Source: Stygiobacter sp. (lineage in GTDB: Bacteria; Pseudomonadota; Alphaproteobacteria; Rhodospirillales; Magnetospirillaceae). Taken from it: a stretch of DNA of 64,000 bases. The stretch lies in assembly GCA_006218045.1 (NCBI GenBank), contig VBWB01000008.1:62001-126000 (forward strand), read 5' to 3'. The notes beneath the pieces were generated by a model. It worked only from the letters and a program-made list of their open reading frames with translations, searched no databases and was not told the origin of the DNA. Shown piece by piece: positions 1-64,000 of the stretch (position 1 is the stretch's first letter; each line of letters starts with the position of its first letter). The position numbers were made by a program, and so were the translations under genes.

Positions 1-1212
1 ACCGATTTGGTGGGGCGCATCGCCGCCGATTATCTGGGGCAAAGCACCCGGGCCGGCGAGGTCGCCGAGGCCATTTCCCATCACGCCCGTGATCGGGTTC
101 TGGTTGGTGCGGCGCTGGCCCTGGTCGTCGGGTTGGTGCTGTCGGCGTTGCTGACCCGGTCCATCGCCGGGCCGCTCAAGCAGATGACCAACGCCATGAA
201 CGCCTTGGCCCAAGGCAATCTGTTCGTCGACATTCCTTCGTGGCGCCGCTCGGATGAGGTCGGCGCCATGGCTCGGGCCATGGAGGTGTTCAAGACCAAT
301 TCCCTGGGCCTGGAGAAAATGCGGCAGGAGCAGGAAGCGGCCAAACGGCGCGCCGATGCCGAGCGCACCCAGGCCATCCACGACATGGCCCGGGTGTTCG
401 AGGAACGGGTGGCCGGGGTGGTCACCCAGGTGTTCGTCTCCGCCAATACCCTGCGCCATGCCGCCGACAGCATGAACAACGGCGCCAGCCATGCCGGCCA
501 TCATGCCGCCAGCGTGGCGCAATCGTCGGAACAGGCGTCGGCGGGGGTGCAAAACGTCGCCACCGCCACCGAAGAGCTGGCCGCTTCGATCCGCGAGATC
601 GCCCGTCAGGTGACCATGTCCGCCGATACCAGCCGGGTGGCGGTGGGCGAGGTCGACAAGGCCATGGCCAGTGCCGACCAGTTGGCCGAGGTGGCCAAGC
701 ATATCGGTCAGGTGGTGACCTTGATCAACGAGATCGCCGGGCAGACCAATTTGCTGGCCCTTAACGCCACCATCGAGGCGGCCCGCGCCGGGGAAGCCGG
801 CAAGGGTTTCGCCGTGGTCGCGGGTGAAGTGAAATCCCTGGCCAACCAGACCACCCGGGCCACCGCCGATATCGCCGCCCAGATCGACCAGATCCGTGCC
901 GCCGCCACCGAAGTGGTCGGCGCGATCGGCGGGGTCGGTCAGACCATCCGCGCCCTGGACGGCATTTCCCAGGGTATCGCGGCGGCGGTGGAGGAACAGG
1001 AGGCGGCGACGGCGGAAATCGCCACCTCGCTGGAGCGGGTGGCCGGCAGCGCCCAGGCGGTCAGCGACAGCATCGTCGAGGTCAGCCAGGCCAGCGATAC
1101 CAACGCCCAGGCGGCGGAAACCGTTCTGGTCGCCGCCAACGACCTGAACGGCCATTCCCAGATCCTGGGCGAGGCGGTCGAGGGCTTTCTGTCCACCGTC
1201 CGCGCCGCCTGA
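1..1212 (+). CDS. Methyl-accepting chemotaxis protein, 5' end outside the window
   Basis: C-terminal 403 residues of a chemoreceptor; the frame is open to base 1, so the sensory N-terminus is missing. A hydrophobic segment (about residues 35-56 of the visible part) leads into a HAMP linker, then a long coiled-coil MCP signalling domain with the conserved hairpin tip ([20 protein letters not shown]) that contacts CheA and CheW. No CheR-docking pentapeptide is seen at the C-terminus, which ends FLSTVRAA, almost the same ending as the second MCP of this window. The ligand cannot be inferred because the sensor domain is outside. The stop codon abuts a strong inverted repeat. Confidence 0.93.
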
Positions 1213-1344
1213 TACCAAATCCCGGTGAGTCTAACTCACCGGGATTTGGTTAGGCCCAAGGGGCCGCGCGGCTTATGCCGCGGGAGGCAAGGGTTGCGGA
1301 GCAACCCGCCCGCCGCTTGGGTTACGATCAGCGGGATATGGTAT
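1212..1344. other. Cluster of alternative hairpins after the MCP gene
   Basis: A perfect 16-bp inverted repeat (1214-1229 with 1235-1250, 5-base loop) begins two bases after the MCP stop. No T-run follows, so it is not a classical intrinsic terminator. Nested hairpins follow: 1267-1272 with 1277-1282, 1291-1297 with 1301-1307 (GGGTTGC, loop GGA) and the closing pair CCCAAG 1255-1260 with CTTGGG 1316-1321. The left arm 1212-1224 can also pair, with one mismatch, to 1332-1344, so two mutually exclusive folds are possible. Confidence 0.7.
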
Positions 1345-1356
1345 GAGGTGGTACCC

Positions 1357-1396
1357 GTGGAAAAGTCCCTCGGCTACGCCTCGGTGTACTTTTTCA
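1357..1396. repeat. Dispersed 3'-end repeat, copy 1
   Basis: Arms GTGGAAAAGT (1357-1366) and ACTTTTTCAC (1387-1396) form a 10-bp stem with one mismatch around a 20-base centre that holds two direct CCTCGG motifs. The right arm contains the stop codon of the minus-strand reductase gene (1394-1396). Two further copies lie at 39680-39720 and 39859-39896, also directly next to gene 3' ends. Confidence 0.75.
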
Positions 1397-2491
1397 CGAT
1401 CCCGCCAGCGCCGGATAATCCACATAGCCCTTGGCTCCGCCGCCATACAGGCTGGCGCGGTCAAGGGCGTTGAGGGGCGCGCCCCGGCGCAGGCGTTCGA
1501 CCAGATCGGGATTGGCGATGAAGTCGCGCCCGAACGACACCAGATCGGCTCTTTTGTCGTCGATGGCCGCCTGGGCGCTGGCCAGGTTCAGGCAATTATT
1601 GGCCATGTAGACGCCGCTGAAACGGCGGCGCAACGCCTGGAAATCCACCACCGGATCGGTGTCGCGGCTGGCGCCGGTGATGCCCTCGATCATATGGATA
1701 TAGACCGGACCGATGGCGTCGAGCTTGTCCACCGCCAGCTCGAACAGGGCTTGCGGGGCGCTGTCGGCGCAATCGTTGATGGGGCCGGCGGGCGACAGCC
1801 GCACGCCGACGCGGTCGCGCCCGATCTCGGCGCAGACGGCGGCGGTGACCTCGGCCAGCAGGCGGGTGCGGTTGTCGCTGGAACCGCCATAGGCATCGTC
1901 GCGCCGGTTGGCGCCATCCTTCATGAATTGATCGATCAGATAGCCGTTGGCGCCATGAATCTCGACACCGTCGAAGCCGGCCAGGGCCGCATTGGCGGCA
2001 CCGCGGCGGAAATCGTCGACGATGCCGGGGATTTCCGCCAGATCAAGGGCACGCGGCGCCGAGACCGGGACGAAGCCTTCGCCCAGATAGGTCTTGGTGT
2101 CGGCGGTGATGGCCGACGGCGCCAACGGTGCCGCCTGGCCGGGCAGCAGCGACACGTGCGACACCCGGCCCACATGCCACAATTGCAGGAAGATGCGACC
2201 GCCGGCAGCGTGCACCGCATCGGTGACCCGGCGCCAGCCGGCCACCTGTTCGGGACTGTGGATACCCGGCGTCGCCAGATAGCCCTGGCCCATGGGGCTG
2301 ACCTGCGAGCCTTCGGCGACGATCAGCCCGGCACCGGCGCGTTGCGCGTAGTAATCGGCGGTGATCGCCGCCGCCACGTTGCCGTGCTCGGCCCGGTTGC
2401 GGGTCAGGGGCGCCATGACGACGCGGTTGGCCAGGGTGATGGGGCCCAAGGGCATGGGCTGAAACAGCGGATGGAGAGCGGATGCGGTCAA
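1394..2491 (-). CDS. Old yellow enzyme family NADH:flavin oxidoreductase (NemA-like)
   Basis: A 365-residue FMN-dependent ene-reductase that would reduce activated alkenes, nitroesters or N-ethylmaleimide with NAD(P)H in the cytoplasm. The TIM-barrel hallmarks are present: NRVVMAPLTRNRA near the N-terminus, YYAQRAGAGLIVAEG, LQLWHVGRVSH and the substrate-binding EIHGANGYLIDQF. The length is usual for class I members. The start is a TTG at 2489-2491, chosen because AGGAG lies seven bases upstream (2498-2502). It is convergent with the MCP gene and its stop lies inside a dispersed repeat. No TetR or MarR regulator is adjacent. The family is certain; the physiological substrate is not. Confidence 0.92.
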   Translation of the reverse strand: MTASALHPLFQPMPLGPITLANRVVMAPLTRNRAEHGNVAAAITADYYAQRAGAGLIVAEGSQVSPMGQGYLATPGIHSPEQVAGWRRVTDAVHAAGGRIFLQLWHVGRVSHVSLLPGQAAPLAPSAITADTKTYLGEGFVPVSAPRALDLAEIPGIVDDFRRGAANAALAGFDGVEIHGANGYLIDQFMKDGANRRDDAYGGSSDNRTRLLAEVTAAVCAEIGRDRVGVRLSPAGPINDCADSAPQALFELAVDKLDAIGPVYIHMIEGITGASRDTDPVVDFQALRRRFSGVYMANNCLNLASAQAAIDDKRADLVSFGRDFIANPDLVERLRRGAPLNALDRASLYGGGAKGYVDYPALAGS

Positions 2492-2524
2492 GGGGGGACT
2501 CCTGTCGTGATACAGTTTGTCGTG

Positions 2525-2551
2525 TTGACTGGCGATAAAGTGTATTATAAT
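2525..2551 (+). promoter_or_regulatory. Sigma-70-like promoter for the hemerythrin gene
   Basis: TTGACT (2525-2530) and a perfect TATAAT (2546-2551) are separated by 15 bases, shorter than the ideal 17. The transcript would start about 30 bases before the ATG at 2589. This is one of the few AT-rich patches in this part of the window. Confidence 0.5.
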
Positions 2552-2588
2552 CTTACCTAATCACATCGTATAGCGTGGATTAGCTGCC

Positions 2589-3158
2589 ATGGGCGCCCTG
2601 CAAATCATCAAGTCTGAGCACCGGAATTTGTACCGTGTCCTCCACGTTCTGCGCACGGTCGGTTATGCCATGCGCGACGGTCAACGCTTTGACAGCGCGT
2701 TGCTGGCCGCCATCATCGACTATATCGACGCCTTTCCCGAACGCTTCCACCATCCCAAGGAAAACGAATACCTGTTCAAGGCGCTGCGCCGGGTTTCCGC
2801 GGTGGCCGAGTCCACCTTGGCCGAACTGGAAAAGGAACACCATGACGGGCCGGAGGAAATCGTCCGCCTGCGTGCCGCCCTGGCCGAGGTGGATGGTGGC
2901 GTCGAGGGGGCCAATGCCCGTTTCGCCGACATGCTGGTGAGCTACGCGGAAATGGGCATGAGCCACATGCACAAGGAAGAAAGCATTATCCTGCCTTTGG
3001 CGGCCAAGGAACTGAGCGCCGAGGATTGGGCGGCCATGGACAATGCCTTCGCCGACAACCGCGATCCGTTGTTTTCGGAAGACGCGCGCGAGGAAATGCG
3101 CGGGCTCTACAGCCGCATCGTCGCCCTGGCGCCGGCTCCTTGGGGCGTTGGAGACTAG
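2589..3158 (+). CDS. Hemerythrin-like (HHE) domain protein
   Basis: A 189-residue cytoplasmic protein predicted to bind a non-haem di-iron site in a four-helix bundle. Candidate ligands are spaced as in the HHE family: H11 (SEHRNLY), H54/H55 with E58 and E60 (HHPKENE), H84/H85 (EKEHHDG) and H126/H128 with E130 (SHMHKEE). Related proteins take part in oxygen, nitric oxide or iron handling and often accompany denitrification genes; an NnrS-like gene lies at 29977. There is no signal peptide. The ribosome binding site is weak, but a good promoter precedes the gene. Its last codons share a 17-bp sequence with the end of the facing bolA gene. Confidence 0.88.
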   Translation: MGALQIIKSEHRNLYRVLHVLRTVGYAMRDGQRFDSALLAAIIDYIDAFPERFHHPKENEYLFKALRRVSAVAESTLAELEKEHHDGPEEIVRLRAALAEVDGGVEGANARFADMLVSYAEMGMSHMHKEESIILPLAAKELSAEDWAAMDNAFADNRDPLFSEDAREEMRGLYSRIVALAPAPWGVGD

Positions 3159-3215
3159 GGAAAGTCCTTTCCTGCCGGCGCCGTTCACTTGAATACGTCG
3201 CCGGCTCCTTGGGGC
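3130..3215. repeat. 17-bp direct repeat at the ends of two convergent genes
   Basis: CGCCGGCTCCTTGGGGC occurs at 3130-3146, inside the last codons of the hemerythrin gene, and again at 3199-3215, touching the bolA stop codon. The 52 bases between hold no gene. The pair could reflect a small duplication at the convergent junction. Confidence 0.7.
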
Positions 3216-3505
3216 TAAACCTCGTCCGGGGTCTTGGTCACCAATTGCAGGGCGTGGACCGGACCGGCCAGTTCCTCGGCCAGCAGCGTATTGACCATGC
3301 GGTGACGTTCCACCCTTGATTTGCCGGCGAAAGCCGCCGACACCACCGCCACCTTGAAATGGGTTTCCCCCGCCGCCCCGGCATGGCCCGGCTCGGTCAT
3401 GCGATGGGCGTGGCCGGCATGGCGATGGGAATCGTCGACGATCTCCAGGCTTTGCGGGGCCAGGCCTTGGGTCAATTTGCTTTCGATGGCGGTGCGGACC
3501 GACAT
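3215..3505 (-). CDS. bolA: BolA family protein
   Basis: A 96-residue BolA/IbaG-type protein that normally pairs with a monothiol glutaredoxin in Fe-S cluster and iron-status control. The family core is visible: VRTAIESKLTQ at the N-terminus, LEIVDDSHRHAGH with the conserved His, GETHFKVAVVS, and RVERHRMVNTLL near the C-terminus. In alphaproteobacteria bolA is often close to a J-domain gene and cobS-cobT. The same genes are found here 2 kb away, with a chemoreceptor gene in between. Transcription is probably independent, since an 83-base gap with a hairpin separates it from that MCP gene. Confidence 0.92.
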   Translation of the reverse strand: MSVRTAIESKLTQGLAPQSLEIVDDSHRHAGHAHRMTEPGHAGAAGETHFKVAVVSAAFAGKSRVERHRMVNTLLAEELAGPVHALQLVTKTPDEV

Positions 3506-3530
3506 GACGGTTCCTCATGTGAAGCGGAAA

Positions 3531-3572
3531 GACAGGACTTGGGCCGCAAAGGCAGCGGCGTCAAGTCCTGTC
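3531..3572 (-). terminator. Hairpin after the Cache-MCP gene
   Basis: A perfect 11-bp inverted repeat (GACAGGACTTG at 3531-3541, complement at 3562-3572) lies 17 bases past the stop of the minus-strand MCP gene. On that strand only a short TTT run follows, so termination is plausible rather than certain. The hairpin is also upstream of bolA, so a regulatory role is the alternative. Confidence 0.45.
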
Positions 3573-3588
3573 CCGTCATAAATCGCAC

Positions 3589-5271
3589 TCAGGCGGCGCG
3601 CACCGAATGCAGGAAGTTCTGCACTTCGCTCCGCAGTTTCTCGCTTTGACTGCCCAGCAATTCGGCGGCGGACAGCAGGCCTTCCGCCGCTTGCGCGGTT
3701 TCGCCGGCGGCTTCGCGCACGGTGCCGATATTGCGGGACACGCTGTTGGTGCCCTCGGACGCCAATTGCACGTTGCGGCTGATTTCCTGGGTGGCGGCGT
3801 TCTGTTCCTCGACGGCGGCGGCGATGGCCGAGGCGATCTGGTTGATATTGGTGATGGTGCCGCCCATGCCTTCGATGGACGCCACCGTCGCCCGTGTTTC
3901 CGCCTGGATGCCGTTGATCTGCGCGCCGATTTCCTCGGTTGCCTTGGCGGTCTGATTGGCCAGCGCCTTGACCTCGTTGGCGACGACGGCGAAACCTTTG
4001 CCGGCATCGCCGGCGCGCGCCGCCTCGATGGTGGCGTTCAGGGCCAACAGATTGGTCTGGCTGGCGATGTCGTTGATCAGCTTGACCACCTCGCCGATGC
4101 GCGCCGCCGCCTGGGCCAGGCCTTGCACCATCTCGTTGGCGCGTCCGGCCTCGGTCACCGCCGCCTCGCTGATATCGGCGGAGCGGGTGACCTGCTGGCC
4201 GATCTCGCTGATCGCCGCCGACAATTCCTCGCTGGCGGCGGCCACCGTCTGCACGTTGGCCGAGGCCTCTTCCGCCGCGCTGACCACATGGGCGGCGCTT
4301 TCGCTGCCGGTGGAGGCGGTTTCGCGCATGGTCTGGGCGATGGTGCGCAGATGGCCGGCGGCAGTGACCACGGCACCGACGATCTCGCCCACATTGGCCT
4401 CGAAGTCGTCGGCGACGCGGGCCATGGCGGCGGTCCGCTCGGCTTCCGCCCGTTTCGCCGCCGCTTCCTGTTCGGCCTCCAGCCGGACCTTGTCGCGGGC
4501 ATTGTCGCGGAAGACCAGCAGGGCCTTGGCCATGGCGCCGATTTCGTCGCCGCGGTCATCGCCGACCACCGCGCCGTCGACGTCGCCCGCCGCCAGACCG
4601 TTCATGCGTGCGGTCATACCGCGCAGCGGCGACACCACCGAGCGAATGGCCAGCCAAGCCATGCCCAGGGTGAGGATGATCACCACCAGGGCGACCAGCC
4701 CCAATTCCAGGACCAAGCCCCGGGTCATGGCGTCGATGTCGTCCACATAGACGCCCGAACCGACCATGAAGTTCCAGCCCGGGACCATTTCGGCGTAGGA
4801 GATCTTGGGCACCGGCTTGTCCGTTCCGGTACGGGGCCAGACGTAATGGACATAACCGCCGCCGGCCTTGGCCTGGGTGATCAGGTCGCGCACGATGTAG
4901 ACGCCGTTGGCATCCTTTAATTCGGTCAGACTTTTCCCGACCAGATCGGCTTTCGGATGGACATAGGTGGTCGCCTTGTCGTCGAAGGCGAAAATATATT
5001 CGCTGCCGTCATAGCGCATGCCATCCAGGGCCATGAAGGCTTGCTTGCGCGCGTCCTCCTCGCTCAGGCGTCCGGCATCCACTTCCTTGCGGTAGCGCTT
5101 CATGACGCCGATTGCGGTCTCGACGATGCTTTTGACCTTGGCGTGATGTTCTTCCATCACCGATGCGGACAGCAATTTCAGGCTGTACCCGGTCAGCATG
5201 ACAAGGGCGACAATCAAAAGAAGTACAGGCGCCCATACGCGTGTGCTGATGGGAGTGCTTCGTATATTCAT
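3589..5271 (-). CDS. Methyl-accepting chemotaxis protein with single Cache domain
   Basis: A 560-residue chemoreceptor. A first transmembrane helix lies at about 13-34. A periplasmic sCache_2-type sensor follows at about 35-185, with the features [24 protein letters not shown] and [17 protein letters not shown], then a second helix at about 187-210, HAMP at 210-262 and the MCP signalling domain to the end. The signalling tip is [20 protein letters not shown]. sCache_2 receptors usually bind small carboxylates or other metabolites; the ligand is not deducible here. It ends FLHSVRAA, like the first MCP. The sequence before the start is unusually AT-rich. Confidence 0.95.
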
Positions 5272-5360
5272 GGCAGTCTCGTCTCATGGCCGGAAAGATA
5301 AAGGATGTGCGTTATTACTGATGGCTATGATTAACGCTGCGATAAATTAACCATAAAGTT

Positions 5361-5380
5361 ATATATCGGAAAAGATATAT
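5361..5380. promoter_or_regulatory. AT-rich palindrome between divergent genes
   Basis: ATATATC (5361-5367) and GATATAT (5374-5380) form a 7-bp palindrome with a 6-base spacer in the AT-rich gap between the divergent MCP and J-domain genes. This may be an operator or promoter element. No regulator can be named. Confidence 0.3.
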
Positions 5381-5518
5381 TTTTGAGTAAGCTTGTTTAC
5401 TGCAATTAATGGCATTTATGCGCAAAACCAAACACGCAATAGGCTGTTAGGTGTGGATTTGACATGCCGGTTTTATCCTCGCCTTGCCTCGTCCGCCGCC
5501 GGCCATCATATTGTCGTG

Positions 5519-6097
5519 ATGAAAGCGAATTCGTCGAAACGGTCCTGGTCCACCTGGCATCCCGATCCGGCCCCCAAGCCGGCGGCGCGGGCTTGCGACC
5601 ATCCCGGCTGTAACGGGGTGGGGGAGTTCCGCGCGCCGCGCTCGCGCGATCAACTGAACGAATATTATTGGTTCTGCCTCGACCACGTGCGCGCCTACAA
5701 CGCGTCGTGGGATTTCTACAAGGGCATGAGTCAGGACCAGATCGAGGACGAAATCCGCCGCTCCACCACCTGGCAGCGCCAGACCTGGCCGTTGGGGGCC
5801 AAGACCGGCAACAAGCACTTCACCTTTTCCATGCACGATCCCTTGGGCGTGTTCGAGGACGAGGCGGAGGAGATGAAAAAGGCCCGCACCCGCCCGCCCT
5901 CACCGGAAGAAGCGGCCCTGCGCGTGCTGGGGTTGACGGAAATGCCATCGGTCGCCACCCTGAAAGCGTGCTACAAGAAACTGGTCAAACAGCATCATCC
6001 CGATGCCAATGGCGGCGACAAGGACGCAGAGGAAACCTTTAAAGTGATCTCTCAGGCCTACAAGACCTTGCTTGACAGCCTGACAGCAGAAGATTGA
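5519..6097 (+). CDS. J-domain (DnaJ-like) protein with Cys-containing N-terminus
   Basis: A 192-residue protein with a C-terminal J-domain (about residues 130-190) that contains the HPD tripeptide in [13 protein letters not shown]; this loop stimulates the DnaK ATPase. The N-terminal half carries ACDHPGC and, about 35 residues later, FCLDH, which could form a small metal site. The ATG at 5519 is chosen because conserved-looking sequence begins there; an in-frame start further upstream adds 42 residues of poor quality. The gene directly precedes cobS-cobT, an arrangement seen in other alphaproteobacteria. It may therefore help fold or remodel the AAA+ cobaltochelatase, though that is inference. 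Confidence 0.88.
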
Positions 6098-6135
6098 CCG
6101 CCGGACCGCCGGCCAAGAGGGAAAACCACATCATC

Positions 6136-7137
6136 ATGACCGCGAACATTGCCAGCCCGCTTGCTTCGGATCACCCGCTCGCCATGCCCGACATCACGCT
6201 GGACGTCCGCGACGTCTTCGGCCTCGACGTGGATCTGAGCGTCCCCGCCTTCAGCGTCGGCTCGGAACATGTTCCGGACATCGATCCCAGCTATCGCTTC
6301 GACCGCGACACCACGCTCGCCATCCTGGCCGGCTTCGCCTTCAACCGCCGTGTCATGGTCCAGGGCTATCACGGCACCGGCAAGTCCACTCATATCGAGC
6401 AGGTGGCGGCGCGCCTCAACTGGCCGTGCATCCGCGTCAACCTGGACAGCCATGTCAGCCGCATCGATCTGATCGGCAAGGACGCCATCGTGCTGAAGGA
6501 CGGCAAGCAGATCACCGAATTCCGCGAAGGCATCCTGCCGTGGGCGTTGCAGCACCCCTGTGCCCTGGTGTTCGACGAATACGATGCCGGTCGTCCCGAC
6601 GTCATGTTCGTCATCCAGCGCGTGCTCGAGGTGGAAGGCAAGCTGACGCTTCTGGACCAGAACCGGGTGATCCGTCCGCACAAGGCCTTCCGCCTGTTCT
6701 CCACCGCCAACACCGTGGGCCTGGGTGACACCACCGGTCTGTATCACGGCACCCAGCAGATCAACCAGGGCCAGATGGACCGCTGGAACATCGTCGCCAC
6801 CCTCAATTACCTCGAGCACGATGCCGAATGCGCCATCATCGCCGCCAAGTTGCCGGGCTATGACACCGACGACGGTCGGGCGGTGATCGGTCGCATGGTG
6901 TCGCTGGCCGATCTGTCGCGCCAGGGCTTCATGAACGGCGATATCTCGACGGTGATGAGCCCGCGCACGGTGATCACCTGGGCCGAGAACGCCACCATTT
7001 TCGGCGACGTCGCCTTCGCCTTCCGCCTCACTTTCCTCAACAAGTGCGACGAGGTCGAGCGCCCGATCATCGCTGAATATTATCAGCGCTGCTTCGGCGT
7101 CGAACTGCCCGAAACCCCGGCGCGGGTCGCCCTGTAA
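6136..7137 (+). CDS. cobS: Aerobic cobaltochelatase subunit CobS
   Basis: A 333-residue AAA+ ATPase (MoxR-like clade) that, with CobT and CobN, inserts Co2+ into hydrogenobyrinic acid a,c-diamide in the oxygen-dependent cobalamin pathway. The Walker A motif GYHGTGKST is at 77-85 and the Walker B motif [10 protein letters not shown] at about 146-155. The length matches the CobS family (about 330). The ATG at 6136 is preferred over a TTG at 6094 that overlaps the previous stop, because the conserved family sequence begins after this ATG. CobT follows after 13 bases. CobN is not in the window. Confidence 0.95.
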
Positions 7138-7150
7138 AGGAGTCCGGCCG

Positions 7151-9061
7151 GTGCCAGAGCGCAATTCGGCGCATCCGTCGTCGTCGCCGCCGCCGCGCGA
7201 CGAAAGCCCCACCGACACCATGAAGCGGGCCACCGCCATGGCCCTGCGCGCCATCGCCGGGCGGGCTGATCTGGATGTGGGCTTCGTCACCGGTGCCGCC
7301 ACCGTGCGCGGGGTGGAAATCAAGCTGCCCAGCCCGCAAAAGAACCTGACGGCGGGCGATCTGGTGCGTCTGCGCGGCACCGCCGACGCGGTGGCGCTCC
7401 GGTTCCGCTATCACAACGACGCGGTGCACGCCAAGCGCATGCCGCCCGACCCGCAGGCCCGCAAGGTCTACGAGGCGGTGGAGCAGGCCCGCATCGAGGC
7501 CCTGGGCGCCCGGCGCATGGCCGGGGTGGCCGACAACATCGCCGGCGTGCTGGAACAGCGCTGCCGGGCCGAGGGCATCGACCGCATCACCAAGCGCGAC
7601 GACATGCCGCTGTCGGAAGCCATGCGCTTCCTCGCCCGCGAACACTTCACCGGGTTTGAACCGCCGGCGGCGGCGGAACGCGCCGTCAATCTGTGGCGGC
7701 CCTATATCGAGGAAAAGATCGGACACAGCCTGGACGGGCTGCGCGACCTGATCGCCGACGAAGAGGCTTTCGCCGGTAGTCTCAAGGATCTGCTGGTCCA
7801 GTTGGACATTTTCGACGAATCCGAACTGGAATCGGAAGAAAAGCAGTCGGACGAGGAAGGTCAAGAGGCGCGCGAAGGCCAGTCGGAAGGGCAGAAGGAC
7901 AAGGACGGCGACAGCCAGAGCCAGGGCCAGCAGGGCGAAGGCGAACCCAAGGCGGCGCCCAGCGCCGCCGAGGGCTCGGGCGAGCAGGACGGCTTGGAAA
8001 GCGCCTCGGAAGAGGTGCTGATGACCGGCGCCGGCACCGAGGAAGCGGGCGGGCCGTCACGTCAGCGCCAGACCTTCACCCCCCAGGCCGGGGCCAATGG
8101 TGAAAAGCCCTATCACCCCTATACCACCAAGTACGATCAGGTGATCACGGCGGAAGAATTGTGCGAGCCCGAGGAAATGTCCCGGCTGCGCAATCAGCTC
8201 GACCAGCAGATGAGTCATCTGCAAGGCGTCGTCTCCAAGCTGGCCAACCGCCTGCAACGCAAGCTGATGGCGCAGCAGACGCGGTCATGGATCTTCGACC
8301 TGGAGGAAGGCATCCTCGATACCGGGCGTCTGGCCCGCATCGTCGCCAATCCCACCCATTCGCTGTCGTTCAAGCACGAGAAGGAAACCGATTTCCGCGA
8401 CACCGTGGTGACGCTGTTGATCGACAATTCCGGCTCCATGCGCGGGCGGCCCATTACCGTTGCCGCCCTGTCCGCCGAGATTCTGGCCCGCACGCTGGAA
8501 CGCTGCGCCGTCAAGGTCGAGGTTCTGGGCTTCACCACCAAGGCGTGGAAGGGCGGCCAAGCGCGCGAGCAATGGCAAGCCGACGGCAAGCCGCAACAGC
8601 CGGGCCGCCTCAATGATCTGCGCCACATCGTCTACAAGGCCGCCGATGCGCCGTGGCGCCGTGCCCGCAAGAATCTGGGGCTGATGCTGCGCGAAGGCGT
8701 GTTGAAGGAAAATATCGACGGCGAGGCGCTGTTATGGGCGCATGACCGTCTGATCGGGCGGAATGAGCAACGCCGCATCCTGATGGTGATTTCCGATGGT
8801 GCCCCGGTGGATGATTCGACCCTGTCGGTCAATTCCGGCAATTATCTGGAGCGGCATCTGCGCGACGTCATCGACTATATCGAGACCAAGTCGCCGGTGG
8901 AACTGATCGCCATCGGCATCGGCCACGACGTCACCCGCTATTACCGCCGCGCCGTCACCATCATGGATGCCGAGGAACTGGGCGGCGCCGTCATGCGCCA
9001 ACTCACCGCGCTTTTCGATGAAGAGGGTGTGACGGGCGCAATCAGGCCTGGACTCAGGTAA
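7151..9061 (+). CDS. cobT: Aerobic cobaltochelatase subunit CobT
   Basis: A 636-residue partner of CobS in the cobalt-insertion complex. The N-terminal helical domain is followed by a highly acidic, Glu/Gln/Ser-rich linker (about 215-300) and a C-terminal von Willebrand A domain. Its MIDAS motif [11 protein letters not shown] (DxSxS) lies near residues 420-432. The start is GTG at 7151 with AAGGAG eight bases upstream, overlapping the end of cobS. Size and domain order are standard for the family. The cluster ends here; the following hairpin chiefly serves the opposing gene. Confidence 0.95.
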
Positions 9062-9101
9062 GCGCAGAATGTACATGCTTTGCTAAACAATCAGTATGAC
9101 C

Positions 9102-9139
9102 AAAAAAACTCCAGCCCTGCCTTATCCTTAGGCGGGGCT
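9102..9139 (-). terminator. Intrinsic terminator of the cupin gene
   Basis: The stem 9113-9121 with 9131-9139 (nine pairs, one G-U, loop of nine) is followed on the minus strand by seven T (complement of 9102-9108). On the plus strand it could also weakly end the cobT transcript. Confidence 0.75.
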
Positions 9140-9144
9140 TTCTG

Positions 9145-9591
9145 TTATTCGGTCGGCGCCAGCGAGGGAATGCGGACGATGTCGGCCTCATAAACCTCCT
9201 GGCTGCGTGAATTACGCCCCCAGGTCAGAAAGGTGGTGTCCTTGAGGAACACCATGGTGTGGTCGAGCATCGGTCCGGTAAAGAACATTTCGCCCGTGCT
9301 GAAGACCGTGCGGCGCGGCGCCTCGGCGCTGCCGGTGGGGCGTTCGTAATAGGCGATCTCGCCGTCAAGCACATAACAATAGTGCCAGTCGCTACGGTGA
9401 TAATGGTTGGCCCGCTGGGTGCCCTGTTGGGAATGAATCAGCACGCAACTGTCGCTGCGCAGGTCGAGCAATGGCTGGATCGCGCCGCGCTCGTCGGTGA
9501 AGGCCGGCGGTAGAGTTACCGTCGGCTCCGTGGGCCAGGCGGCCCGCTCGCTGTCGTCGATGGGGCGGATGGCGGGGTGGGGGGCTTGCAT
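9145..9591 (-). CDS. Cupin-fold protein, RmlC/FdtA-like
   Basis: A 148-residue single-domain cupin. The core shows DERGAIQPLLDL, a metal- or substrate-binding ANHYHRSDWHYCYVLDGEI and a late His in MLDHTMVF. This pattern is typical of sugar 3,4-ketoisomerases and epimerase-like cupins in polysaccharide gene clusters. The ATG at 9591 is chosen; a TTG at 9660 would add 23 residues with no family resemblance. It lies next to galU and on the same chromosome arm as the glycan region after 42758, which fits a role in nucleotide-sugar or capsule metabolism. The reaction cannot be assigned. Confidence 0.7.
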   Translation of the reverse strand: MQAPHPAIRPIDDSERAAWPTEPTVTLPPAFTDERGAIQPLLDLRSDSCVLIHSQQGTQRANHYHRSDWHYCYVLDGEIAYYERPTGSAEAPRRTVFSTGEMFFTGPMLDHTMVFLKDTTFLTWGRNSRSQEVYEADIVRIPSLAPTE

Positions 9592-9755
9592 GGTGGGGCG
9601 GACTTTGTTCGGTTCAATCACGTCCGAGCAAATAGCGTAAGGCGTGCTCGGACGCAACAAGATTATGCGACTTTGTGTAATGATAGAAATGTCAGGCCCA
9701 TGGTTTGGCGTGGCCGAAACGTGTAAAATGGACGTGTTGGGATGAGGAGGCAGTC

Positions 9756-10064
9756 ATGCCCGTCTCCGCCGTCGTCGCGGCTGAAACCGTCTATCCGGTG
9801 ATGGTCAACGGCTATTTGTGCTACAGCGCCGCCGAAGTGGCAGCGGTGCGGCGGGGGCAGTCGCCCGAATCGGTCAAGCCCGGTGCCGGTAACAGCAGCA
9901 GCCAAACCGAGGACGCCGCCACCATCCAGGCCCAAGCCCAGGCGCAAGCCAAGGCTTTGGCCGAGGCGCAGGCGCGCATCGCCCAACTGACCCAGTCGGC
10001 GGATGCCTTGGCGCAAAGTCTGGAAAAAGGCGGGCGCGGGACCGTCGTTGACATCTACACCTGA
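9756..10064 (+). CDS. Small uncharacterised protein, Ala/Gln-rich helix
   Basis: A 102-residue protein without a recognised domain. The start ATG at 9756 has an excellent AGGAGG (9745-9750), so the gene looks translated. Residues 1-45 contain PVMVNGYLCYSAAEVAAVRRG. Residues 55-95 form a low-complexity AQAQAQAKALAEAQARIAQL helix likely to be a coiled coil. There is no signal peptide or membrane segment. It is transcribed toward galU, with the galU terminator just after its stop. Function unknown. Confidence 0.7.
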   Translation: MPVSAVVAAETVYPVMVNGYLCYSAAEVAAVRRGQSPESVKPGAGNSSSQTEDAATIQAQAQAQAKALAEAQARIAQLTQSADALAQSLEKGGRGTVVDIYT

Positions 10065-10096
10065 AAAAAAGCCCGCCGGAAGGTCATTCCGGCGGG
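10064..10096 (-). terminator. Intrinsic terminator of galU
   Basis: A perfect 10-bp stem (10072-10081 with 10087-10096, five-base loop) is followed on the minus strand by C and seven T, the complement of 10064-10071. This is a textbook terminator 29 bases past the galU stop. The T-run complement begins at the stop codon of the small facing gene. Confidence 0.9.
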
Positions 10097-10124
10097 TCCA
10101 GTGGCAGGAGACTCCGGGGCGGGG

Positions 10125-11000
10125 TCAGGCGACCCGGCGCCCGCTCATGGCCTGGATATGGGCCAGGGTGGCGGCAGCGGTATCGGGATGGGCCAGGGCC
10201 TGATCGATGATGGCCTGGACATAGCCAGCCTTGGTGCCGCAATCGTAGCGGGTGCCGACGAAACGGAAGCCGGACAGGCCGACCTGGGCGATGGAGGCGG
10301 CGATGGCGTCGGTCAGCTGGATTTCACCGCCCTGGCCCTTTTGCTTGCGATCCAGGTAGTCGAACACCGCCGGTTCCAGGATGTAGCGCCCGATCACCGA
10401 CAAGGTGGACGGGGCGTCTTCCGGCTTGGGCTTTTCCACCATGCCCCGCGCTCGGGCGACCTGACCGTTTTCCTCGATCACATCCAGGATGCCGTAACGG
10501 TTCACATGGTCCAGCGGCACGTTTTCCACCGCCACCAGATGACCGCGGGTCATTTCCCATTGCTTGACCATCTGGGCCAGGGCGCCGGGTTTACCCAAGA
10601 TCAGGTCGTCGGGCAGCAACACGGCGAAGGGATCGTTGCCGATCACCGGCTTGGCGCACCACACCGCATGGCCCAGGCCCAAAGGCGCCGGCTGACGGAT
10701 GGCGGTGATGGTCACCCCCTTGGGGCAGGTGGAGCGGGCGATATCCAGCAATTCCAGCTTGCCGCGTTCTTCCAGCTGACGCTCCAACTCGGGCGAGCGG
10801 TCGAAGTGGTCGACCAGCAATTCCTTGCCCTTGGCGGTGATCAGGACGATGTCGGTGATGCCGGCCTCGGCGGCTTCCTCCACCGCGTACTGGATCAGGG
10901 GCTTGTCCACCACCGGCAGCAGCTCCTTGGGCAGCACCTTGGTGGCGGGCAGAACACGGGTGCCCATACCGGCGACGGGAAGAACGGCCTTGCGGATCAT
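10125..11000 (-). CDS. galU: UTP-glucose-1-phosphate uridylyltransferase
   Basis: A 291-residue nucleotidyltransferase that makes UDP-glucose from UTP and glucose-1-phosphate. Diagnostic motifs are AVLPVAGMGTRVLPATKVLPKE near the N-terminus (nucleotide loop), VDKPLIQYAVEEA, VLLPDDLI and VEKPKPEDAPS. The ATG at 11000 is used because the family starts exactly with MIRKAVLP. UDP-glucose is the substrate of the dehydrogenase at 53061, so the two genes together can supply UDP-glucuronate for polysaccharides. It has its own terminator, so it is probably a separate transcript from the ATPase pair upstream. Confidence 0.96.
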   Translation of the reverse strand: MIRKAVLPVAGMGTRVLPATKVLPKELLPVVDKPLIQYAVEEAAEAGITDIVLITAKGKELLVDHFDRSPELERQLEERGKLELLDIARSTCPKGVTITAIRQPAPLGLGHAVWCAKPVIGNDPFAVLLPDDLILGKPGALAQMVKQWEMTRGHLVAVENVPLDHVNRYGILDVIEENGQVARARGMVEKPKPEDAPSTLSVIGRYILEPAVFDYLDRKQKGQGGEIQLTDAIAASIAQVGLSGFRFVGTRYDCGTKAGYVQAIIDQALAHPDTAAATLAHIQAMSGRRVA

Positions 11001-11096
11001 GATCAACTCACTTGGTTGAGTTATGCGATGACCGGAACAATGCCCGGACATGATGTCGCGACCATGACGCGATTGTGGCGAAGCGGGGGCGTGTGC

Positions 11097-11720
11097 CTAA
11101 GCCGGAAACCAAGAGGTCAGACGCGAAATGATCGATTCGAAAGTGGGGCATGCCTTCAGGGCCTTGACGCTGGCCTTCTTGCCGATTTCCTCGAAATCTC
11201 TCGGAGAAATTGAACGGCGTAACTTGTTGAGCATGACGTACTCAAATAATTCCTTGGGTTGGGATGATTTCAATTCAGAAACGGTAATCTTGAGTTTGGT
11301 CGCACGTTCTTCGATCCATTGATCCAACTGATTTGGATCAATGCCGCAATAGGCCGCCAGGGCATTTTCGCAATGCCAGAGCCATTGCTCCAATTCTGGA
11401 ACCAATATGGCGACGGTGTGGTTGCCACTCCAGGTGACGCGGTCCAATCTGTCTGAAATGTTGATGGCCACTTCTTCGGGAGATTGCCGTATTTCCCTGC
11501 CCGAACCATGGTGATCCCACATCATCAGTATCTTGTGGTGACGCCCCTTTTTCATGCCAGCCAGTTCGGGACCGTTTTGGACCATCCCCGAGTCACGGGA
11601 ATGGTGGCGGTCGATGTCAAAGGTGATATCTCTAATGCCGATAGCCTGGGGCCGATTGAGAATGGCACGCATGAATGCCTGCGCATCGGCGTCGGCGGTG
11701 TAGACAAGCAAATCCTTCAT
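11097..11720 (-). CDS. Toprim-like small partner of the adjacent ATPase
   Basis: A 207-residue protein of unassigned family. Its motif pattern resembles stand-alone Toprim-like proteins paired with AAA ATPases: acidic D10/D12 in YTADADAQAF, WDHHGSGRE at 68-76 where a DxD-type metal motif is expected, and VPELEQWLW similar to the PE-E-W-L motif of such proteins. The start ATG at 11720 overlaps the ATPase stop as ATGA, indicating translational coupling. Base composition is low: 26 of 60 bases are G or C in 11281-11340. A role as nuclease or effector in an anti-phage pair is an inference, and the metal site is not canonical. Confidence 0.6.
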   Translation of the reverse strand: MKDLLVYTADADAQAFMRAILNRPQAIGIRDITFDIDRHHSRDSGMVQNGPELAGMKKGRHHKILMMWDHHGSGREIRQSPEEVAINISDRLDRVTWSGNHTVAILVPELEQWLWHCENALAAYCGIDPNQLDQWIEERATKLKITVSELKSSQPKELFEYVMLNKLRRSISPRDFEEIGKKASVKALKACPTFESIISRLTSWFPA

Positions 11721-12940
11721 TCTAAAATTCCGGCGGCGAATACGGCCCCGAGATCGGGCAGGCCATTCCACGTCTGGAGCATGGCATGGCTTGAGCCTGC
11801 CGTGACATGCACTCCGTCGTTTTCTCGGCTGAAACACAAAAGAGGCTTGATGCCGCATTGCTGAACTACCAGAGGCGAATGCGTCGCCAAAAGCATCTGC
11901 GCTCCCGGAATGGAAGAGAGCGAGCGCAAGATGATCTCTAAGGCCTTAGGGTGAACGCCGTTCTCGGGCTCTTCCACCATGTACAATGCCCCGTCAGGAG
12001 GGAGGAATGCCGGGATGGTCAATGCCATCATTCGCAGGGTGCCATCGCTGAGCACCCAACTGGGAGCTTCCAAGCCATTGTCGTACCGCAGCAAAAGGTA
12101 TTCCGCGTTGTCTGCTTGCCGTCGCGCCCAGCCGACATTGATCAGATCGGGCAGCGCGTAGCGCAGATGTTCCGCCCAGCGTGCAACGGGGCTTTCCGGT
12201 TCTGCCCAATACGGTCCCTGACCTCCGTTTACGGCTAACAGTCTGCCGACGACGCGGGCGAGATTCGTGCCGTCCAAATCCAAGTCGGCTGGTCTGGTTG
12301 CCGGGCAAGGAAGACGCATGGCAGGGCTGTTGAGTTGAATATAACGAATGCCACGCATCAGGAACCGTCTGACCGCATTGGCCGTCGGGTAGCGACGTTC
12401 GTCCGGGGGGGTGAGGCCTAAAGTCAGCTTGTCCAGGCCGAAATTGAACGAATCCTGATAGCGACCGTCCTCTCTTTGATAAAAATCGGTGAAGTTAGCC
12501 GTTTTGCCGAGCAGGCGCTTTGGCTTGACGTTTGGGCTGAACGATAGCTGGTTTCCGGATTTCAGCCACGACTTTGAGTACAGTTTCAGTGATTCGTCGC
12601 TAACGCAAACCCCAGCCTGAACATCTTGTTTGACTGCCAACCGGTAGAGCAGCAGGCTTTCCGACAGTTCTTGCCGCTGGTCCGACAAATCCAGCCACAG
12701 TTCAATTTCGATGATCCCGCCTTGGCGCATCCAGGTCAGATCGTTGAAATCGGCGATGTGGCGAGACTCGACGGCGTCAGCGGGCCCCTGGGTTAGGCAG
12801 TCACGGACAAAATCGATCGCATCGAGAAATGTCGTCTTGCCGATACCGTTGGGGCCAACCAGGACATGGAACGGTCCCAAGGGGAGGTTGCAAATCTCTT
12901 TGATGGCCTTGAAATTCCGAATAGTCAGGCCGACGATCAT
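11717..12940 (-). CDS. OLD/RecF-like AAA ATPase of a two-gene putative defence system
   Basis: A 407-residue ABC-type AAA ATPase (AAA_15/AAA_21 style) with Walker A GPNGIGKTT (29-37), a signature-like VLSDGTLRMM, Walker B ALYMVEEPENGVHP and switch His in LLATHSPLVV near the C-terminus. It has no C-terminal Toprim domain of its own; the downstream gene seems to supply one. Such split ATPase/Toprim-like pairs are common in defence islands. The start ATG at 12940 fits the family beginning MIVGLTIRNFKAI. Composition is about half GC (29/60 in 12541-12600, 31/60 in 12481-12540), lower than the neighbouring metabolic genes, suggesting transfer. It sits between rpe and galU. Confidence 0.85.
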   Translation of the reverse strand: MIVGLTIRNFKAIKEICNLPLGPFHVLVGPNGIGKTTFLDAIDFVRDCLTQGPADAVESRHIADFNDLTWMRQGGIIEIELWLDLSDQRQELSESLLLYRLAVKQDVQAGVCVSDESLKLYSKSWLKSGNQLSFSPNVKPKRLLGKTANFTDFYQREDGRYQDSFNFGLDKLTLGLTPPDERRYPTANAVRRFLMRGIRYIQLNSPAMRLPCPATRPADLDLDGTNLARVVGRLLAVNGGQGPYWAEPESPVARWAEHLRYALPDLINVGWARRQADNAEYLLLRYDNGLEAPSWVLSDGTLRMMALTIPAFLPPDGALYMVEEPENGVHPKALEIILRSLSSIPGAQMLLATHSPLVVQQCGIKPLLCFSRENDGVHVTAGSSHAMLQTWNGLPDLGAVFAAGILE

Positions 12941-13015
12941 CGGGTGCCTCCGCTGCTGCCCGGGCAAAATACAGGAAATGGCGGAGCAAATAAATGGGCG
13001 GTGGAAATTGAGCCA

Positions 13016-13666
13016 TCAGCCCTTGGAATTCTTGATCGCCGCGATATTGGCGGCGTAATCCTTGGTCTTGAACACGGCGGACCCGGCGACCAGACAGGTG
13101 GCGCCGGCTTCGATCACCTTCCAGGCATTGTCGGCGGTCACACCGCCGTCGACCTGGATGTCGATGGGCCGGTCACCGATCATGCGCTTGATGCGGGCGA
13201 TCTTGTCCAACTGGCTGGTGATGAAGCTTTGACCGCCGAAGCCGGGATTGACGCTCATCACCAGCACCATGTCGATGCTGTCGAGCACGTATTCGATGAC
13301 GTTTTCCGGTGTATGCGGGTTAAGCGAGACGCCGGCTTTCTTGCCTAAGGCGCGGATCGCCTGGACCGAGCGGTGCAGATGCTTGTCGGCCTCGGCGTGG
13401 ACGGTGATCAAATCGGCGCCGGCCTTGGCGTAATCTTCCAAAGAGGGCTGGGCCGGGTCGATCATCAGATGGACGTCGAAGACCTTCTTGGTCCATGGGC
13501 GGATGGCCTTGATCACCGGCGGGCCGAAGGTCAGGTTGGGGACGAAATGTCCGTCCATGACGTCGATGTGAATCCAGTCGCAGCCGGCTTCGTCGATGGC
13601 TTTGACCTCGGCACCCAATTGGGCGAAATCGGCGGACAGGATGGACGGCGCGATCAGAACGGACAT
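13016..13666 (-). CDS. rpe: Ribulose-phosphate 3-epimerase
   Basis: A 216-residue TIM-barrel enzyme interconverting ribulose-5-phosphate and xylulose-5-phosphate for the Calvin and pentose phosphate cycles. Motifs include [30 protein letters not shown] with metal-binding His and Asp, [19 protein letters not shown] and QVDGGV with the catalytic Asp. The start ATG at 13666 has GGGAGG seven bases upstream. It is the last gene of the Calvin-cycle operon, separated from fba by a 134-base gap that contains a palindromic repeat pair. Confidence 0.96.
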
Positions 13667-13698
13667 GGTTTTCCTCCCGTTGTTCAAGGCAAACTCCA

Positions 13699-13787
13699 CC
13701 GTCATGCCCGCGCAGGCGGGCATCCAGGAGTCACCGGACAGGCCGGTGGTGCACCCCCCTGGATCCCCGCTTTCGCGGGGATGACGG
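13699..13787. repeat. Inverted pair of 30-bp palindromic units
   Basis: Two imperfect copies of a CCGTCAT-CCCGC...GCGGG-ATCCAGG unit face each other at 13699-13728 and 13758-13787. Each contains its own hairpin: 13704-13711 with 13716-13723, and 13763-13770 with 13775-13782, both with 4-base loops. Such units are widespread in alphaproteobacterial intergenic DNA. Here they lie inside the fba-rpe spacer and could stabilise or attenuate the transcript. Confidence 0.8.
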
Positions 13788-13800
13788 GGTTTGCGGTGAT

Positions 13801-14865
13801 TTAGTTGATCTTGGGGTCCAGATCGCCCTTGGCGTAACGGTTGGCCATATTTTCCAGCGAGATCGGCTTGATCTTGGAGGCATTGCCGGCGGTGCCGAAG
13901 GCTTCGTAACGGGCCGTGCAGATGGCCTTCATGCCGGCCATGGCCGGCTTGAGGAAATCGCGCGGGTCGAACTTCTTGGGGTTCTCGGCCAGATACTTGC
14001 GGACCGAGCCGGTGGCGGCCATGCGCAGATCGGTGTCGATATTGACCTTGCGCACGCCGTGCTTGATGCCCTCGACGATTTCTTCCACCGGCACGCCATA
14101 GGTCTCACCCAGATCGCCGCCGTGATCGTTGATGATCTTCAGCCAGTCCTGCGGCACCGAGGAGGAACCATGCATCACCAGATGGGTGTTGGGGATGCGG
14201 GCGTGGATTTCCTTGATCCGCGAAATGGCCAGCACGTCGCCGGTGGGCGGACGGGTGAACTTGTAGGCGCCGTGACTGGTGCCGATGGCGATGGCCAGGG
14301 CGTCGACCTTGGTCAATTTGACGAATTCGGCGGCTTCGTCGGGGTCGGTCAGCAGCTTGGAATGATCCAGCTTGCCCTCGGCGCCGATGCCGTCTTCCTC
14401 GCCGGCCATGCCGGTTTCCAAGGAACCCAGGCAGCCCAGCTCGCCCTCGACCGAGACGCCGCAGGCATGGGCGAGGTCGACCACCTTCCTGGTGACGGCG
14501 ACGTTATACTCCCAATCCGACGGGGTCTTGCCGTCTTCCAGCAAACTGCCGTCCATCATCACCGACGAGAACGCCGACTGGATGGCGCGGATGTTCACCC
14601 CTGGGCTGGTGCCGTGATCCTGGTGCATGCACACCGGGATGAAGGGATAAGCCTCGGCGGCCGCCAGGATCAGGTGCCGCAGGAAGGGCTCGCCGGCATA
14701 TTTGCGCGCGCCGGCCGAGGCCTGCAGGATGACCGGGCTGTCGGTTTCGGCAGCGGCCTCCATGATGGCCTTGACCTGCTCCATGTTGTTGACGTTGAAC
14801 GCCGGGACGCCATAGCCGAACTCGGCGGCGTGATCCAGGAGCTGGCGCATGGAAACGAGAGGCAT
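13801..14865 (-). CDS. fba: Class II fructose-bisphosphate aldolase
   Basis: A 354-residue zinc-dependent aldolase (Calvin-cycle subtype, CbbA). It condenses dihydroxyacetone phosphate with glyceraldehyde-3-phosphate or erythrose-4-phosphate. Zinc-site residues are in CMHQDHGTS and later in [22 protein letters not shown] near the start and [14 protein letters not shown] near the end are family hallmarks. GGGAG precedes the ATG at 14865. It lies 25 bases downstream of transketolase in the same operon. Confidence 0.96.
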
Positions 14866-14890
14866 TTCTTATTCTCCCTTATGAATTCTT

Positions 14891-16888
14891 TTACAGACGG
14901 GCCAGGGCCGCGTCCGCCACCGCATCCGCGGTAATGCCGAAATGAGCGTACAGCTTGTCGGCCGGAGCGGAGGCACCGTACCCGGTCATGCCGATGACCG
15001 CGCCGTCCAGGCCGACATAGCGTTCCCAGCCGAAGGTGGAGAGCGCCTCGACGGCGACCCGCACGCATCCTTCACCCAGGACCTCAGCACGATACTCCTT
15101 TGACTGCCGGTCGAACAGCTCCCAGCACGGCATCGACACCACGGCGGCCTGAACCCCCTTGGCCGCCAGCAGCTTGCGGGCGTCGAGCGCCAGCGACACT
15201 TCCGAACCGGTGGCCAGCAAGGTGACCTGACGCTTGCCTTCCGCTTCCACCAGGACATAGGCGCCCTTGGCGGTCAGATTGTCGGCGGTGTGGGTGGTGC
15301 GCAAGGTCGGCAGGTTCTGGCGCGACAGGGCGAAGCAGCTCGGTCCCTTGTGGTTCAGCAGGGCGACTTCATAGGCTTCCATGGTCTCCACCGCGTCCGC
15401 CGGGCGGAACACCAGGGTGTTGGGGGTGGCGCGGAGCGCCGCGATGGTTTCGATCGGCTGATGGGTGGGGCCGTCTTCGCCCAGACCGATGGAATCGTGG
15501 GTCAGCACATAAAGAACCCGCTGTTCCATCAACGCCGACATGCGCAGCGCCGGCCACAGATAATTGGCGAAAATCAGGAAGGTGCCGCCATAGGGGATGA
15601 AGCCGCCATGCAGCGCCAGACCGTTCATCACCGCCGCCATGCCGTGCTCGCGGATGCCGTAATGGATGTAACGACCGGCAAAGGCGCCGGCGGCGATGGA
15701 CGGCGCGCAGGCCTTGGTGTTGGTCAGGTTGGAATGGGTCAAATCGGCCGAGCCGCCGATCATTTCCGGGATGGCGGCGGTGAGGACTTCCAGCGCGTCC
15801 TGGCTGGCCTTGCGGGTGGCCAGCTTCGGCTGCTCGGCGGAAATCTTGGCCTTGAACGCCTGGACGGCGGCCTGCCAGCCATCGGGCAGACGGCCTTCCT
15901 GGGTGCGGCTGAACTCGGCCTTGACCGGGGCGGTCAGGGCACCCAGGCGGCCTTCCCAGGCTTGGCGCTCGGCATTACCCCGGCTGCCGGCGGTGCGCCA
16001 GGCGGACAGAACGTGATTGGGGATGACGAAGGGCTCATAGGGCCAGTTGGCGGCATCGCGGGCGGCCTTGATCTCGTCGGTGCCCAGGGGGGCGCCGTGG
16101 ACCTTTTCCGAACCGCATTTGTTGGGGGCACCCTTGCCGATGATGGTGCGGCACGCGATCAGGGTCGGCTTGTCCGACCGGCGCGCCGCCTCGATGGCGC
16201 TGGCGATCTGTTCCGGGTCATGGCCGTCGATGCGGGCGGTGGCCCAGCCGGCGGCGGCGAAGCGGGCGCATTGGTCGTCCGAGGTGGACAGCGCGGTGTC
16301 GCCGTCGATGCAGATATGGTTGTCGTCCCACAGCACGATCATTTTGGCAAGCTTCAGGTGGCCGGCCAGGGTGATGGCTTCCTGGCTGATGCCTTCCATC
16401 AGGCAGCCGTCACCGACGATGACATAGGTGTAGTGATTGGCGATATCGGTACCATAACGGGCGGCCTGCATGGCCTCGGCCAGGGCGAAGCCGACGGCGT
16501 TGGTGATGCCTTGGCCCAGCGGGCCGGTGGTGGTGTCGGCGTTGCTGACATGGCCGAATTCCGGGTGGCCGGCGGTGCGGTAGCCAAGCTGGCGGAAATT
16601 CTTGATCTGCTCGATGTCCAAATCATCGTAACCGGTCAGATAGCCCAGCGCATACAGCAGCATGGAGCCATGGCCGGCGGACAGGACGAAGCGGTCGCGG
16701 TCGGCCCATTTGGGCGATTTGGCATCGAACTTCAAGAAGCGGGTGAACAAGACGGTGGCGACGTCGGCCATGCCCATGGGCATGCCGGGATGGCCGGACT
16801 TGGCCTTTTCGATGGCGTCCATGGACAGGAAACGGATGGCGTTGGCCATTTCGGCGTGGGTGGCGGTGTTGGGCGGAGATGCGGTCAT
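14891..16888 (-). CDS. tkt: Transketolase
   Basis: A 665-residue thiamine-diphosphate enzyme moving two-carbon ketol units in the Calvin and pentose phosphate cycles. Motifs are SGHPGMPMG, the cofactor-binding GDGCLMEG, the pyrimidine-domain REHGMAAVMNGL and DSIGLGEDGPTHQP. The ATG at 16888 with AAGGAC upstream is used; the frame remains open 60 codons further but overlaps prk with no similarity to the family. The position between prk and fba marks it as the autotrophic (cbbT) copy. Confidence 0.96.
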   Translation of the reverse strand: MTASPPNTATHAEMANAIRFLSMDAIEKAKSGHPGMPMGMADVATVLFTRFLKFDAKSPKWADRDRFVLSAGHGSMLLYALGYLTGYDDLDIEQIKNFRQLGYRTAGHPEFGHVSNADTTTGPLGQGITNAVGFALAEAMQAARYGTDIANHYTYVIVGDGCLMEGISQEAITLAGHLKLAKMIVLWDDNHICIDGDTALSTSDDQCARFAAAGWATARIDGHDPEQIASAIEAARRSDKPTLIACRTIIGKGAPNKCGSEKVHGAPLGTDEIKAARDAANWPYEPFVIPNHVLSAWRTAGSRGNAERQAWEGRLGALTAPVKAEFSRTQEGRLPDGWQAAVQAFKAKISAEQPKLATRKASQDALEVLTAAIPEMIGGSADLTHSNLTNTKACAPSIAAGAFAGRYIHYGIREHGMAAVMNGLALHGGFIPYGGTFLIFANYLWPALRMSALMEQRVLYVLTHDSIGLGEDGPTHQPIETIAALRATPNTLVFRPADAVETMEAYEVALLNHKGPSCFALSRQNLPTLRTTHTADNLTAKGAYVLVEAEGKRQVTLLATGSEVSLALDARKLLAAKGVQAAVVSMPCWELFDRQSKEYRAEVLGEGCVRVAVEALSTFGWERYVGLDGAVIGMTGYGASAPADKLYAHFGITADAVADAALARL

Positions 16889-16908
16889 CGTTTCGTCCTT
16901 GGGATGGG

Positions 16909-17853
16909 TTAACAGGTGGCGGTCAGGCCCTGGGCGGCCTTGACCAGATGATAGGTGATCAACAATTGCGACAGGGCCAGGGTGTGGCTGCTGGCCGTCT
17001 GGCCGGCCCGGTCGGTGAAACGGCCCAAAGGCGCGCGCAAATGGCTGGCCTCGGGGATCAGGCTCCACAACAGATCTTCCACCGCCTTGGCCCGGCGGCC
17101 ATCGATGCTGCCGGAAATCTCCAGGACATCCACCGGCTTGCCGTCGCTGTCCCGGGCCAGGGCCAGATGGAAGCCGCCCTTGCCGCCGGCATCGAGCACC
17201 GGCCCGAGATCGGGATGGGCCAGGGTCGGGCGCAGCAGATGGCGGGCGTTCAACGGGGCGTCGATTTCACCGACGGAACCGGCGGGCGGGGCGAAGCGGA
17301 CGACGATGTCGGCGAAGCTGCGTTGCGGCTGCACATGGGCGAGGGCATCGGCCTCGCGCCGATCCAGCGACACTTGCACGTCCTCGGGCGAATAGCCGCG
17401 CTCGGCGCAGTCGCGCGCCTGTTTCCAGCGGGTGCGCAAAACCTCGTCCGGCTCGACGAACACCTTGACGTCGTAGCAATCGCGCAAAGCCCGGCTGTGA
17501 TAGGCCAGCACACCCTCGACGATGACGAAGGGTCGGGGCTCCAGCCGCGCCGGCGGGCACAGGCTGCCGTCCTTGTGGTTATAGACCGGCTTCAGGATGG
17601 GCTGGCCCCGGCGCAGCAGACACAGATGCTGCTCCAGGATATCCACGTGGTTGCCCTCGGGCGACAGGGCGGTGATGCCGATGCGGCGGCGCTCGGCGCG
17701 GGAATGGCGGTGATAATCGTCGGCTTGCAGCACCGCCACCCGGTCATGGCCCAAGATGGCGGCGATGCCCCCGGCCAGGGTGCTTTTGCCGGCAGCCGAA
17801 TCGCCGACCACGCCAAGGATGATGGGCTGATTGTCGGGGCGCAGGAACGGCAT
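16909..17853 (-). CDS. cbbP: Phosphoribulokinase
   Basis: A 314-residue class I phosphoribulokinase that phosphorylates ribulose-5-phosphate to ribulose-1,5-bisphosphate, the RuBisCO substrate. The Walker A motif GDSAAGKST is at 17-25, followed by DDYHRHSRAERRRIGITAL, typical of the bacterial octameric type, and FVIVEGVLAYHS. The ATG at 17853 follows the stop of the upstream gene by five bases, and its GAGGGGTGA ribosome site overlaps that stop. The presence of prk implies a Calvin cycle, although no RuBisCO gene or cbbR is within this window. Confidence 0.96.
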   Translation of the reverse strand: MPFLRPDNQPIILGVVGDSAAGKSTLAGGIAAILGHDRVAVLQADDYHRHSRAERRRIGITALSPEGNHVDILEQHLCLLRRGQPILKPVYNHKDGSLCPPARLEPRPFVIVEGVLAYHSRALRDCYDVKVFVEPDEVLRTRWKQARDCAERGYSPEDVQVSLDRREADALAHVQPQRSFADIVVRFAPPAGSVGEIDAPLNARHLLRPTLAHPDLGPVLDAGGKGGFHLALARDSDGKPVDVLEISGSIDGRRAKAVEDLLWSLIPEASHLRAPLGRFTDRAGQTASSHTLALSQLLITYHLVKAAQGLTATC

Positions 17854-17858
17854 CGGCC

Positions 17859-18800
17859 TCACCCCTCCATCCGATGCCAAGCGGTCAGCATCTGCCTTGG
17901 CTCGGCGCCGCCGCCCACCAGCAGGCTGTGGGTGCGTTCCAACCCGTCGCGGCGCTCGATTCCATCCAACAACAGGCCCGAGGCGATGCCGGTGGCACAG
18001 AACACCACATTGTCGCTGCGCACCAACTGGTCCAAATCCATCCAGGCACGGGTATCGAGCCCGGATTCATCGACGGCGCGGCGTTCGGTGGTCAGTTGCG
18101 GATCGAGCCGGGCCAGGAAGGTGCCGCCCATCACCTTGGCGGCGCAGGCGGCCAACAGGCCCTCGGCGGCACCGCCGGTGCCCATCAGCGCGTCGATGCC
18201 GGAACCGGGCATGGTCGCCAGGATGGCCCCGGCCACGTCGCCGGCGGGGTAAAGGGCGACACGGGCGCCGGCGGCCTGGATGGCCTCGACCAAGGCGCGG
18301 TGGCGGGGCTTTTCCAGCACATAGATGGTGAGTTGGCTGACCTTCTTGTCCAGGCCGCGGGCCAGGGCGGTCAGGCGCTCGGCCACCGGGGCGGTGGGGT
18401 CGAGGCAGAAGGCGGCCTGGGGCGGGGCCACCAGCTTTTCCATGTAAAAGGCCGGGCCGGGATCGAACAGACTGCCGATGGGGGCCAGGGCCAGGCAGGC
18501 CATGGCGTTGGTCAGGCCCTGGGTCAGGCAGGCGGCGCCCTCGGTCGGGTCCATCACCACATCCCATTGATCCAGGCGGGTGGGGTCGCCCAGGCGGGCG
18601 GCAGGGCCGGCGACGATCCGGGCCTGGATGCCCTGATGGATCAGTTCGGCTTCCATGGCCAGTCGGGCGGAATCGTCGCTGGGGCCGCGTTCGGGCCGGG
18701 TCAGGCGGAGGAATGCCGCGCGCGCAGCCGCCTCGCTCGCCTTGCGCAGTTCATAGGCGCAAAGCGACAGGCCTTGGCGGACGTCGCGCAATTGGGTCAT
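17859..18800 (-). CDS. glpX: GlpX-like class II fructose-1,6-bisphosphatase, divergent
   Basis: A 313-residue first gene of the Calvin-cycle operon. It would hydrolyse fructose-1,6- and perhaps sedoheptulose-1,7-bisphosphate. GlpX hallmarks kept are VVMDPTEGA (metal/phosphate Asp and Glu), FYMEKLV, KPRHRALVEAI, GDVAGAIL, GTGGAAEGLL and RSDNVVFCATGI. The family GEGE metal motif is absent: where it should be, the sequence reads ARIVAGPAARLGDP. One metal ligand is thus missing, and activity or specificity may differ. A strong GGGAGGGAG lies before the ATG at 18800. Confidence 0.85.
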   Translation of the reverse strand: MTQLRDVRQGLSLCAYELRKASEAAARAAFLRLTRPERGPSDDSARLAMEAELIHQGIQARIVAGPAARLGDPTRLDQWDVVMDPTEGAACLTQGLTNAMACLALAPIGSLFDPGPAFYMEKLVAPPQAAFCLDPTAPVAERLTALARGLDKKVSQLTIYVLEKPRHRALVEAIQAAGARVALYPAGDVAGAILATMPGSGIDALMGTGGAAEGLLAACAAKVMGGTFLARLDPQLTTERRAVDESGLDTRAWMDLDQLVRSDNVVFCATGIASGLLLDGIERRDGLERTHSLLVGGGAEPRQMLTAWHRMEG

Positions 18801-18970
18801 CCCTTCAGCTCCCTCCCAAGAAGATGTTCTTTTTTCCTTATCCTGGCGGGCCGGGGCCGATGACGGAACACCCGCCGGGATATGGCGAAAATATCTTGTG
18901 GAGGGGCGGAACCCTGCCCGAGCGGGGAGGGAGAGTCAATGTTGCAATGCGAGGAAAATATGCCGGGTGG

Positions 18971-19507
18971 TTACTTCCCACCCGGTAGCATGCGGGCCAG
19001 CACATCGTCCTTGACGACGAAGTGATGACGCAGCGCCGCCAGCACATGGCCGACCAGTATCGCCGCCAGCGCCCAGGCCAGCAGGCCGTGTCCGTCCTCG
19101 AACACTTCGTGCCAGAAATCGTTTTTGCCCATCAGGGTGGGGGCGACCCAGCCGAACACCGAAACTTCCCGACCGCCGGTCTGGCTCATCAGGATACCGT
19201 CCAGGGGCAAGGCGATCATCAACAGGTACAAGGCAGCATGGCCGGCCTTGGCGGCCAGCCGTTCCAGGCCCGGCATGCCGTCGGGCAGGGGCGGGGCGGA
19301 ATGGGTCAGGCGCCAGGTGAGGCGGGTTGCCGCCAGGATCAGGACGATGGTGCCGAAGGCCTTGTGCAGGCCGAACATCTGACCGCGCAGGTCGCCCTTG
19401 GGCAAATCCTCCAGCACCAGGCCCAGGCACCACAGGCCGATGATCAGCAAGGCCATGATCCAATGCAGGGACATGGCAAGGGCATCATAGCGGCTGGGAA
19501 TATTCAT
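18971..19507 (-). CDS. Cytochrome b561 family membrane protein
   Basis: A 178-residue four-helix membrane cytochrome of the CybB/YodB type. Helices lie at about 12-32, 46-66, 88-108 and 140-160. Candidate haem ligands are H15 in MSLHWIMA, H48 in GLHKAFGT, H90 in GHAALYL and late histidines in GHVLAALRHHF. It would transfer electrons between the quinone pool and periplasmic acceptors, for example superoxide in the E. coli homologue. It stands alone between the Calvin operon and a regulator gene. Confidence 0.9.
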   Translation of the reverse strand: MNIPSRYDALAMSLHWIMALLIIGLWCLGLVLEDLPKGDLRGQMFGLHKAFGTIVLILAATRLTWRLTHSAPPLPDGMPGLERLAAKAGHAALYLLMIALPLDGILMSQTGGREVSVFGWVAPTLMGKNDFWHEVFEDGHGLLAWALAAILVGHVLAALRHHFVVKDDVLARMLPGGK

Positions 19508-19581
19508 GGCCTTCTCCGGCGTTGCGAAAGGAAACGGCGGGCATTGTCGCCCGCCGTGCCTGAATGCAGCCTGAACGGAGA

Positions 19582-20211
19582 TCAGCGGCCCTCGCGTCCT
19601 TTCAGGTAGAAGGCCACCGCCTGGGCGCGGTTGCCCACGCCCAGTTTGTCGTAGAGATTCTTCAGGTGAAACTTCACCGTGTTGAGTGAAATGTCCAGCT
19701 GGGTGGCCATCTGCTGATTGGTCAGGCCGCCGGCCAGGGCTGCCAGCAATTCCCGCTCGCGCGGGGTCAGACCGGCCAGTGGGTCGGAGGCTAGGCTGGA
19801 GACGTCGATGAACGGAAACACCATGCGCCCGGCGGCCACCGCCAGGATGGTATCGAGCAATTGTTCCGGCGTTTCCCGCTTCGAGCAGAAGCCGGCGGCC
19901 CCCAGGGTCATGGCCTGACGCGGCACGTCGGGGTTGGGGCTGCCGGTATAAACGATCAACCGGGGCGCGTCGGCGCGATTGCGCAGTGCCTGCAAGACGC
20001 CGCGGCCATCCAGATAGGGCATTTCCCAGCCGATGATGCCGACATCGAAGGGGATACGTTCCACCGCCTCCATGAAGCGTTCGCCGTCATCGGTGACGGC
20101 GGTCAGGTTGAAGCGGTCATCGCCGGCGAAAATCTTCACCAGGCTGCTTTGCAGCAGCGGGTTCTTTTCGGCGATGACGATGTCGATCGGGCGGCTTTGC
20201 TGGACGGCCAT
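19582..20211 (-). CDS. LuxR-family response regulator with degenerate receiver
   Basis: A 209-residue protein. A receiver-like domain (about 8-125) is followed by a LuxR/NarL helix-turn-helix (about 143-205, LTPRERELLAALAGGLTNQQMATQLDIS in two parts). The receiver lacks the phospho-acceptor aspartate: the usual hhhD position reads FDVGIIGWEMP with Gly61, and the acidic pair at the N-terminus is Glu-Lys (AEKNP). It is therefore likely a phosphorylation-independent regulator. The ATG at 20211 is preceded by AAGGAACC. The neighbouring gene upstream encodes a c-di-GMP enzyme, with a 151-base gap. Confidence 0.88.
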   Translation of the reverse strand: MAVQQSRPIDIVIAEKNPLLQSSLVKIFAGDDRFNLTAVTDDGERFMEAVERIPFDVGIIGWEMPYLDGRGVLQALRNRADAPRLIVYTGSPNPDVPRQAMTLGAAGFCSKRETPEQLLDTILAVAAGRMVFPFIDVSSLASDPLAGLTPRERELLAALAGGLTNQQMATQLDISLNTVKFHLKNLYDKLGVGNRAQAVAFYLKGREGR

Positions 20212-20362
20212 ATTTTGGTTCCTTGCCCGGATCGACCCCCAATGGCCATAACGGGATAGGGGCATTATAAGCGGACATGGCCATGATGCAAGAAAAAGAG
20301 TAGGTTTTGTCCTACCCGATATTCTTGACAATTCGCAACCCACCCGGAAGGATTGGTTGCGG

Positions 20363-22081
20363 TTACAAGGATGCCGGGAGAGCCAGCAAAACCGCCACTT
20401 CCGCCGCCGGCACCGGCGGGGCCAGGACATAGCCCTGGATTTCGTCGCAGCCCAGGCGGCGCAGGATTTCCACCTGCTCGGCGGTTTCCACCCCTTCGGC
20501 GATGATGCGTCGGCCCAAGGCGTGGCCCATGGAAATGATGGCGCGGACGATTTCCAGCGATCCCTGGTCGCTGGCGATGTCGGCGATGAAGGATTGGTCG
20601 ATCTTGACCGAATTGACCGGAAAGCGGCGGATCACCGACAGCGACGACGTGCCGGTGCCGAAATCGTCCATGGACAGGGTGATGCCCATGTGGACCAGTT
20701 CGCGCAAGATGGCGACGGCGTTGTCGCTGTCGCGCATGACCATGCCTTCGGTGATCTCGAATTCCAGGGCGGAGGCCGGCAAGTCAGCGCGATCGAGCGC
20801 GGCTTGCACCAAGGCGACGAAGCCGGGCGCCCGCAACTGCCGCACCGACAGGTTGATGGCGATGCGCGGGGTCACCTTGCCCTGGTCCAGCCAGTCGCGG
20901 TACTGGCGGCAGGCGGCGTCGATGGCCCATTCGCCGACACGGCCCATCAGTCCCGATTCCTCCATCACCGGAATGAACTTGGCCGGCGACACCCGGCCCA
21001 ATCCGGCGGCGTTCCAGCGCAACAGGGCCTCGACCCCGGTGAAGGTGCCCAAGGCCAGATCCAGCTTGGGCTGGAAGGCCAAGGTCATTTCACCGCGTTC
21101 CAGCGCCTGCGACAGGCCGGTCTTGATGGCCAGACGCTCTTCCACCGCCGCGTTCATGTCCGAGGTGAAGAACTGGAAATTGGCCTTGCCGTGTTCCTTG
21201 GCCCGGTACATGGCGGCATCGGCGTTTTTCAGCATGGTCATGGCATCTACAGCGTCATCGGGAAAGACGGTAATGCCGATGGAACCGGAGACGAAGGCCT
21301 CGCGCCCGGCCAGATCGAAAGGTTTTTTCAGGATGTCGAGGATGCGTCCGGCGACGGCGGGCGCATTCTGATAGGTGCCCAGATTGGGCATCAGCACGGT
21401 GAATTCGTCGCCGCCCAGCCGCGCCACCGTGTCGCCCGAGCGGATGCAGGCGGAAAGCCGCCGCCCGGTTTCCTCCAGCAACAGATCGCCCATGTCGTGG
21501 CCGAGGGTGTCATTGACCAGCTTGAAGCCGTCGAGGTCGATGAACATCAGGCCGACCATCTGGCCGTTGCGTTCGGCCTGATGCACCGCCTGACCCAGGC
21601 GGTCCATGAACAACGTCCGGTTGGGCAGGCCGGTGAGGGCGTCGAAACTGGCCTGGCGGCTGAGATCGCGGGCGCGTTCCTCCAGCCGGGTGACGGCGCG
21701 GACCAAGGTGTCCCAGGCCGGCATGCGCCCGGTCAGGTCGCGCAGCATCACCCCGTAAAGACCGTCGCCCAGCGGCAGCACCCGCATCAGCACCGCCATG
21801 GTGCCGCCATCGGGGCGGGACAGGATCATCGGCAGGCCGGCGGGGTCGTCACTCAATCCCTCGGGGCCGTTGCCCAGATGGTGGCGGTGATCGGGGTGCA
21901 GCAATTGGCTGAAAGCGGTGCCGGTCAGGGCGTGGCCGCTGCTGCCCAGTTGTTCGGCCCCGGATTCATTGATCCAGACGATGGTATCGCCCTGGCACAG
22001 ACACAAAACATCATCGACCAGTTCCAGCAGCGGAATCGGAGATGGCGGCTCGGTGGTCGGGGATGGAGGATGGCTGACCAT
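20363..22081 (-). CDS. PAS-GGDEF-EAL c-di-GMP turnover protein
   Basis: A 572-residue cytoplasmic protein. A PAS-like domain lies at about 15-115. A diguanylate cyclase domain at about 145-305 has an intact active site (RLGGDEF), and an EAL phosphodiesterase domain at about 320-565 has VEALLRW, NLSVRQL, DDFGTGTSS and AEGVET. All key catalytic motifs are present in both halves, so it may make or degrade c-di-GMP depending on the PAS signal. No transmembrane segment is seen. The start ATG at 22081 is chosen over a TTG ten codons upstream. Confidence 0.93.
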   Translation of the reverse strand: MVSHPPSPTTEPPSPIPLLELVDDVLCLCQGDTIVWINESGAEQLGSSGHALTGTAFSQLLHPDHRHHLGNGPEGLSDDPAGLPMILSRPDGGTMAVLMRVLPLGDGLYGVMLRDLTGRMPAWDTLVRAVTRLEERARDLSRQASFDALTGLPNRTLFMDRLGQAVHQAERNGQMVGLMFIDLDGFKLVNDTLGHDMGDLLLEETGRRLSACIRSGDTVARLGGDEFTVLMPNLGTYQNAPAVAGRILDILKKPFDLAGREAFVSGSIGITVFPDDAVDAMTMLKNADAAMYRAKEHGKANFQFFTSDMNAAVEERLAIKTGLSQALERGEMTLAFQPKLDLALGTFTGVEALLRWNAAGLGRVSPAKFIPVMEESGLMGRVGEWAIDAACRQYRDWLDQGKVTPRIAINLSVRQLRAPGFVALVQAALDRADLPASALEFEITEGMVMRDSDNAVAILRELVHMGITLSMDDFGTGTSSLSVIRRFPVNSVKIDQSFIADIASDQGSLEIVRAIISMGHALGRRIIAEGVETAEQVEILRRLGCDEIQGYVLAPPVPAAEVAVLLALPASL

Positions 22082-22227
22082 GACGTCCAAGATGCATCGC
22101 TGAGTCCACAATCCTAGACTAAAGGATCAGGTCATTAAAGCGCCTTGGTTGAGACTAGGCCCACATCCCAACAAATGAGTGGCCTGCTTAGCCCAGGATT
22201 TCGCTGCGCGAATTTCCGGGGCGGGAC

Positions 22228-23106
22228 CTAGTTGAACAGGAAAGCGGAGGCGGCGCCGCGCGGACCGAACGACGCCTTGGCGACGGCGATGGCGGTGCCC
22301 AGATTGTCGTTGACCTCGATGGAGGCCGGGACCGACACAACCGGAGCGGCGGCGACGGTGACGGCGACCGGTTCGGCCTTGGCCGGGGCCGGATCAACTG
22401 CGGCGATAGCCACCGGCTCGACCGTGGTCGGGACGGGGGCGGTCGGGGTGGTGGTGGCCTTGGCGCTTTCCAGCTTCTCCGGCTGGGCCTTGGTGACCGC
22501 AGCCGGGGCGACCGGTTCGGCGGCTTCATTGACCACGCTGCCCTCGAACAGGGCGGTTTCCAGCGCGATATCCTTGCCCATGGCGGCGGTGGCCAGAGTC
22601 TCGCGCTTCAGCGCGATCTTCTGCACGCCACCCTTGACCTGATTGGCCCGACGGTTGGGATTGTAGACGAAACCATCGGTACGATAGACCTTGCTGCCGA
22701 AGCTGCTGCTGGGTTCGTACCAGACGCGCACCTTGGACCAGTCGTTCTTGTCCGAGACGTCAAGCACCGGCACCAGCCTGGTGATGGCGCCACGCCCGGC
22801 GCTGCGCATCGGCGCCCAATTGGCGTGATCGACCAGGATCATCCGGCTGTTGACGACCTTGCTGACCACCGAGACATGGCCGTAGCGCATGGAGCCCTGG
22901 CGACCGAACACCATGACGGCATCCATTTGCGGGGTGCGGCCACGGTCATAACGACCGGCGGCGGCGCTCCACCACTTCCAGGCGTCGCCTTGGAGATCGA
23001 TGCCGGAAATCTGGCGGGCATAGGGAACGCATTGCAGGGCTTGGGCGGGAACGGCGAGGGTGGACAGCACGACGGCGGTCACAAGCGCGAGCAGGCCTTT
23101 CCGCAT
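22228..23106 (-). CDS. Secreted CHAP-domain amidase-like protein
   Basis: A 292-residue protein with a signal peptide (1-23, cleavage after AQA). A CHAP/NlpC-type domain follows with catalytic candidates C26 (QCVPYAR), H77 (YGHVSVV) and N96 (HANWAP), which form the Cys-His-Asn triad of peptidoglycan amidases. The last 110 residues are Pro/Ala/Val-rich linker-like sequence ending AASAFLFN. A GGGGAGAGGG site precedes the ATG at 23106. It probably cleaves cell-wall peptides or glutathionyl-type amides in the periplasm. It is monocistronic, divergent from the TAXI gene. Confidence 0.85.
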   Translation of the reverse strand: MRKGLLALVTAVVLSTLAVPAQALQCVPYARQISGIDLQGDAWKWWSAAAGRYDRGRTPQMDAVMVFGRQGSMRYGHVSVVSKVVNSRMILVDHANWAPMRSAGRGAITRLVPVLDVSDKNDWSKVRVWYEPSSSFGSKVYRTDGFVYNPNRRANQVKGGVQKIALKRETLATAAMGKDIALETALFEGSVVNEAAEPVAPAAVTKAQPEKLESAKATTTPTAPVPTTVEPVAIAAVDPAPAKAEPVAVTVAAAPVVSVPASIEVNDNLGTAIAVAKASFGPRGAASAFLFN

Positions 23107-23387
23107 TCTTCCCTCTCCCCGATCCGAAGCCGTTACCTGTTACCGTCCCGCAAGGATTGCGGTTTCGACATGTCAGTCATGTGTCTGACCTTATGGATCG
23201 AGCCGATTGTGTCTATTTGAAAAGCCGATGGCAACACTTTTAAGTCTATTTTTATTGAAATTCCGTTCCTTCGGTGGTGCACAAGAGGGTGGCGGGGCGA
23301 TGCGCACAGGGCTCTGGCGGGTTGGGGCTTCCGGTCCGGCGCCGGTTGCGGCTATGATCCGGGCCCGCGCCCGCGACGGGTGAGGGA

Positions 23388-24440
23388 ATGTGCGCCCAAG
23401 GGGGTGGCAGACGAGGAAGGGGCGGTTCAGTGGGTCGATTGCTCGCGGCATGCATTCTGGCGGTAAGTACGGTCGCCTCATTTTCCGTCCAAGCCCAAGC
23501 GCCGGCTCCGTTGCCGATCCCGCTGCCGCCTGCGGTCCAAACGCCGCTTTCACGCCCGCTGCTGATCGGGTCGGGCGAGGTCACCGGCTTTTATTATCCC
23601 GCCGCCGGGGCATTGTGCCGGGTGTTGAACAAGGAAGCCGGCGGTGCGCCGGCCTGCGCGGTCTTGCCGTCTTCCGGCTCCGCCGCCAACTTGAAGGCCC
23701 TGCGGAGCGGGGCCGTGGACATGGCTTTGGTCCAGGCCCAAGCGGCGCAGGCGGCGCAGGCCGGCTCGGGACCGTTCAAGGAAGCCGGCGCTTTTTCCGA
23801 ATTGCGCGCGGTGATGAGCCTGCATGGCGAATCGGTGCTGGTGCTGGCCCGCCAGGGCGCGGGGATCGAAAACATATCCGATCTCAAGGGCAAGCGTGTC
23901 AATCTGGGGCGGCCCGGTTCGTTCCAGCGGGCCATGGCCGAGGCGGTGCTGGAGGCGGTCGGCCTGTCCGAGGGCGATCTGGCGCCGGCGGTGGAACTGG
24001 AGTTGTCGGAACAATCGCCGGAACTGTGCGAGGGCAACGTGGATGCCGCCTTCTATGCCGGCGTCCATCCCATGCCCGAGGCGGAAATGGCCGTCAACGA
24101 ATGCGATGCCCAGCCGGTGGCGATCAAGGCCAAGACCCTGGACGCCTATGTGAAGGCGCATCACTGGATCACCCGTTCCAGCATCCGCAAGGCGGCTTAT
24201 GACGGCCTGAAGGACGATGTCGCCAGTTTGCAGGTGCGCGCCCTGCTGGTCACCACCACCCGCACCGATGCCGAGACGGTGTATCGCTGGCTCAAGGCGT
24301 TTCACGGCAATTTCAGCGCGCTGACCCATCTGCACCCGGTGCTGCGCGGCCTGGGCAAGGGCGAAACCGCCAAGGATGGCATTTCCATCCCCTTGCATGA
24401 CGGCGCCGACAAGTTTTATGGCGAGACGGGGTTGAAGTGA
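23388..24440 (+). CDS. TAXI-family TRAP solute-binding protein
   Basis: A 350-residue secreted binding protein with a signal peptide (cleavage after VQAQA, about 37). The core shows the TAXI pattern: IGSGEVTGFYYPAAGALCR, SGSAANLKALRSGAVDMALVQAQ and DLKGKRVNLGRPGS. TAXI proteins pass dicarboxylates or amino acids to a fused DctQM permease, which is not present here. The start may instead be GTG at 23430, which has AGGAAGGGG upstream and trims a Gly/Arg-rich leader. The next gene overlaps its stop by GTGA. Confidence 0.87.
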   Translation: MCAQGGGRRGRGGSVGRLLAACILAVSTVASFSVQAQAPAPLPIPLPPAVQTPLSRPLLIGSGEVTGFYYPAAGALCRVLNKEAGGAPACAVLPSSGSAANLKALRSGAVDMALVQAQAAQAAQAGSGPFKEAGAFSELRAVMSLHGESVLVLARQGAGIENISDLKGKRVNLGRPGSFQRAMAEAVLEAVGLSEGDLAPAVELELSEQSPELCEGNVDAAFYAGVHPMPEAEMAVNECDAQPVAIKAKTLDAYVKAHHWITRSSIRKAAYDGLKDDVASLQVRALLVTTTRTDAETVYRWLKAFHGNFSALTHLHPVLRGLGKGETAKDGISIPLHDGADKFYGETGLK

Positions 24441-25000
24441 CCGGGGCGCTGGCCGTCCTCGCGGACAGTCTGCGCCGTGACGGATTATCGCCGCGGGATC
24501 TGCTGGGCGATGGGGCGGGGGCGGTGCCCTTCGTCCACTATCCCGCTGGCGATCTATATGACCGGAAAACGCGGTCGCAAGCTTATTTCCACGTTCATGC
24601 CGTCGGCATGGCCGGCCATTTCCATCTGTTCCTGCGTCCCGGCGGCATGCCGCCGGGACTGGTCGCCCTGGCCGGGCCGACCGACGGCCCGGCCCATCTG
24701 GGGGCGATCGAGTTGAATGATCAAGGCTGGCCGGTGGCGGTGTTCGCCACCAATCGCTGGGTCACCGGCGAGGCTTGGTATGGCGCCGCCGATCTCATCC
24801 GCATGCTGCCGTGCTTCCACCTGGATCTGCCGGCCCCCTACACCCGCCTGGGGCAATGGCTGACCGCTTTCGTCGCCGCCCATGGCGAGGCCTTGGGCCG
24901 GCTGGCGGTGTTGCGTGAGCAGGAACTGGGCGAAGGCGGCCTGGATGATGAAAGCCTGGAGGTATTGGCCCGTCTGCCCCTGGGGGAAGGCCAGCCATGA
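24437..25000 (+). CDS. Uncharacterised cytoplasmic protein coupled to the TAXI gene
   Basis: A 187-residue protein without a confidently recognised domain. It resembles the short proteins of DUF6969 type by memory of AYFHVHAVGMAGHFHLFLRP and PVAVFATNRWVTGEAWY, which are His- and Trp-rich and could bind a ligand. No signal peptide is present, although its partner is secreted. The GTG start at 24437 overlaps the upstream stop by four bases (GTGA), so the two are co-translated. The stop abuts the terminator of the facing cytochrome gene. Confidence 0.7.
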   Translation: MTGALAVLADSLRRDGLSPRDLLGDGAGAVPFVHYPAGDLYDRKTRSQAYFHVHAVGMAGHFHLFLRPGGMPPGLVALAGPTDGPAHLGAIELNDQGWPVAVFATNRWVTGEAWYGAADLIRMLPCFHLDLPAPYTRLGQWLTAFVAAHGEALGRLAVLREQELGEGGLDDESLEVLARLPLGEGQP

Positions 25001-25030
25001 AAAACGCCGCCGCCCGGTGGGGCGGCGGCG
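25000..25030 (-). terminator. Intrinsic terminator of the cytochrome c gene
   Basis: An 11-bp perfect GC stem (25005-25015 with 25020-25030, loop GGTG) is followed on the minus strand by five T, the complement of 25000-25004. It overlaps the stop codon of the facing gene and may serve both. Confidence 0.85.
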
Positions 25031-25063
25031 CAGGCTTTTCAAAGCGATCCGCGAGAGTGCGGA

Positions 25064-25426
25064 TTACTTCTTCAGACCCTTGACGTAAGCCACGACGGCC
25101 TTCAGGTCGTCGGGGTTCTTGATGCCGGCGAACACCATCTTGTTGCCCGGGACGGTGCCCTTGGGGTCGGCCAGGTACTTGGACAAGGTGGCTTCGTCCC
25201 AGGTCAGGCCCGAGGCCTTGTGCGGCTCGGAATACTTGAATTCCGGATAGTTGGTGCCGGCCTTGGTGCCGAACACGCCGGCCAGGGAGGGGCCGACGCC
25301 ATGCTTGCCGGCTTCCACCTTGTGGCAGGCCTTGCAAGCGTTGAAGCCCTTGGGGACTTCCTGGGCGTTGGCGGCGACGGGGGCCAACAGCAAAGCGGCG
25401 ACGGCCAGACCGAGCATCTTCTTCAT
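25064..25426 (-). CDS. Periplasmic class I cytochrome c
   Basis: A 120-residue soluble cytochrome c. A signal peptide (about 1-21, cleavage after ANA) precedes a single haem site CKACH (C31, C34, H35), and a C-terminal Met in GNKMVFAGI is the likely sixth ligand. Size and motifs fit the small c-550/c-552 or cytochrome c2 group that shuttles electrons between the bc1 complex and oxidases or reductases. Three ATG codons run in tandem. The third (25426) is chosen because GGGAG directly abuts the first, leaving a proper spacing only for the third. Confidence 0.93.
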   Translation of the reverse strand: MKKMLGLAVAALLLAPVAANAQEVPKGFNACKACHKVEAGKHGVGPSLAGVFGTKAGTNYPEFKYSEPHKASGLTWDEATLSKYLADPKGTVPGNKMVFAGIKNPDDLKAVVAYVKGLKK

Positions 25427-25710
25427 CATCATCTCCCAATTGCTTATTCAGCGAGTTATGAACCTGACGCCATATCCTAAGGCAGAGGCCTGTTCCGGCC
25501 TGAAGGCCGATCCAGTGTTCAGGGTAGAAAAACTTCTTGGCGGAAATTAGGCATTTCGCGTCGGCTGAAATGGCGCGCGGCCTTGGCGAATATCTGGTTC
25601 CCCCCTGAGACCCGTCCTTGGGTGCGTCGGGCGCGCATTATCATTCACATTGATGCGAACTTCAACCGCTTGCGGTTCCTTCTTGGGGAGGAAAAGGCTA
25701 ATAAATTCGC

Positions 25711-28209
25711 ATGATCACCCTGCCCATCGATTCCGTCCTGCCCGAAATCACCCGCGCCCTGGCCAGCGCCCCCGGTCTGGTGCTGCAAGCGCCGCCCGGC
25801 GCCGGCAAGACCACCCGGGTGCCGTTGGCGCTTTTGTCCCAGCCCTGGCTGGCCGGGCAGCGCATCATTATGCTCGAGCCGCGCCGGCTGGCGGCGCGGG
25901 CTGCCGCCGCCCGCATGGCCGAATCCCTGGGCCAGCAAGTGGGCGAGACGGTGGGCTATCGCATCCGCCTGGACAGCAAGGTCAGCAATGCCACCCGCAT
26001 CGAGGTGGTGACCGAAGGTATCCTGACCCGCATGCTGCAAGATGATCCGTCGCTGCCCGGGGTGGGGCTGGTGATCTTCGACGAATTCCATGAACGCTCG
26101 CTCAATGCCGATCTCGGCCTCGCCCTGTGCCTGGAAAGCCAAGCCGCCTTGCGCGACGATCTCAAGCTGTTGGTGATGTCGGCCACCCTGGACGGCGCCC
26201 CGGTGGCGGCGCTGATGGGCAATGTGCCGCTGGTCACCAGCGAAGGTCGCGCCCACCCGGTGGAAACCCGCTTCCTCAGCCGGCCCGAGCCGCGCCGCTT
26301 CGTCGAGGCCATGGACAGCGCCATCCGTCGGGCCTTGGCCGAATCCAAAGGCGACGTGCTGGCCTTCCTGCCCGGCTCGGGCGAAATCCGTCGGGTGCTG
26401 GCGGCACTGGACGGCTGCGCCGCCCAGGTGTTGCCGCTTTACGGCGATCTGTCCCAGGCCGACCAGGATCGCGCCCTCCGCCCGCTGGCCGGCGGAGAGC
26501 GCAAGGTGGTGCTGGCCACCTCGATTGCCGAAACTTCGCTGACCATCGACGGCGTGCGGGTGGTGGTGGATGGCGGCCAGATGCGGCTGCCGCGTTTCGA
26601 CCCCAGTTCGGGCATGACCCGGCTGGTCACCGTGGCGGTCAGCCGCGCTTCCGCCGATCAGCGTCGGGGCCGCGCCGGGCGCCAGGCGCCGGGCACCTGC
26701 TGGCGGCTGTGGTCGGAAGCCGAGGACCGGGCGCTGGCCGGCTTTTCACCGCCGGAAATCCAGGACGCCGACTTGGCCCCGCTGGCGTTGGATCTGGCGC
26801 AATGGGGCATCCGCGACGCCAACCAACTGGCTTGGCTGGACCCGCCGCCCGCCGCCGCCCTGGCCCAGGCGCGGGAATTGCTGACCGAGTTGGGGGCGAT
26901 GGACCGGACCGGCGGTCTGACCGCCCATGGCCGGGCCATGAACCGGCTGTCCATGCATCCGCGTCTGGCCCATATGGTGCTGCGGGCCAGGGACATGGGC
27001 GCCGCCGGTCTGGCCTGCGACATCGCCGCCCTGTTGTCGGAACGCGACGTGCTGCGGGCCGAGCGCGGCGGCCGCGACGGCGACATCCGCTTGCGCCTGG
27101 ATGCTCTGCGCGGCGGCGACCGGCTGGATCCGCGCCATGGTTTGGGCGTCGATCGCGGCGCCTTGGCCCGCGCCCGTCAATCGGCCAAGGACTGGCGCCG
27201 CCGTCTGGGATTGAAGGCGGGCGAGCAGGATGGTGATGCCCGGGATTGCGGTGTGCTGCTGGCCTTCGCCTATCCCGACCGCATCGCCAGGCGCCGTCCG
27301 GGCGGCGAGCCGCGCTATGCATTGTCGGGCGGACGCGGCGCCTTTTTTCAGGATCACGAGCCGTTGGCGGCACAGGATTGGCTGGTGGCGGCGGAACTGG
27401 ACGGCGACAAGCGCGAAGCCCGCATTTTCCTGGCCGCCGCCCTGACCCGTGGCGATCTCGACGCGTATTTCGCCGGGTCCATCCGTACCGAGGACAAGGT
27501 GGGCTGGGATCGCCGCGACGAGGTGGTCACCGCCGCCCGCCGCACCTGCCTGTTTTCGTTGGTGTTGGAGGAACGCCGGCTGGACAAGGTGGCCCCCGAT
27601 GCTTTGGCCGCGGCCATGGCCGAAGGCGTGCGGCAAATGGGCTTGGCCTGTCTGCCGTGGACCGACGAGTTGCAGAAATTCCGTCGCCGGGTGGCTCTGC
27701 TGCGCCGTCACGATGGCGAGGGCGGCTGGCCCGATCTGTCCGACCAGGCATTGCTCGACAGTCTGGAGGATTGGCTGCTGCCCTATCTGACCGGCATCAC
27801 CCGCCGCGCCCATCTACAGAAACTTGATTTGAACGCGGCCTTGCGCGGCTTGCTTGACTGGCAGGCGGGCAAGCGCCTGGACGAGATGGCCCCCACCCAT
27901 GTTTCGGTGCCGTCGGGGTCGCGGGTGCCCATCGATTACGATGGCGACGAGCCGGTGCTGGCGGTGCGCTTGCAGGAAATGTTCGGCTGCGCCGAGACGC
28001 CCTGCATCGCCGGCGACCGGGTGCCATTGTTGATGCATCTGCTGAGCCCGGCCCGGCGTCCGGTCCAGGTGACCCGTGATCTGGCCAGCTTCTGGGCCAA
28101 CGCCTATCACGCGGTCAAGGCCGATCTGAAGGGGCAGTACCCCAAGCATTGGTGGCCCGACGATCCCATGCAGGCGGAACCCACCGCCAGGGCCAAGCCG
28201 CGCAAATAG
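25711..28209 (+). CDS. hrpB: ATP-dependent helicase HrpB
   Basis: An 832-residue DEAH-family helicase. Walker A APPGAGKTT (27-35), motif II IFDEFHER (about 121-128, DEFH instead of DEAH), motif III VMSATLDG and motif VI DQRRGRAGRQAPGTC are followed by the HA2 and HrpB-specific C-terminal domains ending in PKHWWPDDP, a signature of the family. The length is normal. It is a predicted RNA or DNA remodelling enzyme without a settled role. It is convergent with the histidine kinase gene, with only three bases between stops. Confidence 0.95.
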   Translation: MITLPIDSVLPEITRALASAPGLVLQAPPGAGKTTRVPLALLSQPWLAGQRIIMLEPRRLAARAAAARMAESLGQQVGETVGYRIRLDSKVSNATRIEVVTEGILTRMLQDDPSLPGVGLVIFDEFHERSLNADLGLALCLESQAALRDDLKLLVMSATLDGAPVAALMGNVPLVTSEGRAHPVETRFLSRPEPRRFVEAMDSAIRRALAESKGDVLAFLPGSGEIRRVLAALDGCAAQVLPLYGDLSQADQDRALRPLAGGERKVVLATSIAETSLTIDGVRVVVDGGQMRLPRFDPSSGMTRLVTVAVSRASADQRRGRAGRQAPGTCWRLWSEAEDRALAGFSPPEIQDADLAPLALDLAQWGIRDANQLAWLDPPPAAALAQARELLTELGAMDRTGGLTAHGRAMNRLSMHPRLAHMVLRARDMGAAGLACDIAALLSERDVLRAERGGRDGDIRLRLDALRGGDRLDPRHGLGVDRGALARARQSAKDWRRRLGLKAGEQDGDARDCGVLLAFAYPDRIARRRPGGEPRYALSGGRGAFFQDHEPLAAQDWLVAAELDGDKREARIFLAAALTRGDLDAYFAGSIRTEDKVGWDRRDEVVTAARRTCLFSLVLEERRLDKVAPDALAAAMAEGVRQMGLACLPWTDELQKFRRRVALLRRHDGEGGWPDLSDQALLDSLEDWLLPYLTGITRRAHLQKLDLNAALRGLLDWQAGKRLDEMAPTHVSVPSGSRVPIDYDGDEPVLAVRLQEMFGCAETPCIAGDRVPLLMHLLSPARRPVQVTRDLASFWANAYHAVKADLKGQYPKHWWPDDPMQAEPTARAKPRK

Positions 28210-28212
28210 GTG

Positions 28213-29910
28213 CTATACCGCCGGTACGGTGAAGTGGAAGGTCGAGCCTCGACCGGGCACCGACTGCACCCAGATCCGACCGCCCCAGCGATGGACGATA
28301 CGGCGGCAGAGGGCCAAACCGATGCCGGTGCCGGGATAGGCCTCGACGTTGTGCAGACGCTGGAAGATGGCGAAAATCTTTTCCCAGTGTTCCTCGTCGA
28401 TGCCGATACCGTTGTCGGTCACGGTGAAGTGCCATAGACCGGGCTGGTCGGCGATTGCGGCAATGGCGATTTCCGGGGGGCGATCGGGAGCACGATATTT
28501 GATGGCGTTTTCGATCAGGTTCATCAGCAGACTGGCCAATTGATGTTCGCTGACGGTGAGCGTGGGCAGCGGCGCGATGCTGATTTTCGCCTCACTCTCG
28601 CCGACCGGCTTGGCAAGGTCGGCCAGTACCCGGTCGAGGACGTCAGCCACCGACACCGGTTGCGGTGCCTGTTCGGGTCTGGATACCCGGGCATAGGCTA
28701 GAAGATCCTGGATCAGCCCCGACATGCGGGTGGCGTTGGTGACGATGAAGTCGATGAACTCGCTGCCTTCACTGCCCAGTTGCGGCTTGTACCGCCGTTC
28801 CAGCAATTGTGAAAAACTGGCGATGTTACGCAACGGCGTCTGCAGATCGTGCGAGGCGATATAAGCGAATTCCTCGAGTTCGGCGTTGGAGCGTTGCAGG
28901 TTCAGATTGCTGGTGCGCAGCTTTTCCGCCATCGCCACCGTTTCGCCATAGGCGCGGTTGAGGCGGTGATAGGCCAGGATCTGGATGGTGCCGAGCAATA
29001 GGGCGATGATCGCGGTCAGGCCGGCTTGGAGACGCCAAGCCTTCAGGTAGTGGTCGCGGCTGACCGCCACCACCACGGTCAGTGGATAGTTTTCCAATCG
29101 ACGAAAGGCGTAAAGCCTGGTCAGGGAGTCGATGGCGGAGACGAACTCGCCTTCGGCGCGGGGTATGGTGGAGGTGTGCAGCGTGTACAAGCCGGTGTTG
29201 GATTCATTCAATTGCGCGGTGACCTGGGGGCGCCGCAGCAACAGCCGGGCGGCGTCGCGGTGACGCAAGGTCACCAATCCGTCCGTGCCGATGTCCAGTC
29301 TGTCGATCAGTCCCTGGAACCAGTCCAGGTCGATATAGGCATTGACGGCACCGACGAAGCGCCCATCGGCATCGCGCACCGGGCGGGCGAAGACGATGCC
29401 CGGGGCGCCGCTGGCCCGGCTTATCAATACGTCCGACAGCACGGTGTCGCGGTCGGGGGTGTTGCGCAATTGTTGAAACCATGCGCGATCGGCGACGTTG
29501 ACCTTGACCTGCGGATTGCCCCGCCCCGCCCCCAGAACGGAATCGCCGTTGGGGCCGAAAGCCCGGTAGTTCATCACGGCGCTGAAGCCGCGCAGGGACT
29601 GCGCCATGTTGGTCTCGACCAGTGCCCGCTTGTCGGGGCTGGGCGTGCCCGCCAAATCCTCGGCGTCGAGCATGGCTGCGATCACGTCCAGGTCAGCCCG
29701 AATCCGTTCCAGCGAGCAGTCGATGGAATAGGTGAGCACATCGGCGAGATTGGCGACGGTGATCTGTGCTTCGCGCCGCGCCGCCTGATAGCCGCTCAGG
29801 CTTTGATAGGCCAACAGGCCAAGAATCAGCAGCAACGGTCCCAGGAACAGCAACCCCCTGGCGCGGATGCGAAAGCTGGTCGAGGCGTCGTCTGGTTGGG
29901 AAAGCGGCAT
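28213..29910 (-). CDS. Membrane histidine kinase with Cache sensor, orphan
   Basis: A 565-residue sensor kinase. Transmembrane helices at about 18-38 and 300-320 flank a large extracytoplasmic dCache-like domain, with AFGPNGDSVLGAGRGNP, DRAWFQQLRNTP and PVRDADGRFVGAVNAYIDL. The cytoplasmic part has a HisKA domain with the phospho-acceptor in YIASHDLQTPLRN and a HATPase with NLIENAIKY, DNGIGID and GTGIGLALCRRIV. The kinase core is of the phytochrome-like type. No response regulator lies beside it. Confidence 0.94.
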   Translation of the reverse strand: MPLSQPDDASTSFRIRARGLLFLGPLLLILGLLAYQSLSGYQAARREAQITVANLADVLTYSIDCSLERIRADLDVIAAMLDAEDLAGTPSPDKRALVETNMAQSLRGFSAVMNYRAFGPNGDSVLGAGRGNPQVKVNVADRAWFQQLRNTPDRDTVLSDVLISRASGAPGIVFARPVRDADGRFVGAVNAYIDLDWFQGLIDRLDIGTDGLVTLRHRDAARLLLRRPQVTAQLNESNTGLYTLHTSTIPRAEGEFVSAIDSLTRLYAFRRLENYPLTVVVAVSRDHYLKAWRLQAGLTAIIALLLGTIQILAYHRLNRAYGETVAMAEKLRTSNLNLQRSNAELEEFAYIASHDLQTPLRNIASFSQLLERRYKPQLGSEGSEFIDFIVTNATRMSGLIQDLLAYARVSRPEQAPQPVSVADVLDRVLADLAKPVGESEAKISIAPLPTLTVSEHQLASLLMNLIENAIKYRAPDRPPEIAIAAIADQPGLWHFTVTDNGIGIDEEHWEKIFAIFQRLHNVEAYPGTGIGLALCRRIVHRWGGRIWVQSVPGRGSTFHFTVPAV

Positions 29911-29976
29911 CGCCGTTTCCTTGAAGCTGTCGATGTCCCCAGCATATGACGTTCGGAGAGGGCGCGGTATTGTCTT

Positions 29977-31041
29977 TTAGGCGGGGATTTTGCCCCGCTT
30001 GGCGGCGCCGATGACCCGCCTCGCGGTCAGGACGATAAACACGACGATGGCGATGGCATTGAGCAGGCCGCCCCATTGCCGCGACAACGGCAGGTCCAGC
30101 AGATCGCCGGCCAGACGCAGGGCCAACGACAGGTGCAGCACGGCCAAAGGCGCATAGAACATCGGATGGTACGGCAGGCGTAATCCCAGCACCGCCGGCA
30201 GGATGACCGGGGCATGGCCGAAGACCATGGAAAAGACGAAGCCGACGAACAAGGCATGCAGGGCCGCGTCATAGGCGGGGCCGGCCGGACCGCCATCCAG
30301 GGCCGGCATCAGCAGACCGGCTACCGCCAGCCAGACATAGCCCGACAGCAGGCAAACGGCGACATAGCGGGTCAGGCCGGACTGACGGATGGTGCGCCGC
30401 GCGACATCGTGCCACAGGCTCCAGGCCACCAGCAGCAGCAAGCCCATGCCCAACACCGTCCAGGCCGGGCCGACGGCAATGACGCTTTGTGCCGCGCCGA
30501 TGCCGATCAACAACAGCGGCACGGCCAGAGCGGGTTGGCGCCATTTGCTGGGGGGGAGAAAGCGCGACAGTTCCAGCCGCTCGCCGGCGATGGTCAGCAC
30601 CAGGAAGGCGGCCCACGGCGCCACCACCTGGGCGACCGAGGCGCCGGTCAGCCATAAAGCATTGCCCAAAGCCCAGCACAGGGCGCCCAGGGCCATCAGC
30701 CGGGTGAAGGGCTCGGGTTGACGGCGCGCCACCTGCACGGCCATGGCCAGGAAGATCAGGCTGCCCATGGTCAACAATGCTGCGCCTTGCAAGGTCCAGC
30801 CGGCCAGCAGGGCGATGCCGCCGCCGGCGGTGGCGGCGGGGGCGGCGAAGCCCCACGAGCGGTTGAGGGCGACGGCGCGTTCCAGGCCGATGACGGTGCC
30901 GAAAAAGCCGCACACCATCAGCGGCCCATGGATGTCGGCCCAGGCCAGAGACGGCAGATCCCAGCCCAGCCGCGCCAGTCCGGCGGCCAGTCCGGCCAGC
31001 AGCGATACCGCGCCCAGCATCAGGAAGGGCAGGCGCGGCAT
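29977..31041 (-). CDS. Polytopic membrane protein, NnrS-like
   Basis: A 354-residue protein with about ten to twelve hydrophobic helices and conserved-looking histidines in WADIHGPLMVCGFFGT, ALHALFVGFVFSMVFGHAP and YHPMFYAPLAVLHLS. The arrangement resembles the NnrS family, haem-copper membrane proteins made during nitric oxide stress and denitrification; the match is from motif impression only. The ATG at 31041 follows the stop of the DUF59 gene by two bases, so the two form an operon. An in-frame ATG at 31053 that overlaps it is the alternative start. Confidence 0.6.
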   Translation of the reverse strand: MPRLPFLMLGAVSLLAGLAAGLARLGWDLPSLAWADIHGPLMVCGFFGTVIGLERAVALNRSWGFAAPAATAGGGIALLAGWTLQGAALLTMGSLIFLAMAVQVARRQPEPFTRLMALGALCWALGNALWLTGASVAQVVAPWAAFLVLTIAGERLELSRFLPPSKWRQPALAVPLLLIGIGAAQSVIAVGPAWTVLGMGLLLLVAWSLWHDVARRTIRQSGLTRYVAVCLLSGYVWLAVAGLLMPALDGGPAGPAYDAALHALFVGFVFSMVFGHAPVILPAVLGLRLPYHPMFYAPLAVLHLSLALRLAGDLLDLPLSRQWGGLLNAIAIVVFIVLTARRVIGAAKRGKIPA

Positions 31042-31043
31042 GG

Positions 31044-31316
31044 TCACGACCATCCCAGTTGCTCCTTGGCCGCCGGGCTCATGCGCGCCGGTTCCCACAG
31101 CGGACTTTCCAGGATATGCACATGGGCGCCGGGGATCAGGCGCTTCGCCTCGTCGCGCAGATAGCCCGATTGCGGGCAGGCCGGGGTGGTCATGATCAGC
31201 GCGATGCTGACCGTGCCGCCGTCGTCGCGTACCGATTCCACCAGGCCCAGATCGACGATGTTGATGCCGACGTCGGGGTCGATGATCTGTTTCAGGGTTT
31301 CAAGGATCGGGGGCAT
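31044..31316 (-). CDS. DUF59/MIP18-type Fe-S assembly protein
   Basis: A 90-residue single-domain protein of the metal-sulfur cluster assembly family related to PaaD and SufT. It shows DPDVGINIVDLGLVESV at the N-terminus and the conserved TTPACPQSGYL, whose Cys can hold a cluster, plus LESPLWEPARMS at the end. Such proteins help mature Fe-S or other metalloenzymes. It precedes the NnrS-like gene, so it may repair clusters damaged by nitric oxide, though that is inference. Confidence 0.88.
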   Translation of the reverse strand: MPPILETLKQIIDPDVGINIVDLGLVESVRDDGGTVSIALIMTTPACPQSGYLRDEAKRLIPGAHVHILESPLWEPARMSPAAKEQLGWS

Positions 31317-31396
31317 GGCGTGCGAACCGAAATCGTTCCAGGGATGTGTCAGACTATCCCCGTGGCCATGCCCCGCCCTTGAGGGTGGTCAAGCGG

Positions 31397-32254
31397 TTAC
31401 TTGAGAAAGGCGGTGATCGCCTTGTTGACCCGGGCCGGCTGGGTCAATTGCGGAAAGTGGTCGACGTCGCTCCACACCACCAGCTTGGCCTTGGGGTAAT
31501 TGGCGGCCAGCCATTCCTTCACCCCCATCTGCGACACGGCGGCATAGAGCCCCAGCACCGGGATGTCGTATGTGGCCGGCGCCCAGACGGGAGCATCGGC
31601 GAAATGCTCGAAGGTGCTGACGGCGACGTGCTGGTCGACGGCGCGCGACGTATCCAGCAATTCCTTTTTCTGCTTGGGCGTCACCTTGCCGGAAATACCC
31701 TGGAAGAACTGTTCCAGCACCAATTGGTAGCCGGGGCTTTTCAGGCCATCGATCATGGCCTTCATCCACGCCGTCTGGGCCGCCTGGGCTGCCGGATCAT
31801 TGGAATGGGCCAAGATGGCGCCGTCGACGAACACCGCCTTGTCCACCTTCAACCGACCGTGCCGCATCACCGTGTGGATGACCGGCAGGCCCATGGAATG
31901 GCCGACCAGGGCCGCATGGTCGAGACCGGCATCCTTGGCCACCGCCTCGACGGCGCTGGCGTAGAAATCCATGGTGTAGCCAGTGTCGCGCGGCTTGCCG
32001 GACTGGCCGTGGCCGGGCAAATCCAGGGCGATGACCCGATGGGTCTTGGCCAATTCCGGCACCTGATGGCGCCAGAAGCTCTGGTTCAGGGTGAAGCCGT
32101 GGATCAGGATGACCGGGCTGCCCTTGCCCCAGCTTTTGTAATGGATCAACACGCCGTCGGCGCCGGCGAAGCGGGATTCGCCGTCCTTGGCGGCGAAAGC
32201 CGTCGCCGGGGCCAGCAGGACAAGGATCAGCAGCAGGCGAAGAAAAGTGCGCAT
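31397..32254 (-). CDS. Exported alpha/beta hydrolase
   Basis: A 285-residue protein with a signal peptide (about 1-21, cleavage after AFA). It has an alpha/beta hydrolase fold with oxyanion HGFTLNQSFW, nucleophile elbow GHSMG, a late Asp region and His in DVDHFPQL. It would be a periplasmic esterase or C-C hydrolase of unknown substrate. The ATG at 32254 lies two bases after the stop of the VOC gene, so the two are in one operon. A TTG two codons upstream is less likely. Confidence 0.88.
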   Translation of the reverse strand: MRTFLRLLLILVLLAPATAFAAKDGESRFAGADGVLIHYKSWGKGSPVILIHGFTLNQSFWRHQVPELAKTHRVIALDLPGHGQSGKPRDTGYTMDFYASAVEAVAKDAGLDHAALVGHSMGLPVIHTVMRHGRLKVDKAVFVDGAILAHSNDPAAQAAQTAWMKAMIDGLKSPGYQLVLEQFFQGISGKVTPKQKKELLDTSRAVDQHVAVSTFEHFADAPVWAPATYDIPVLGLYAAVSQMGVKEWLAANYPKAKLVVWSDVDHFPQLTQPARVNKAITAFLK

Positions 32255-32256
32255 GA

Positions 32257-33108
32257 TCAACCTTTCACCATTTCCAGGTGGATGCCGCAGGCTTCCGACG
32301 GCGGGATGCGGATGGTGCCTTCGCGGTCGCGGGAGAATTCCACCTCGTTATGCTTCAGCCACTGGGCGGCGCGGTCGGTGTCGACCACCAGCACCGCCAG
32401 GGCGACCAGGGCCGGGGCCGGCGGCAAGTCGTCCAACTCGGCCTCGGGGTGCAATTGGGTCAGGTCGTCGGGCCGCGACAGGAAGATCATGCCGCGCCCG
32501 GTATGGATGGTGACGGTGTCGTCGGTGATCACCGACCGGTGCGGACCCAAAACCTGATCCCAGGCGGCGGCCAGTTCCACCGGTTCGGCGACGATGGCGG
32601 TGACCGAGGCGATACCGATGGCGGTGTTGGGATGGGCCAGCCATTCGGGGAAGCGTTCGCGCTCGGCGGTGATGTGCTGGGTGACGCGGGTGTGGATGCC
32701 CGGTGTCGCCGCCGCCGGCAGCAGGGTTTCGGAGAACATCAAGGTGGCGGTGCCGTCCGGTGTTTCGATGCGCCGGCTCAGCGAGCGCGGCAACGGTACG
32801 TCGAAACCGGCGGCTTGCAGGCGTTCGACCACCGCCGCGCCGTTGTCGGTGCCCAGCGAAATCCCCTGCAAGCCTTCGCGCACCTCGGTGAAGGCGCGGA
32901 CCTCGTCGGCCACCTCGCCGGCACCGACGGCGCCTTGCAGGGCGATGTAATCCTGGCGGAACATGATGCAGTGATTGGCGGTGCCCCATTCCGGGTGCTC
33001 GCCCCGCGGCGTCAGGGTGAAGCCCAGACGATGGAACACTTGGTCGGCGATGGCCAGGTCACGCACGGCGACGACGGCATGATCCAGCCCGTTGATGTTG
33101 TTCGCCAT
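32257..33108 (-). CDS. VOC (glyoxalase-like) protein with two modules
   Basis: A 283-residue protein of the vicinal oxygen chelate superfamily, Glyoxalase_3-like type. The N-terminal module begins NGLDHAVVAVRDLAIADQVFHRLGFTLTP with a metal-ligand His. A second module starts near 165 (GIASVTAIVAEPVELAAAWDQVLGPH). The last residues CGIHLEMVKG resemble the terminal Glu ligand region. The second of two ATGs (33108) gives good spacing to GGAGG. Function unknown; it is probably co-expressed with the secreted hydrolase downstream. Confidence 0.82.
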   Translation of the reverse strand: MANNINGLDHAVVAVRDLAIADQVFHRLGFTLTPRGEHPEWGTANHCIMFRQDYIALQGAVGAGEVADEVRAFTEVREGLQGISLGTDNGAAVVERLQAAGFDVPLPRSLSRRIETPDGTATLMFSETLLPAAATPGIHTRVTQHITAERERFPEWLAHPNTAIGIASVTAIVAEPVELAAAWDQVLGPHRSVITDDTVTIHTGRGMIFLSRPDDLTQLHPEAELDDLPPAPALVALAVLVVDTDRAAQWLKHNEVEFSRDREGTIRIPPSEACGIHLEMVKG

Positions 33109-33189
33109 CATTTCCTCCCGCTGTTGCACACGCGAAGGGTCGCACGGATCGGGGGGGCGGAGTCAACCCATGGCTTTCTTGCAAGAAAT

Positions 33190-33270
33190 GGCGACACGAA
33201 TGAACGCGAATGAACACGAAGTGCAGTGATCTGATTTTATTCGTGTTTATTTGTGTTCATTCGTGTCGCC
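33190..33270. repeat. Long imperfect hairpin with 31-bp arms
   Basis: Arms 33190-33220 and 33240-33270 are reverse complements with three mismatches, around a 19-base centre. Each arm is built of repeated CGAATGAAC or TTCATTCG units. The hairpin lies between the end of the tyrA pseudogene and the VOC gene and is more AT-rich than its surroundings. It may terminate or stabilise a transcript, or be a mobile repeat. Confidence 0.85.
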
Positions 33271-33314
33271 CTTCCTGACTGATCCAGATCGGCCCGGCGC
33301 CTGAGGGGCAAATC

Positions 33315-34153
33315 CTACGCCTGTTTGGCGTCGATGATGGCGCGGCGGATGGCGCGGGTTTCGCGGAAATGGGTTTCCAGGGTTTCCGCCTCGCCCCAAC
33401 GGATGGCCCGTTGCAGGGCGGTCAGATCCTCGGTGAAGCGTTGGATGATTTCCAGCACCGCTTCCTTGTTGTTGAGGAAGATGTCGCGCCACATGATCGG
33501 GTCCGAGGCGGCGATGCGGGTGAAATCGCGGAAGCCCGAGGCCGAGAACTTGATCACTTCCTGTTGCAGGTCGCCTTCCAGATCGCTGGCGGTGCCGACG
33601 ATGGTATAGGCGATCAGATGCGGCAGGTGCGAGGTGATGGCCAGCTGGCCGCCCACAATTGGGTGACCTTGTCGATGGCGTCCTGGTCGGTGCCGGGCAA
33701 GGGCGTCAGGATGCACCAGCGGCCCTGGAACAACTCGGCGAAACCGGCTTCGGGGCCGGAATGCTCGGTACCGGCGATGGGATGGCCGGGGACGAAATGC
33801 ACACCCTCGGGCAGATGCGGCAGCAGGTCGCGCACCACCGCCATCTTGACCGAACCGACATCGGAGACGATGGCGCCGGCCTTCAGATGCGGGCCGATGG
33901 CCTGGCCCACCGCGGCCATGGCGCCCACCGGGGTGCCGACGACGATCAGGTCGGCCTCGGCCAGCAGACCGGCCGGATCGGTGCCGGCGGCATCGACGAT
34001 GCCTAGGGTGAGTGCGGTTTCACAAGCCTGTTCGGACGAGTCCAAGGCGACGATGCGCGCCGCCAATCCATGCAGGCGGACGGCGCGGGCGATGGACGAA
34101 TTGATCAGGCCGATGCCGACCAGACAGATGGTGCCGAACAGGGGCGTGCTCAT
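33315..34153 (-). pseudogene. tyrA: Prephenate/arogenate dehydrogenase, internal deletion with frameshift
   Basis: Two overlapping frames encode the halves of one TyrA/TyrC-type dehydrogenase of tyrosine synthesis. The first (33614-34153) has the NAD-binding LVGIGLINSSIARAV, DVGSVK and PGHPIAGTEHSG, runs to VTQLWAAS and then stops. The second half continues in another frame from LAITSHLPHLIAYT to the normal end KQA. At the joint (near 33645) the segment that in relatives carries VExMxPxHHDxV is missing, roughly 45-47 bases, so this is a deletion rather than a one-base slip. It follows hisC by one base. A sequencing or assembly fault is the alternative. Confidence 0.8.
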
Positions 34154-34154
34154 G

Positions 34155-35252
34155 TCAGTTCCAGCTTGCCTGGAAGGCGGCGATGGCGGCGATCACCATT
34201 TGGTTTTCCTCGCCGGTGCCGATGGTGATGCGCAGCCAGTCGGGCAGGCCGTAGCCGCCCATGGCCCGGGTGATGATGCCCTGGGCGCGCAAACAGGCAT
34301 CCGCCGCCTGGGCGGTGCGGCCCTCGTCCTTGGGAAACTGCACCAGGACGAAATTGCATACCGACGGGGTGGTGGGCAGGCCCAGCTTGGCCAGTTCGTC
34401 CCGCATCCACGGCAGCCAATAATCGTTGTGGCTTTTGGTCAGATCGGCGAAGGCCGTGTCTTCCAGGGCGGCGACACCGGCGGCCAGCGATGGGGCGGCG
34501 ACGTTGAAGGGGTTGCGCACCCGGTTGAGCACGTCGGCGATGGTCGGCGGACAATAGGCCCAGCCCAGGCGCAGGCCGCCCAGGGCGAAAATCTTGGAGA
34601 ACGTCCGGCACATGACGGTGTTGTCGCCGGCATCCACCAGCTCGATGCCCGGGGTGTAGTCGTTTTTCGACACGAATTCAGCGTAGGCCGCGTCGATCAC
34701 CAGCAAGATGTCGGGGCGCAGACCGGCGCGCAGGCGCGCCACCTCGTCCGCCGACAGATAGGTGCCGGTGGGGTTGTTGGGATTGGCCAGGAACAGGATC
34801 TTGGTCCTGGGCGTCACCGCCGCCAGCAGATTGTCGACGCTGGCGGTCAGATCCACTTCCGGCGCCGTCACCGGGGTGGCGCCGCAGGATTTGGCGGCGA
34901 TGGCGTACATCAGGAAGCCGTGGGCCGAGTACAACACCTCGTCGCCGGGGCCGGCATAGGCACGGCACAGCATGCCCAGCAATTCGTCCGAACCGGCGCC
35001 GCAGACGATACGCTCGGCATCGACGCCCCAGCGGGTGGCCAGGGCCGCGCGCAGGCGGGTGGCGCCGCCATCGGGATAGCGGTGCATGTCGGCGGCCTGG
35101 GCGCGAAACGCCTCCATCGCCTTGGGGCTGGGGCCCAACGCGCCTTCGTTGGACGACAGCTTGATCACCCGGCTCACGCCTTCAAGGGCGGATTCGCCGC
35201 CCACATAGGGGCGGATGTCCATGATGCCGGGACGGGGCGTGGGGGCGGTCAT
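34155..35252 (-). CDS. hisC: HisC-type histidinol-phosphate/aromatic aminotransferase
   Basis: A 365-residue class II pyridoxal-phosphate aminotransferase. The Schiff-base lysine is in TFSKIFALGGLRLGW. Cofactor contacts lie in GAGSDELLGML, ANPNNPTGTYLS and IDAAYAEFV, and a C-terminal Arg is in RITIGT. Between a chorismate mutase and a prephenate dehydrogenase, it most likely acts on prephenate, phenylpyruvate or 4-hydroxyphenylpyruvate as well as imidazole acetol phosphate. The ATG at 35252 is chosen; a TTG three codons upstream is too close to the AGGAG. Confidence 0.93.
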   Translation of the reverse strand: MTAPTPRPGIMDIRPYVGGESALEGVSRVIKLSSNEGALGPSPKAMEAFRAQAADMHRYPDGGATRLRAALATRWGVDAERIVCGAGSDELLGMLCRAYAGPGDEVLYSAHGFLMYAIAAKSCGATPVTAPEVDLTASVDNLLAAVTPRTKILFLANPNNPTGTYLSADEVARLRAGLRPDILLVIDAAYAEFVSKNDYTPGIELVDAGDNTVMCRTFSKIFALGGLRLGWAYCPPTIADVLNRVRNPFNVAAPSLAAGVAALEDTAFADLTKSHNDYWLPWMRDELAKLGLPTTPSVCNFVLVQFPKDEGRTAQAADACLRAQGIITRAMGGYGLPDWLRITIGTGEENQMVIAAIAAFQASWN

Positions 35253-35290
35253 CGCGGTCAAAACTCCTGATAACGGGCGGAAGACGGAAA

Positions 35291-36151
35291 TCAGAGGGAA
35301 AGCGGCAGCGGATAGCCGCCGATGATGCGGACATGGCGGATCACGTCCTTACCGCCGGCCAAGGCGGTCAGACGCGGATCGGCGGCACCGACGAAGCCGT
35401 CGAGCTCGCACAGATACAGGCTGAGGTCGTCGGCGCGGTGGGTGGCGATGACCGAAACATTGTCCAGGCCGGCGGTGGCGAACAAGGCGCGCAGGCGGTC
35501 GCGGCTGAGGTCGGGGCTGGTTTCCACCGCGATCAGCGTGCGGTCGGTCCCGGTGTCGTCATGGGGGCGGCAGGCGATGACGAAGGCCTCGACCGGCTCG
35601 GCCCGCCCGGGAATATCGGACATGGTCAACACCGGCAGGCGGGTCACCACCTGCGGCAGGTTGCCCGAACCGGCGGTCAGCGACAGCCACCACGGTTCCA
35701 GGTCGTTCTCGTGCGGCAATTGCACCACGCCGACGGCGGCCTGGCCGTCGGCGACGGCGCGGACCACTTGGCCGGGTGACGAGAACACGCTTTTGGGCCA
35801 GACCACGCCGAAATGGTCGCGGGCCAGTTCCACATAGCCGTCACCGCGTTCGGGCTGGCAGACGGCGATGGCAAACGGCTTTTGCAGGCCGACCAGGGCG
35901 CCCATGATCTCGCGCCAGATGCGGGCCAGGGCCGGCAATGGGAAGCGGCCCTGGTGGCGACCGGCCAGCCGGCGCATGATCTCGGCCTCGCGTCCCGGAC
36001 GCAGAGCCACGGAATCGTCGGTGGCCTTGGTTTGCGCGACCTTTTCCACCAAGGCGGTGCGTTCCATCAACAGATCGTGGATACGATCGTCGATGCGGTC
36101 GATGTCGCGGCGGATGCGGTCAATGTCGGCGGATTCTGTGATCATGGGCAT
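35291..36151 (-). CDS. Chorismate mutase with C-terminal PheA-like extension
   Basis: A 286-residue protein. An AroQ-type chorismate mutase occupies about 8-90 (RIRRDIDRIDDRIHDLLMERTALV, shown here in part, with Arg and Glu of the active site, then LRPGREAEIMRRL). The remaining 190 residues resemble a degenerate prephenate-dehydratase or periplasmic-binding fold and end DVIRHVRIIGGYPLPLSL. This composite form is common in alphaproteobacteria. It is the first gene of the aromatic operon (chorismate mutase, hisC, tyrA). The gene is divergent from metX across a 131-base gap. A second ATG two codons in is an alternative start. Confidence 0.88.
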   Translation of the reverse strand: MPMITESADIDRIRRDIDRIDDRIHDLLMERTALVEKVAQTKATDDSVALRPGREAEIMRRLAGRHQGRFPLPALARIWREIMGALVGLQKPFAIAVCQPERGDGYVELARDHFGVVWPKSVFSSPGQVVRAVADGQAAVGVVQLPHENDLEPWWLSLTAGSGNLPQVVTRLPVLTMSDIPGRAEPVEAFVIACRPHDDTGTDRTLIAVETSPDLSRDRLRALFATAGLDNVSVIATHRADDLSLYLCELDGFVGAADPRLTALAGGKDVIRHVRIIGGYPLPLSL

Positions 36152-36217
36152 GACTTAAATTTCTGCTGCAAAGCCGCATAGGTTTAGTGCCTGATCGTGG
36201 CGAAATCAAAGAAAACG

Positions 36218-36246
36218 TTGACAGGGGGGGTGCGCATCCATAGCTA
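36218..36246 (+). promoter_or_regulatory. Sigma-70-like promoter of metX-metW
   Basis: A perfect TTGACA (36218-36223) and TAGCTA (36241-36246) lie 17 bases apart. Transcription would begin near 36253 and leave a leader of about 30 bases before the ATG at 36283. The leader is too short for a SAM riboswitch. Confidence 0.5.
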
Positions 36247-36282
36247 ATCGTCACCTTGCTTCCCAGGATCGCCGTTTCCGCC

Positions 36283-37461
36283 ATGTCCGCCCCCGCTTCC
36301 GCCGCCTTTGGTTCCGACCACAATCCGCTTGGCCTCAGCGTCGAGTTGGGGCTGGATCGCCCCATCCGTCTGGATTGCGGGGTCGAGATGCCGTCGGTGA
36401 TCGTGGCCTACCAGACCTATGGTCGGCTGAACCCGGAAAAATCCAACGCCATCCTGATCTGCCACGCCCTGACCGGCGATCATTACGTCGCCGATCCCCA
36501 CCCGTTGACCGGCAAGCCCGGCTGGTGGATCGATCTGGTCGGCCCCGGCAAGCTGTTGGATACCGACCGCTATTTCCTGATCTGTTCCAATGTGCTGGGC
36601 GGCTGCATGGGCACCACCGGCCCCAAGGACATCAACCCGGCCACGGGTAAGCCGTGGGGCCAGGGCTTCCCGGTCATCACCGTCGGCGACATGGTGCAGG
36701 TGCAGGCGCGGCTGCTGGATCATCTGGGCATCGACCAATTGTTCTGCGCCATCGGCGGCTCCATGGGCGGCATGCAGGTGTTGGAATGGTGCGCCAGCTA
36801 TCCGGATCGGGTGTTCTCGGCCGTGCCCATCGCCACCGCCGCCCGCCACTCGGCCCAGAACATCGCCTTCCACGAGGTGGGGCGCCAAGCGATCATCGCC
36901 GATCCCGATTGGAGGAACGGCGAATACCAGTTGCACGACACCCGCCCGCAGCGCGGTCTGGCGGTGGCGCGCATGGCCGCTCACATCACCTATCTGTCCG
37001 AGACGGCCCTGCACCGCAAGTTCGGGCGCAACCTGCAAGGCGACCGCGACGCCTTTTCCTACGGCTTCGGCGCCGATTTCCAGGTGGAAAGCTATCTGCG
37101 CCACCAGGGTTCGACCTTCGTCGACCGCTTCGACGCCAATTCGTACCTGTACATCACCCGGGCCATGGATTATTTCGACCTCGCCGCCGAACATGACGGC
37201 GTGCTGGCCAATGCCTTCAGGGGCACCAAGACCCGCTTCTGCGTCGCCTCGTTCTCGTCCGACTGGCTGTTCCCCACCCCGGAAAGCCGCGCCGTGGTCC
37301 ACGCCTTGAACGCGGTGGCGGCCAATGTCAGCTTCGTCGAGATCCAGTCCGACAAGGGCCATGACGCCTTCTTGCTGGACGAGCCGGAATTCCATGCCAC
37401 CTTGGGCGGCTTCATCGAAGGGGCGGCGCGGCATCGCGGTCTGCCGGCGCGGGGGGGCTGA
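36283..37461 (+). CDS. metX: Homoserine O-acetyltransferase
   Basis: A 392-residue alpha/beta-hydrolase-fold acyltransferase activating homoserine with acetyl- or succinyl-CoA in methionine synthesis. The nucleophile Ser160 is in [10 protein letters not shown], with the conserved [11 protein letters not shown] loop, catalytic Asp in SFSSDWLFP and His in [15 protein letters not shown]. The ATG at 36283 fits the predicted promoter better than an upstream TTG. MetW follows with a one-base TGATG overlap, the usual alphaproteobacterial pairing. Confidence 0.96.
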
Positions 37462-38093
37462 TGATGATGATGACCCTGAACAACGGCGCGTTGCGCGTCG
37501 ACCTCAAGCTGATCGCCGACATGGTCGAGCCGGGATCGCGGGTGCTCGATGTGGGGTGCGGCGAGGGCACCTTGCTGTCATGGCTGGGCAAGCACAAGAA
37601 TGTGGACGGGCGCGGCATCGAGCTGTCCATGGCCGGGGTGTCGGCGGCGGTGGCGCAAGGATTGTCGGTGATCCAGGGCGATGCCGACACCGACCTCAAG
37701 GATTATCCCGCCGGCGCTTTCGATACGGTGATTTTAAGCCAGACCCTGCAAGCCACCCGCGCGCCCATGGATGTGCTCGGCAACATGCTGCGCATCGGTC
37801 GGCGGGCCATCATCTCGTTCCCCAATTTCGGCCATTGGCGGGTGCGCGCCGGCTTGGCCGTCGGCGGGCGCATGCCGGTGACCGATACCCTGACCTATGA
37901 GTGGTACGACACCCCCAATATCCACTTCTGCACCATCCGCGATTTCCTCGAATTGTGCCGGGTGCTGAACATCCGCATCGATACCGGCATCGCGCTCGAT
38001 CGCGACGGCGGCGTGCTGCCCATGGCCGGAACCGGCTGGCTGGCCAATATCTTCGCCGCCCAAGGGCTGTTCGTGCTCAGCCGTAACGGATAA
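37461..38093 (+). CDS. metW: Methionine biosynthesis protein MetW
   Basis: A 210-residue class I SAM-dependent methyltransferase-fold protein found with metX. It is needed for full homoserine acyltransferase activity in relatives that have the pair. Motif I is VLDVGCGEGTLL, then GIELS and the conserved FPNFGHWRVR. Four ATG codons run in tandem; the first overlaps the metX stop, so translation is coupled. The length is typical for MetW. Confidence 0.95.
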   Translation: MMMMTLNNGALRVDLKLIADMVEPGSRVLDVGCGEGTLLSWLGKHKNVDGRGIELSMAGVSAAVAQGLSVIQGDADTDLKDYPAGAFDTVILSQTLQATRAPMDVLGNMLRIGRRAIISFPNFGHWRVRAGLAVGGRMPVTDTLTYEWYDTPNIHFCTIRDFLELCRVLNIRIDTGIALDRDGGVLPMAGTGWLANIFAAQGLFVLSRNG

Positions 38094-38152
38094 TCCTGCT
38101 GCATCGCAACCAAAGATATATTTGCCGATCGCTCGCGCTCTGTCATGCTCTC

Positions 38153-38172
38153 AAAGATAGTATTTTATCTTT
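38153..38172. promoter_or_regulatory. Small AT-rich palindrome before the CoA-transferase gene
   Basis: AAAGATA (38153-38159) and TATCTTT (38166-38172) with a six-base spacer lie 22 bases before an ATG. The element could be an operator or a weak terminator after metW. A similar AAAGATATA lies at 38112. Confidence 0.25.
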
Positions 38173-38194
38173 TCGTCATAACCGAGGGGTAGCG

Positions 38195-39673
38195 ATGACC
38201 CAGTCGATCAACCAGATCTATCAGTCGTTGTTGTCGCAATTGGGCATTGGCTGGCCGACCACCGCCGACGTGACGTTGTCGGGGGCCGACCCGGTCATCA
38301 ATTCGGTGTTCCGCATCGGCGAATGCACCGGTGCGGTGCTGGCGGCCCAGGCCGCCGGGGTGGCGGAAATCTGGCGGCGGCGCTCGGGCCAGCGCCAGCA
38401 GATTTCCATCAATGCCCTGGCCGGGGCACTGGCCGCCTATAGCGTCGGCTATCAGTCGCAGCACGGCTACGCCATCCCGCAGCCGGAACCCAGCTATCCG
38501 CTGGTTGCCCTGTACCCTGCCCGCGATAGTCGCTGGATCATGCTGCATGGCGCTTTTCCGCTGTTGCGCAACGGTTTGCAGAATTTACTGGGCTGCACCA
38601 TGAACCCCACCGACATCGCCAACAAGGTGGCCACCTGGGATGCGTTCGCGCTGGAACAGGCCATCGCCGACCAGGGTCTGTGCGGCGCCGTGGCGCGGTC
38701 CTACCCCGAATGGCTGGCGACTGAACAAGGCCGCGCCATCGCCGCCACCCCGATCATCGAAATCGTCAAGATCGCCGATTCCGCCCCCGAACCCTTTGCC
38801 CCGGCTCTGCCGGGCGACCGCCCGTTAAGCGGCACCAAGGTGCTGGACCTCACCCATGTGATCGCCGGCCCGACCATCGGCAAGACCCTGGCCGAGCAAG
38901 GGGCCGAAATCATGCGCATCACCAGCCCGACCCAGCCGGCGCTGCCGCCTTTCGACGTGGATACCGGCCATGGCAAGCTGGAGGCGCTGCTGACCCTGAC
39001 CAATACCAGTGATGCCGCCACCTTGCAGGGCCTGATCGGGCGAAGCGACGTCTTCGTCGAATCCTATCGCCCCGGGGCCATGACCAAGCTGGGCTTTTCG
39101 CCCGAAAGCGCGGCGCGATTGCGCCCCGGGCTGATCTATGTTTCGGTCAATTGCTATGGCTGGGCCGGCCCCTGGCAGTATCGCCCCGGCTGGGAGCAAT
39201 TGGCCCAGGTGGCCACCGGCATGACGGTGGCCCAGGGCACGGCGGACAATCCGCAACTGCAATCGGTTTATCCCAACGATTACGTCACCGGTTTTCTGGG
39301 CGCTTTGGGCACGTTGATGGCGCTGTTGCGCCGCGCCGACGAGGGCGGGTCGTATCATGTGCGGGTGGCGTTGTGCCGAACCGCCATGTGGATGCAGGAC
39401 CAAGGTCAGGTGGATCGCAGTCAATTGCCGCCGCCGGCCATATCCCAGGCCGAGATCACGCCTTATCTGCTGACCCGCGACAATCCGGCCTTCGGTCCCC
39501 TGACCTTCCTGGGGCCGGTGCTGAACTATGCGGCCACGCCGTCGGCCTGGGATCGTCCGACCCTGCCCTTGGGCGCCAATCTGCCGCTTTGGCCGCTTGA
39601 GGCCGGCGGGCTGGGCGGGTCGTTGCCGCATAGTCGGGCCCGCTATCCGCATCTGGCGGCGACGCCGTGTTAG
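38195..39673 (+). CDS. CaiB/BaiF family class III CoA transferase
   Basis: A 492-residue protein with two CoA-transferase family III halves. The N-terminal half (about 20-190) carries a divergent copy (SVFRIGECTGAVLAAQAAGVAEIW). The C-terminal half (about 210-480) has the better core: KVLDLTHVIAGPTIGKTLAEQGAEIMRI in two parts, VFVESYRPGAMTKLGFS, and the probable catalytic Asp in PNDYVTGFLGALGTLMALL. It moves CoA between carboxylic acids; the substrate is unknown. GAGGGG precedes the ATG. Six bases past its stop begins a dispersed repeat. Confidence 0.88.
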   Translation: MTQSINQIYQSLLSQLGIGWPTTADVTLSGADPVINSVFRIGECTGAVLAAQAAGVAEIWRRRSGQRQQISINALAGALAAYSVGYQSQHGYAIPQPEPSYPLVALYPARDSRWIMLHGAFPLLRNGLQNLLGCTMNPTDIANKVATWDAFALEQAIADQGLCGAVARSYPEWLATEQGRAIAATPIIEIVKIADSAPEPFAPALPGDRPLSGTKVLDLTHVIAGPTIGKTLAEQGAEIMRITSPTQPALPPFDVDTGHGKLEALLTLTNTSDAATLQGLIGRSDVFVESYRPGAMTKLGFSPESAARLRPGLIYVSVNCYGWAGPWQYRPGWEQLAQVATGMTVAQGTADNPQLQSVYPNDYVTGFLGALGTLMALLRRADEGGSYHVRVALCRTAMWMQDQGQVDRSQLPPPAISQAEITPYLLTRDNPAFGPLTFLGPVLNYAATPSAWDRPTLPLGANLPLWPLEAGGLGGSLPHSRARYPHLAATPC

Positions 39674-39679
39674 TTGCCC

Positions 39680-39720
39680 GGGAAAAAGTCCCTCGGCTTT
39701 GCCTCGGTGTACTTTTTCCC
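39680..39720. repeat. Dispersed 3'-end repeat, copy 2
   Basis: Perfect arms GGGAAAAAGT (39680-39689) and ACTTTTTCCC (39711-39720) enclose a centre nearly identical to that of copy 1 (two CCTCGG motifs). It begins six bases after the CoA-transferase stop. Confidence 0.85.
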
Positions 39721-39736
39721 GATTTTCATATGGTGT

Positions 39737-39771
39737 AAACCCGTGCTCAAGCGAGCTTTCCGCGCGGGTTT
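39737..39771. repeat. Hairpin with 10-bp arms
   Basis: AAACCCGTGC (39737-39746) pairs with GCGCGGGTTT (39762-39771) with one G-U pair and a 15-base loop. It is part of a block of five consecutive inverted repeats. Confidence 0.6.
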
Positions 39772-39782
39772 CAGTCTTTCTC

Positions 39783-39805
39783 CCGCCTTTGCCCGGCAAA
39801 GGCGG
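39783..39805. repeat. Near-perfect 23-base palindrome
   Basis: CCGCCTTTGCC (39783-39793) and its exact complement (39795-39805) surround one central base. It is part of the same block of inverted repeats. Confidence 0.7.
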
Positions 39806-39819
39806 TAAAACGTAAAAGC

Positions 39820-39843
39820 GAAAAATAGGCGCGCCTATTTTTC
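39820..39843. terminator. 24-base perfect palindrome, likely bidirectional terminator
   Basis: The sequence 39820-39843 is its own reverse complement, with a GC core (GGCGCGCC) flanked by A5 and T5 runs. Further T-rich bases follow on both strands. In RNA either strand would give a GC stem followed by U residues, between two convergent genes. Confidence 0.7.
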
Positions 39844-39858
39844 TCCTTTTAAATCAAT

Positions 39859-39896
39859 GGGAAAAAGTACACTGAGCGAAGCGAGGGACTTTTTCA
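39859..39896. repeat. Dispersed 3'-end repeat, copy 3 (inverted)
   Basis: Arms GGGAAAAAGT (39859-39868) and ACTTTTTCAC (39887-39896) show one mismatch. The centre is the reverse complement type of copy 2, so copies 2 and 3 face each other across 138 bases. It ends eight bases before the stop codon of the minus-strand methyltransferase gene. Confidence 0.8.
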
Positions 39897-39904
39897 CGGG
39901 TAAC

Positions 39905-40645
39905 TCAGAACCCCTGCGGCGCGATGACATAGCCGCGCCGCTTCGATGCCCGCGACGGCGTGGCGGCGTAGATCTGCTTGGTCGCCTCGACCATGTGGAT
40001 GCCGGCGATGGTGTGGAACCAGCAGCGGCCCAATTCCTCGATGGCCGGGGCCGAGCGCAGCAGCACCCGTGAATTGGTCGGCGGCAGGAACAAGGCGCCC
40101 GACAGCGATACCGGGGTGAACATGTTGTCGCGCAGCAATCGGGTCAATTGCCCGCCGGTATAGGGCCGACCATTGCCGAACGGCGTGCGCTCCAACCGCG
40201 CCCAGATGCCGCGCCGGTTGGGGACGATGATCACCAGCCGCCCGCCATCGGCCAGCACCCGCCATACCTCGCGCATCATGGCGCGCACCTGTTCGGTGGA
40301 TTCGAGCGCATGCATCAGCACGATGCGGTCCATGGACGAATCGGGTAGCGGCAGATCGCTTTCATCGGCCAGCACGGTCAGGCCCGGCCCTTCCGGCGGC
40401 CAGTGCAGCACGCCCTGATTGGCCGGCATCACCGCGATCACCCGTTCCGCCTCGGCGATATACGGGCGCAGCAAGGGGGTGGCGAAGCCCAGGCCAAGGA
40501 TGCGCAAGCCATGGGTATCGGGCCACAACTGGCGCAGATGGCGGCGCAGCAGCCGTCTGGTGGTCTGGCCCAGGCCGCTATCATAGAAATCACGCAGATC
40601 GATCACGTCCGACCAGGTGCCGGGATAGGATGGCAGGCTTTGCAA
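39905..40645 (-). CDS. Class I SAM-dependent methyltransferase
   Basis: A 246-residue protein with a methyltransferase type 11 core: motif I as ILGLGFATPLL, then DSSMDRIVLMHALES and VLADGGRLVIIVPN. The glycine motif is somewhat degenerate. The start is a TTG at 40645 with GGGGGAA upstream, three bases past the permease stop, so it is the third gene of a unit with the ABC exporter. The substrate is unknown. A quinone or lipid role is possible but not shown. Confidence 0.82.
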   Translation of the reverse strand: MQSLPSYPGTWSDVIDLRDFYDSGLGQTTRRLLRRHLRQLWPDTHGLRILGLGFATPLLRPYIAEAERVIAVMPANQGVLHWPPEGPGLTVLADESDLPLPDSSMDRIVLMHALESTEQVRAMMREVWRVLADGGRLVIIVPNRRGIWARLERTPFGNGRPYTGGQLTRLLRDNMFTPVSLSGALFLPPTNSRVLLRSAPAIEELGRCWFHTIAGIHMVEATKQIYAATPSRASKRRGYVIAPQGF

Positions 40646-40648
40646 GGG

Positions 40649-41449
40649 TCATTCCCCCACGTTCAGCAACAGCCCGCGGCGGCGGGCGATGTGGTGGACG
40701 CGCAAAAAGGTCAGCGCGGCGGCGGCCACGAAAAACAGATTTAAGCCCACCGCGCCGGCAAGCAAACCCCAATCGAAGCCGTGGCCTTGCATTACCGACC
40801 GCATGCCCTCGAACACATAGGCCGGCGGCAGCGCCCAGGCCACCCATTGCAGCCACTGGGGCAGGATGGAAATGGGATAATAGATGCCGGCCACCGGGGC
40901 GAGGGCGAAGATCATCACCCAGGCCATGCTTTCCGCCCCTAGGCCGAAGCGCAGCACCAGGGCCGACACCCCCAGGCCGATGGCCCAGCCCGAGACCAGC
41001 AGGTTGATCCAGAACGCCAACAGCGGCAGCCCCATGTCGAACAGCGAATAGTGATAAAGCGGAATGGCCAGAAGCGCCGCCGGCAGCACGCCGATGGTGG
41101 TGCGCACCAGGCTCATGCCCAGCATGCCGGCCAGCAATTCATGCGGGCGCAGCGGGCTGACCGACAGATGGCCGAGATTGCGCGACCACATTTCCTCCAT
41201 GAACGACAGCGCCACCCCCAGATTGCCGCGAAACATCACGTCCCACAGGATGACGGCGCCGATCAGGATGCCGCCGGTCTGTGCCACCCACGACGAATGG
41301 GTGGTGAAGAACTGGCTGGTGAAGCCCCACAGCGCCATGTTGATGGCCGGCCAATAGGCCATTTCCAGCACCCGCGGCCACGACCCGCGCATGAGGTAGA
41401 GGTGCCGCAGCATGACGGCGCCGATGCGGCGGGGGGCGCTGCCGCTCAT
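40649..41449 (-). CDS. ABC-2 type transporter permease
   Basis: A 266-residue membrane protein with six predicted helices of the ABC-2/NodJ type. It shows FMEEMWSRNLGHLSVSPLRP, the conserved amphipathic region of this family, and PLSIL-like PISILPQWLQ near the end. The ATG at 41449 overlaps the ATPase stop as ATGA. It forms an exporter with the upstream ATPase. The substrate may be a drug, lipid or polysaccharide. Confidence 0.92.
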   Translation of the reverse strand: MSGSAPRRIGAVMLRHLYLMRGSWPRVLEMAYWPAINMALWGFTSQFFTTHSSWVAQTGGILIGAVILWDVMFRGNLGVALSFMEEMWSRNLGHLSVSPLRPHELLAGMLGMSLVRTTIGVLPAALLAIPLYHYSLFDMGLPLLAFWINLLVSGWAIGLGVSALVLRFGLGAESMAWVMIFALAPVAGIYYPISILPQWLQWVAWALPPAYVFEGMRSVMQGHGFDWGLLAGAVGLNLFFVAAAALTFLRVHHIARRRGLLLNVGE

Positions 41450-42195
41450 GACGTCGCCTGGGGCTGGCGGCGGTCGCGGGCGATGTCCAGGAACACCTGT
41501 TCCAGGTCGTCGCGGTCGTAACGTTGCAACAGATCGGCGGGCGAGCCGGTATCGACGATGCGGCCTTGCTTCATCATCAGCACCTGATCGCACAGACGTT
41601 CCACCTCGGCCATGTTGTGGCTGGCCAGCAAGATGGTGGCGCCGGTCCGGCGCTGATAGGCGCGGAAATAGCCGCGCACCCAATCGGCGGTATCGGGGTC
41701 GAGGGACGCGGTCGGCTCGTCGAGAAACAGCAATTCCGGCTGGTTCAGCATGGACTTGGCCAGGGCGACGCGGGTTTTCTGCCCCGCCGACAGCTTGCCC
41801 GCCGGGCGCTTCAGGATATCGGTCAGGTCCAGTTCTTCCGCCAATTGGGCAATGCGGTGCTTAAGTTCGGGGATACCGTAGAGATGGCCGTAAACGGTCA
41901 GGTTTTCGGCCACACTCAGCCGGTGCGGCAATTCCACATAGGGGCTGGAGAAATTGACCCGGGGCAGCACCCGGTAGCGATGGCGCACCATGTCCTCGCC
42001 CAGCACGCGGATGGCGCCGGAATCGGGCAGCAGCAGGCCCAGCAGCATGGAGATGGTGGTGGTCTTGCCTGCGCCGTTGCCGCCCAGCAGTGCGGTGGTC
42101 GAGCCGGTGGCGACGGTAAAAGAGATGCCGTCCACCGCCATCTGGCCGGCAAAAGCCTTGCGAAGGTTTTCGACGTGAAGGGCCGCTGCGCTCAT
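41446..42195 (-). CDS. ABC transporter ATP-binding protein
   Basis: A 249-residue nucleotide-binding subunit with Walker A GGNGAGKTTT, signature LSAGQKTR, Walker B LLFLDEPTASLD and switch His in LASHNM. The type matches NodI/CcmA-like exporters with a separate ABC-2 permease, encoded directly downstream with a four-base overlap. It is the first gene of the three-gene unit; a short gap separates it from a divergent small gene. Confidence 0.95.
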   Translation of the reverse strand: MSAAALHVENLRKAFAGQMAVDGISFTVATGSTTALLGGNGAGKTTTISMLLGLLLPDSGAIRVLGEDMVRHRYRVLPRVNFSSPYVELPHRLSVAENLTVYGHLYGIPELKHRIAQLAEELDLTDILKRPAGKLSAGQKTRVALAKSMLNQPELLFLDEPTASLDPDTADWVRGYFRAYQRRTGATILLASHNMAEVERLCDQVLMMKQGRIVDTGSPADLLQRYDRDDLEQVFLDIARDRRQPQATS

Positions 42196-42291
42196 GCGAG
42201 GACTATGGGGGCGAAGGGCGGCTTGATCAAGCTCAACGCCGAGAGGGCGGATTCGCCGTTTCTGGTCGCCTCAACCGAGACGAGGCCATCC

Positions 42292-42660
42292 ATGACCGCC
42301 ACTTTCGCCCAATTGCTGACCAACGCCGCCACGCTTCACGCCAACGAAATCCAGGTGCGCTCGGGCGACGAAGGCCCCGATCAGGTGGTCGCCATGGTGC
42401 GCGGCGATTCCGTGCTGGTGGCGGAACTTGCTGAAGGGGCCGCCGCCGATTTTCTCGCCCAGGCGTTTTCGGCCTGCGACGGTGCTGACGGCTATCAGCC
42501 GGGTCTGTCGCGGATGATGCGCCTGACCGGCGAGCGGCTGGCCCTGCCCCGGGGGATCGCCCAGGTGCTGATGCAGTTCCTGCCCCCAGGTGGCGCCCGC
42601 CAGTTGGTGGCCCGCATCTCTTATGACGGCGACGTCTGCTGCGGGTCGTGCGGCAGCTAA
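42292..42660 (+). CDS. Small protein with C-terminal Cys cluster, unknown
   Basis: A 122-residue protein with no confident family. FAQLLTNAATLHANEIQVRSG and later LPRGIAQVLMQFLPPGGARQLVARISYDG faintly recall the N-terminal module of type II/IV secretion ATPases, but this is a weak impression. The end is CCGSCGS, a possible metal or disulfide site. The ATG at 42292 has GAGG upstream. It is divergent from the ABC exporter. Confidence 0.6.
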   Translation: MTATFAQLLTNAATLHANEIQVRSGDEGPDQVVAMVRGDSVLVAELAEGAAADFLAQAFSACDGADGYQPGLSRMMRLTGERLALPRGIAQVLMQFLPPGGARQLVARISYDGDVCCGSCGS

Positions 42661-42696
42661 AGCAGGGGGCGTTTAATCGAACGCAGCCTGCGACCA

Positions 42697-42736
42697 GCGC
42701 CCATTGCGGGCGCGGCCAAGCAATCCGGAGGATTGC
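42697..42736. terminator. Two hairpins between convergent genes
   Basis: GCGCCC (42697-42702) pairs with GGGCGC (42708-42713), and GCAATCC (42720-42726) with GGATTGC (42730-42736). No T-run follows, so termination is uncertain. An 11-bp direct repeat CTAAAGCAGGG (42657-42667 and 42758-42768) overlaps the stop codons of both convergent genes. Confidence 0.45.
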
Positions 42737-42757
42737 GCCCGGCGAGGGGCTTATGAT

Positions 42758-43852
42758 CTAAAGCAGGGCGACCAGCCGGTCGCAAACATGGTCGATCTGG
42801 GCTGGGCTCAGTTCGGGATAGATGGGCAGGCTGAGACTCTCGTCCTGGTAGGCCGAGGCACAGGGGAAGTCTTCCCGGCGATGGCCGAGATGGGCATAGG
42901 CGGGTAAATTCGGCAGGGCGGTCGGATAATGGATGCCGCATTCGATGCCGGCCTCGGCCAGGTCAGCGATGATTCGTTCCCGGTTGGGGACGCGGATCAC
43001 GTAAAGATGATAGGCGTGCTCGCCCCAGGGCGGATCACCGGGCAGGTCGAGGCCCGTGCCGGACAAACGCTCATGGTAGTGCCGGGCCGCTTGCCGGCGG
43101 GCCGTCACCCATGACGGCAGATAAGGCAGCTTCACCGACAAGGCGGCCGCCTGCAAGCCGTCGAGGCGGCTGTTCACGCCCTCGACCTCATGGCGGTATT
43201 TGCTGGCGCTGCCATGGTTGGCCAACAGGCGCGCCCGTTCGATCAAGCCAACATCGTCGCTGACGATGGCGCCGCCATCGCCGCAGGCCCCCAGGATCTT
43301 GCCCGGATAGAAGCTGTAGCAGATGGCGTCGCCCAGGCCGCCGAGCGGTCGGTCGCCATGGGTCGCCCCGTGCGCCTGCGCCGCGTCGGCGATGACCTTG
43401 AGGCCGTGGCGGCGGGCCAGTTCGAGCAGGGCGGTCATGTCGGCGGGAGCGCCGTAAAGATGCACCGGCACGATGGCGCGGGTGGCGGGACCGATGGCCC
43501 GGGCCACCGCCTCGACGTCGATCAGATGAGTGTCGGTGCAATCGACGAAGACCGGGCGGGCACCGGCCATGGTGATGGCCTCGGCGGTGGCGATGAAGGT
43601 ATTGGCGGCGGTGATCACCTCATCGCCTTTGCCGATGCCGGCGGCGCGCAGGGCGATGGCCAGGGCGTCGGTGCCGTTGCCGACGCCAAGGCAATGGCGG
43701 GCGCCGATTGCGGCGGCGAAGGCCGCCTCGAAATCGCGGACCCAGCGCCCGCCGACGAAGGCGCATTCGGCCATCACCGCCGCCATGGCTTGGCGCAGAG
43801 GGTCGGCCAGGGCGGCATGTTGGGCCTTGAGGTCAAGGAAGGGAACTCTCAT
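42758..43852 (-). CDS. DegT/DnrJ/EryC1 sugar aminotransferase
   Basis: A 364-residue pyridoxal-phosphate enzyme that would aminate a keto-sugar nucleotide for a surface glycan. The Schiff-base Lys185 is in SFYPGKILGACGDGG, with Asp156 in IADAAQAHGA and GNGTDALAIAL near residue 58. FLDLKAQHAAL at the N-terminus is typical of the group including FdtB and QdtB. AGGAAA precedes the ATG at 43852. It is the third gene of an operon with the radical SAM and FemAB-like genes. Confidence 0.93.
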   Translation of the reverse strand: MRVPFLDLKAQHAALADPLRQAMAAVMAECAFVGGRWVRDFEAAFAAAIGARHCLGVGNGTDALAIALRAAGIGKGDEVITAANTFIATAEAITMAGARPVFVDCTDTHLIDVEAVARAIGPATRAIVPVHLYGAPADMTALLELARRHGLKVIADAAQAHGATHGDRPLGGLGDAICYSFYPGKILGACGDGGAIVSDDVGLIERARLLANHGSASKYRHEVEGVNSRLDGLQAAALSVKLPYLPSWVTARRQAARHYHERLSGTGLDLPGDPPWGEHAYHLYVIRVPNRERIIADLAEAGIECGIHYPTALPNLPAYAHLGHRREDFPCASAYQDESLSLPIYPELSPAQIDHVCDRLVALL

Positions 43853-43863
43853 GACGTTTCCTG

Positions 43864-44961
43864 TCAGGGCTTGCGGAAGCGGCGGGCGTCGGGGGCGTCG
43901 AACCGGCCGAAGGGCAGGACGTAATGCCAGGGATAGGCTTGGCCCAGTCCCTCTTTCCCCAGGGCGAGGAAGGGATCGAGCGGGCCGAGAGCTTTGGTGA
44001 GGAACCAGTAGGGACGCTCGGTCGCCCGCCACTTGGCCTTGAACTGGTAGACGCCATTGCCGCGCGCCGCCGAGGATTGCCAGTTGAAGGTCTCGACCCC
44101 GCGCCGGGCACATTCCAGCAGCGCCTCGGCGGTCAACAGGTAGTTGGGATGCAGGCGCGCATGGTCGCGGTCCATGGCGGTGATGAACACGTCGCACACC
44201 CGCTGATGCAGCACGTAGAGGCCGCTGGCGATCAAGCCGCCATCGGGGGTTTCCACCCCGAGGACGAAGGCCTTGCCGGCGGGCTCCAATTGGCGGACCA
44301 GCCCGCTCAGCAGCGCCTCGGGCAAGGGCGGCGCTCCCAGTTCGGCGTGACGTCGGCGGTGCAGGGCGTACCAGCGGGGGAATTCGTCCCCGGCAAGGCG
44401 GCGGACGGTCAGGCCATGGCGGCCACCGTGGCGGATCCGGGTGGCGGTGGGGCCGCTCAAGCTCAGGGCGCCGTCGGCGACGATATCGGCGACGCCAACC
44501 GTTTGGGTGAAGTTCTCGAACTCGAAATCGGGGGCAAGATGCCGACGGTATCGGTCCGCGTCGTCGTCAAGCGGGTTGGTGATGATGGTGAGGATGGTCG
44601 CGCCCAGGTCGGTGGCGGCGGTCAGGGCGGCGGCGCAGAGCCCGGCGTACAAGCTCTCGCGTTCATCCGGTTTGGCGTCGGGATGGACGAAGATGCCCCC
44701 CAGGGGGCCGGCTTGCGGCACCGATGTCACCACCTTTCCCGCCACGCCGTCGCAACAATAAAGCGGCAATCCGGCCAAGGGGCGTCCGTCGATGGCGGCG
44801 ACCAGGAAAAAGGCGTCGTCGGGGCCCAGGGGGGCGACGATTTCGGCCCAGGCCGGCGATTGCTGGATGAAGGCGTCGGGGCAGGCGGCGAACAACGCGC
44901 CGACGCTGTCCCATCCGGCGCCCTTGGTCATGGCGACGCGCTGGACCGCCGCGACCGTCAT
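43864..44961 (-). CDS. FemAB/GNAT-like acyl- or aminoacyl-transferase
   Basis: A 365-residue protein of the FemAB-related GNAT group (Acetyltransf_6, BioF2-like). Two GNAT-type halves are suggested: residues about 25-170 and 185-330. Conserved features include RRLAGDEFPRWYALHRRRH, SGLYVLHQRVCDVFITAMDR and NWQSSAARGNGVYQFKAKW near the end. Such proteins attach acyl or amino-acid groups to sugars, lipids or peptidoglycan. The ATG at 44961 overlaps the radical SAM stop by ATGA. Between a radical SAM protein and an aminotransferase, it probably acylates an amino sugar. Confidence 0.8.
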   Translation of the reverse strand: MTVAAVQRVAMTKGAGWDSVGALFAACPDAFIQQSPAWAEIVAPLGPDDAFFLVAAIDGRPLAGLPLYCCDGVAGKVVTSVPQAGPLGGIFVHPDAKPDERESLYAGLCAAALTAATDLGATILTIITNPLDDDADRYRRHLAPDFEFENFTQTVGVADIVADGALSLSGPTATRIRHGGRHGLTVRRLAGDEFPRWYALHRRRHAELGAPPLPEALLSGLVRQLEPAGKAFVLGVETPDGGLIASGLYVLHQRVCDVFITAMDRDHARLHPNYLLTAEALLECARRGVETFNWQSSAARGNGVYQFKAKWRATERPYWFLTKALGPLDPFLALGKEGLGQAYPWHYVLPFGRFDAPDARRFRKP

Positions 44962-45926
44962 AGCAGTTTCTTGCCCAGCATCTTTTCCATGGCGACGAAA
45001 TAATCGAAGTCCCAGCGCATGCCCTGCCACTCGGTGCAATCGGCGCAGAACGGGTTCTCGCTCTGCCGGCCCTCCAGGTGCAGGCGGCGATAATGGTCAT
45101 AGGCGGGGCTTTGCCAGACCTCGGCCATGGTCTGGTCGCGCAGGTGCCCGACCTTGCTTTCATTGTACCAGTCGTCGACGCAATAGCGGATGGTGCCATC
45201 CTCGGCGATGTTCAGGCGGCGCCAGAATTGCTGACACGGCCAGCGTTCCTCGGGCGGGAAGGGTTTCTGCTTGCCGGTGATGTCGGGGCCGGGTTTGCCG
45301 GTGACGTGGGTGGCGTCGTAATAGGTCCGGATCAGCACGTTATCGACCAGTGGGGTCCAGTATTGGCGGAAGTCCTCGACTTCGCCGTTGGCTTCGGGCT
45401 GGTCGATCATGTTGACCTGAATCTTCACCTCGTCACGTCCCAATCGGCGGCGGGTTTCGATCAGCTCCAGCAGATTGGCCTGGACCTTGGCGAAGTGGTT
45501 GGTGCCGCGAATGGCCTTGTATGTCGGCTCGGTGAAGGCGTCCAGGCTGACATTGACCACGTCCACCAGGCGCTCTTCCAGGATGATCCGGCCCTTCTCC
45601 GGCGTCAGCAACACCGCGTTGGTGGTCAGGTTGATGGGGCCGACCCGCTTGGTCCGGGCATAGCGCAGCATGTCCAGGAATCGGCGATGGGTCATGGGTT
45701 CGCCGTCGGTGCCCAGGTTCAGGATGGAGTGCGGATGCTGGCTCATCTCGTCGACGATCTTGGTCCAGATGTCGAAGGGCATTTCCAGGGCGTGATACGT
45801 CTCGGCGGCGGCAAAGGCCGGCCAATGGCAGTGGACGCAACGCTGGTTGCAGATATTGGTGATGCTGACCACCACCATGGGCGGGAAAAGCTTGGCTTTG
45901 TCGGAATCGAAACCGTACCGCGTCAT
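44958..45926 (-). CDS. Radical SAM/SPASM domain protein
   Basis: A 322-residue radical SAM enzyme with the cluster motif CNQRCVHC (C26, C30, C33). A C-terminal SPASM region carries PCQQFWRRLNI, RYCVDDW and ENPFCADCTEW, which can bind auxiliary clusters. The first gene of the aminotransferase operon, it has GAGGAGACGACC before the ATG. In glycan clusters such enzymes may epimerise or dehydrate sugars or modify carrier peptides. The substrate is unknown. Confidence 0.92.
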   Translation of the reverse strand: MTRYGFDSDKAKLFPPMVVVSITNICNQRCVHCHWPAFAAAETYHALEMPFDIWTKIVDEMSQHPHSILNLGTDGEPMTHRRFLDMLRYARTKRVGPINLTTNAVLLTPEKGRIILEERLVDVVNVSLDAFTEPTYKAIRGTNHFAKVQANLLELIETRRRLGRDEVKIQVNMIDQPEANGEVEDFRQYWTPLVDNVLIRTYYDATHVTGKPGPDITGKQKPFPPEERWPCQQFWRRLNIAEDGTIRYCVDDWYNESKVGHLRDQTMAEVWQSPAYDHYRRLHLEGRQSENPFCADCTEWQGMRWDFDYFVAMEKMLGKKLL

Positions 45927-45978
45927 GGTCGTCTCCTCGGAGGTGGACCATTATTCGGCCATGTCGGTTAGTTCCGGG

Positions 45979-47289
45979 TTAAGACCGGGCGGTGTCGGAA
46001 CGGCGGGCGACGATGATGAAATTCAGCCCCGTGCCGGTCCGCGCCAGCAGATGGTCTTCCAGCCGATAGACGTCCAGCCAGTAATGGCGCAGCAGGCGCC
46101 GTGCCAGACGGCGGCGTCCGGCCTCGGCTCCCAGCCAGCCGCCCAGGATGGCCCAGGCCCGGGTCTTCATGGCGAAGCCATAGGTGGCCTTCCACACCAG
46201 ACTGGCGGGAAAGGGCTGGCAATACCGTGCCCATTCCATTTCCAGGCCATGGGCTCGGCACAGTTGCGCATAGCGGTCCAGGGGCCAGTTGTTCCACACG
46301 CAGCCGGCGGCGCAGGCTTGTTCCAGCCACCAGCCGGAAAAGTCGTGGCTGAGGCCCGAGAAGATCAGCCGCCCGCCCGGTTGCAGCATGGCGGCCAGGG
46401 CGGCCATGGCCGCATCAAGATCGGGGATGTGGTCGACCACGTGGATCAGGTGGATCTCGGCTAGGCTGGCGGCGGGGAATGGCATGTCCTCGATGAAGCC
46501 CAGCCGCATGTCGCCATAGGGTTTGGCATTGGCCGCCAGGGGGCAGGGCGTGGTGTTGAGGCCATGATCCAGTCGGTCGATGGCGGCCAGATGCAGGGCC
46601 GAGATGGAGCCGTCGTCGGGACCGATCTCGCAATTGGGATGATGGCCGCCGAAGCGGGACACGGCTTCGCGGAAGGCCCGGCCCTCGGCCAGCTTGAACA
46701 TGAAATATCCCGGTTCGGCCAGCACCGGGAGGGGGCCGGTGCCGGCCTCGGGCACCAGCACCTCCAGATGTTCATGCAGATGGGTGGCGAAGGCTTGCGC
46801 CAGTTCCGTCGGTTGCGCCGCCAATTGGGCGCGGTGACGCCATGCCGTCCACCGCAGCATGGCCCAACCGACGAGCAAGACCAACAGGTAGGCGGTGACG
46901 GTGGCCACGTTCACCAGCGGTGTCAGGGCATGGTCCAGCGGTACCCGCACCGGCAACAGCAGCAAAGCCAGGCGCGACCGGAACAGGGCCGCCGGCATGG
47001 CGTCATCGGCGGTGTCCGCCTGGTCCTGGTCGTAATATCCCCGGCTGCCGCGCCAGCTGACCAGCGGGCGGCTCGGCTCGGGGCACAGGCGGTTCAGACG
47101 GCGGAACTCGGGCACCGTCAATTCCAGACGCGGGTGCGGCGCCGCCAGGGCGGCGACCAGACGCCGCCACAGCGGCTGCCGACTTTCCATCACCGGCGGG
47201 CCGCGGCGGATGCGGTAAAACGGCAGCGGCAGCACGGCATGAACGTAGACAGCCACCAGCAGGATTGACAGGATGGCGGTCAGCATCAT
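45979..47289 (-). CDS. Membrane-anchored methyltransferase-like protein
   Basis: A 436-residue protein. The N-terminal helix (about 3-23) and two more hydrophobic stretches (about 105-125 and 130-150) anchor a C-terminal class I SAM-methyltransferase-like domain (about 215-425). That domain has AEIHLIHVVDHIPDLDAAMAALA (two parts), LQPGGRLIFSGLSHD and VYRLEDHLLARTGTGLNF. The glycine-rich motif I is not obvious. Two ATGs are in tandem; the gene is divergent from the + strand gene at 47316 by 26 bases. Confidence 0.78.
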   Translation of the reverse strand: MMLTAILSILLVAVYVHAVLPLPFYRIRRGPPVMESRQPLWRRLVAALAAPHPRLELTVPEFRRLNRLCPEPSRPLVSWRGSRGYYDQDQADTADDAMPAALFRSRLALLLLPVRVPLDHALTPLVNVATVTAYLLVLLVGWAMLRWTAWRHRAQLAAQPTELAQAFATHLHEHLEVLVPEAGTGPLPVLAEPGYFMFKLAEGRAFREAVSRFGGHHPNCEIGPDDGSISALHLAAIDRLDHGLNTTPCPLAANAKPYGDMRLGFIEDMPFPAASLAEIHLIHVVDHIPDLDAAMAALAAMLQPGGRLIFSGLSHDFSGWWLEQACAAGCVWNNWPLDRYAQLCRAHGLEMEWARYCQPFPASLVWKATYGFAMKTRAWAILGGWLGAEAGRRRLARRLLRHYWLDVYRLEDHLLARTGTGLNFIIVARRSDTARS

Positions 47290-47315
47290 CGGCGAACGAC
47301 GAATGGGGGGAAAAG

Positions 47316-48188
47316 GTGGGGATCGTACATCCGGGGGTTCCGCAACCTCTTGCCAAGTTTCTTCAGGCGGCCCTGGGCCTTGACGTCTTCATCGAGACCG
47401 GGACCCAATATGGCTATACGGCGCGCTGGGCCGCCAGTCATTTTTCCCAGGCCCATTCCATCGAGTTGTCCCCCACCTTGTGGGCGCGGGCGGTCGAGGC
47501 CTTGGGCGATGTGGGCAATCTGACCTTGCACCAGGGGGCGTCGCCGGCGGTGCTGGCGCATTTGCTGCCGACGCTGCCGGGTTCAGCGCTGCTGTGGCTG
47601 GATGCCCATTGGTCCTTGGGCGAAACCGCCGGCGAGGACGATCCCTGTCCGCTGCTGGCCGAGCTCGAGGCGGTTCTGAGCCAGCCGGTCCAGCACACCA
47701 TTTTGATCGACGACGCCCGGCTGTTCTGCGCGCCGCCGGCCTTGCCCCATCCGGCGGCGGCGTGGCCGTCGCTGGCCCGGCTGACCCATGCGTTGCGGGC
47801 GCTGGGGCGCGAGGAGTTCTTTTTGTTCGAGGACGTCATCATCGTCCCCGCCGTCGGTGATGTGGAATTGCTGCGGAAATACCTGCAAATGCGCGACACC
47901 CTGACTTCGCAATCGCCGCTGCGCCAGCCGCTGCCGCTGCCCGAGGATCTGGTGGCCAGGATCGCCGCCGCCCAAGGCCCCGCGCTTTTGGCGCTGTGGA
48001 GCGAAGCCGCCCGCCTTGTCCCGGCCCAGGTCAGTCACCATGTGCAGGTGGCGCGGCTGGCCTTTGCCCAGGGCGACCGCGCAGCCGCCCGCGAGGCGGC
48101 GGAATGGGCCATGGCGGTGGATGTGGAGGCCGCCCTGGCCGGGGACGTCGTCGCCTTGCGCGACACCTGTGGCGGAGGGATTGGATGA
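47316..48188 (+). CDS. SAM-methyltransferase-fold protein, unknown role
   Basis: A 290-residue protein. The N-terminal 170 residues have a Rossmann-like pattern with VFIETGTQYGYTARWAA (motif I-like), AHSIELSPTLWARA, LWLDAHWSLGETAGEDDPCP and HTILIDDARLF. The C-terminal 100 residues are helical, possibly TPR-like. The GTG start at 47316 with GGGGGAAAAG upstream avoids overlap with the divergent gene. It is coupled by ATGA to the B12-radical SAM gene, so it may act on the same glycan. Confidence 0.75.
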   Translation: MGIVHPGVPQPLAKFLQAALGLDVFIETGTQYGYTARWAASHFSQAHSIELSPTLWARAVEALGDVGNLTLHQGASPAVLAHLLPTLPGSALLWLDAHWSLGETAGEDDPCPLLAELEAVLSQPVQHTILIDDARLFCAPPALPHPAAAWPSLARLTHALRALGREEFFLFEDVIIVPAVGDVELLRKYLQMRDTLTSQSPLRQPLPLPEDLVARIAAAQGPALLALWSEAARLVPAQVSHHVQVARLAFAQGDRAAAREAAEWAMAVDVEAALAGDVVALRDTCGGGIG

Positions 48189-49504
48189 GGGTTTTTCTGG
48201 CGTCGCCATCGGCCCATCGCGTCTATCGCAACATCAAACGGTCATCCAAGCGCCAGCCCATGCTGGGGCCGGCCTATGTGGCGGCGGCCCTGCGCCACGC
48301 CGGGCACGATGTCGGCTATGTGGATTGCGACGCCCTGGACCTGTTCGGAGCCGATGCCGCCCGGGCGATCCTGGCCGCCGACCCGGAACTGGTCGGCTTG
48401 TCCTTCACCACCCCCTTGTTCAGCGAGGTGGCCGACATCGCCCGTCACCTGCGCGCCGCCGGCTGGGGCGGGCACCTGACCCTGGGCGGCGTGCACGTCA
48501 CCGCCCTGCCCGAGGAAACCCTGACCCTGTTGCCCGAGGCCGATTCGGTGATCCTGGGCGAGGGCGAGCGCAGCATGGTGCTGCTGGCCGAGGCCCTGGC
48601 CGCCGGCACGGGGCCGGGTCAGGTGCCGGGTCTGGTCCATCGCGACGGCGACGGCGGTTTGCGGGCGGTGGCCGCCCAGCCCTGGCAGGCGCCGCACCTG
48701 GACCCGCTGCCGTTGCCGGCCCTGGATCTGTACCCGATGGAGCGTTTCACCAGCGATTTCTGGGGGGGACACGACCGCCGCATGGGGGTGCAGATCACCA
48801 CCAGGGGCTGCCCCTATCACTGCGAGTTCTGCGCCAGCGGCGGCGAGAGCTGGGGCAAGCTGCGCTATCATTCCATCGACCGGGTGATCGAGGAGAGCTG
48901 GCGCCTGAAGAACCAGTTCGGTGCCGACTATCTGGTGTTCAACGACGATACCTTCACCGTCAAGCCCAGCCGCTGCCTGGACATTGCCCAAAGATTGCGG
49001 GCCGAGGGGCTGGACCTGCCGTTCATGGTCACCGCCCGCGTCGATGCCATCAGCGAAAACCTGCTGGCCGAACTGGCCGCCGCCGGCTGCTTCATGATCA
49101 CCTATGGGGTGGAATCGGGCTCGAACGAGGTGCTGCGGCACATCGGCAAGAACACCACTACCGATCTGGCCCGCAAGGCGGTCAAGGATGCCCAGAAGCA
49201 CGGCATCAAGGTGGTGGGCAATTTCATGTTCGGCCATTATCCCGACGACGAGGACAGTTGTCAGTCGACCCTTGATCTGGCCCAGGAACTGGCCTGCGAC
49301 GTGTCGCAGTTTTCCATCACCGTGCCCTATCCGGGGACGCAGCTTTACCGCCAGGCCCTGGCCGAGGGCCGGCTGGAGGTGGCGCCGTTCTACGACAATT
49401 TCGGCTATTACGGCAACGTGCCGTGGCGCCATCCGCGCCTGGACGGGCAATGGCTTTTGGATATGCAGCAACGCGCCTATCAGGTCATGTCAGGGCGCGG
49501 GTGA
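48185..49504 (+). CDS. B12-binding-type radical SAM protein
   Basis: A 439-residue protein. The N-terminal cobalamin-binding-like domain (about 1-140) lacks the DxHxxG histidine motif, as in many family members. A radical SAM core with CPYHCEFC (C209, C213, C216) and a C-terminal tail follow. VILGEGERS and PALDLYPMERF are typical of the BchE/HpnR-like group. Such enzymes methylate or rearrange unreactive carbons. The ATG at 48185 overlaps the previous stop by ATGA and has GGAGGG upstream. Its 3' end overlaps the convergent glycosyltransferase gene by 20 bases. Confidence 0.92.
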   Translation: MRVFLASPSAHRVYRNIKRSSKRQPMLGPAYVAAALRHAGHDVGYVDCDALDLFGADAARAILAADPELVGLSFTTPLFSEVADIARHLRAAGWGGHLTLGGVHVTALPEETLTLLPEADSVILGEGERSMVLLAEALAAGTGPGQVPGLVHRDGDGGLRAVAAQPWQAPHLDPLPLPALDLYPMERFTSDFWGGHDRRMGVQITTRGCPYHCEFCASGGESWGKLRYHSIDRVIEESWRLKNQFGADYLVFNDDTFTVKPSRCLDIAQRLRAEGLDLPFMVTARVDAISENLLAELAAAGCFMITYGVESGSNEVLRHIGKNTTTDLARKAVKDAQKHGIKVVGNFMFGHYPDDEDSCQSTLDLAQELACDVSQFSITVPYPGTQLYRQALAEGRLEVAPFYDNFGYYGNVPWRHPRLDGQWLLDMQQRAYQVMSGRG

Positions 49505-50777
49505 TCATGTCGGCATAGATGCGCCGGGGCGACAGCCGTTCGGCGATGATGGCGCGCAGATGGGCGGCCAGTTCGCGGCGCTCCCGCGGGTGGGTCAGGA
49601 AGTGCTCGATGCGTTCGTTCAGGCCATCGGCATCGGCGAACATCACCTGTTCGCCCTCGGCCCCCGCCACCTCCAGGAAATCCGGGCGGTGGTCGAACAG
49701 GCAGAAGCCGCCGGCGGCGAAGCAACTGTACACCTTGCAGGTGACGCCCTGGTCGAAGATGCGGTTGACCACGTCCACGGTGATGGCGGTGTCGGCGTTC
49801 AGCCCCGGCAGCCGGGTTTCCATGTCCACGTCGCCGCGATACTGAATATGCGGCCAGGGGGTGGGCTGGCCCGGCACGGTGCCGTCCAGGCGGCCATAAA
49901 AATCCACCGGGCGCGTGATGGCCTTCAGCACCCGCACGCGGTCGGCGGTGGTGGCTTGGTGCGACACCATGTCCAAGGCCATGGACCAGAAGAAGCCGTG
50001 GTCGGGAACTAGGCGATTGGCTTGGCGTTCGGCCTCGGGCAGGGCGGCGATGGCGGTCATCAAGGCCGGCCATACCGGCTGGGTCAGCGGGCGTTCGTCG
50101 ATCACCGGCCGGCGCAGCGTGGCATGGATGGCGGTGGTCGACACCGGCGATTGCGATTGCTGCACCCACAACGAGCCGGTAAAGGCCAGATCGTGGCCGG
50201 GCGCCGCCGGTGCCGGGTTGGCCAGACCGTGATCGATGAAGGCTTGATAGGCGAAGGCCGGGCTGTGGATGGCTCGACCCGGATCGATCACGCCCAGGCT
50301 TTCCATGACCTTGATCTGCGCGCGGTCATAGGCGGCGTGGCGCATCAGCGGATGGTTCAACAGGCCGCGCAAGGCGGCGATCATGCCGGGGGCGGACTCC
50401 TCGGGGCGGGCGGGCAGGGTGCCCTTGGTCAGTTGGTGGGCGAATTGCACCACGCTGTCCCAGGTGGCCAGGACCGGCAGTTCAAGGATGTCCAGGAACA
50501 GGTTGCGGCTTTCCCCGCCCTGGTTGATCCAGGCCACCGTGGCATAGCCGGCATTGGGGGTGGCGATGGCGAAGTCGGGGGCGAAGGCGCGGATATCGGC
50601 GATGTGGTCGGCGATGGCTTGGGGGCTGCCGTTGAACAGCAGCAGGATATCCAGCGGGAACAGCTCCAGGCCCAGATCCTCAAGCACCCGCCAAGCCAGT
50701 CGCGCGGCGGAAAGATCCTTGCCCCAATGGGCGGGCGGGGCGGTGACCAGGACTTTCTTGACGTCGATGGCGAGCAT
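49485..50777 (-). CDS. CgeB-like glycosyltransferase, probable GT-B
   Basis: A 430-residue protein resembling spore-maturation CgeB-type glycosyltransferases. The C-terminal KVYSCFAAGGFCLFDHRPDF and VMFADADGLNERIEHFL fit the nucleotide-sugar-binding half of GT-B proteins. The N-terminal half has VLVTAPPAHWGKDLSAARLA. There is no signal peptide or membrane helix. It probably adds a sugar to a cell-surface glycan or protein. It is convergent with the preceding gene, overlapping 20 bases at the 3' end. Confidence 0.75.
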   Translation of the reverse strand: MLAIDVKKVLVTAPPAHWGKDLSAARLAWRVLEDLGLELFPLDILLLFNGSPQAIADHIADIRAFAPDFAIATPNAGYATVAWINQGGESRNLFLDILELPVLATWDSVVQFAHQLTKGTLPARPEESAPGMIAALRGLLNHPLMRHAAYDRAQIKVMESLGVIDPGRAIHSPAFAYQAFIDHGLANPAPAAPGHDLAFTGSLWVQQSQSPVSTTAIHATLRRPVIDERPLTQPVWPALMTAIAALPEAERQANRLVPDHGFFWSMALDMVSHQATTADRVRVLKAITRPVDFYGRLDGTVPGQPTPWPHIQYRGDVDMETRLPGLNADTAITVDVVNRIFDQGVTCKVYSCFAAGGFCLFDHRPDFLEVAGAEGEQVMFADADGLNERIEHFLTHPRERRELAAHLRAIIAERLSPRRIYADMITRALT

Positions 50778-50861
50778 GTTTCCATGCTCGATCCGGATCG
50801 GTTAACGGCCCATTAATGGCGCCGTCGCTACCATCGGGGGGAATGAAGCGGGAGAGCCAGA

Positions 50862-51683
50862 ATGGCCATTTACGAAGTGCGCGGCACCGACCGCCGCAAG
50901 CCCGATAGCATCCATCTGGGCGGCCATGCGGCCAACGTCACGTCCTTCGACGGCGAGGACGGCATTATCGAACGTATTTTCCAGCTGATGCCGCCGGCCA
51001 ACCGGTTTTGCCTGGAAATCGGCGCTCATGATGGCCATGACGGCAGCAATTCCTGGACGCTGATCAACCGGCATGGCTGGGCATCCTTGCAGATCGAGGC
51101 CGATCCCGACCGCTTCGCCGCCCTGTCGCGCCGCTATGCCGACAATCCTCAGGTGCAGTGCCGGCAGATGATGGCCGCCATCTCGGGCCCGGATAGCCTG
51201 GACAGCGCCCTGGAGCAGGCCGGCGCCCCGGTTGATCTGGACTTCCTGTCGTTGGACGTGGACGGTATGGACTGGCATCTGTGGCAGGGCTTGGTCCGCC
51301 ATCGCCCCCGACTGCTGCTGGTCGAGTTCAACCACACCGTCCCCAACGAGGTGGTGTTCATCCAGGACCCCGACCCCTCGGTCAACCAAGGGGCGTCGCT
51401 GCGGGCGTTCATGGAACTGGGCAAGGCCAAGGGCTATGAACTGGTGGCCACGACGATCACCAACGCCTTCTTCGTCCCCGCCGACGAGTTTCCCCGTTTC
51501 GGCATCGCCGACAATTCCATCGATGCCATGTATTGGAACGAGGCTTATTGGACGCGTATCTTCCAGGGCTATGACGGTTCGTTGCACTTGGCCGGCTTCC
51601 AGAAGTTGATCTGGAAACGCATGCTGCCTTTCACCGCCGAGGACGTTCAGCCGCTGCCCCGTTCGCTCAGGACTTACGGATGA
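50862..51683 (+). CDS. FkbM-like methyltransferase domain protein
   Basis: A 273-residue protein with a SAM-binding-like core: CLEIGAHDGHDGSNSW as motif I, SLQIEADPDRFAALSRRY, and DFLSLDVDGMDWHLWQGL, typical of FkbM-family methyltransferases that act on sugars. GGGAGAGCCAGA precedes the ATG. It is coupled by ATGA overlap to the fucosyltransferase-like gene, so both probably work on one glycan. Confidence 0.85.
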   Translation: MAIYEVRGTDRRKPDSIHLGGHAANVTSFDGEDGIIERIFQLMPPANRFCLEIGAHDGHDGSNSWTLINRHGWASLQIEADPDRFAALSRRYADNPQVQCRQMMAAISGPDSLDSALEQAGAPVDLDFLSLDVDGMDWHLWQGLVRHRPRLLLVEFNHTVPNEVVFIQDPDPSVNQGASLRAFMELGKAKGYELVATTITNAFFVPADEFPRFGIADNSIDAMYWNEAYWTRIFQGYDGSLHLAGFQKLIWKRMLPFTAEDVQPLPRSLRTYG

Positions 51684-52936
51684 ATCCCTATCTCGTCGGC
51701 CACCGCCATCTGATCCGCTATGGCGCCCTGGACCTTGTGCAGGGCAATCCGCAAGAAGCTCTGAACAAGGTGTTGCATGTCCTTCAACAAGGCAGCGGTC
51801 CCGATCAGTGCGACGCCCTGATGTTGCGGCTGTTCCAAAGTGCCGCCACCGGCCAGCATGGCGCCGCCGCCGCTTTGGTGGGGTATATGCGCCTGCGTTG
51901 GGGTGACGAACAGGCCGCCCGGTCGTTGGCCAGTCTGGCCCCGGTGCTGACCCAGGCCCCTCGGGACCAGGGCTGGAGCGCCTTGGCCGGTCTGGACTGG
52001 CCCGCTCTGGCCGCCGCCGTGCAGGCCAAGGGGGAAATGCCGGTGCCGGTGCACTGGCCGGACATCAGCGCCGGCTCGCCGCCCTTGGTGGTGGTGGGCA
52101 TGAGCGGCGGCTTGGGCAACCAACTGTTCCAGTACGGCGTCGGCTTGGCCTGGGCGCGGCGCTCGGGCGGCACGCTTTGCATCGACACCGAGTTCTACGC
52201 CCAGGTGGTGCGCGACGACCGCCGCTTCTGGCTGGAACAATTCGAGGTCGAGGTTCAAATCGCCACGCCCGAGCAGATCGAACGGGTCAAACATCGGCGC
52301 CACGTCCAGGATCTCAGCCAGTTGGACCGGGTGGCGCTGGAAGGCACGGGCGACGTCTATCTGGCCGGCTTCTGGCCCAGCCATATCTATCTGGACTCGG
52401 TGGCCGACGACCTGGCCGGGCTTTACCGTCTGCGCAATCGCCACATCGAGGATTACGCCAAGGCCTATGTGGCGGATTTGCGCCGTCACGGGCCGGTGGT
52501 GGCGGTGCATGTGCGTCGTGGCGACAACACCGAGGCCTACAACCGCAACAATTACCTGCTGCACCCGCCGGAATTCTATCGTCAGGCGGTGCGCCGCTTC
52601 CCGCCGGACAGCGTTTTCCTGGTGTTTTCCGACACCAATCTGGACCTGGAATGGTGCCGGCGCGAGTTGCGGCTGGATTACGGCGCCCGCGTCGAGTTTT
52701 CGGCCAATCATTCGTTCCTGTTCGACTTCGCCATCATGCGCGAATGCGACGGCCATGTGTTGTCGGTCAGTTCGTTCAGTTGGTGGGCCGCCTATCTGTG
52801 CCGCAATCCTGGACAACGTGTGGTGATGGCGGTGGCCGAGCAGGGTACGGGGGGCACCGGGGCACATTACCGGCAAGCGGAACGCGCCCCCGACCATTGG
52901 CAATTGCTGGCCATGCCGCCGCATTGTTGTCCGTGA
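51680..52936 (+). CDS. GT11 fucosyltransferase-like protein with helical N-terminus
   Basis: A 418-residue protein. Residues 1-130 are helical (TPR-like), and the rest matches glycosyltransferase family 11. SGGLGNQLFQYGVGLAWA (142-159) and VAVHVRRGDN (about 272-281) are the two nucleotide-sugar motifs, and FSWWAAYL is near the end. GT11 enzymes transfer L-fucose in alpha-1,2 linkage to galactose. Whether GDP-fucose is made cannot be told here. The extra N-terminal domain is not part of usual GT11 proteins. Confidence 0.88.
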   Translation: MNPYLVGHRHLIRYGALDLVQGNPQEALNKVLHVLQQGSGPDQCDALMLRLFQSAATGQHGAAAALVGYMRLRWGDEQAARSLASLAPVLTQAPRDQGWSALAGLDWPALAAAVQAKGEMPVPVHWPDISAGSPPLVVVGMSGGLGNQLFQYGVGLAWARRSGGTLCIDTEFYAQVVRDDRRFWLEQFEVEVQIATPEQIERVKHRRHVQDLSQLDRVALEGTGDVYLAGFWPSHIYLDSVADDLAGLYRLRNRHIEDYAKAYVADLRRHGPVVAVHVRRGDNTEAYNRNNYLLHPPEFYRQAVRRFPPDSVFLVFSDTNLDLEWCRRELRLDYGARVEFSANHSFLFDFAIMRECDGHVLSVSSFSWWAAYLCRNPGQRVVMAVAEQGTGGTGAHYRQAERAPDHWQLLAMPPHCCP

Positions 52937-52989
52937 ATGCGGCTTGGCAGGTTAAGGGAATCTCCACTAGTCTAGGTCGCTAATAAAAG

Positions 52990-53021
52990 CTGACAAAGTC
53001 AGTCCTCTGGCCCAAAGGGCC
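52990..53021. other. Two small hairpins before the ugd gene
   Basis: CTGAC (52990-52994) with GTCAG (52998-53002) and GGCCC (53009-53013) with GGGCC (53017-53021), each with an AAA loop, lie in the 124-base gap between the fucosyltransferase-like gene and ugd. They could be leader structures or a weak terminator. Confidence 0.35.
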
Positions 53022-53060
53022 GGGGGTGTCCGGTTAGAATCATCGGCAAAGGGGTCTATC

Positions 53061-54419
53061 ATGCGTATTTCCGTCATCGGACTGGGCAAGCTCGGTTCTC
53101 CCATGGCCGCCGTCTACGCCGCCAAGGGCCATGATGTCGTCGGTGTCGACCTCAACCCCGCCTTCGTCGCCGCCTTGAACCAAGGCCGCGCCCCGGTGGA
53201 GGAACCCCGGCTTCAGGACATGATCGACCTGGGGCGCCTGCGTCTGTCGGCGACCACCGATTTCTCCGAGGCCATCAAGGCCACCGACCTCAGCTGCGTC
53301 ATCGTCCCCACCCCCAGCACCGAGACCGGCGCCTTCACCAACAAATACCTTTTGTCCGCCCTCAAGGCCATGGGGCCGGGTTTGCGCGACAAAAGCGGCT
53401 ATCACGTGGTGGTGATCACCAGCACGGTGATGCCGGGATCGTGTGACGGCGAAATCCGCGCCCAACTGGAACAGGCGTCCGGTCGGCGTGTCGGCATCGA
53501 TATCGGCCTGTGCTACAGCCCGGAATTCATCGCACTGGGCAGCGTGGTCAATAATTTGTTGCGGCCCGACATGGTGCTGGTGGGCGAATCCGACCCCCGC
53601 GCCGGCGACGCCCTGGCCCAGCTTTACCTGTCGTCCTGCGACAATTCCCCGGCCATTCGCCGCATGAATCTGGTCAACGCGGAAATCACCAAGATTTCCG
53701 TCAACACCTATGTGACCACCAAGATTTCCTACGCCAACATGCTGTCCGATCTGTGCGAGCGCCTGCCCGGCGCCGACGTCGATGTGGTCACCGACGCCGT
53801 CGGCCTGGACAGCCGCATCGGCGGCAAGTACCTGAAGGGCGCCACCGGTTATGGCGGCCCCTGCTTTCCCCGCGACAACGTCGCCTTTTCCGTGCTCGCC
53901 CGCTCGGTCGGTGCCCAGCCGCTGTTGGCCGAGGCGACCGACGCCGTCAACAACCTGCAAGTGGAACGGTTGGGGGGGAAGGTTCGCGCATTGCTGCCCG
54001 CCGGCGGGCGGGTGGCCATTCTCGGCATGTCCTACAAGCCGGATACGGCGGTGATCGAGGAAAGCCACGGCGTCAAGCTGGCCGCCCATCTGTTGGCGGC
54101 GGGATATTCGGTGGTCGTGCATGATCCGCGGGCGGCGGGCGCGGCGTGTTCGGTCCTGGGCAACCGGGTCGTTGCCGCCGAGCGCGCCGAGGATGCGGTG
54201 GCCCAGGCCGACATGGTGGTGGTGATGACCAACTGGCCGGCTTTCGCTGGTATCGATGCCCAGGCCTTCCGCCGCGCCGACGGTCGCAGCCTCGCCGTCA
54301 TCGATTGCTGGCGTATCCTGTCCGCCGAGGCCGTCGAGCTTTGCGATCTGCATTATCCAGGGCGTGGGCCGGCGGTCGAAGCGGCGGCCAACGACCTTGG
54401 CCGGGAAGCTCGGGGCTGA
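53061..54419 (+). CDS. ugd: UDP-glucose 6-dehydrogenase
   Basis: A 452-residue NAD-dependent dehydrogenase oxidising UDP-glucose to UDP-glucuronate. The N-terminal Rossmann motif is VIGLGKLGSPMA. PTPSTETGAF and STVMPGSCDG are variants of family loops. The catalytic Lys is in EITKISVNTY (K211) and the catalytic Cys268 in GATGYGGPCFPRDN. A GDP-mannose dehydrogenase activity cannot be excluded. GalU at 10125 provides the substrate. It heads a run of five tightly packed plus-strand genes. Confidence 0.93.
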   Translation: MRISVIGLGKLGSPMAAVYAAKGHDVVGVDLNPAFVAALNQGRAPVEEPRLQDMIDLGRLRLSATTDFSEAIKATDLSCVIVPTPSTETGAFTNKYLLSALKAMGPGLRDKSGYHVVVITSTVMPGSCDGEIRAQLEQASGRRVGIDIGLCYSPEFIALGSVVNNLLRPDMVLVGESDPRAGDALAQLYLSSCDNSPAIRRMNLVNAEITKISVNTYVTTKISYANMLSDLCERLPGADVDVVTDAVGLDSRIGGKYLKGATGYGGPCFPRDNVAFSVLARSVGAQPLLAEATDAVNNLQVERLGGKVRALLPAGGRVAILGMSYKPDTAVIEESHGVKLAAHLLAAGYSVVVHDPRAAGAACSVLGNRVVAAERAEDAVAQADMVVVMTNWPAFAGIDAQAFRRADGRSLAVIDCWRILSAEAVELCDLHYPGRGPAVEAAANDLGREARG

Positions 54420-54430
54420 CCGCCGTCGCC

Positions 54431-55402
54431 ATGGATGCCGCCGAAGCCAGTCGCCTGCGTGATCGTTTCCTCGCCCTGCGGGCGGGCGGCGAGGCGATGC
54501 TGGCGGCGCTTGGCGGCGAATCCGTCGCCGATGCCGCTCTTGCCGGGGGGATGACGCCGCGTCTGCGCCGCCGGGTGCTGCGCCTGGGATTGGCGGCGTC
54601 GTCCGAGGCGGTGGCGCGGCGGATCATGGCGATGCTCGAAGGGGTCGACCCCGCGTCGTGCGCGCATTTCCTGGCCGGGCAATGCCAGGGCGTCGGCATC
54701 GGCGACTTGCCGGTCGAGCGTCTTGATTTGATCGGGCAGTGGGTGCCGTCCTGGTCCGACAGCGCCCTGGTGCAGGGCCAATGGGGGCTGGCGTTGATGC
54801 GGCTGGGGCGTTTCGCCCAGGCCGAGGCGCCGCTGCGCCGGGCGGCGGAATTGGCCCCGCGGCAGATGAGCGCATTGCTCGACCTGGGGCAATGGCATCA
54901 GACCCAAGGTGATTTCAGCAGCGCCGAATCCTTGCTGCACCGTGCCCGGGAGGCCGCTCCCGATTGCGAAGCACCGCTCACCGCCTTGGGGCAAAATGCT
55001 TTGGCACAGGCCGAGCCCCGTGCGGCGGAGCGGTGGTTTGCCGCCGCCGAATGCTGTTGTCCGGGCATGAACTACATTCAGTCCTGGTCCGCCTTGGCTC
55101 AGGCCATGCAGGGGCATATGGACGCGGCGCTCGCCTTGGCCGAGCAATCCTGTGCCAAGCCGTTGGTGCAGATGACCGTGTGGCTGCATTCCAACCGTGC
55201 CCTGGTGCTGCTTGCCGCCGGTCAGGTCGGCGAGGCCGTCGCCGCCCAGCGCCGTGCTTTGCTCGGCGCCCGTCATGCCATGGTTTTTCTCGACGCCTTG
55301 CGTCCCTTCGCCGCCCGCCAATTGACTTTGCTCAGCCAAGCCGCCGATGGCCGTGAAGGTTCGACCGCCTTGCTGGAGACCGGTTCATGCTTTCCATCAT
55401 AA
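54431..55402 (+). CDS. TPR-repeat protein
   Basis: A 323-residue helical protein. Residues about 110-220 hold TPR-type repeats (ALVQGQWGLALMRLGRFAQAEAPLRRA in part, then MSALLDLGQWHQTQGDFSSAESLLHRA). TPR proteins scaffold partners and are often fused or adjacent to glycosyltransferases. The ATG at 54431 follows ugd by 11 bases, and the gene overlaps the next by 16 bases, so it is within the operon. There is no signal peptide. Confidence 0.8.
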   Translation: MDAAEASRLRDRFLALRAGGEAMLAALGGESVADAALAGGMTPRLRRRVLRLGLAASSEAVARRIMAMLEGVDPASCAHFLAGQCQGVGIGDLPVERLDLIGQWVPSWSDSALVQGQWGLALMRLGRFAQAEAPLRRAAELAPRQMSALLDLGQWHQTQGDFSSAESLLHRAREAAPDCEAPLTALGQNALAQAEPRAAERWFAAAECCCPGMNYIQSWSALAQAMQGHMDAALALAEQSCAKPLVQMTVWLHSNRALVLLAAGQVGEAVAAQRRALLGARHAMVFLDALRPFAARQLTLLSQAADGREGSTALLETGSCFPS

Positions 55403-57963
55403 CTTACGGCCGTAACGACACGCATGGTTACAATCTGCACAAGCGGGCGGCCATCAGCCTGAATTGCATGGCCGCGGTGTTGCGCGCTCCCGATGACGAG
55501 ATTTTGTTCGTCGACTACAACAGCCCGGACGACTTGCCGACCTTTCCCGAAGCCATCCAGGATACCCTGACCGCCGAGACCAAGCGCCGCCTGCGGGTGT
55601 TGCGCATTCGCCCTGAACACCACGCCCCGTTGCGTTACCATACCCATCTGGTGGCGCTGGAATCGCGCTCGCGCAATGCCGCTGTTCGGCGGGCCAATCC
55701 GGCCAATCGTTGGGTGCTGTCGACCAATCCGGACATGGTCTTCGTGCCGCGGGGAGCGCCGCGCCCGCTGACCGAGGTGGTGGCCGGACTCGAAGACGGC
55801 TGCTATCATTTGCCGCGCTTCGAGATTCCCGAAACCCTGTGGGAAGCCTATGACCGCATGGACCCGGCGGGCATCATCGCCCAACTGGCCCGGCAGGGGC
55901 GACGGCTGCATCTGAATGACGTTGTTTACGGCAGCGAGGCGGCGCTCTTCGACGGCCACGGCGACTTCCAATTGCTGTTGCGGGCCGATCTCGAGGCCAT
56001 CAGCGGGTTTCACGAACAGATGATCCATGGTTGGCACGTGGATTCCAACCTGGCCAAGCGCATCTTGCTGCTGCGCGGCGAGGTTCGCTCCTTGCTCGAC
56101 CATTATTACGGCTATCATTGCGACCATACCCGCATGGCCAGCATCGGCCATGGCCGCGACCGGCTGGAAAACGATCTGCGGCGCTTCTACGACGATGTGA
56201 CCTCGCCCTATCTGCCTGAACAGGCCGATGATTGGGGGCTGGCTGGGGTGGAACTGGAAGAAATCCGTCTGGCCCAAGGCTTGCCCTCGCCCATCGTCGC
56301 CGCGATCGAGGCCGCCTTGCCGGAGATGGAGACCGATTTCACCGAGGCCGCCTATGTCGCCGCCACCGCCGACGATCCGCGCTATCCGGCCGAGCATGTG
56401 CTGCCCTATCTGTGTGATCTCCTGGTCACCCAACGGCGTGACCGCCGGCTGGGGTGGTTCGGGGGGCGCGCGTCCATGCTGCGGATGACCGTCCGCGCCA
56501 TGGCTGAACTGGGTTTCGTTCATCCCATCGCCGTGGGGGAAGGCTGCGCCGCCGGCCTGGGGGCGGTGAGCGGGGTGGCCGTGCTGCCCGACGATCAGGT
56601 GCTTGAACAGGCCGATCTGTTCGTGTTCGAGTTCGGCGCCGCTTCCCAGGACGGCGGCCCGTGCGACCACCGCTGGCGTGATGACGACCTGAACCGTCTG
56701 CGCCCCGTCGCCGACGCCTTCGACCGTCTGGCCGAAATCGAACGCCATCGATTGCGGCAGGGGGCGGACGGGCGCCGGGTGATCGCGCTCAACGCCATTC
56801 ACAATCGCTTCGAGGTGATGGTCAACGACAGGCTGTCGGTCAACCGCACCCCCTTCAGCAGCCATCTGCGCCAGGGCTTCGTCCTGCCCGGCCCCGGTTA
56901 TGCCGAACCGCCCAGCCGCTCGCCCTTGGCCTTGTGTGGCTGGCTGACCCAAGCCATGGGGCGCCGTCAGCGGGTTCCGGTGACCGAGGCGGTGCGGCTG
57001 ACATCCAACCTGCATGAATTGCTGCACGCTCAGCCCTCGGCACCGCGCCTGAACAATATTTTGCAATCGGCGGCGCCGTTGCTGGCGCTTTTGGACCATC
57101 CCGGTCTGGCCGCCGACGAGGAACCGGCGGCACTCGATGCCTTGCGGCAGCGCCTATGGCAGCAGCGCTATTCCGTCGCCTTGGCACCACGCCTGCAAGT
57201 GCCGATGGTCGCGGCTTTGCCGTCCCGGTCCCAGGCGCCGTGCCGGTTGGCCACCACCGAGGATTGGGAGGATGACGATTTCATCGCCCTGGCCCGGCGT
57301 CATTATAACGGCATGTTCGCGGCCAATATCCTGGTGCGCACCCGCCCGGCCTGGAATTGCCTATCGGTGCTGGCCGGGCTCGGCGATCGCGGCAGCGTGC
57401 CGGGGCGGGCCGCGGTCATCGCCACCGAAAAGGCGCATCCCTTGGCCGCGCAGTTGCGCGCCCATGATTGGGGCGTCGATGTCGTCGCGCGGGCCGAGGA
57501 ATTTGGCCGCGATGGCGATTTGGTGGTGTTCACCGAACGCACCTTGTTTTTCGGCCGTCCCCCGGAAGACGCTGCCGCCGATCTGGCACGGGCGGCGGCG
57601 AAACTGCGATCGGGCGGGATGGTTGTGGTGATCGACAGCGTACCGCTGGACGGCGTCGTCGATGACGGCGAGTTCAACGCCGCGCTGGCCTGCGGCGACG
57701 CCTTCGCCGAGGCGGCGCGCGTCTGCCTGGGGCTGGAGCGATTGCCGGCGGCGCCGGCGGCGGTGACCGCTCTGACCCTGGATCGCACCGCTTTCACCGA
57801 TGCCGAGCGCCGGCTGTTCCACTTCGTCAGCGTGGAAGACGGGCGGTTGTGGCTGAGCGGAACCTGGTTTCTGATCAAGACCGGCGAGGCGGTCGCGGGC
57901 GGCGCCGACGCTTTCGCCCGTGCCATCCGTGCCGCCAACAGGGCATCGGCATGCTGTCGCTGA
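55387..57963 (+). CDS. Large glycosyltransferase-like protein, tandem paralogue A
   Basis: An 858-residue protein. Residues 1-250 look like a GT-A glycosyltransferase: LSIITYGRNDTHGYNLHKR at the start, DEILFVDYNSPDDLP, Asp116 in STNPDMVF at the metal-site position, GFHEQMIHGWHVDSNLAKR (207-225) and YGYHCDHTR (242-250). The middle has EHVLPYLCDLLV and LFVFEFGAASQDGG, and the last 170 residues suggest a Rossmann-like fold (SGGMVVVIDS). It is similar throughout to the next gene. Probable role: sugar transfer plus a second function on a surface glycan; not proven. Confidence 0.78.
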   Translation: MLSIITYGRNDTHGYNLHKRAAISLNCMAAVLRAPDDEILFVDYNSPDDLPTFPEAIQDTLTAETKRRLRVLRIRPEHHAPLRYHTHLVALESRSRNAAVRRANPANRWVLSTNPDMVFVPRGAPRPLTEVVAGLEDGCYHLPRFEIPETLWEAYDRMDPAGIIAQLARQGRRLHLNDVVYGSEAALFDGHGDFQLLLRADLEAISGFHEQMIHGWHVDSNLAKRILLLRGEVRSLLDHYYGYHCDHTRMASIGHGRDRLENDLRRFYDDVTSPYLPEQADDWGLAGVELEEIRLAQGLPSPIVAAIEAALPEMETDFTEAAYVAATADDPRYPAEHVLPYLCDLLVTQRRDRRLGWFGGRASMLRMTVRAMAELGFVHPIAVGEGCAAGLGAVSGVAVLPDDQVLEQADLFVFEFGAASQDGGPCDHRWRDDDLNRLRPVADAFDRLAEIERHRLRQGADGRRVIALNAIHNRFEVMVNDRLSVNRTPFSSHLRQGFVLPGPGYAEPPSRSPLALCGWLTQAMGRRQRVPVTEAVRLTSNLHELLHAQPSAPRLNNILQSAAPLLALLDHPGLAADEEPAALDALRQRLWQQRYSVALAPRLQVPMVAALPSRSQAPCRLATTEDWEDDDFIALARRHYNGMFAANILVRTRPAWNCLSVLAGLGDRGSVPGRAAVIATEKAHPLAAQLRAHDWGVDVVARAEEFGRDGDLVVFTERTLFFGRPPEDAAADLARAAAKLRSGGMVVVIDSVPLDGVVDDGEFNAALACGDAFAEAARVCLGLERLPAAPAAVTALTLDRTAFTDAERRLFHFVSVEDGRLWLSGTWFLIKTGEAVAGGADAFARAIRAANRASACCR

Positions 57964-60347
57964 TCCTTTACGGTCGCAACGACGCTCACGGGTATAACCT
58001 GCACAAGCGGGTGGCCATCAGCCTCAACTGCATGGCCGAGGTGCTGGACGGTGAGAACGACGAGATTGTGTTCGTCGACTTCAACACCCCCGACCCGCTG
58101 CCGACCCTGCCCGAGGCCATCGCCGATACCTTGACCGCCAAGGCGCGGCGGGTGCTGCGGGTGCTGCGGGTGCGTCCCGAGCAGGTCGAGCCGTGGCGTC
58201 ATCTGACCCATCTGCCGGTGCTGGAACCGCTGGCCCGCAACGTTGCCCTGCGCCGCTGCCATCCCGGCAATTCCTGGGTGTTGTCGACCAATACCGACAT
58301 GATCTTCATGCCGCCGGCCAGCGGCGCCAGCCTGTCGGCGACAGTGGCCGGGCTGGCGCCGGGCATCTATCATCTGCCGCGGTTTGAAGTGCCCGAAGGC
58401 CTGTGGGAACGCTTCGACCGCACCGATCCGGTGGCGGCCTTCGCCGCTCTCGGTCGACTGGCTCCGGCCTTGCACCTGCCGGAAATCGTCGCCGGGTCGC
58501 CGCCGGCCCTGTTCGACAACCACGGCGACTTCCAGTTGGTGCCCCGCGATTGGCTGGTCGGGATCGACGGTTTCGACGAGGGCATGCTGAACGGTTGGAT
58601 CGTCGATTCCAACACCTCGTGCCGCTTGGCCCTGCGGCACGGGCCGGCTCACCCGTTTCCCGGCGGCTGGCAGGGCTATCATTGCGACCATACCCGCCAA
58701 CCCGGAACCTTCCACGGTCGCCACCACGTGGAAAACGACTTCCGCCGTTACGTCGCCGAAGTCAGGGAGGCGGACCTGCCCGGGCAACGCCCGAACTGGG
58801 GGCTGGCCGGCGCGACGGTGGAGGAAATCCGCCTGGACGGAGACCGCACCGACGGCGAGTTGGCCGTCCTGCTGCCGATGTTGGGACCGCCGCCACCGCA
58901 ACCGCCGGCGACGGTTTACGCCCCCGAGGTCTTCGATCTGGCCCATTACCCGGTCGAGCACGTATTGCCCTTTCTGTGCGACCTGCTGGTGCCGTTGCCG
59001 CGGCATTGGCAAATTGCCTGGAGCGGTGGCCGCGACCGCGTCGGCGACATGCTGGCCGAAGCGCTGCTCCGCCTGGGATTCACGCAGCCGCTGCGCCGCG
59101 ACCTCCCCGCCGCTCTCGCCCAGGCCGAGGTGTTGGTGTTTGAATTCGGCGCCGCCAGCCAAGACCTTGTCCCGGATTCTCCCGATTGCTGGACCGCCGA
59201 CGACCTGGAACGCTTGGCCGGGGTGCGCCGGCACCTGTTCGAGCTGGTTGATCTGGAGCGCGCGCGACTGGCGGAGGGGCGGTTGCCGCGACTGGTGATC
59301 GCCGTCAATGCCGTGCACAATCGGTTCGAGCCAGCCGTGCATGACTGCCTGACGGTGGCACGTGACCCTTATTCCACCCGGCTGCGCCATGGCGCCGTGC
59401 TGGCCGAGCCGCCATCGACCGCAGGCGAATGGACACCGCGCGCCCTGACCGTCTGGCTGGAGCGCCGCCTGGGGCGGCGGCAGGTGCCGATCACCGAGGC
59501 GGTGCGCCTGTCGACCTATGTGGAGGCCTTGCGCCAGGGACGGATTCCGCCCGGCCACGAAACGGCCATCGGTCGCGCCGCCCTGGTGGTGTGCGCGGCC
59601 TTGCGCCATCCCGCCGTGGCCGCAGCGGAGGCCGAGCGGGCCGCCGCCCTGGTCGAGACCTTGCGCCCCGGCCACGGCTTGTATCCGGCGGCGGAACCCG
59701 TCCTGCCCGGACCCGACAGCGCCCCCAGCCGGCTGGTCAACTGGCATGATTGGGATGATCCATCCTGGCTGGCGCTGGCGCGGCGTTATCTGGGCGGGGC
59801 GTTCGTCGCCAATTGTTTCCGCCGCGATGCGGGGCTGTGGCGCACCGCGCATATCTTGCGGCAACTGCAACGCCTGGGCGTCGTCGGGCCGGCGGCACGG
59901 GTGGCGGTGGTGGCGGCCAGGGTCGATGCGCTGTGGGATGTGCTCAGCGAAATGGGCTGCCGTGTCTGCGTGGTCGATGTCGGCGGCGGCGTGGGTTTGG
60001 CGCAAGCGCCGGTTTCCGGTATTCGCGTCGCCTCGCGGGTCACTTTCGCTATCGGACCGGAGGATGACGGTTACGACGCAGTAATCGTGCTGGCGGAAAC
60101 CGAAGCGGCGTCCGGGTGGGTGTGGCGGCTGCGTCCCGACGGGATTCTGGTGCAGGCGGCCGAGGTGGAGGTGTCGGCGCCTGTCCCGCCGCCTCTGCCG
60201 GTCGGGCTGGCGGCGCTGCCTTCCGCCCCCTTGCGTGCCGACAGCCTGACCCTTGACGCTTTCGTCCGTCGGGATGATCGCGGGCGGGCGTGGCTGCCCG
60301 GCCTGTGGTTCGCCCGGCGGCAAGGGACCGGCCATGCCTCGGCCTGA
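57951..60347 (+). CDS. Large glycosyltransferase-like protein, tandem paralogue B
   Basis: A 798-residue protein sharing the domain plan of the preceding gene: LSLILYGRNDAHGYNLHKR at the start, STNTDMIF, GFDEGMLNGWIVDSNTSCR, GYHCDHTR, EHVLPFLCDLLV, LVFEFGAASQD and NAVHNRFE. The C-terminus is again Rossmann-like (RVAVVAARVDALWDVLSEMG). It is 60 residues shorter than A, mostly in the C-terminal half. The ATG at 57951 lies inside the end of A (13-base overlap). The pair arose by tandem duplication followed by divergence. Confidence 0.78.
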   Translation: MLSLILYGRNDAHGYNLHKRVAISLNCMAEVLDGENDEIVFVDFNTPDPLPTLPEAIADTLTAKARRVLRVLRVRPEQVEPWRHLTHLPVLEPLARNVALRRCHPGNSWVLSTNTDMIFMPPASGASLSATVAGLAPGIYHLPRFEVPEGLWERFDRTDPVAAFAALGRLAPALHLPEIVAGSPPALFDNHGDFQLVPRDWLVGIDGFDEGMLNGWIVDSNTSCRLALRHGPAHPFPGGWQGYHCDHTRQPGTFHGRHHVENDFRRYVAEVREADLPGQRPNWGLAGATVEEIRLDGDRTDGELAVLLPMLGPPPPQPPATVYAPEVFDLAHYPVEHVLPFLCDLLVPLPRHWQIAWSGGRDRVGDMLAEALLRLGFTQPLRRDLPAALAQAEVLVFEFGAASQDLVPDSPDCWTADDLERLAGVRRHLFELVDLERARLAEGRLPRLVIAVNAVHNRFEPAVHDCLTVARDPYSTRLRHGAVLAEPPSTAGEWTPRALTVWLERRLGRRQVPITEAVRLSTYVEALRQGRIPPGHETAIGRAALVVCAALRHPAVAAAEAERAAALVETLRPGHGLYPAAEPVLPGPDSAPSRLVNWHDWDDPSWLALARRYLGGAFVANCFRRDAGLWRTAHILRQLQRLGVVGPAARVAVVAARVDALWDVLSEMGCRVCVVDVGGGVGLAQAPVSGIRVASRVTFAIGPEDDGYDAVIVLAETEAASGWVWRLRPDGILVQAAEVEVSAPVPPPLPVGLAALPSAPLRADSLTLDAFVRRDDRGRAWLPGLWFARRQGTGHASA

Positions 60348-61095
60348 ACGGTTATTGGCGCGGCACTTGCGCGATGGTGGCGTGGCCGGGCTGTCGCTGG
60401 ACGTGTTCGACACGCTGGTGCTCCGTCCTTCACGCCCGGAAATCCTGCGGTTTGGCGCCATTGCCGGTCGGCAGAATCTCGGTCTGGTCGAGGCCGGGTG
60501 GCAAAGTCCGGGCGTGTCGGCGCTATGGCGGACCCGTCTGCGGTGCCACAAGGCCGCCTATGATCGGCGGCGGGCGGGAGGCCCGGAACCGCGCCATCAC
60601 GACATCCTGGCCGCCATGTGCCCGCCGCTGGCCTTGCCGCTAGCGGCGGTCGAGGTTTTGGCGGCGACGGAAGTGGCCTACGAAACCGCCATCGCCCGGC
60701 CCAATCGCCGATTGTTGCGGCTGTTGGAAGACGTTGATCTGCCCGTGGTGTTGACGTCGGACATGTATCTGTCGGCGGCGGCACTGGCCCGCATCGTGGC
60801 GGTGGCCTGCCCGTCTTTGGCCGGATTGCCGGTGGTGGTCAGCGCCGAGCACGGGACCAGCAAGCGGGCCGGACCGTTATTCGACATCGCCGTCGCCCGC
60901 CTGGGATTGACGCCGGACCGGGTTCTGCATGTGGGCGACGACCCGCTGGCCGATGTGACGCGGGCGCGGGAGCGGGGCTTGGCCGCCCTGCATTGGCCGC
61001 GCCCGCTGCCGTGGAAACTTGCCCATCGGTTCCAGGACCGGTTGGCCCGTGCGGTCATGCGTCGGATGGGCTGGATCGCGGCGCCGTCCGCCTGA
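60334..61095 (+). CDS. HAD-superfamily hydrolase
   Basis: A 253-residue HAD phosphatase-like protein. Motif I is LSLDVFDTLVLRP with nucleophile Asp23 but Phe at the usual general-acid position. Motif II is LTSDMY, the lysine is in GTSKRAGPL and motif IV is HVGDDPLADV. This subtype is common in glycan gene clusters. It overlaps the previous gene by 14 bases and ends the plus-strand operon. Its 3' end overlaps the convergent radical SAM gene by 41 bases. Confidence 0.85.
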   Translation: MPRPERLLARHLRDGGVAGLSLDVFDTLVLRPSRPEILRFGAIAGRQNLGLVEAGWQSPGVSALWRTRLRCHKAAYDRRRAGGPEPRHHDILAAMCPPLALPLAAVEVLAATEVAYETAIARPNRRLLRLLEDVDLPVVLTSDMYLSAAALARIVAVACPSLAGLPVVVSAEHGTSKRAGPLFDIAVARLGLTPDRVLHVGDDPLADVTRARERGLAALHWPRPLPWKLAHRFQDRLARAVMRRMGWIAAPSA

Positions 61096-62650
61096 AAATC
61101 TCGATGTGGTCGGGCAGGCGGTTGCGTCGTTCCACCGCCGCCGCCGACAACATCACCCGCAGAAATGTCGGTGGCTGAGGGGCGTCCGCTCGGGAGCGGA
61201 CAACCATTTCCTTGGTCAGGCCGCCATTGTCATTGGTTTCGCGCCAGTCGAGCAGGTGGAAATAGGAATGTCCGCCCGATGCCAGGATGCAGGGCAACTC
61301 GGCGCGGTTATCCGTCAACGCCCGCCACTGGGCGCGGATGACGAAATCAGCGGATGCGGCTTCGGTATCCAGCGGTAGGTCGAGGTGGCAGCCCTGGAAG
61401 ATGTCGGCACAGTCGAAAGACAGGCCCGTCGCCGTCTGTTCCACGACCGGAGGGTGTGGGCCATGGGCAACCAGGGCGTCCCCAAGCGCCGCCCCGGCAA
61501 AGCTGGCGACGGGGCTTTCCTGGCCGTGGCGACGACGACGGGGGGATGTCCCCTCGAGCGTTTCCAGGGTCTGGCGGACGGTGGCCAGTTCCTCGGCGTT
61601 GGTGGCGCGCCCGGCAGTGGCGAAAATCGCCTCGGCCTCATGGAAGCGCTCGCGCCAGTCGGCGATGTCGTCGAGCAGATGGGCATAGGCCAGCACGTTC
61701 TCGCGGTAATCGTTCTCCTCGACGCCACGAAAACGCCAGAGCTGGTGAAAGTAAGTGGCGATGTCATTGTCGACGTGGAAACGGGCGTAGTCGGCCAGAT
61801 GAAGGATGCCGGTGCGGCTGATATGGGCGTTGGTGGCCAGGGTCCAGTGCGGTCGCGACTGCCCCATGGTGCGGCGGATGGCCAACAGGTTGTCGCGCAG
61901 GACCGTCCAGTCGCCGCCACGGCGGATGGTTTCGTAACCGCGACCGACCGAATCGATGCTGATGGCAAAGGATAGACGGTCCTTGTCCAGCAAGGTCCGC
62001 ATGTGCTTGTGCACCAAGGTGCCGTTGGTCATCAGGGTCAGGCGGACCGCTGCCATGGCCGGGTCGGCGATGAATTCGCGCAGCACCCGCACCGCCGACG
62101 GCACCGCCAGGGGCTCACCGCCGATCAGCGTCAGGTCGAGGGCGGCGGGCAGGGCATCCCACCAGCGCCGCACCAACTCATAGGTGATCTGGTCCTCGTC
62201 TTTGCGGCGGCGAGCCACCTGCATGCAATGGGCGCAGGTGAGATTGCAGCGAAAACCGAAATTCAGGTAGATGCGTAAGGGGGTTGCCGTCGCCTCGTGT
62301 CGGCCCTGGGCGAATTCCAAGGCGGCAAGACGGGCATTGGCGCGCTGGCGTGGCGACAGGTCGGGGGCGGCGGCCAGGGCATCGAGGTCGGCATAGACCT
62401 GGCTTTGGTTGAGAATGGATTTGAACAAGGCGCAATCGGCGCAGCCCGGAACCATGGGGCCGTCGCCGCGACCGTCATGAGCGCGCCGCAACTCGGTCAG
62501 GTGCGGCTGGTTCCAGGTTGTCGCCAGGGGTTCGTTCCGCTCTGACAGGGCGGCGTAGGTGTCGGTGGGGCCGGCATAATAGCAGCAGGCGGAAACCCGG
62601 TCGTCAGGGGCCGAGATGTTGAGTTCCAGCCAGGGGGCCGAACAGCGCAT
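61055..62650 (-). CDS. Radical SAM protein with N-terminal SPASM/twitch-like domain
   Basis: A 531-residue protein. The N-terminus has CSAPWLELNI, CC (C22/C23) and CADC (C70, C73), which look like a SPASM or twitch cluster site placed before the core. The radical SAM core has CNLTCAHC (C135, C139, C142), IGGEPLAVPSA and MTNGTLVHKH. The last 170 residues form an extra beta-rich domain. The ATG at 62650 is two bases after the stop of a paralogous gene upstream. The substrate may be a peptide or a sugar; nothing fixes it. Confidence 0.88.
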   Translation of the reverse strand: MRCSAPWLELNISAPDDRVSACCYYAGPTDTYAALSERNEPLATTWNQPHLTELRRAHDGRGDGPMVPGCADCALFKSILNQSQVYADLDALAAAPDLSPRQRANARLAALEFAQGRHEATATPLRIYLNFGFRCNLTCAHCMQVARRRKDEDQITYELVRRWWDALPAALDLTLIGGEPLAVPSAVRVLREFIADPAMAAVRLTLMTNGTLVHKHMRTLLDKDRLSFAISIDSVGRGYETIRRGGDWTVLRDNLLAIRRTMGQSRPHWTLATNAHISRTGILHLADYARFHVDNDIATYFHQLWRFRGVEENDYRENVLAYAHLLDDIADWRERFHEAEAIFATAGRATNAEELATVRQTLETLEGTSPRRRRHGQESPVASFAGAALGDALVAHGPHPPVVEQTATGLSFDCADIFQGCHLDLPLDTEAASADFVIRAQWRALTDNRAELPCILASGGHSYFHLLDWRETNDNGGLTKEMVVRSRADAPQPPTFLRVMLSAAAVERRNRLPDHIEIFRRTAPRSSPSDA

Positions 62651-62652
62651 GG

Positions 62653-64000
62653 TCAGCAATCCGTTTCGGCGGTGATACGGTATAGCGCCAGTCGGTCGGG
62701 CAGCACCGCCTCGGTGCCGGCCATCATCGGCTTGAGGGCGACTTCCAGGGGGCGGTCATGACCGATATCGTCGATTGCCACCACCATGTCGACCGTGTGT
62801 CCGGTGCCGTCGCGGCGCAAGTCGCGCGACAGCAGGCGCAGACCGGGCTGCGGATCGAAGACGGCGACCGCCGGCAGGGTGTCGGCTGGTTCTGCGGACG
62901 GGCTCCATCCCAGGCGGATGCGCACCATGCCGGCGCCCAAGGCCGGGCGGGGAAATTGCAGCACGTAAACCTCGGCCAGGGAATCCGGGCGATAGGCCAG
63001 GGTTTCGCCCCGTTGGCGCAATGGCGCCGGCGGCAACCGACCGGTACGACCGATATGCCCGCGCACGGCGTTTCCCCCGGTCACCTCGACCAGCGTCGGG
63101 CCGGTGGCGCCGATGGCGGCGCGGTCCTGGCGCTGGTGGCCGATGCGGTCGCGGAACAGTTCCAGTTGCCCGGCCTCGGTGGTGAAGCCGGCCTCGCGGT
63201 AGATGGCGATGGCCTGGTCGAAATGGTCGCGCCAGTCGGGGGTGTCGTCGAGCAGCCAGGGATAGGACACCACGTCCTCGGCGTATTGGGGTTCCTCCAT
63301 GCCGCGGGACAGGTTGATGGAATGGAAGGTGCAGGGAATGCGGTGGGCGACGTGGAAGCGGGCGAACTCGGCCAGATAGGGCAGGCCGCTTTTCATCACC
63401 AGCGCGTTGGTGGAAAGCGTCCAGTCCGGATGGCTGGTGTCCATCAGGGCGCGGATGGCCAGCAGGTTGCGTTCCACCTCGGCCCATATGCCGCCGGCGC
63501 GGATGCGTTCATAGCCGGCGCCGATGGAATCCAGGCTGATGGCGAAGCCCAGGCGGCGTTTCGCCTTCAACGCCTCGAGATGCTTGTGCACGATGGTGCC
63601 GTTGGTGAACAGGGTCAGGCGCACGGCCTCCAGGGCCGGGTCGGCGACGAAGGCGCGGATGAATTTGATCGCCGAGGGAATGGCCAGCGGCTCGCCGCCG
63701 ATGACATCGACGCTGATGGCCGAGGAAAAGGCCGGCCACCATTTTTGCAACAGCGGCCACGACAATTCGATCTCATGCTTGCGCGTCGGGATCTGGATGC
63801 ACATGACGCAGTCGATATTGCAGGTCTGCCCGAACAGCAGGAAATAGCGCAAGGGCAGGGCCGTCGGCTGCACCCGACCGCAACGATAATCGTCGCGGGC
63901 GGCCAGGGTGTTGGCGTGCTGTTCGGGGCTCAGCCCCGAGGCCAGCAAGGCGTCGAAATCCACATAGGGGGCGCTTTGGCGGTCGGGCCGGTTCTCGAAG
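62653..64000 (-). CDS. Radical SAM protein, paralogue of the next gene, N-terminus outside window
   Basis: At least 448 residues are visible and the frame stays open to the window edge, so the start is missing. The core has CNIDCVMC, IGGEPLAIPSAIKF and FTNGTIVHKHLEAL, closely matching the downstream gene, and it too has a C-terminal beta-rich extension (VAVFDPQPGLRLLSRDLRR). The N-terminal Cys cluster expected by homology would lie beyond base 64000. The two genes form a tandem pair in one operon. Confidence 0.87.
   Translation of the reverse strand, partial: FENRPDRQSAPYVDFDALLASGLSPEQHANTLAARDDYRCGRVQPTALPLRYFLLFGQTCNIDCVMCIQIPTRKHEIELSWPLLQKWWPAFSSAISVDVIGGEPLAIPSAIKFIRAFVADPALEAVRLTLFTNGTIVHKHLEALKAKRRLGFAISLDSIGAGYERIRAGGIWAEVERNLLAIRALMDTSHPDWTLSTNALVMKSGLPYLAEFARFHVAHRIPCTFHSINLSRGMEEPQYAEDVVSYPWLLDDTPDWRDHFDQAIAIYREAGFTTEAGQLELFRDRIGHQRQDRAAIGATGPTLVEVTGGNAVRGHIGRTGRLPPAPLRQRGETLAYRPDSLAEVYVLQFPRPALGAGMVRIRLGWSPSAEPADTLPAVAVFDPQPGLRLLSRDLRRDGTGHTVDMVVAIDDIGHDRPLEVALKPMMAGTEAVLPDRLALYRITAETDC

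Follow-up and report, generated by a model that had tools for sequence, protein, structure and literature searches.

A lone, BREX-3-linked relative of the MAD3–MAD4 gene pair between rpe and galU

Background

MADS is listed among the systems in which an ABC ATPase is associated with a Toprim protein (PMC12409363). Elsewhere it is counted among systems that restrict by unknown mechanisms (PMC12904381). In PARIS, AriA sequesters AriB until a phage protein binds and then releases it; AriB cuts tRNA, and its activity is lost when E26 is changed (PMC12409363). OLD and GajA are fusions that include the Toprim domain (PMC10568477). In a BREX survey, backup suicidal effectors are reported to combine OLD-ABC ATPases with TOPRIM or other nucleases, and type-3 BREX carries BrxHII (PMC12839542). 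Our literature search found no paper on a lone MAD3–MAD4 pair, although PMC12839542 may include it, and none on DUF4276.

We analyzed a two-gene locus in the window (the whole stretch of DNA examined, 64,000 nucleotides) and compared it with these systems. In our view it is a MAD3–MAD4 relative that stands alone and is linked to BREX-3.

The gene pair and its setting

The pair occupies positions 12940–11097 of the window on the minus strand, between rpe and galU (Table 1), within the co-directional run tkt–fba–rpe–[pair]–galU. We take these flanking genes to be tkt, fba, rpe and galU, all of which encode common proteins; rpe, fba and galU were re-found in relatives. The neighbors are housekeeping genes, and the pair does not lie in a defence island. 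An earlier note made from the letters alone (the sequence-only reading) had described two open reading frames with a 4-base ATGA overlap and had quoted several motifs, and all of these were confirmed at the positions in Table 1. Of the 16 further pairs that were aligned, 11 or more have the same overlap, likewise with ATG.

Table 1. Positions of the gene pair, its junctions and its flanking features in the window
Feature	Coordinates	Strand	Basis
OLD-type ABC ATPase, MAD3-like, 407 aa (P0001)	11717..12940	minus	Pfam AAA_21 1.8e-26; NF047739 376 bits; predicted structure pLDDT 91.3
MAD4-like partner, divergent DUF4276/Toprim-like, 207 aa (P0002)	11097..11720	minus	NF047734 164 bits; pLDDT 93.4
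ATGA stop/start overlap coupling ATPase and partner genes	11717..11720	minus	ORF coordinates
rpe-side junction of insert, 75 bp	12941..13015	minus	without sigma-70-like site
galU-side junction of insert, 45 bp	11052..11096	minus	
rpe, host gene, upstream flank	13016..13672	minus	name from sequence knowledge
galU, host gene, downstream flank	10125..11051	minus	name from sequence knowledge
Terminator-like site 3' of galU	10096-10072	minus, as galU	

The low GC content claimed by that reading also held. The pair has a GC of 0.549 versus 0.652 for the window and is its lowest point, as none of 1,244 same-length stretches (step 50, whole window) was as low. GC3 was 0.62–0.66 in the pair versus 0.82–0.86 in the six neighboring genes that were measured. 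In 12 comparisons within the pair family, pN was 0.07–0.31 and pS 0.73–0.86; these values were used instead of dN/dS, with synonymous sites saturated (dS in 11 of the 12 comparisons). The low pN despite saturated pS indicates purifying selection on the family.

A promoter scan of the 75 bp that separate rpe from the pair revealed no sigma-70-like site, and a terminator-like hairpin on the strand of the pair was found only after galU; both scans were weak and performed no better than on shuffled sequences. These results suggest that the pair is likely transcribed by read-through from the rpe run.

The ATPase

The product of the upstream gene carries a Walker A motif (GPNGIGKT, residues 29-36), the signature SDGTLR, a Walker B motif (VEEPENG) and an H-loop (THSP), the positions of which are invariant across 18 aligned ATPases. 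By these motifs and by its predicted fold, it belongs to the OLD-type ABC ATPase family. Its model matched solved structures of OLD, PtuA, GajA and Rad50, and the best matches included the OLD nuclease 6p74 and GajA. Against NCBIfam MAD3 (NF047739) its score was below the cut-off of 420 bits. Among PADLOC defence models, the best match was HEC-01A (1.2e-41), with weaker matches to AriA (1e-27) and mad3 (5e-24). Matches to the ATPase in three phage records were at 23–26% identity only.

The partner protein

The partner scored just above the cut-off (160 bits) of NCBIfam MAD4 (NF047734), and this model matched all 17 aligned partners at E<=0.001. Pfam gave no match at E<=1 (hmmscan), and the fit to PADLOC models was poor (HEC-01B 0.0018, mad4 0.0086). 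In the confident, single-chain AlphaFold2 model, an alternating alpha/beta domain is followed by a helical tail. Foldseek of the partner model against 350,542 PDB chains detected nothing at E<=0.001. Among viral models the second match was RloB-like and weak (TM 0.48, E 0.017), and the match to a phage DnaG Toprim was also weak (E 0.077).

Twelve residues were invariant in all 17 rows of the partner alignment (A9, D10, D43, G45, D69, W97, P108, E109, E111, W115, P155 and W204), the acidic ones being D10, D43, D69, E109 and E111. D10, D69 and E109/E111 sit at or just past strand ends in the model. The sequence-only reading had pointed to D10, D12 and D69 as a possible metal site; D10 and D69 are conserved in all 17 rows, whereas D12 is kept in 13 rows and absent in 4. 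A canonical Toprim protein with a D10/D12 site was rejected on this ground.

DUF4276 is a Toprim-like family, and a Toprim domain is defined by a catalytic Glu after strand 1 and a DxD motif after strand 3. We compared the partner with a DUF4276 profile of 11 proteins from relatives (11 of 17 places used; partial or stop-bearing L092, L093 and L099–L102 left out) using hhalign, and obtained a probability of 96.1% and a score of 64.0. With L065 and L069 added (13 proteins), these values rose to 97.7% and 84; the best of 60 column-shuffled controls reached 16.8 with 11 proteins and 17.6 with 13. The match covered the full length (181-182 columns). The 11 window-type partners alone gave 93–97%, and the other 6 alone 84–90% over 122-128 columns. 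Judged by this profile comparison, the partner is homologous to DUF4276 (Pfam PF14103) over its full length. In the alignment, the glutamate of VEGxTE (motif 1, replaced by TADAD in the partner) corresponds to T8 and the DxD to D69-H-H. The canonical Toprim Glu and DxD are kept neither in the 17 aligned rows nor in the DUF4276 profile alignment. Given the profile match and the shifted acidic residues, we take the partner to be DUF4276-like but divergent, its set of acidic residues being altered. Homology to RloB was rejected by profile comparison (0.2%, four sequences only, from 4 of 5 RloB places). Among species of the genus, DUF4276 proteins were found in 4 of 13 and RloB in 2 of 13; neither model matched the genome of the window.

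The evidence on the Toprim-like nature that had been proposed for the partner is mixed. The DUF4276 match, the weak RloB-like match (TM 0.48) and the listing of MADS among ABC ATPase–Toprim systems (PMC12409363) speak for it, and the missing canonical Glu and DxD and the lack of a PDB match at E<=0.001 speak against it. The sequence-only reading overlooked the match of the pair to the named MAD3 and MAD4 families and its BREX link.

Close relatives and BREX

One scan of GTDB genome contigs yielded five close relatives of the pair. The copy in Thiohalocapsa marina (L003), whose ATPase and partner are 79% and 60% identical to those in the window, is embedded in a BREX operon in the order brxC (end)–23S-IVP-like ORF–pglX–pair–brxH–pglZ–brxA. 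The pair is also ATGA-coupled there, and the partner and helicase genes share a 4-base overlap. PglZ of this locus scored as BREX-3 (927 bits, cut-off 250). PADLOC labeled the helicase BrxHI versus BrxHII expected of type 3, and we counted this against the BREX-linked reading. The ORF between brxC and pglX (1207-1593) belongs to the 23S rRNA intervening-sequence-protein family (Pfam 117 bits).

In Methyloversatilis (L005), an unbroken pair is flanked by a C-terminal fragment of pglX and an N-terminal fragment of brxH. On the Geoalkalibacter plasmid pGSUB1 (L115, 8873-10289), a remnant corresponding to pglX residues 877–917 (93%) accompanies an unbroken ATPase, 92% identical to the L003 ATPase, and a partner that extends up to residue 23. 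A second pglX match at this locus (124–161 at 50%) lies inside an annotated DNA methyltransferase and was not counted as BREX. Methylase genes come after the truncated partner on pGSUB1, where the ATPase persists without its partner.

Altogether, three of the seven window-type loci (L003, L005 and L115) are BREX-embedded or beside BREX fragments. No BREX fragment was found at E<=1e-3 at the other four (window, L002, L004 and L006), nor within 14 kb around the window pair; composition-shuffled BREX queries gave no match in the 13 loci searched. With four of seven loci free of such fragments, we infer, and do not observe, that the lone copies originated from BREX. PglZ was not found in the window's own genome by a search that detected only 2 of 14 controls. 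The L006 partner, from a metagenome assembly, is frame-broken. In Desulfobulbaceae (L004), a 246-aa ORF beside the pair (6688-7428) partially matched PADLOC mad2 (74 bits); perhaps it is a general methyltransferase rather than mad2.

MADS relatives and distribution

A more distant pair is part of a MADS operon at L054, in which mad2, mad3, mad5, mad6 and mad7 were recognized by PADLOC and MAD4 by NCBIfam. L055 and L056 were likened to L054 by gene order and size. Identity between the window pair and L054-L056 was 22-25% for the partner and 29-31% for the ATPase, and the profiles of the two partner groups matched with an E of 5e-28. Both the partner and the ATPase tree showed a 100/100 split that set the window-type rows apart from the group containing L054–L056. 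Several long branches come together in that group, and were flagged for the ATPase tree; it further includes L066–L068, plus L085 for the ATPase, all of unassigned setting. By both trees, the window pair is a lineage separate from the MAD3–MAD4 of MADS.

The partner alignment (17 rows) omitted the broken L002 and L006 partners, and the ATPase alignment (18 rows) omitted the L002 ATPase; in the trees L002 was represented by a single open piece per protein, namely residues 1–292 of the ATPase and the partner from residue 66 on. The MAD4 alignment also excluded the fragments L010/L070, L023/L064 and L024/L071, as well as L011/L069 and L025/L065, which are of DUF4276 type. L085 is in the ATPase tree only, and L086, L115 and L116 are in neither tree.

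None of the MADS neighbors seen at L054 (mad2, mad5, mad6 and mad7) lies beside the window pair, which is flanked by rpe and galU. A mad7 search of its own genome gave no match, with the controls also undetected. A MADS system in this genome was rejected, being unsupported by neighbors or trees. It should be noted that the NCBIfam MAD4 name (NF047734, 160 bits) over-reaches, as it admits the window protein (164 bits) outside any MADS locus, and that this name does not by itself point to a MADS system.

A further seven lone pairs (L057–L063) were located between other genes, and the stretches searched around them contained no BREX fragments. Five of them form one clade in the ATPase tree, and L057 and L059 branch earlier. 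In the class of these seven, a match was found in 10 of 48 genomes, two being fragments and two places being MADS-type by neighbors and tree; MAD3–MAD4-like pairs are rather common in this class. With a single-protein query, the class to which the window belongs gave 3 of 385 genomes, counting its own. The MAD4 model matched 5 of 61 nearer relatives, a figure that contains the own genome and two weak, partial matches, and 13 of 398 genomes across the phylum, partial matches again counted. In another class the figure was 3 of 369. Among L057-L063, three lone pairs adjoin what is presumably an rlmN-like gene. L062 (2808-3416) and L063 (10185-10676) have a second, partial ATPase-like stretch beside the pair, with 28-34% identity to MAD3-like ATPases.

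A scan of viral contigs on a single motif found no partner relatives. A plasmid search with the window partner as query gave nothing at E 1e-5; this query was too insensitive for the 23-residue remnant on pGSUB1 and for the MADS-type partner of L116, and both were found via the ATPase. L116 (Piscinibacter gummiphilus plasmid, 3941-13275) has an N-6 methylase, an AAA ATPase, a MAD4-like protein and a protein kinase in a row, and is a MADS-type locus.

Insertion site and transfer

With the MAD4 model, the pair was detected in 2 of 13 species of the genus, the genome of the window (G000) and G008 only. G008 presumably corresponds to L002 (Rhodospirillaceae bacterium UBA6219) and carries the pair at the same site, with a frameshift in the ATPase and an in-frame stop in the partner. 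G008 and L006 are metagenome assemblies, in which an isolated lesion might be an error in the sequence; two lesions are present in G008. These broken copies suggest that the pair is easily lost. On the stretches fetched, rpe and galU were adjacent in four genomes (G000, G008, G011 and G012); in the nine others galU was absent from the stretch, two of these being short contigs. The site is empty in G011 (about 50 bp) and is occupied in G012 by a 257-aa ORF with a GC of 0.51 (L043, 2321-3094), for which neither Pfam (E<=0.1) nor PADLOC (E<=0.01) gave a match. The rpe-galU junction may be a small insertion site.

Copies in four distant hosts showed 69–80% (ATPase) and 54–64% (partner) identity to the window pair, and the rpe of these hosts was only 51–55% identical to the window rpe. 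This is most simply explained by horizontal transfer. The sequence-only reading had proposed a transferred module and had made its defence interpretation depend on the pair not being vertically conserved at this locus. The excess of ATPase over rpe identity and the presence in only 2 of 13 species bear out both points.

Between G000 and G008, the pair was 78% (ATPase) and 64% (partner) identical and rpe 93%, a gap that raised the suspicion of independent insertions. Independent insertions in the two genomes were rejected, as the ATPase tree joins both copies (97/96; partner 82/75). One gain, followed by fast divergence and decay, is thus likelier than two insertions.

Possible function and rival explanations

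From kinship and neighbors, we infer that the pair has a defence function. This agrees in part with the defence-type module of the sequence-only reading, which is supported by the matches of the ATPase to defence models and by one relative in a BREX operon. Our preferred reading, which we put at about even likelihood, is a PARIS-like sensor ATPase with an abortive effector, forming a stand-alone transferred immune cassette, the orphan form of one that is embedded in type-3 BREX in a close relative. In its mode of action, the closest analogue studied so far is PARIS. As an oligomer, the ATPase would hold the partner inactive in a putative complex. In view of the BREX link, the signal of infection could plausibly be an anti-restriction protein or the state of DNA ends; it would change the ATPase, which would then free or activate the partner. 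The partner might cut nucleic acid by means of an acidic site of D10, D69 and E109/E111, and the infected cell would be stopped. The lone copies would have come out of BREX, and the pair may fit the backup-effector role reported there, with trigger, substrate and outcome all presumed.

It is also possible, and we propose this more tentatively, at less than even likelihood, that MAD3–MAD4 forms a portable immune unit, sufficient in itself, which type-3 BREX and MADS each captured on their own. MAD4 would then be an effector of MADS and a backup effector in BREX-3, with a rewired Toprim site of Asp10, Asp69 and Glu109/111, and the lone pairs here and at L057–L063 would be its free form. The pair is unbroken here, where no PglZ was found, and at L005 among BREX fragments, which argues for independent function. 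If the pair works alone, two genes rather than an entire operon would suffice to test the mechanism of MADS, and they would also show what BREX-3 gains by carrying them.

Four other explanations were considered. The pair could be a tethered DNA nuclease of the OLD/Gabija kind, in which the head of the ATPase would recognize the ends or structure of DNA and place the partner so that it directly nicks the DNA of phages or plasmids, with no release or host suicide. The best structure matches of the ATPase do include 6p74 (OLD nuclease) and GajA, and the larger contexts, BREX-3 and MADS, are DNA-modification systems. However, a short, coupled partner made as a chain of its own is closer to PARIS than to the fused OLD and GajA, and the catalytic motif of the partner departs from Toprim; we consider this account doubtful. 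We judge it unlikely that the pair needs BREX-3 or MADS for its signal and is here a stranded fragment, neutral or on its way out. Such a fate would be consistent with the three of seven window-type loci within or beside BREX, with PglZ not being found in the own genome (2 of 14 controls detected), and with the frameshift and in-frame stop in the sister-species copy and the frame-broken L006 partner (both metagenome-assembled). On the other hand, the window copy is unbroken, the family is under purifying selection, lone pairs recur at seven further loci (L057-L063) with no BREX fragments in the stretches searched, and the L005 pair is unbroken while the surrounding BREX is in pieces.

The coupled two-gene layout would also suit a toxin-antitoxin or addiction module, with a toxic partner and the ATPase as antidote, kept by post-segregational killing and not by immunity, and on pGSUB1 the ATPase is unbroken and the partner truncated, as would be expected if the toxin is lost first. 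Embedding in BREX-3 and MADS operons and a chromosomal location between core genes make this very improbable. Finally, a housekeeping pair of sugar or DNA metabolism within the tkt-fba-rpe-galU run would be co-directional with the rpe run and probably read through from it, as the pair is, but the patchy occurrence (2 of 13 species), the low GC, the other cargo in G012 and especially the empty site in G011, which strongly disfavors it, leave this explanation hardly credible.

Comparison with known systems

The pair resembles MAD3-MAD4 of MADS in having the same two families, order and coupling. However, mad neighbors are present at L054 and none beside the window pair, and the trees separate the two at 100/100. 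In type-3 BREX (L003) the pair is nested between pglX and the helicase gene, whereas the window pair is alone. With HEC-01, a PADLOC candidate composed of an AAA ATPase and a DUF4276 protein, it shares the best PADLOC match of its ATPase (HEC-01A); three DUF4276-type proteins that were tested scored as HEC-01B, but the window partner reached only E 0.0018.

Gabija GajA, OLD and the PtuA of Septu and retrons were fold matches to the window ATPase. OLD and GajA have a fused Toprim, whereas the window pair consists of separate chains; PtuA works with an HNH partner, according to structure titles, and the window partner is not HNH. The pair is like PARIS in combining an OLD-type ATPase, which matches AriA at 1e-27, with a separate Toprim-like partner. 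It differs in that the partner has no match named AriB at E<=1 in PADLOC (which may hold no AriB model), on which ground membership in PARIS was rejected, and in that AriB needs E26, whereas T8 of the window partner aligns with the corresponding Toprim residue in DUF4276.
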